Origin: an uncultured Clostridia bacterium
GTDB taxonomy: Bacteria > Bacillota > Clostridia > Oscillospirales > Acutalibacteraceae
Direction: 5' to 3'
Length of the DNA: 12,749 nt
Assembly: GCA_945875045.1 (NCBI GenBank)
Contig: CAMCIX010000013.1
Location: 1-12,749 of the forward strand
In this document: positions 1-12,749 of the stretch, piece by piece
Position numbering within the stretch: position 1 is the first letter of the stretch
Layout: every line of letters begins with the position of its first letter
Position numbers and translations under genes: made by a program
Notes under the pieces: generated by a model
Databases searched by the model: none
Told to the model about the DNA's origin: nothing
The model's input: only the letters and a program-made list of their open reading frames with translations

Positions 1-8
1 ATCAAAGG

Positions 9-119
9 TCACATTTTGATATAGTTTTGACAAGTCATAAATATGTCTTGAGTGTAGTGAATATTAACTTCAAAGGTTCTTCTGCTTTTTTGACTCCCTG
101 CCGCAGAAACAGCAGCCAT
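9..119 (-). CDS. Candidate 36-residue ORF, possibly a broken gene start
   Basis: An ATG at 119-117 opens 36 codons ending in TGA at 11-9. The product begins MAAVSAAGSQKSRRTFEVNI. The segment RRTFEVNIHYTQ reminds me of the N-terminal part of small conserved proteins on clostridial conjugative elements, but the reading frame stops early and the window ends, so this could be a degraded copy. I see no strong ribosome binding site. I do not recognise a function, and it may be non-coding. Confidence 0.2.
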   Translation of the reverse strand: MAAVSAAGSQKSRRTFEVNIHYTQDIFMTCQNYIKM

Positions 120-171
120 TTGACACGGAAATTTGAGTCAACAATAATTAAAAAATGAAATCTGCCGTGTC
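90..171. repeat. Two interleaved inverted repeats
   Basis: TTGACTC (90-96) is complementary to GAGTCAA (135-141), and GACACGG (122-128) is complementary to CCGTGTC (165-171). The arms interleave, so both stems can form together only as a pseudoknot; otherwise they exclude each other. They could be protein-binding sites or RNA structure in an element. The role is unknown. Confidence 0.35.
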
Positions 172-188
172 GGTTTTTCCTTTTTTCT

Positions 189-254
189 TTACTTCGTTTT
201 AACTATATTTATTCGTAGCTTACGAAGCTCCAACAATTTAAAACGCTCCTTCAT
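189..254 (-). CDS. 21-codon ORF behind a sequestered ribosome binding site
   Basis: ATG at 254-252 is preceded by GGAGG with a 4-nt gap, one of the best ribosome binding sites in the window. The ORF runs 21 codons to TAA at 191-189; the product begins MKERFKLLEL and is lysine- and arginine-rich. The binding site lies in the 3' arm of the hairpin at 259-290, so translation looks conditional. It could be a further leader peptide, the stub of a lost cargo gene, or a real small protein. No family is recognised. Confidence 0.35.
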   Translation of the reverse strand: MKERFKLLELRKLRINIVKTK

Positions 255-258
255 AACT

Positions 259-290
259 CCTCCAATCGCCGATTTTTAGCGTATTGGAGG
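259..290 (-). promoter_or_regulatory. Hairpin that buries a ribosome binding site
   Basis: On the minus strand CCTCCAAT (290-283) pairs with ATTGGAGG (266-259), extended inward by CGC/GCG with one bulged base, giving about 11 base pairs. The 3' arm contains the GGAGG that serves the ATG at 254. The mini-ORF at 325-305 ends 14 nt upstream of the 5' arm, close enough for a stalled ribosome to interfere with folding. This is the geometry of translational attenuators such as erm and cat leaders. The pairing is seen directly; the regulatory role is inferred. Confidence 0.55.
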
Positions 291-304
291 GAATATTTGA
301 ACCT

Positions 305-325
305 CTAATTGAGGATACAAAGCAT
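305..325 (-). CDS. Putative 6-residue leader peptide MLCILN
   Basis: ATG at 325-323 and TAG at 307-305 enclose six codons, Met-Leu-Cys-Ile-Leu-Asn. The ORF lies between an intrinsic terminator and the hairpin that hides the next ribosome binding site. From memory, the short leader ORF before tet(M) in Tn916 also begins Met-Leu-Cys, which suggests a related type of leader. Its CCTCAAT can also pair imperfectly with the ATTGGAGG arm. No clear Shine-Dalgarno is visible, so translation is uncertain. Confidence 0.35.
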   Translation of the reverse strand: MLCILN

Positions 326-330
326 AAAAT

Positions 331-477
331 AAGGCAAAAAGATAACAAAAAAGCACCTACCACGAAGGTTAAGTGCTAACTTGCATTCCTTTTGCCTTTG
401 CCCTATACGCAGGAACAAATCACAACAAACAAGCGCAATTAACCCTTTTGGAACACTGCTATTTTCGTTATCTTTTG
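331..477 (-). repeat. Complementary segments that could compete around the attenuator
   Basis: Sequence just after the terminator U-tract, GTTATCTTTT (346-337) running into TTTTGCCTT (339-331), is complementary to two upstream segments: AAAAGATAAC (477-468) and AAGGCAAAA (398-390). The first upstream copy lies inside the leader ORF at 495-439. Sets of mutually exclusive pairings around a terminator are a hallmark of attenuators. The complementarity is seen; the switching is inferred. Confidence 0.4.
347..377 (-). terminator. Intrinsic terminator or attenuator in the leader
   Basis: Minus-strand RNA forms AGCAC-U-UA-(A)-CC, loop UUCGU, GG-UA-G-GUGCU with one bulged A and a U-G pair. At least five U follow (complement of 351-347). 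It lies about 130 nt downstream of the expected start of the transcript from the promoter at 514-542 and upstream of the hairpin at 259-290, so it could act as an attenuator. Confidence 0.65.
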
Positions 478-495
478 AACTCTCTCCTGCTTCAT
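439..495 (-). CDS. Putative 18-residue leader peptide
   Basis: The ORF from ATG at 495-493 to TAA at 441-439 encodes MKQERVQKITKIAVFQKG. It begins about 12 nt after the expected transcription start of the promoter at 514-542 and spans one of the segments complementary to the region after the terminator. No good Shine-Dalgarno precedes it, although an overlapping five-codon ORF begins a few bases upstream. It is probably a regulatory leader rather than a functional protein. Confidence 0.3.
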   Translation of the reverse strand: MKQERVQKITKIAVFQKG

Positions 496-513
496 TTTAA
501 ATAGGTCATTATC

Positions 514-542
514 AGTTTAACACTCTGTTTTCAAGGTGTCAA
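514..542 (-). promoter_or_regulatory. Sigma-A-type promoter for the leader
   Basis: The minus strand shows TTGACA (542-537), a 17-nt spacer and TAAACT (519-514). The -35 box is a perfect consensus. Transcription would start near 507 and run through the leader ORFs and the attenuator toward position 1. The promoter lies just downstream of the XRE gene's stop codon, so the leader transcript is separate from that gene. Confidence 0.6.
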
Positions 543-587
543 TAGATTAGGCCGATGTGTTGTTTGACAAACGATAGCACTATATTT

Positions 588-821
588 TTACTTGGAAATA
601 TTCAGAAAATCCCATACCGTACAACCAAAATATTCTGCAATTTCAAATAACGATTCAAAAGACGGATCAATTCTTCGGTTGACAACATCATAGATATATC
701 CAGGCGATTTTCCGATTTCAACACTTAATGTGCGATAGGACATTTTGCGTTCCGCCAAGATTTCGTCCAATTTTTCCTGAAACGAGTACCAATAATATTC
801 ATACTTTTTTCTGTCCAACAT
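588..821 (-). CDS. XRE-family helix-turn-helix regulator, 77 residues
   Basis: This is a small DNA-binding protein of the Cro/C1 (XRE) type. Residues 27-53 form the helix-turn-helix (MSYRTLSVEIGKSPGYIYDV and following), and the protein ends soon after, with no sensor or protease domain. The start at 821 is preferred because AGAGG lies 7 nt upstream. A longer in-frame start at 929 would precede the likely promoter at 878-907 and would add a low-complexity N-terminus. Family knowledge suggests a repressor or activator of a mobile element or toxin-type module. Its position before an attenuator leader suggests control of neighbouring accessory genes, but no target is shown. Confidence 0.85.
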   Translation of the reverse strand: MLDRKKYEYYWYSFQEKLDEILAERKMSYRTLSVEIGKSPGYIYDVVNRRIDPSFESLFEIAEYFGCTVWDFLNISK

Positions 822-847
822 AATAAAACCTCTTTTACATAAAAATA

Positions 848-869
848 AGAGCCGCTCAACTGCGACTCT
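848..869 (-). promoter_or_regulatory. 5' leader hairpin of the XRE gene
   Basis: On the minus strand AGAGTCGC (869-862) pairs with GCGGCTCT (855-848), 8 base pairs with one G-U pair and a 6-nt loop, followed by TTATTTTT. It begins almost at the predicted transcription start (near 871) of the promoter at 878-907. It could be an attenuator, an mRNA-stabilising hairpin, or the terminator of rightward-lying genes. Confidence 0.5.
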
Positions 870-877
870 TTGATAAA

Positions 878-907
878 ATTGTAAAAAAGGTGTTATTTGC
901 ATTTCAA
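878..907 (-). promoter_or_regulatory. Candidate promoter of the XRE gene
   Basis: The minus strand has TTGAAA (907-902), an 18-nt spacer and TACAAT (883-878), each one base off consensus. It would give a 5' leader of about 50 nt containing the hairpin at 848-869. Confidence 0.45.
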
Positions 908-949
908 GAAAACTTAAACGGAGGAGCAAAAAACATAAAAATCAGCGAA

Positions 950-984
950 TATTTGCTCTACCAAAACACTTTTTTGAGCAAATA
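950..984. repeat. 9-bp inverted repeat, 17-nt spacer
   Basis: TATTTGCTC (950-958) is exactly complementary to GAGCAAATA (976-984). It lies about 45 nt upstream of the -35 box of the XRE promoter and could be an operator. A further GAGCAAAA occurs at 924-931, close to one half-site. Confidence 0.4.
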
Positions 985-1029
985 GAAAAACACAGCCCTT
1001 TTTCGTTTTTTAGGTTCGGTCAAAATATT

Positions 1030-1082
1030 CTTGGCGATACAATTTTCAATTAAATAATTGAAAATTTTTATTTCCGCCCAAG
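1030..1082. repeat. Nested inverted repeat downstream of fbp
   Basis: The outer arms are CTTGGCG (1030-1036) and CGCCCAAG (1075-1082, one extra C). The inner arms are a perfect 11-bp pair, AATTTTCAATT (1041-1051) and AATTGAAAATT (1056-1066), with loop AAAT. It lies 35 nt after the fbp stop codon and is the only structure there that might end its transcript. No U-tract follows on the minus strand, so it is not a classical intrinsic terminator. Confidence 0.45.
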
Positions 1083-1116
1083 GTTCTCAAATAATCTAAT
1101 GGTGTAATGAAAATAC

Positions 1117-3075
1117 CTACATTTTATGCTTATCCTGACGCACCTCTCCCGAGCGGTAGGCGCTTATCAGCTCTTTCAGGTCGCTGATTGTCTCTTTTAT
1201 TTTGGCGCCGTTATCGGTGTCGCCTACAAGGATTCTTTTTTTACAAACTTCCGAAGCGACCCTGTGGGTCTGCATATCGACGCCGCTTCTTATCGCCTCG
1301 CCCACCGATTGAAAGGGCTCGTGGGCGGTAAGCATAAGCCCGTAGGAATTGTAAATAAGGGTATAACCCGCTATACCTGTGACCTTGTGATAGGGACTCG
1401 CAAAGCCGCCGTCTATGATAATGACCTTTCCGCCGCATTTTACGGGGGTTTCACCCTCGATGTGATGTATTGGCACGTGACCGTTTATAATATGTCGGTT
1501 TTCGCCCTTGACGCCGAACTCGGCAAATATTTTTTCGGCTGTCTCTTCCCTGTTTATAAGCTTATAATAAACATCCTTTGTCTCGGTATGGGTGCTTTCG
1601 TCCGATATAAAATACCTCTCAAAGGTGGTCATCTTATCCCTGCCGTAAAGCGGGGAATCGGCTCCGTTCCACAAAAACCAGAGTATATCCCTGCCGTTTT
1701 TGCGGTCCGCCTCGTTTACCGATAAAAATGCCTTTCGCGCACAGCTTTCAAGACTGTCGTACAAAGCCTTTCCGCTAAGCGGTTTTCCGAAAATGTTAAT
1801 TTTCTTGAACTCGCCGCTCTCAGTCATCGGAATACAGCCGTGGAAGAGTATATTGCCGTTGGTGACCTTATAAAGACTGCCCTTATTGAGTAGAAGATTA
1901 ATATGCTTTTTAAGCTTTTCACAGCTTACAAAGGCGTAGCGGAGCTTTCTTACAACCTCCTTTTCCTCCTCGGTAAGCTCATAGGGGGAATCGGGGTTGA
2001 CGGTCGGGAAATTGCTGTCGCAAAGCTGATAGCTTTTGCCGTAAAGCTCGATTGTACCGTTTTCAAAATCAATTCTGTGCAACAGTCTTCTATGCCCCAT
2101 ATTGTATTCGGGATGCTCGCTTATAAGCTGACCCTCCAGCTTAAACTGAATAACAGAAATCGCCTTGTGCGCCTTCATTTCAAGTCCTATTTCGGAGTCA
2201 TCGCTGTTTTTGCTCCTTATTTTAAACTGCTTGCAGGGGTCGTCCCTGTATGTCTTCATTGCGAAGAAGAAAAGGGGCAAAATGCTTATGCCGTAGCCGT
2301 TTTCGAGCACCGAAACGTTATCGTACAAAAGGCTTGTGCGGACAATGTTTGCAATGCAGGCGGTCTGCCCCGCGGAAGCCCCCATCCACAGCACGTCGTG
2401 ATTACCCCACTGAATATCAAGTGAGTGATACTCGCAAAGCCTATCCATAACGAAGTGCGAACCCGAGCCGCGGTCATAAATATCGCCGATAATATGAAGA
2501 CGGTCGATAACAAGACGCTGAATAAGCTTTGACATTTCCTCGATAAACTTGTCGGCATAGCCTATTTCAATGATTGTGTTTATAATCTCCTCATAATAGG
2601 CGGCTTTGTTCAAAACCTCTTTTTTCTCGGTTATAAGCTCCTCGATTACATACTTAAAGCTGTCGGGCAGAGCCTTGCGGACCTTAGAGCGGGTGTATTT
2701 TGAGGAGACAGTTCGGCAGACCGAAACCAGCCTGTAAAGGGCAGTTTTATACCATTCATAGGTGTTACGGCTTTCGGATTTTATATATTCGAGCTTTTCT
2801 ATAGGATAATAGATAAGAGAGGCTAACTCCCTTTTGTCCTCAAGGGAAAGCTCATCGCCGAAAACGTCGTCAATCTTTTTTATGATCGCCCCGGAGCCGT
2901 TTCTCAGCACGTGGGAAAACGCTTTATATTCGCCGTGAATGTCGGACAGAAAATGCTCGGTTCCTTTGGGCAGATTGAGAATAGACTGGAGATTTATAAT
3001 TTCGGTGGCGGCGCTATCTATCGTGGGATACTGCTTTGAAAGACATTCTAAAAATCTTTTTTTCTCTTTATTCAT
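1117..3075 (-). CDS. fbp: Fructose-1,6-bisphosphatase, class III
   Basis: The enzyme hydrolyses fructose 1,6-bisphosphate to fructose 6-phosphate in the cytoplasm, the committed step of gluconeogenesis. At 652 residues it has the size of the Firmicutes class III type (about 640-670). It shows the metallophosphatase motifs: DIHG at 45-48, GDIYDRG at 197-203, GNHD at 224-227, NGH at 531-533 and IDGG at 554-557. It starts 4 nt after the stop of the symporter gene. The only purine-rich candidate ribosome binding site, AAGGA, is about 20 nt upstream inside that gene, so translation probably depends on coupling. Beside a dihydroxyacetone-phosphate-producing operon, it could help route triose phosphate back to hexose phosphate; that link is inference. 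Confidence 0.95.
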   Translation of the reverse strand: MNKEKKRFLECLSKQYPTIDSAATEIINLQSILNLPKGTEHFLSDIHGEYKAFSHVLRNGSGAIIKKIDDVFGDELSLEDKRELASLIYYPIEKLEYIKSESRNTYEWYKTALYRLVSVCRTVSSKYTRSKVRKALPDSFKYVIEELITEKKEVLNKAAYYEEIINTIIEIGYADKFIEEMSKLIQRLVIDRLHIIGDIYDRGSGSHFVMDRLCEYHSLDIQWGNHDVLWMGASAGQTACIANIVRTSLLYDNVSVLENGYGISILPLFFFAMKTYRDDPCKQFKIRSKNSDDSEIGLEMKAHKAISVIQFKLEGQLISEHPEYNMGHRRLLHRIDFENGTIELYGKSYQLCDSNFPTVNPDSPYELTEEEKEVVRKLRYAFVSCEKLKKHINLLLNKGSLYKVTNGNILFHGCIPMTESGEFKKINIFGKPLSGKALYDSLESCARKAFLSVNEADRKNGRDILWFLWNGADSPLYGRDKMTTFERYFISDESTHTETKDVYYKLINREETAEKIFAEFGVKGENRHIINGHVPIHHIEGETPVKCGGKVIIIDGGFASPYHKVTGIAGYTLIYNSYGLMLTAHEPFQSVGEAIRSGVDMQTHRVASEVCKKRILVGDTDNGAKIKETISDLKELISAYRSGEVRQDKHKM

Positions 3076-3079
3076 AGCG

Positions 3080-4426
3080 TTATTTATTGTATATTTCCTT
3101 ATTAAGCGTGCCTTCCTTATGACTGATTATAACATTTGTTGCGGCGTCGCCGATTACGTTGAGGGTTATTACCGCCATTCCCGGCAGATAGTTCATCGCA
3201 AGCACAAGGGAATAGCCTATCATACAAAGCTCGCTGTTAAGTCCAAGCCCCATCATAACCACATATACCATAGTGGTTCCCGCTACGGGGATTGCGGGGG
3301 TTCCGACCGCCGTACAGATAGAGAGGAACGCCGTTAAAACAAGGGTCATAGGGGTTATCTCTACCCCAGCCGCGGTAGCTATAAATGTTATGGCTATCAT
3401 ATGCATAGCGGTGGTGCCGTTCATATTAATAGTCATTCCCGTGGGCAGTACAAAACTGCTTACCTCCTCAGAACATCCAAGTTCGTTTATGCAGGTTTTG
3501 GTATTAAGGGGGAGCGTTGCGGCAGAGGAATTCGTCGCCGCGGCGAAAAGACCTATTTTAGCGGTTTTCTTAAGGAATTTAAAGGGATTAAGACCGGTAG
3601 TAATAAATACGCCTATCGGATAAATTGTGAATACCAGCACAAGACAGATTACGATTGTCGAGGCTATCCACACCAAGGTCGGAGAAATATATTCATAGCC
3701 GTAAACCGCAAGCGCTCTTGTAATCATACAGAAGATTGCTATGGGCGCGATTTTATTGATAAGAAAATCAAGGAACATCTGTACAATATCGTTAAGGTTC
3801 TGAATCACACTTTTAATCGGGTTTGCCTTTTCGCCCATTCTTGTAATACAAAGCCCTAAGACAATCGCGATTACCACAACCGACAGAATTGTAGTGTTGG
3901 TGGACATTGCGCTTATTATATTTGAGGGAACGGCATTTACAACCGTAACCAAAGGATTATAACCCTCCATTGTCACGATTTCCTGCGCCTGTTCGGTGGG
4001 AAGATTCACATTGAACCAACCCATAGACTTTACAAAGTACGCTCCCGCTCCCGCAAGGGCGGCGGCGACAACGTAGAAGCTGAAATAGGTTATAAAGGTT
4101 TTGCCCGCAATTTTTCCAAGCCTTTTCGGGTCGGCAAGACTGCACAGTGCAAGGGAAAGTGAACAAATAACCAATGGTACTATCATCATTTGAAGCCCGC
4201 GCATAAACAGCTGACCGATAATGTAAAACAGTCCTATTCCCTGTATGCTCTTGGCGGCAGTTATATCATGGAAGAGGATTGCGTCAATCACATTCCATAC
4301 TCCCTCGCCGGAGGTTCCCTTAAGCTGACTTTTTAAAAGCAGGCACAAAAATCCCACCGCAAAGCCTGCCGCAACGGCAATTATCATTTTTTTAACTATT
4401 GACGCTTTTTTAACTTGTGATGACAT
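3080..4426 (-). CDS. Dicarboxylate/amino acid:cation symporter family, divergent binding site
   Basis: This is a secondary transporter of the inner membrane, 448 residues, in the GltPh/GltP/DctA superfamily, with several hydrophobic segments from residue 8 onward. Family landmarks are the serine-rich hairpin 1 (NSSAATLP, 299-306), NMNGT (334-338, usually NMDGT), a hairpin-2-like GTPAIPVAGT (375-384) and the last helix with NVIGD (423-427). Compared with GltPh from memory, Asp394 and Arg397, which bind the substrate amino and side-chain carboxyl groups, are replaced by Gly416 and Val419, and Asp390 and Asp312 by Asn. The substrate is therefore probably not glutamate or aspartate. The start at 4426 is chosen because AAGGAG lies 10 nt upstream; a longer version would run through the terminator at 4461-4492. 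Confidence 0.88.
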   Translation of the reverse strand: MSSQVKKASIVKKMIIAVAAGFAVGFLCLLLKSQLKGTSGEGVWNVIDAILFHDITAAKSIQGIGLFYIIGQLFMRGLQMMIVPLVICSLSLALCSLADPKRLGKIAGKTFITYFSFYVVAAALAGAGAYFVKSMGWFNVNLPTEQAQEIVTMEGYNPLVTVVNAVPSNIISAMSTNTTILSVVVIAIVLGLCITRMGEKANPIKSVIQNLNDIVQMFLDFLINKIAPIAIFCMITRALAVYGYEYISPTLVWIASTIVICLVLVFTIYPIGVFITTGLNPFKFLKKTAKIGLFAAATNSSAATLPLNTKTCINELGCSEEVSSFVLPTGMTINMNGTTAMHMIAITFIATAAGVEITPMTLVLTAFLSICTAVGTPAIPVAGTTMVYVVMMGLGLNSELCMIGYSLVLAMNYLPGMAVITLNVIGDAATNVIISHKEGTLNKEIYNK

Positions 4427-4460
4427 AATCACATCTCCTTTAAAATGATTTTGAACAAAC

Positions 4461-4492
4461 AAAAAAGCTCCCGATTCTACAATCAAGAGCTT
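4461..4492 (-). terminator. Intrinsic terminator of the ydj-type operon
   Basis: The minus strand forms AAGCTCTTGATT, loop GTAG, AATCGGGAGCTT, a 12-bp stem with two G-U pairs, and six T run on from the stem. It lies 40 nt after the DeoR gene and 34 nt before the symporter start. It should stop most operon transcripts. Because no clear promoter fits between it and the symporter, read-through may feed the downstream pair. Confidence 0.8.
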
Positions 4493-4532
4493 TAGACATT
4501 AAATGAAATTGTAATTAAAAGCGATTTCGGTA

Positions 4533-5288
4533 TCACTCATATATCAGACGGATATTCTTACGGTTGCAAAATTCTACCCAGCTGTCATCGGGCTTTTCAT
4601 CGGTAATTATGCAATCGACCGTATCCCAATCGAGGAAGGTAACAAAGGCGGTCTGATCGAATTTTGAATGATCCGCCAGCACGACAACCCGTGCCGCGCG
4701 GCTTGACATCTCCGCTTTTAAATTTGCCTCGCTCTCCGATGAGTCCGATACTCCGTTTGCAGTATTAAGCCCTTTACAGCCAAGCAACGCAATATCAACA
4801 TTATATTTGCGAATACTTTCCTTTGCAAGAATACCGTAGAAGGAGCGAGTTCTTTCATTATAAATTCCTCCGGTTGAAACGAGCGTAATATTCGTATCAT
4901 CCAGCTCCTGAAAAATTTGAGCGGAAAAGCTGATAACGGTTATATTCTTACCGTCCTTTAACAGCTTTATCGCCTCGATTGCCGTGGTGCTGTTATCTAC
5001 CATAACAGTTTTTGCCTGACCAAATTCACGGGAAAACAGCTCGGCAATCCTTTGCTTGCTTTCAAGATTAATTGCCCTTCGCTTTGAAAAGTGAATCTGG
5101 TCGCTTTGGGAAACGGTGTTAAGCATAGCGCCGCCGTAGGTACGGGTAACAACACCGTCGTTTTTAAGCTTTTCGAGATCTCTGCGAATCGTCTCCTCGG
5201 TAACATTGTAGAGACGGCTCAGCTCCGATACAAACACCTCACCTTCTGCTTCAACCTTTTGTTTAATTTGATCTATTCGCTTTGCCAT
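4533..5288 (-). CDS. ydjF: DeoR-family regulator, YdjF-like
   Basis: A 251-residue transcription factor, probably the local repressor of the operon, responding to a phosphorylated sugar intermediate as is usual for the family. The N-terminal helix-turn-helix spans residues 18-56 with the signature VTEETIRRDLEKL (29-41). The C-terminal sensor domain includes STGG (138-141), the GCKGL loop (170-174) and ADHSKFD (205-211). The opening, the HTH and the end (DEKPDDSWVEFC) closely resemble E. coli YdjF as I remember it. It has its own extended -10 promoter at 5316-5345, and the operon may also read into it. AGGAG lies 16 nt before the ATG, with a weaker AAGG closer, so translation may be modest. 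Confidence 0.93.
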   Translation of the reverse strand: MAKRIDQIKQKVEAEGEVFVSELSRLYNVTEETIRRDLEKLKNDGVVTRTYGGAMLNTVSQSDQIHFSKRRAINLESKQRIAELFSREFGQAKTVMVDNSTTAIEAIKLLKDGKNITVISFSAQIFQELDDTNITLVSTGGIYNERTRSFYGILAKESIRKYNVDIALLGCKGLNTANGVSDSSESEANLKAEMSSRAARVVVLADHSKFDQTAFVTFLDWDTVDCIITDEKPDDSWVEFCNRKNIRLIYE

Positions 5289-5315
5289 GGGTTTGCGCCT
5301 TCTTCTCCTGTCTGC

Positions 5316-5345
5316 ATTATATCATAATTACAAGCAAAAAGTAAA
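5316..5345 (-). promoter_or_regulatory. Extended -10 promoter of the DeoR gene
   Basis: The minus strand reads TGATATAAT, with a perfect -10 at 5321-5316 and the TG of an extended -10. An 18-nt spacer separates it from a weak -35, TTTACT (5345-5340). Transcription should start near 5309, about 20 nt before the start codon. Confidence 0.65.
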
Positions 5346-5361
5346 GTATTTTTGTATCAAT

Positions 5362-5380
5362 TCGATAAATTATTTATCGA
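5362..5380. repeat. Palindrome across the AKR stop codon
   Basis: TCGATAAA (5362-5369) and TTTATCGA (5373-5380) are exact 8-bp arms, and the 3-nt centre overlaps the AKR gene's TAA. It lies 17 nt upstream of the -35 box of the DeoR-gene promoter. It could be an autoregulatory operator or an RNA hairpin; it lacks a T-tract. Confidence 0.4.
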
Positions 5381-6362
5381 TAGCCTCCACCATATCCCGC
5401 ATTGCCGCAACGTCTGACGGATCAAGCTCAATTTCGGCGGATTTAACATTTTCCGCAATTTGACCGACGGTTGTAGAGCCGCTTAGGAGGTTAATAAAGT
5501 CACCCTGAGCCAATATCCAGGCAAGGGCTAAATTTGCGATAGTGCAGTTATACTTCTCGCAAAGAGGCTTCCATTCCTCCATAACGTCCATTGCCGCCTG
5601 CATATTTTCAGGCTGGAACCACTTTTTGGGTATCTGCGCTCCGACAGGCTTGTAATCTCTCGGAAGTGTACCCGAAAGCAGACCCATTTCAAGGGGCGAA
5701 TATGCCTGAATTGTCACGCCGTTTTCGCGGCAGCAGGGGATTATCTCGTCCTCTATCGCACGGTCAAGTATAGAATACTTAGCCTGAACAATATCAAGCT
5801 CGCCGTATTTAATATACTCCTTAATTTGGTTAATGTCAACATTTGCTGCGCCGATTGCCCTGATTTTTCCCTTTGCCTTAAGCTCGTTTAAAACCTCCAT
5901 CGTTTTGCGAATAGGCACATAGTACTCACTGCCCTCTACCGACTGCCAATGGGTCATATATACGTCCACATAGTCTGTACCCATTCTTTCAAGGGATTCC
6001 TCGATTTCTTTTTTGACCGATTCGCTGTTGAGGTTTTTATAAAGCTGAATACCGTTAACCTTGTTGAAAAGGTCGCCCTTCATTTCCTGATCCCAGACAA
6101 CGCCGCACTTGGTAATAATAACAACGTCCTCACGGTTCATTTTTTCGAGCGCCTTGCCCAAAATTTTCTCGCTGTTGCCGAAGTTGTAGCCGGGGGCGGT
6201 ATCTATAAGATTAACGCCGAGCCTGGGAGCCTCGCGGATTGTATCCACAACAACCTGAAGGTCGTGGTCGCCGCCCCAGGCGGAGCCTCCGCCTATCGAC
6301 CAGGTTCCCAGTCCCATTCTTGAAATATCAATGCCTGTTTTGCCAAGCTTCATAGTCTTCAT
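5370..6362 (-). CDS. ydjG: Aldo/keto reductase, YdjG-like
   Basis: A cytoplasmic NAD(P)H-dependent carbonyl reductase of 330 residues with the usual (beta/alpha)8 barrel. The catalytic tetrad is visible: Asp54 and Tyr59 (IDTAPGY), Lys85 (ITKCG) and His138 (MTHWQ). The start MKTMKLGKTGIDISRMGLGT aligns well with E. coli YdjG as I recall it. In this operon it probably reduces the aldehyde released by the aldolase, or the sugar itself. E. coli YdjG is known to reduce methylglyoxal in vitro, so detoxification is an alternative. The gene lies 30 nt after the kinase gene and is preceded by AAAGGA. Confidence 0.93.
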   Translation of the reverse strand: MKTMKLGKTGIDISRMGLGTWSIGGGSAWGGDHDLQVVVDTIREAPRLGVNLIDTAPGYNFGNSEKILGKALEKMNREDVVIITKCGVVWDQEMKGDLFNKVNGIQLYKNLNSESVKKEIEESLERMGTDYVDVYMTHWQSVEGSEYYVPIRKTMEVLNELKAKGKIRAIGAANVDINQIKEYIKYGELDIVQAKYSILDRAIEDEIIPCCRENGVTIQAYSPLEMGLLSGTLPRDYKPVGAQIPKKWFQPENMQAAMDVMEEWKPLCEKYNCTIANLALAWILAQGDFINLLSGSTTVGQIAENVKSAEIELDPSDVAAMRDMVEAIDK

Positions 6363-6392
6363 CGCAAGTCATCCTTTCAAATAATTTCGGAA

Positions 6393-7358
6393 TTACAATA
6401 TATAATCCTCTTTGTATTTTTTAAGCATTTGCTCGACCATTTCCTTGTTCTGTACCCCTGCTGTCGCACCCGAGTACTGAACCGAGATAGCGGCTGTGCA
6501 GTTGGCGTAAATCGCACATTCGTGAATATCCTTGCCCTGCAATATTCCCGCTATAAAGCCCGAGGCGAAATTATCCCCAGCGCCTATTGTATCTATAGCG
6601 GTTATTCCCTTGCAGGCGGGAACAATCATAGCGCCCGCTTCGTTGCGGATATAACAGCCCCGCTTGCCTATCTTCATAACAACGTTTTTAACGCCGCACT
6701 CAAAAAGCTTGTCGGCTACCTTTGATTCTTCGGTCTCGCCCGTCATAAGGCATGCCTCGTCGAAGTTAGGGAAGAAGTAATCTACATAGCTTAAGGCTTC
6801 TCTTATATCGTCAAGGGTTTCTCCGAGGCGGGGCTTGATCATATCCGCCGTGATAAGCATACCCTCTGCCTTTGCCGCCTTGAAGATTTTAACAAGGGCT
6901 TTTCCGTCAAGCAAGGGGCAGTTGAAAATACTTGCAAGGGAAAGAATTTTAGCCTGTTTCATCTTTTCGAAATCAACATGCTCAATGTTTTCTTTCCAGA
7001 GACTGCCGTTGCGGTTTGTAATAAAGGTCCTTTCTCCGTCCTCTGTCACAAGTCCGATATTCATAGAGGTATCAATATTCGGGTCGATTTTTATGCCCTC
7101 GGTATCGATATTATCCTTCTTGCAGGAACGAAGAATAAACTGTCCCGCCGCGTCGTCGCCTATGCAGGCGATTATGCCTGTTTTAAAGCCGAGACGGCTT
7201 ATAATCGTCGCCTCGTTCATAGCGTCTCCGCCCACCGTCATGGCAATTCTGTCAACAGGATAGGATTCAATATCAAAAATATCCCTTGATACGGGGCGCA
7301 GCGGAATATCAACCACCGCCGCACCCAAACAAATCACGTCAAGTTTTTTATTATTCAT
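6393..7358 (-). CDS. ydjH: PfkB-family sugar kinase, YdjH-like
   Basis: An ATP-dependent ribokinase-family sugar kinase of 321 residues. Family landmarks are the N-terminal GGDAMNEA (43-50), the PNFDEA turn (197-202) and the C-terminal signature DTIGAGDNF (256-264), with catalytic Asp262. I place the start at 7358 because AAGG precedes it, the length then fits E. coli YdjH (about 315), and the ATG overlaps the aldolase stop by 8 nt, a translational-coupling layout. Longer in-frame starts at 7403 and 7373 lie inside the aldolase gene without proper spacing to a ribosome binding site. It should phosphorylate the ketose that the aldolase cleaves; in vitro work on E. coli YdjH, as I recall, points to C1 phosphorylation. 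Confidence 0.93.
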   Translation of the reverse strand: MNNKKLDVICLGAAVVDIPLRPVSRDIFDIESYPVDRIAMTVGGDAMNEATIISRLGFKTGIIACIGDDAAGQFILRSCKKDNIDTEGIKIDPNIDTSMNIGLVTEDGERTFITNRNGSLWKENIEHVDFEKMKQAKILSLASIFNCPLLDGKALVKIFKAAKAEGMLITADMIKPRLGETLDDIREALSYVDYFFPNFDEACLMTGETEESKVADKLFECGVKNVVMKIGKRGCYIRNEAGAMIVPACKGITAIDTIGAGDNFASGFIAGILQGKDIHECAIYANCTAAISVQYSGATAGVQNKEMVEQMLKKYKEDYIL

Positions 7359-8190
7359 CTGCTCTACCTTCATCTCCGAAGAGCCGTATCTTATACATAG
7401 CACGTTCCTTAACAGCCTTTCTTACCTCACGCTCAACCGCCAAGAAGGGTTCGTCCTTGTGAGCGTTAATAGCCTCCATAGCCGCCTGACACAGCTCGGT
7501 GTGAATATTTATCTTTGCAATGCCTAAGGAAATAGCCTTTTTAATATCCTCGTCGCCTATTCCCGAAGCGCCGTGAAGCACCAGAGGAACGTCAACCTCT
7601 TTTGCCACCGCCTCAAGAACATCAAAAGCAAGCTTTGGTTCGGAGGAATATACGCCGTGAACGTTGCCGATTGCAACCGCAAGGGAGTCACAGCCGGTTC
7701 TCTCAACAAATTCCTTTGCCTTTGAGGGATCGGTGTACTGATAGTCCGAGAGAGCCTCCTCGTATACTGTTTCGTTGCCTACATGACCTAACTCAGCCTC
7801 AACGGGGATATTGTAGGCGTGGAAGTAATCAACGCATCTCTTAATTTCCGCAACGTTTTCTTCATAGGGAAGGGCAGACGCGTCACGCATTACCGAATTC
7901 ATACAGTGATTAACCGCGTTCTGAAGAATCGTCATATTTCTGCCGTGGTCCCAATGTAGGATAACGGGAACGCTTGCCTTTTTAGCCATAGATTCCATCA
8001 TATAGCAGTAGTCCTCAAATACGGTATTGCCCGTAAAGCCTGTGCCGAAGGAAATAATAATCGGTGCACGAAGCTCCTCCGCCGCGTCGATAACGCCCAT
8101 AAGCATTTCGGCATTCCATACATTGAAGTGAGGAATCGCATAATGACCCTCGGACGCCTTTTTCTCCCAATATCTGATATCTGATACCAT
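7351..8190 (-). CDS. ydjI: Class II ketose-phosphate aldolase, YdjI-like
   Basis: A zinc-dependent aldolase of 279 residues that should split a ketose 1-phosphate into dihydroxyacetone phosphate and an aldehyde. The zinc ligands His82, His178 and His206 and the general base Asp81 (HWDH at 79-82) are present, along with the phosphate loops HGASG (206-210) and NIHTE (228-232). MVSDIRYW and much of the protein resemble E. coli YdjI. VMRDAS (100-105) replaces the VMIDGS usual in fructose-bisphosphate aldolases, as in YdjI, so fructose bisphosphate is unlikely to be the substrate. The ATG at 8190 is preferred (AAGGTGAT upstream, same length as YdjI); a GTG at 8199 behind AAAGGAG would add three residues. 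Confidence 0.94.
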   Translation of the reverse strand: MVSDIRYWEKKASEGHYAIPHFNVWNAEMLMGVIDAAEELRAPIIISFGTGFTGNTVFEDYCYMMESMAKKASVPVILHWDHGRNMTILQNAVNHCMNSVMRDASALPYEENVAEIKRCVDYFHAYNIPVEAELGHVGNETVYEEALSDYQYTDPSKAKEFVERTGCDSLAVAIGNVHGVYSSEPKLAFDVLEAVAKEVDVPLVLHGASGIGDEDIKKAISLGIAKINIHTELCQAAMEAINAHKDEPFLAVEREVRKAVKERAMYKIRLFGDEGRADE

Positions 8191-8230
8191 ATTAATCACC
8201 TTTACTCCTTTAAATTTCGGTTTATATTAT

Positions 8231-9286
8231 TTATTCGGCAACCTTTACTACGCCCTTTATCATATCTGCCTTTTTAACAGGGTCAATAGCGTCTGAGAAC
8301 GCCTGTTGAACGTCCTTGTAATCGTAAATATGGGTCACCATATCCTTTACATTAAACTTGCCCGAGGAAATAGCCTCTATTGTCTGCGGGAAGTTGTTGC
8401 AGTAACGGAATGAGGTCTGAATTGTAACCTCGCGGTTGATTTTTAAGAAATCAATCGGAACGGGCTTTGAATGTGTGCCGACCATCATAATCTTTCCGCC
8501 GCGGGCGACAATCTGTACCGCCTGCTGTGCGGTAAAGGCAGAGCCTGCCGCCTCAAATACCAGGTCAACGCCGTGGTCGCCGTAAAGCTCGGGCGAACGG
8601 ACAAGGGCTACGGTATCCTCTTCCTTGCCGTTTATAACCCTACTTGCACCAAGCTTCAAAGCAAGGTCAAGGCGCTTTTGCATAATATCAACAACCGTAA
8701 TGTCGGTAGCACCAAGGCTCTTGCAAGCTTGAAGCACCATAAGACCGATTGTTCCCGCACCGAGGATTACTATACTCTTGCCCAGTTGTGCGCCGCCCAA
8801 AATAGCCGCATGCATACCTACCGCCGCAGGCTCTACAAGCGCCGCTTCCATAGTCGTCATATTTTCGGGAACGTGGTAGGTCCACTCCTCGGGATGGGTC
8901 ATATACTCTGTAAGCGCGCCCTTGTAGTTGGGCTGGGTCGCCATAAAGTCAACGCCCGGACAAATGTTGTATCTGCCTGTGCGGCAATATTCGCAGGTAC
9001 TGTCGGGTACGCCGGGTTCAATTAAAACCTTGTCGCCAACCTTAAACCTTGTAACCTTTGAGCCGATTTTTACAACCTCGCCCGCAACCTCGTGACCGAG
9101 ACCTATTTTCTGGTTAGGATCCTTAGGGGGAATAAAGGGACCAAACTCAAAGCCGTGTATATCCGAGCCGCACATACCCACAAACTCAACCTTCATAAGG
9201 ATTTCGTTTTCCTTGGGCTCGGGAACGGGACATTCTTTAATCTCAAAATGCTTAGGTGTTACCAAAATCGCTTCGGAATTTTTCAT
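8231..9286 (-). CDS. ydjJ: Zinc-dependent polyol/alcohol dehydrogenase, YdjJ-like
   Basis: A medium-chain dehydrogenase of the sorbitol dehydrogenase type, 351 residues, that should oxidise a sugar alcohol or hydroxy-sugar with NAD. Catalytic zinc ligands are Cys39, His65 and Glu66 or Glu152. The nucleotide fold has GAGTIG (176-181) and Asp200 at the end of the second strand, which favours NAD over NADP. The structural-zinc lobe has Cys98, Cys101 and Cys109, but the first position is Asp95 instead of Cys. I start it at 9286, with GGGAGG 7 nt upstream; an earlier in-frame ATG at 9346 would translate through the hairpin at 9310-9334. The sequence closely resembles E. coli YdjJ (for example VDFMATQPNY, INREVTIQT). 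Confidence 0.93.
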   Translation of the reverse strand: MKNSEAILVTPKHFEIKECPVPEPKENEILMKVEFVGMCGSDIHGFEFGPFIPPKDPNQKIGLGHEVAGEVVKIGSKVTRFKVGDKVLIEPGVPDSTCEYCRTGRYNICPGVDFMATQPNYKGALTEYMTHPEEWTYHVPENMTTMEAALVEPAAVGMHAAILGGAQLGKSIVILGAGTIGLMVLQACKSLGATDITVVDIMQKRLDLALKLGASRVINGKEEDTVALVRSPELYGDHGVDLVFEAAGSAFTAQQAVQIVARGGKIMMVGTHSKPVPIDFLKINREVTIQTSFRYCNNFPQTIEAISSGKFNVKDMVTHIYDYKDVQQAFSDAIDPVKKADMIKGVVKVAE

Positions 9287-9309
9287 AAATATACCTCCCT
9301 GTTTGTTTT

Positions 9310-9334
9310 CCTGCGTCGGGGTTGCCGACGCAGG
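9310..9334 (-). other. Perfect GC-rich hairpin between operon genes
   Basis: CCTGCGTCGG (9310-9319) and CCGACGCAGG (9325-9334) are exact 10-bp arms around a 5-nt loop, in the 60-nt gap between the transporter stop and the dehydrogenase ribosome binding site. No T-tract follows on the minus strand, so it is not an intrinsic terminator. An mRNA stabiliser or processing boundary that sets different levels for transporter and enzymes is plausible. Confidence 0.7.
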
Positions 9335-9346
9335 ATATAAATTCAA

Positions 9347-10732
9347 TTAATCAATGTTGCCGATATCCTCAACCGATTCGCCTCTGGTCTCAACGCCGAG
9401 GAATATAATGCTTATAGCAATTATAACCGCTACTATACCGATAAGGATAAACACGCTGCCGGGGCCAATGCTTGCCGCCGCCCAGGTTACTAAGAACGGG
9501 AAGAAGATATTGCTGACTCTGCCCATTGCGTTGCTGAAGCCCGAGCCCGAAAGCTTTGCGGAGGTCGGCCACATCTCGGGTACATATACCGCCGAGGCAT
9601 AGCAAACGTACATATAAATAACCGTGTTAAGTAAGAAGGTCATTACGATAAGACCTGTTATGCCAAGAGAGGGAGCGAGAACACCCGTTGCAATTCCGAG
9701 ACCCGCCATCAATGCGAGAAGAAGTACGCCCATTACCCTGCGGGGGAGCTTATCCATAATAAGCGAGGCGATAAAGATTCCAAACGGGGCGCCGAACAGA
9801 CCGAACATTGTCATAAACTGCGAGGTAGAGGTGTCAAAGCCTAAATCCTTAAGCATTGAGGGCATCCAGTTCATAAGTGTGTACTGAATTGTGTTCATAC
9901 CGATAAGTACAAGAGAGCCAACGATTGTGCGCTTTAAGAGCTTGCCTTTAAAGAGAGCGCTGTAGGGAAGCTTTTTAACGGGCTTCGGCTCTTTAACCTC
10001 AATCGGAGGAAGCGGCTTGCCGGTGGATTTTTCGATTTCCTTTTCAATTTTAGTCATTATAGCGTCTGCTTCATCAAGTCTGCCCTGTGATTCAAGCCAT
10101 CTCGGAGACTCGGGGAACTTTTTAAGAATGAAGATGCAGGCGATTATTGAAAGGATGGACGGAATCATAAACTGGATTCTCCAGTTAAGGGCAAAGCTAA
10201 CGCCGGTAGACACTATAAGAAGCGCTATACCGTTGCATATCGGGTGAGCCCAGTTACCTATAAAGGAGGTGCGGCTTGACCATGTACCGCGGTTTTTGCC
10301 GGGAACATATTCTGTGAATCCCGCAAAGAGAACTACTAAGAGTGCGCCGAGACCGAAGCCCTGTAAAAGTCTGAATACATAAAGTACATAGATGTTGGGC
10401 GAAAGAGCTCCGCCTATCATTGCGATAATGTGGATTGCTTCATACAGCAAAATACTCTTTTTTCTGCCGATTTTATCGCCGATAGGTCCGCCTATAAGTG
10501 CGCCGAAAAGCTGACCCGCCGTGTAAACCGTTCCCCACATTGCAAGCAGGGCTGTTCCCTTTTCCAACCAATGAATTTCGTTAAGCAGAATGTTTTGCAC
10601 CGCGCCGCCGATACCGTTAGACCAGCAAACCAAAAGCGCAAACGCCGTTATAAGCCACATTTTAACGTGCCATTTTGACTGGGGAAGACGGTCAAGCCTT
10701 GCCCCGATATTGATATTAGTTTTGTTTTCCAT
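9347..10732 (-). CDS. ydjK: MFS sugar/metabolite transporter, YdjK-like
   Basis: An inner-membrane major facilitator of 461 residues, probably 12 helices, importing the operon's substrate by proton symport. Visible landmarks are GARLDRLPQSKWH near the N-terminus (10-22), the loop motif GGPIGDKIGRK (81-91), PESPRWLES (207-215) in the central loop and a closing GVETRGESVEDI. These match the metabolite:H+ symporter group that includes E. coli YdjK and YdjE and the niacin transporter NiaP; CYASAVYVPE and GFTEYVPGKNRGTWSSR point to YdjK. AAGGAG lies 7 nt before the ATG, and the gene follows the epimerase by 24 nt. The substrate cannot be read from sequence. Confidence 0.93.
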   Translation of the reverse strand: MENKTNINIGARLDRLPQSKWHVKMWLITAFALLVCWSNGIGGAVQNILLNEIHWLEKGTALLAMWGTVYTAGQLFGALIGGPIGDKIGRKKSILLYEAIHIIAMIGGALSPNIYVLYVFRLLQGFGLGALLVVLFAGFTEYVPGKNRGTWSSRTSFIGNWAHPICNGIALLIVSTGVSFALNWRIQFMIPSILSIIACIFILKKFPESPRWLESQGRLDEADAIMTKIEKEIEKSTGKPLPPIEVKEPKPVKKLPYSALFKGKLLKRTIVGSLVLIGMNTIQYTLMNWMPSMLKDLGFDTSTSQFMTMFGLFGAPFGIFIASLIMDKLPRRVMGVLLLALMAGLGIATGVLAPSLGITGLIVMTFLLNTVIYMYVCYASAVYVPEMWPTSAKLSGSGFSNAMGRVSNIFFPFLVTWAAASIGPGSVFILIGIVAVIIAISIIFLGVETRGESVEDIGNID

Positions 10733-10756
10733 CGTTCTACTCCTTAAAATTATTTT

Positions 10757-11458
10757 TTATATTTTTCTTTGGGCTTTTTCAAGCTCTTGTTCAAGCTCGC
10801 TTTCCATTACCGACCAAGCCTTTTCAAAATCCTCGTCCTTGTTCCAGAGGGCGGGAGGTCCTAAGACCACCATATCCGCACCCGCCTCGTAAAGAGGACG
10901 GTAAAGGCTTTTGTTCATCGAGCCGTCGGCTTCGATAAGGAAATTAAGCCCTAAATCCTTTCGCATTTTTGCAAGACGGTTAATCTTAACAAACATCTGC
11001 GGGTCAACGGGCTGACCTGCAATGCCGGGGTCTACAATCATTATCGTAACCTTGTCGAGCAAGGGCAGATAATATTCGATGGTATTAAGCGGAACCGAGG
11101 GACTAAGGGCAATTCCTGCCTTACAGCCTAACTCCTTAATCCTGCGGATTGTGACGAACGCGTCCCCCTCTATGCAATCCGTATGCGGCGTTATGTATGC
11201 AGCGCCCGCTTTTGCGAACACCTCAAGATACCGCTGTGGATGCTTAACCATAAGATGCGCGTCCATAGGCTTCAGATTATCCACATGCTTATTAAGATAA
11301 TCGAGATAATCAGGGCCTATTCCGTAGCTTGGAACATACACACCGTCCTTAATGTCCATATGAAGATAATCCGATTTTTCGTTAATCAGCCTTACCTGCT
11401 CTTCAATATGAAACAAATCACAACACCCGACAGACGGCGCAATCATCAGCTTTCTCAT
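10757..11458 (-). CDS. Ketose-phosphate 3-epimerase of the AlsE/Rpe family
   Basis: A 233-residue TIM-barrel enzyme of the ribulose-phosphate 3-epimerase superfamily, which inverts C3 of a ketose phosphate. The metal and catalytic set is complete: His33 and Asp35 (HMDIKDG), His68 (DAHLM) and Asp178 (EADGS). VTIMIVDPGIAGQP (137-150) and EADGSMN resemble E. coli AlsE (allulose-6-phosphate epimerase) more than Rpe. Two differences stand out: Lys37 replaces the usual Met in HxDxMDG, and the phosphate-side loop reads GPPALWN (200-206) rather than the GS/GT-containing loop of Rpe and AlsE, which hints at an altered substrate. The gene lies 30 nt after the first dehydrogenase behind GGAGG. I know of no counterpart in the E. 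coli ydj cluster. Confidence 0.88.
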   Translation of the reverse strand: MRKLMIAPSVGCCDLFHIEEQVRLINEKSDYLHMDIKDGVYVPSYGIGPDYLDYLNKHVDNLKPMDAHLMVKHPQRYLEVFAKAGAAYITPHTDCIEGDAFVTIRRIKELGCKAGIALSPSVPLNTIEYYLPLLDKVTIMIVDPGIAGQPVDPQMFVKINRLAKMRKDLGLNFLIEADGSMNKSLYRPLYEAGADMVVLGPPALWNKDEDFEKAWSVMESELEQELEKAQRKI

Positions 11459-11488
11459 TGGACTCTACCTCCAATCGGTTTTATTTAA

Positions 11489-12589
11489 TCAATCGTTATA
11501 ATCGTAGGTGAAAATAACCTTGATAGCTTCCTTCTTCGCCATTGCGTCGAAGCCCTCTTTCCACTGGGAAAGACCAAGACGGTGGGTAATCATAGGCTCA
11601 ACCTTAATCATTCCCGCCTTAAGAAGCCTGATGCAGTTTCTCCAGGAGGTGGAGTCATAAGCCATGTGACCTATTATGCTCTTATTCCAAGCCGTGATGT
11701 CGTTAATCGAGAACTCAAGCGGCTTAAAGCCCATTCCCACGCGGACAATTTCGGCGTTGGGTCTTGTCATTTCAATAGCCTGCTTAAGAGCGATATTTGC
11801 GCCCGAGCATTCAATTACAAGACCCAAATTGTCTCTGCCGCAGATTTCGGTGCAGCGTGCGACAACGTCTTCTTTTGAGCCGTTTACGCAATGTGTAGCG
11901 CCTAATTCCATAGCAACCGGGAAGCGTACCTTTACGTCCTCCTCAAGACCTACCATAACGATGTTTACCGCGCCCATAAGCTTCGCAACCTGAACCGCGA
12001 AAAGACCTAACGGACCTGTGCCGAATACTACAACGTCCTGACCGGGAATTAAGTGTGACTGCTGAGCGATCGCCTTGTAGGAGTTGCAGATGGGGTCGAG
12101 CACCGCCGCCTCCTCATACTTAACGCCCTCGGGAATTTCCCAGATTGCGTGCTTGTGAATTGCGAGAATTTCACCGGGAACCTTGCAGTACTTTGAGAAG
12201 CCGCCGCCCCAGGTGTTGTTGTCAAGACCTAAGTTTACCTTGTTCTCACAGCAGAGGAAATCTCCGCTTTCGCAGGCGGGGCATACGCCGCAGACATGGG
12301 CGCTGTTGTCCGATACAACCCTCTGACCTACGTGCCAGTCCTTAACGTTCTCGCCAACCTCAACGATTTCACCCGCAAACTCGTGTCCGCGTACCGATTG
12401 CTGTTGGTCGGGCGTGATGTTTGTGTCATCGTACCCGTTGTCCACCTGCCAGTGCTTCATATCAGCACCGCAGATTGCGGCGGCCTTGATTTCGATAATG
12501 ATGTCATCGGGTCCGCAAACGGGGACGGGATAATCCTCCATCATCTTGTAGCCGCCAAAGGCTGTTCCGAATCTTTTTAAAGCATGCAT
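11489..12589 (-). CDS. ydjL: Zinc-dependent dehydrogenase, YdjL-like
   Basis: First gene of the operon: a 366-residue medium-chain zinc dehydrogenase. Catalytic zinc ligands are Cys40, His69 and Glu70, with Asp165 (VLDP) in the position of the fourth ligand. The structural zinc set is intact: Cys100, Cys103, Cys106 and Cys114. The nucleotide motif is GTGPLG (190-195), but the residue at the end of the second strand is Gly214 where NAD-dependent relatives have Asp, so NADP use is possible. Long stretches resemble E. coli YdjL as I remember it (for example VKDWHVGQRVVSDNS, FSINDITAWNKSIIGHMAYD). AAGGAG lies 9 nt before the ATG. Together with YdjJ it suggests two oxidation steps or an oxidation-reduction isomerisation. 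Confidence 0.94.
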   Translation of the reverse strand: MHALKRFGTAFGGYKMMEDYPVPVCGPDDIIIEIKAAAICGADMKHWQVDNGYDDTNITPDQQQSVRGHEFAGEIVEVGENVKDWHVGQRVVSDNSAHVCGVCPACESGDFLCCENKVNLGLDNNTWGGGFSKYCKVPGEILAIHKHAIWEIPEGVKYEEAAVLDPICNSYKAIAQQSHLIPGQDVVVFGTGPLGLFAVQVAKLMGAVNIVMVGLEEDVKVRFPVAMELGATHCVNGSKEDVVARCTEICGRDNLGLVIECSGANIALKQAIEMTRPNAEIVRVGMGFKPLEFSINDITAWNKSIIGHMAYDSTSWRNCIRLLKAGMIKVEPMITHRLGLSQWKEGFDAMAKKEAIKVIFTYDYND

Positions 12590-12609
12590 AAATCATAACT
12601 CCTTTTCTT

Positions 12610-12622
12610 CCGTTTCAAACGG
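12610..12622. promoter_or_regulatory. Candidate operator in the operon leader
   Basis: CCGTTT-C-AAACGG is a perfect 13-bp palindrome between the predicted transcription start (about 12635) and the first ribosome binding site. This position suits a repressor roadblock. The DeoR regulator encoded by the operon is the obvious candidate to bind it, but nothing in the sequence proves it. Confidence 0.45.
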
Positions 12623-12641
12623 TTTTTTCTTTGACAACTAT

Positions 12642-12670
12642 ATATTAACACCTAAAAATGTGGAAATCAA
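12642..12670 (-). promoter_or_regulatory. Main promoter of the ydj-type operon
   Basis: The minus strand shows TTGATT (12670-12665), a 17-nt spacer and TAATAT (12647-12642). Transcription would start near 12635 and leave a leader of about 45 nt carrying the palindrome at 12610-12622 and AAGGAG. No clear catabolite-repression (cre) site is visible around it. Confidence 0.65.
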
Positions 12671-12707
12671 GCATTTTTTATGTTTGTTTCACAGATTTGT
12701 ATATATG

Positions 12708-12749
12708 CTGTCTCTTATACACATCTGACGCTGCCGACGATATGCAGTG
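12708..12749 (+). other. Nextera (Tn5) sequencing adapter, not genomic
   Basis: Positions 12708-12726 are the 19-bp Tn5 mosaic end CTGTCTCTTATACACATCT. Positions 12727-12740, GACGCTGCCGACGA, are the rest of the reverse-complemented Nextera read 1 adapter. TATGCAGT at 12741-12748 is the reverse complement of an i5 index I remember as ACTGCATA (N506/S506), and the final G fits the start of the P5 segment. The genomic sequence therefore ends at about 12707. Confidence 0.97.

Follow-up and report, generated by a model that had tools for sequence, protein, structure and literature searches.

An operon of an uncultured Clostridia bacterium that resembles a fuller variant of the Escherichia coli ydj cluster

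We have analyzed a stretch of 12,749 nucleotides (the window in what follows) from contig CAMCIX010000013.1 of an uncultured Clostridia bacterium. Judging from its proteins, the window carries a fuller variant of the E. coli ydj cluster, supplemented with an epimerase, a second transporter and a phosphatase. On the reverse strand, from 12589 to 4533, seven genes follow the order of E. coli K-12 ydjL, K, J, I, H, G and F at 45–78% protein identity, and the epimerase gene sits between those of the ydjL and ydjK types. The gene ydjI is common in E. coli (4204 of 5426 complete genomes) and, according to PMC6561318, the ydjL promoter is turned on in the gut of the mouse; the Clostridial operon gives new handles on the natural substrate. 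The features found, listed in the direction of the operon, were the following:

12590..12707, reverse strand: what the contig retains of the upstream region, including a 13-bp palindrome (12622-12610) and a stretch resembling a ribosome-binding site
11489..12589, reverse strand: ydjL-type zinc alcohol dehydrogenase, first gene, 78% identical to YdjL
10757..11458, reverse strand: AlsE-like epimerase with the ribulose-phosphate 3-epimerase fold and a changed phosphate loop
9347..10732, reverse strand: ydjK-type MFS transporter, 52% identical to YdjK (PF00083)
8231..9286, reverse strand: ydjJ-type zinc alcohol dehydrogenase, 64% identical to YdjJ
7351..8190, reverse strand: ydjI-type class II aldolase, 72% identical to YdjI (6ofu)
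6393..7358, reverse strand: ydjH-type PfkB sugar kinase, 67% identical to YdjH (3h49)
5370..6362, reverse strand: ydjG-type aldo-keto reductase, 61% identical to YdjG (above the NF049922 cut-off)
4533..5288, reverse strand: ydjF-type DeoR regulator, 45% identical to YdjF (PF00455 and PF08220)
4464..4493, reverse strand: hairpin resembling an intrinsic terminator, in the ydjF-symporter gap, with a stem of 13 pairs and a tail rich in T, a pattern match only
3080..4426, reverse strand: SDF-family cation symporter (PF00375, 277 bits)
1117..3075, reverse strand: class III fructose-1,6-bisphosphatase, Firmicute type (PF06874, 981.4 bits)

Correspondence with the E. coli cluster and extent of the unit

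The open reading frames were found where the first-pass annotation had placed them, and the starts of J, I and H were refined to 9286, 8190 and 7358 using the E. coli homologues; the kinase gene starts within the last bases of the aldolase gene. The identities listed are from blastp against E. coli K-12 MG1655 (locus L001, NC_000913.3), with alignments near full length and E-values from 3e-73 to 0. The E. coli locus reads ydjE-F-G-H-I-J-K-L on one strand and holds no epimerase; this is the order that the annotation had assumed, and the collinearity with ydjF-L that it claimed stands in both order and strand. It had also named best matches outside Ydj as what would speak against it, and the matches found all point to Ydj. 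The aldolase has YdjI (6ofu) as its top PDB match with 448 bits (184 for the runner-up), the kinase has YdjH (3h49) with 461 bits (95 for the runner-up), and the aldo-keto reductase exceeds the cut-off of the NCBIfam YdjG equivalog model NF049922 (605.9 vs 550). L, K, J and F were compared in one direction, from the window proteins to the Citrobacter braakii genome of locus L083, where their best matches lie on the same contig in ydj order; best and second scores were 664 and 145 bits for L, 504 and 288 for K (the second being the adjoining ydjE-type copy), 496 and 134 for J, and 226 and 107 for F.

What the window has in common with E. coli K-12 ydjEFGHIJKL is the seven orthologous genes, their order and strand, and the aldolase motifs. 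The epimerase, the SDF symporter and the class III bisphosphatase (FBPase) are extra in the window, whereas ydjE, the second MFS gene, is missing from the corresponding place in it. The earlier description of seven genes plus one extra enzyme was borne out, but it left the extent of the unit incomplete, since the symporter (4426-3080) and FBPase (3075-1117) genes downstream, which appear to belong with the ydj unit, were overlooked. Many related loci read L, epimerase, K, J, I, H, G, F and then an SDF-family symporter. Of 41 K-bearing loci of Bacillota and others, 37 have the symporter downstream of the aldolase at a distance of up to 9 kb, as do all four of Actinomycetota and both of Pasteurellaceae; it was not downstream in 12 of 15 K-less loci of Bacillota and others, nor in any of eight from Enterobacteriaceae. 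The FBPase gene begins 4 bp past the symporter gene, and its product matches PF06874 above the cut-off over its full length (residues 7-641 of 652). Besides the window, an FBPase is linked in three of 80 loci, in the corresponding place in L006 and L007 and between G and F in L033.

Given the terminator-like hairpin after ydjF, the symporter and FBPase genes may form a second transcript; terminator-like pattern matches in the region are not in excess (10 found, 13.0 expected from shuffles). The 13-bp palindrome was considered as a shared YdjF operator and rejected, being present in one of 74 regions upstream of L, that of the window alone. In the Mediterraneibacter loci the genes upstream of the operon (UvrC, HPr kinase and ROK, checked in L014) were judged ordinary chromosomal neighbours.

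Distribution and transfer

The operon is rare and patchy; Ruminococcus bromii 5AMG is among its cultured carriers. No aldolase orthologue was found in the 36 congeners searched, no symporter orthologue in 24, and no FBPase in any of 18. At E<=1e-75 the aldolase was detected in one of 391 genomes of the class and one of 398 of the phylum, each time the window's own. The aldolase tree is made up mostly of Clostridia, with Pasteurellaceae and Enterobacteriaceae falling in separate parts, and a single gammaproteobacterial clade was rejected (p-AU 0.0016, tested without L068, a long branch). The cluster has apparently been passed between gut bacteria, and one catabolic unit probably entered the gammaproteobacteria at least twice. 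The patchy distribution and the incongruent aldolase tree support the discrete transferable unit that had been suggested from gene order.

Spread by plasmids is not supported: five of 72,556 records matched, all enterobacterial and non-mobilizable, and H2, H3 and H4 were chromosome-sized. We have also considered a misbinned contig. The tetranucleotide distance to the mean of the 14 other contigs of the bin was 0.126 for the window (taken without the adapter) and 0.169 for its operon part; for the 14 contigs themselves, leaving out one at a time, it ranged from 0.151 to 0.290. Composition gives no sign of misbinning, and is compatible as well with an older transfer or with a contig that stems from a similar genome.

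Residues of the enzymes and the symporter

By its sequence, the epimerase forms a branch of its own within the ribulose-phosphate epimerase family. It does not look like an ordinary pentose-phosphate epimerase, a point that the first-pass annotation had missed. It reaches the PF00834 cut-off, and has the fold and metal ligands (His, Asp, His, Asp) in common with AlsE and Rpe. It differs from both in a Lys, K37 in the window, that replaces Met near the metal, in a Pro-Pro phosphate loop, and in scores below the NCBIfam cut-offs for AlsE (NF007266, 234.4 vs 271) and Rpe (TIGR01163, 164.8 vs 212.6). The Lys was found in 47 of 47 epimerase rows, against Met in 28 of 28 canonical Rpe. After the Gly of the phosphate loop, Pro occupies 46 of 47 rows (Ser the other one; the window has Pro) and Ser, Asn or Thr all 28 canonical Rpe, and the second loop Pro is present in 47 of 47. 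These counts derive from 48 epimerase rows, one of which is without the parts compared, and L065's epimerase is not among them; the partial L113 was left out of the canonical set (n=28), and L002 (the window's own copy) and L003 (a paralogue) were dropped from every family count. With the metal ligands kept and the Lys and Pro-Pro in place, the enzyme may act on an unphosphorylated ketose, although the loop changes alone fall short of proving a non-phosphosugar substrate.

The known epimerases of this fold use phosphosugars, and the nearest solved relative, AlsE, is a phosphosugar enzyme. The protein could then be a normal AlsE- or Rpe-like epimerase channelling an intermediate or a side product to central metabolism. 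We regard this as quite unlikely in view of the sub-cut-off scores, of the Lys and Pro-Pro loop fixed across Bacillota and Actinomycetota rows, and of a separate canonical Rpe already present in the window's genome. Nothing relevant on Rpe-family epimerases, either on phosphate binding or on unphosphorylated substrates, was found among the literature matches listed. The presence of the epimerase tracks YdjK. Outside the gammaproteobacteria, it is present in 46 of 47 loci whose stretch contains L as well as K (L064 being the one without, and L065 counted through an overlapping ORF) and in none of 16 where L is present and K is missing between L and I. None of nine Gammaproteobacteria with L and K in the stretch has it, and E. 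coli K-12 is also without it.

All 81 aldolase rows carry the motifs HFNVWNAEM, HWDHGR and MRDAS without change. Among the invariant residues are two arginines, R84 and R102 in a protein of 279 residues, at positions taken by Ser and Ile in the canonical aldolase 3q94. At 70% coverage the aldolase of L082 and the ydjJ of L048 were missed. The ydjJ-type dehydrogenases have the NAD-type Asp (81 of 81 rows) and the ydjL-type ones a Gly where the NAD-binding Asp usually lies (74 of 74); as only J has the look of an NAD-type enzyme, the pair possibly oxidises one carbon and reduces another. A cluster devoted mainly to the detoxification of methylglyoxal or reactive aldehydes, centred on YdjG, seems highly improbable to us. 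The NCBIfam name for the aldo-keto reductase is methylglyoxal reductase, and methylglyoxal has been proposed as a possible motive for gut expression by the authors of PMC6561318, but detoxification leaves unexplained the joint retention of kinase, aldolase, two dehydrogenases, epimerase and transporters, and the invariance of the aldolase motifs throughout also speaks against it.

The symporter belongs to the same SDF family as GltPh, GltTk and DctA. In its last helix it shares with them the Asn and the final Asp (each in 48 of 48 rows), a carboxylate-binding residue and a sodium site. It differs from GltPh and GltTk in having Gly (47 of 48 rows) and Val (46 of 48), both also in the window, instead of an Asp and an Arg that hold, in GltTk, the amino group and the side chain of aspartate. 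From these residues the site suits a carboxylate without an alpha-amino group. Variant loci with branched-chain-amino-acid-type ABC and aminotransferase genes could mean an amino-acid-like substrate; the same core pathway would then act on a sugar linked to or resembling an amino acid, and the retro-aldol step would free an aldehyde bearing the amino acid part. Such ABC permease genes lie near the core in nine of 80 loci, in three arrangements (Pfam check in L023, L041, L050 and L061), an aminotransferase is near the operon in six (families checked in L020, L023 and L036), a ThrE exporter gene is near that of L078, and the SDF family takes in amino acid carriers. Such a substrate is nevertheless rather unlikely, as the symporter is without the residue holding the alpha-amino group, sugar-type ABC binding proteins occur in L078 and, by similarity, in L080 and L081, and the ABC genes of L041 and L045 continue into a second sugar pathway.

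Proposed pathway and substrate

We consider it fairly probable that this is an acquired operon for the catabolism of a sugar or polyol of about 7–9 carbons ending in a carboxylate, along the lines given below. The first-pass annotation had predicted import, oxidation, phosphorylation, retro-aldol release of dihydroxyacetone phosphate and aldehyde reduction, and the protein families fit. Import would fall to the MFS protein, perhaps together with the SDF symporter, and the two zinc dehydrogenases would place a keto group at C2. The epimerase would invert C3 of the free unphosphorylated ketose, making both C3 epimers usable, the YdjH-type kinase would phosphorylate C1, the YdjI-type aldolase would split the ketose 1-phosphate into dihydroxyacetone phosphate and an aldehyde acid, and the YdjG-type reductase would reduce the aldehyde. 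Dihydroxyacetone phosphate would pass to glycolysis, and to gluconeogenesis through the co-encoded bisphosphatase. The symporter would be a carboxylate carrier serving either the substrate or the export of the reduced acid, and the DeoR-type YdjF would control the operon. Gene families, gene order, conserved residues, patchy distribution and the incongruent tree are the observed basis of this scheme; from them we infer the order of the steps, the epimerase step, the roles of symporter and bisphosphatase, and the regulation.

The kinase and aldolase preferences come from the E. coli literature. According to PMC9602453, YdjH and YdjI favour long-chain monosaccharides ending in a carboxylate, and the best in vitro substrate of YdjI is without natural abundance, which agrees with the earlier statement that the E. 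coli cluster has no settled physiological substrate. C1 kinase and dihydroxyacetone phosphate-releasing aldolase activities on long-chain ketose acids, published for the E. coli proteins, would by analogy extend to the window proteins, 67% and 72% identical. Uncommon polyols, heptuloses and sugar acids had been put forward for growth and transcript tests; the preference of the E. coli kinase and aldolase for carboxylate-ended chains favours sugar acids over simple polyols. The transporters point toward a carboxylate as well, and the epimerase should report the C3 configuration of the substrate. E. coli YdjH and YdjI reportedly take chains of 7–9 carbons. A Kdo-type eight-carbon acid, or another C6-extended D-fructo chain, would presumably fit the stereochemistry of the best YdjI substrate, in a comparison of structures made by hand; nothing relevant on octulosonic acid catabolism was found among the literature matches listed. 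More tentatively, the E. coli ydj cluster might be a trimmed descendant of a gut-Clostridia operon having a free-ketose-acid epimerase, a carboxylate symporter and sometimes a bisphosphatase, and might degrade a common gut sugar acid that has gone unrecognised.

No Bacillota ydj-type sugar operon, nor its epimerase, appears in the titles or abstract starts among the matches listed; many of the matches for ydj refer to an unrelated B. subtilis ydj operon. The sulfoglycolytic EMP operon of E. coli is yihO-W. Its logic is alike (transporter, kinase, dihydroxyacetone phosphate-releasing aldolase, aldehyde reductase, DeoR regulator and export of the reduced product), but its aldolase is of a different class and it is not known to have a dehydrogenase pair or epimerase of the kinds found in the window. 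The sulfofructose kinase 7ag6 is a distant relative of the window kinase (44 bits).

Collinearity with the E. coli ydj cluster

The first-pass annotation had proposed that the operon in the window is collinear with E. coli ydjF to ydjL, and this collinearity is real and strong. In E. coli K-12 the seven genes lie on one strand in the same order as in the window, with protein identities between 45 and 78%.

Genes of the window in transcription order, with protein identity to the E. coli K-12 orthologue
12589-11489, minus strand, L, 78%
11458-10757, minus strand, epimerase, between L and K
10732-9347, minus strand, K (MFS transporter), 52%
9286-8231, minus strand, J, 64%
8190-7351, minus strand, I (class II aldolase), 72%
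7358-6393, minus strand, H (PfkB kinase), 67%
6362-5370, minus strand, G (aldo-keto reductase), 61%
5288-4533, minus strand, F (DeoR regulator), 45%
4426-3080, minus strand, SDF symporter
3075-1117, minus strand, class III fructose-1,6-bisphosphatase

The intergenic gaps from L through F were of 24 to 81 bases, with I and H overlapping. The 106 bases between F and the symporter contain a terminator-like hairpin, and 4 bases separate the symporter from the bisphosphatase. In the whole genome of Citrobacter braakii, L, K, J and F each had their top match within the ydj locus, in order, and the sole match of the epimerase (36%) was outside it. The aldolase and the kinase matched the solved YdjI and YdjH far ahead of any other protein, and the reductase scored above the cut-off of the YdjG model. 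Neither of the two outcomes named beforehand as speaking against the collinearity, best matches to other families and a different gene order in E. coli, was found. To the first-pass annotation our analysis adds a fuller operon, a divergent epimerase branch, the links of symporter and bisphosphatase to the operon and evidence for, probably, two gammaproteobacterial entries.

Distribution and variants of the operon

We scanned genome_contigs (one genome per species, 84,980 species) with two aldolase peptide patterns and found 107 encoding stretches; the counts in this section refer to the best 80 of these 107. By record title, they belonged to Lachnospiraceae (43), Enterobacteriaceae (8), Oscillospiraceae (7), Eubacteriaceae (4), Atopobiaceae (3), Pasteurellaceae (2) and Butyricicoccaceae, Erysipelotrichaceae and Clostridiaceae (1 each), the title lacking a family in 10. 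Among the 66 Bacillota/other loci the order was L-epimerase-K-J-I in 41, L-J-I in 15 and L-K-J-I in two (L064 and L065, the latter with an overlapping epimerase ORF that does exist); in one the symporter gene separated L from J, and seven had L outside the stretch. All four Actinomycetota had L-epimerase-K-J-I, while L-K-J-I was found in both Pasteurellaceae and in 7/8 Enterobacteriaceae (the eighth having L beyond its stretch). No epimerase was seen in loci without K. These counts indicate that outside gammaproteobacteria the epimerase is tied to K.

The symporter was considered linked at 40% identity or more, on either strand, up to 9 kb downstream of the aldolase. Among Bacillota/other loci with enough sequence it was linked in 37/41 bearing K and 3/15 without K, and also in 4/4 Actinomycetota, 2/2 Pasteurellaceae and, within those 9 kb, 0/8 Enterobacteriaceae; in L043 the gene is reversed. 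A linked bisphosphatase appeared in L006, L007 and L033 (between G and F in the last), some stretches being too short to reveal one.

Enzymes, transporters and substrate

The pathway predicted before (import, oxidation, phosphorylation, retro-aldol release of dihydroxyacetone phosphate and aldehyde reduction) is sound in its logic. PMC9602453 describes YdjH and YdjI as favouring long-chain monosaccharides with carboxylate ends, the best YdjI substrate lacking natural abundance. In the mouse gut the ydjL promoter was among the two most consistent responders (PMC6561318). The natural substrate is not named in the portions available of PMC10117117, PMC5110547, PMC7065263 and PMC11194214.

The aldolases of the window, of E. 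coli and of 79 loci, aligned in 81 rows, shared 136 invariant columns, including HWDHGR and MRDAS. These motifs supply two arginines, with Ser and Ile as counterparts in the canonical aldolase 3q94, that may serve the carboxylate end of the substrate. An NAD-type Asp was present in J in 81/81 rows and replaced by Gly in L in 74/74, so that both enzymes may differ in cofactor or direction, a reading to which we give low weight.

In its last helix the symporter retains Asn and Asp but not the residues that bind the side chain and amino group of aspartate. Variant loci have, in place of YdjK or beside it, branched-chain-amino-acid-type ABC transporters (with permease genes in 9 of the best 80 of 107 loci) or, in L078, sugar-type ABC proteins, with related genes in L080 and L081; six of the same 80 have an aminotransferase near the operon. 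The symporter residues, these transporters and the aminotransferase fit a carboxylated substrate, and an amino-acid-like one is possible.

A second sugar pathway adjoins the Ydj core in two loci (L041:13864-20304 and L045:13864-20188), with a branched-chain-type ABC transporter, FGGY kinase, class II (AraD-type) aldolase and xylose-isomerase-like protein (families by Pfam in L041, by similarity in L045). An Anaerostipes operon (L036:12946-15795) carries, between ydjG and ydjF, genes for an RraA-like protein, an aminotransferase and a 293-aa protein resembling 2,5-dihydroxypyridine 5,6-dioxygenase (7cn3, 61 bits).

Probable transfer between lineages, and contig ends

At E<=1e-60, 36 congeneric genomes gave no YdjI match but one 43% paralogue, and the symporter was not found in 24 congeners or in 15 genomes from elsewhere in the order. 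The bisphosphatase was not found in 18 congeners and appeared at 47-48% in 2/11 genomes beyond them. All these absences are weakened because some of the genomes searched for the three genes were incomplete.

The aldolase tree had two main clades. Pasteurellaceae fell among Clostridia inside the clade of the window, and Enterobacteriaceae in the other, with Herbinix and Lachnotalea (SH-aLRT 85, not strong). Constraining gammaproteobacteria to one clade was rejected (p-AU 0.0016, quick tree without L068). By identity, E. coli K, H and F had their nearest relatives outside gammaproteobacteria in the Herbinix and Lachnotalea loci (Lachnospiraceae), and for J one of the two tied for nearest (81%); for L, I and G the nearest were other loci (L051, L046 and L048). 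The operon probably entered gammaproteobacteria twice. Since the outgroups were very distant the root is unsure, and therefore the direction from Clostridia into Enterobacteriaceae is likely rather than proven.

Within the operon, too, genes seem to have been swapped, as in L023, 93% identical to the window in I, 87% in L, 65% in J and 46% in H. Identity to the window was clearly uneven among the genes of one operon in L023, L012 and L053, a pattern that suggests gene-by-gene replacement.

Positions 1-1116 of the window form an AT-richer stretch (34% GC) that has no DNA match among the loci compared, save the window's own copy, and that contains a small HTH_26/HTH_3 regulator ORF (588-929). 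At the other end, 12708-12749 comprises 33 bases (12708-12740) of untrimmed Illumina Nextera adapter plus 9 bases, and the adapter core was near one end of 5 of the 14 other contigs examined from the same bin.
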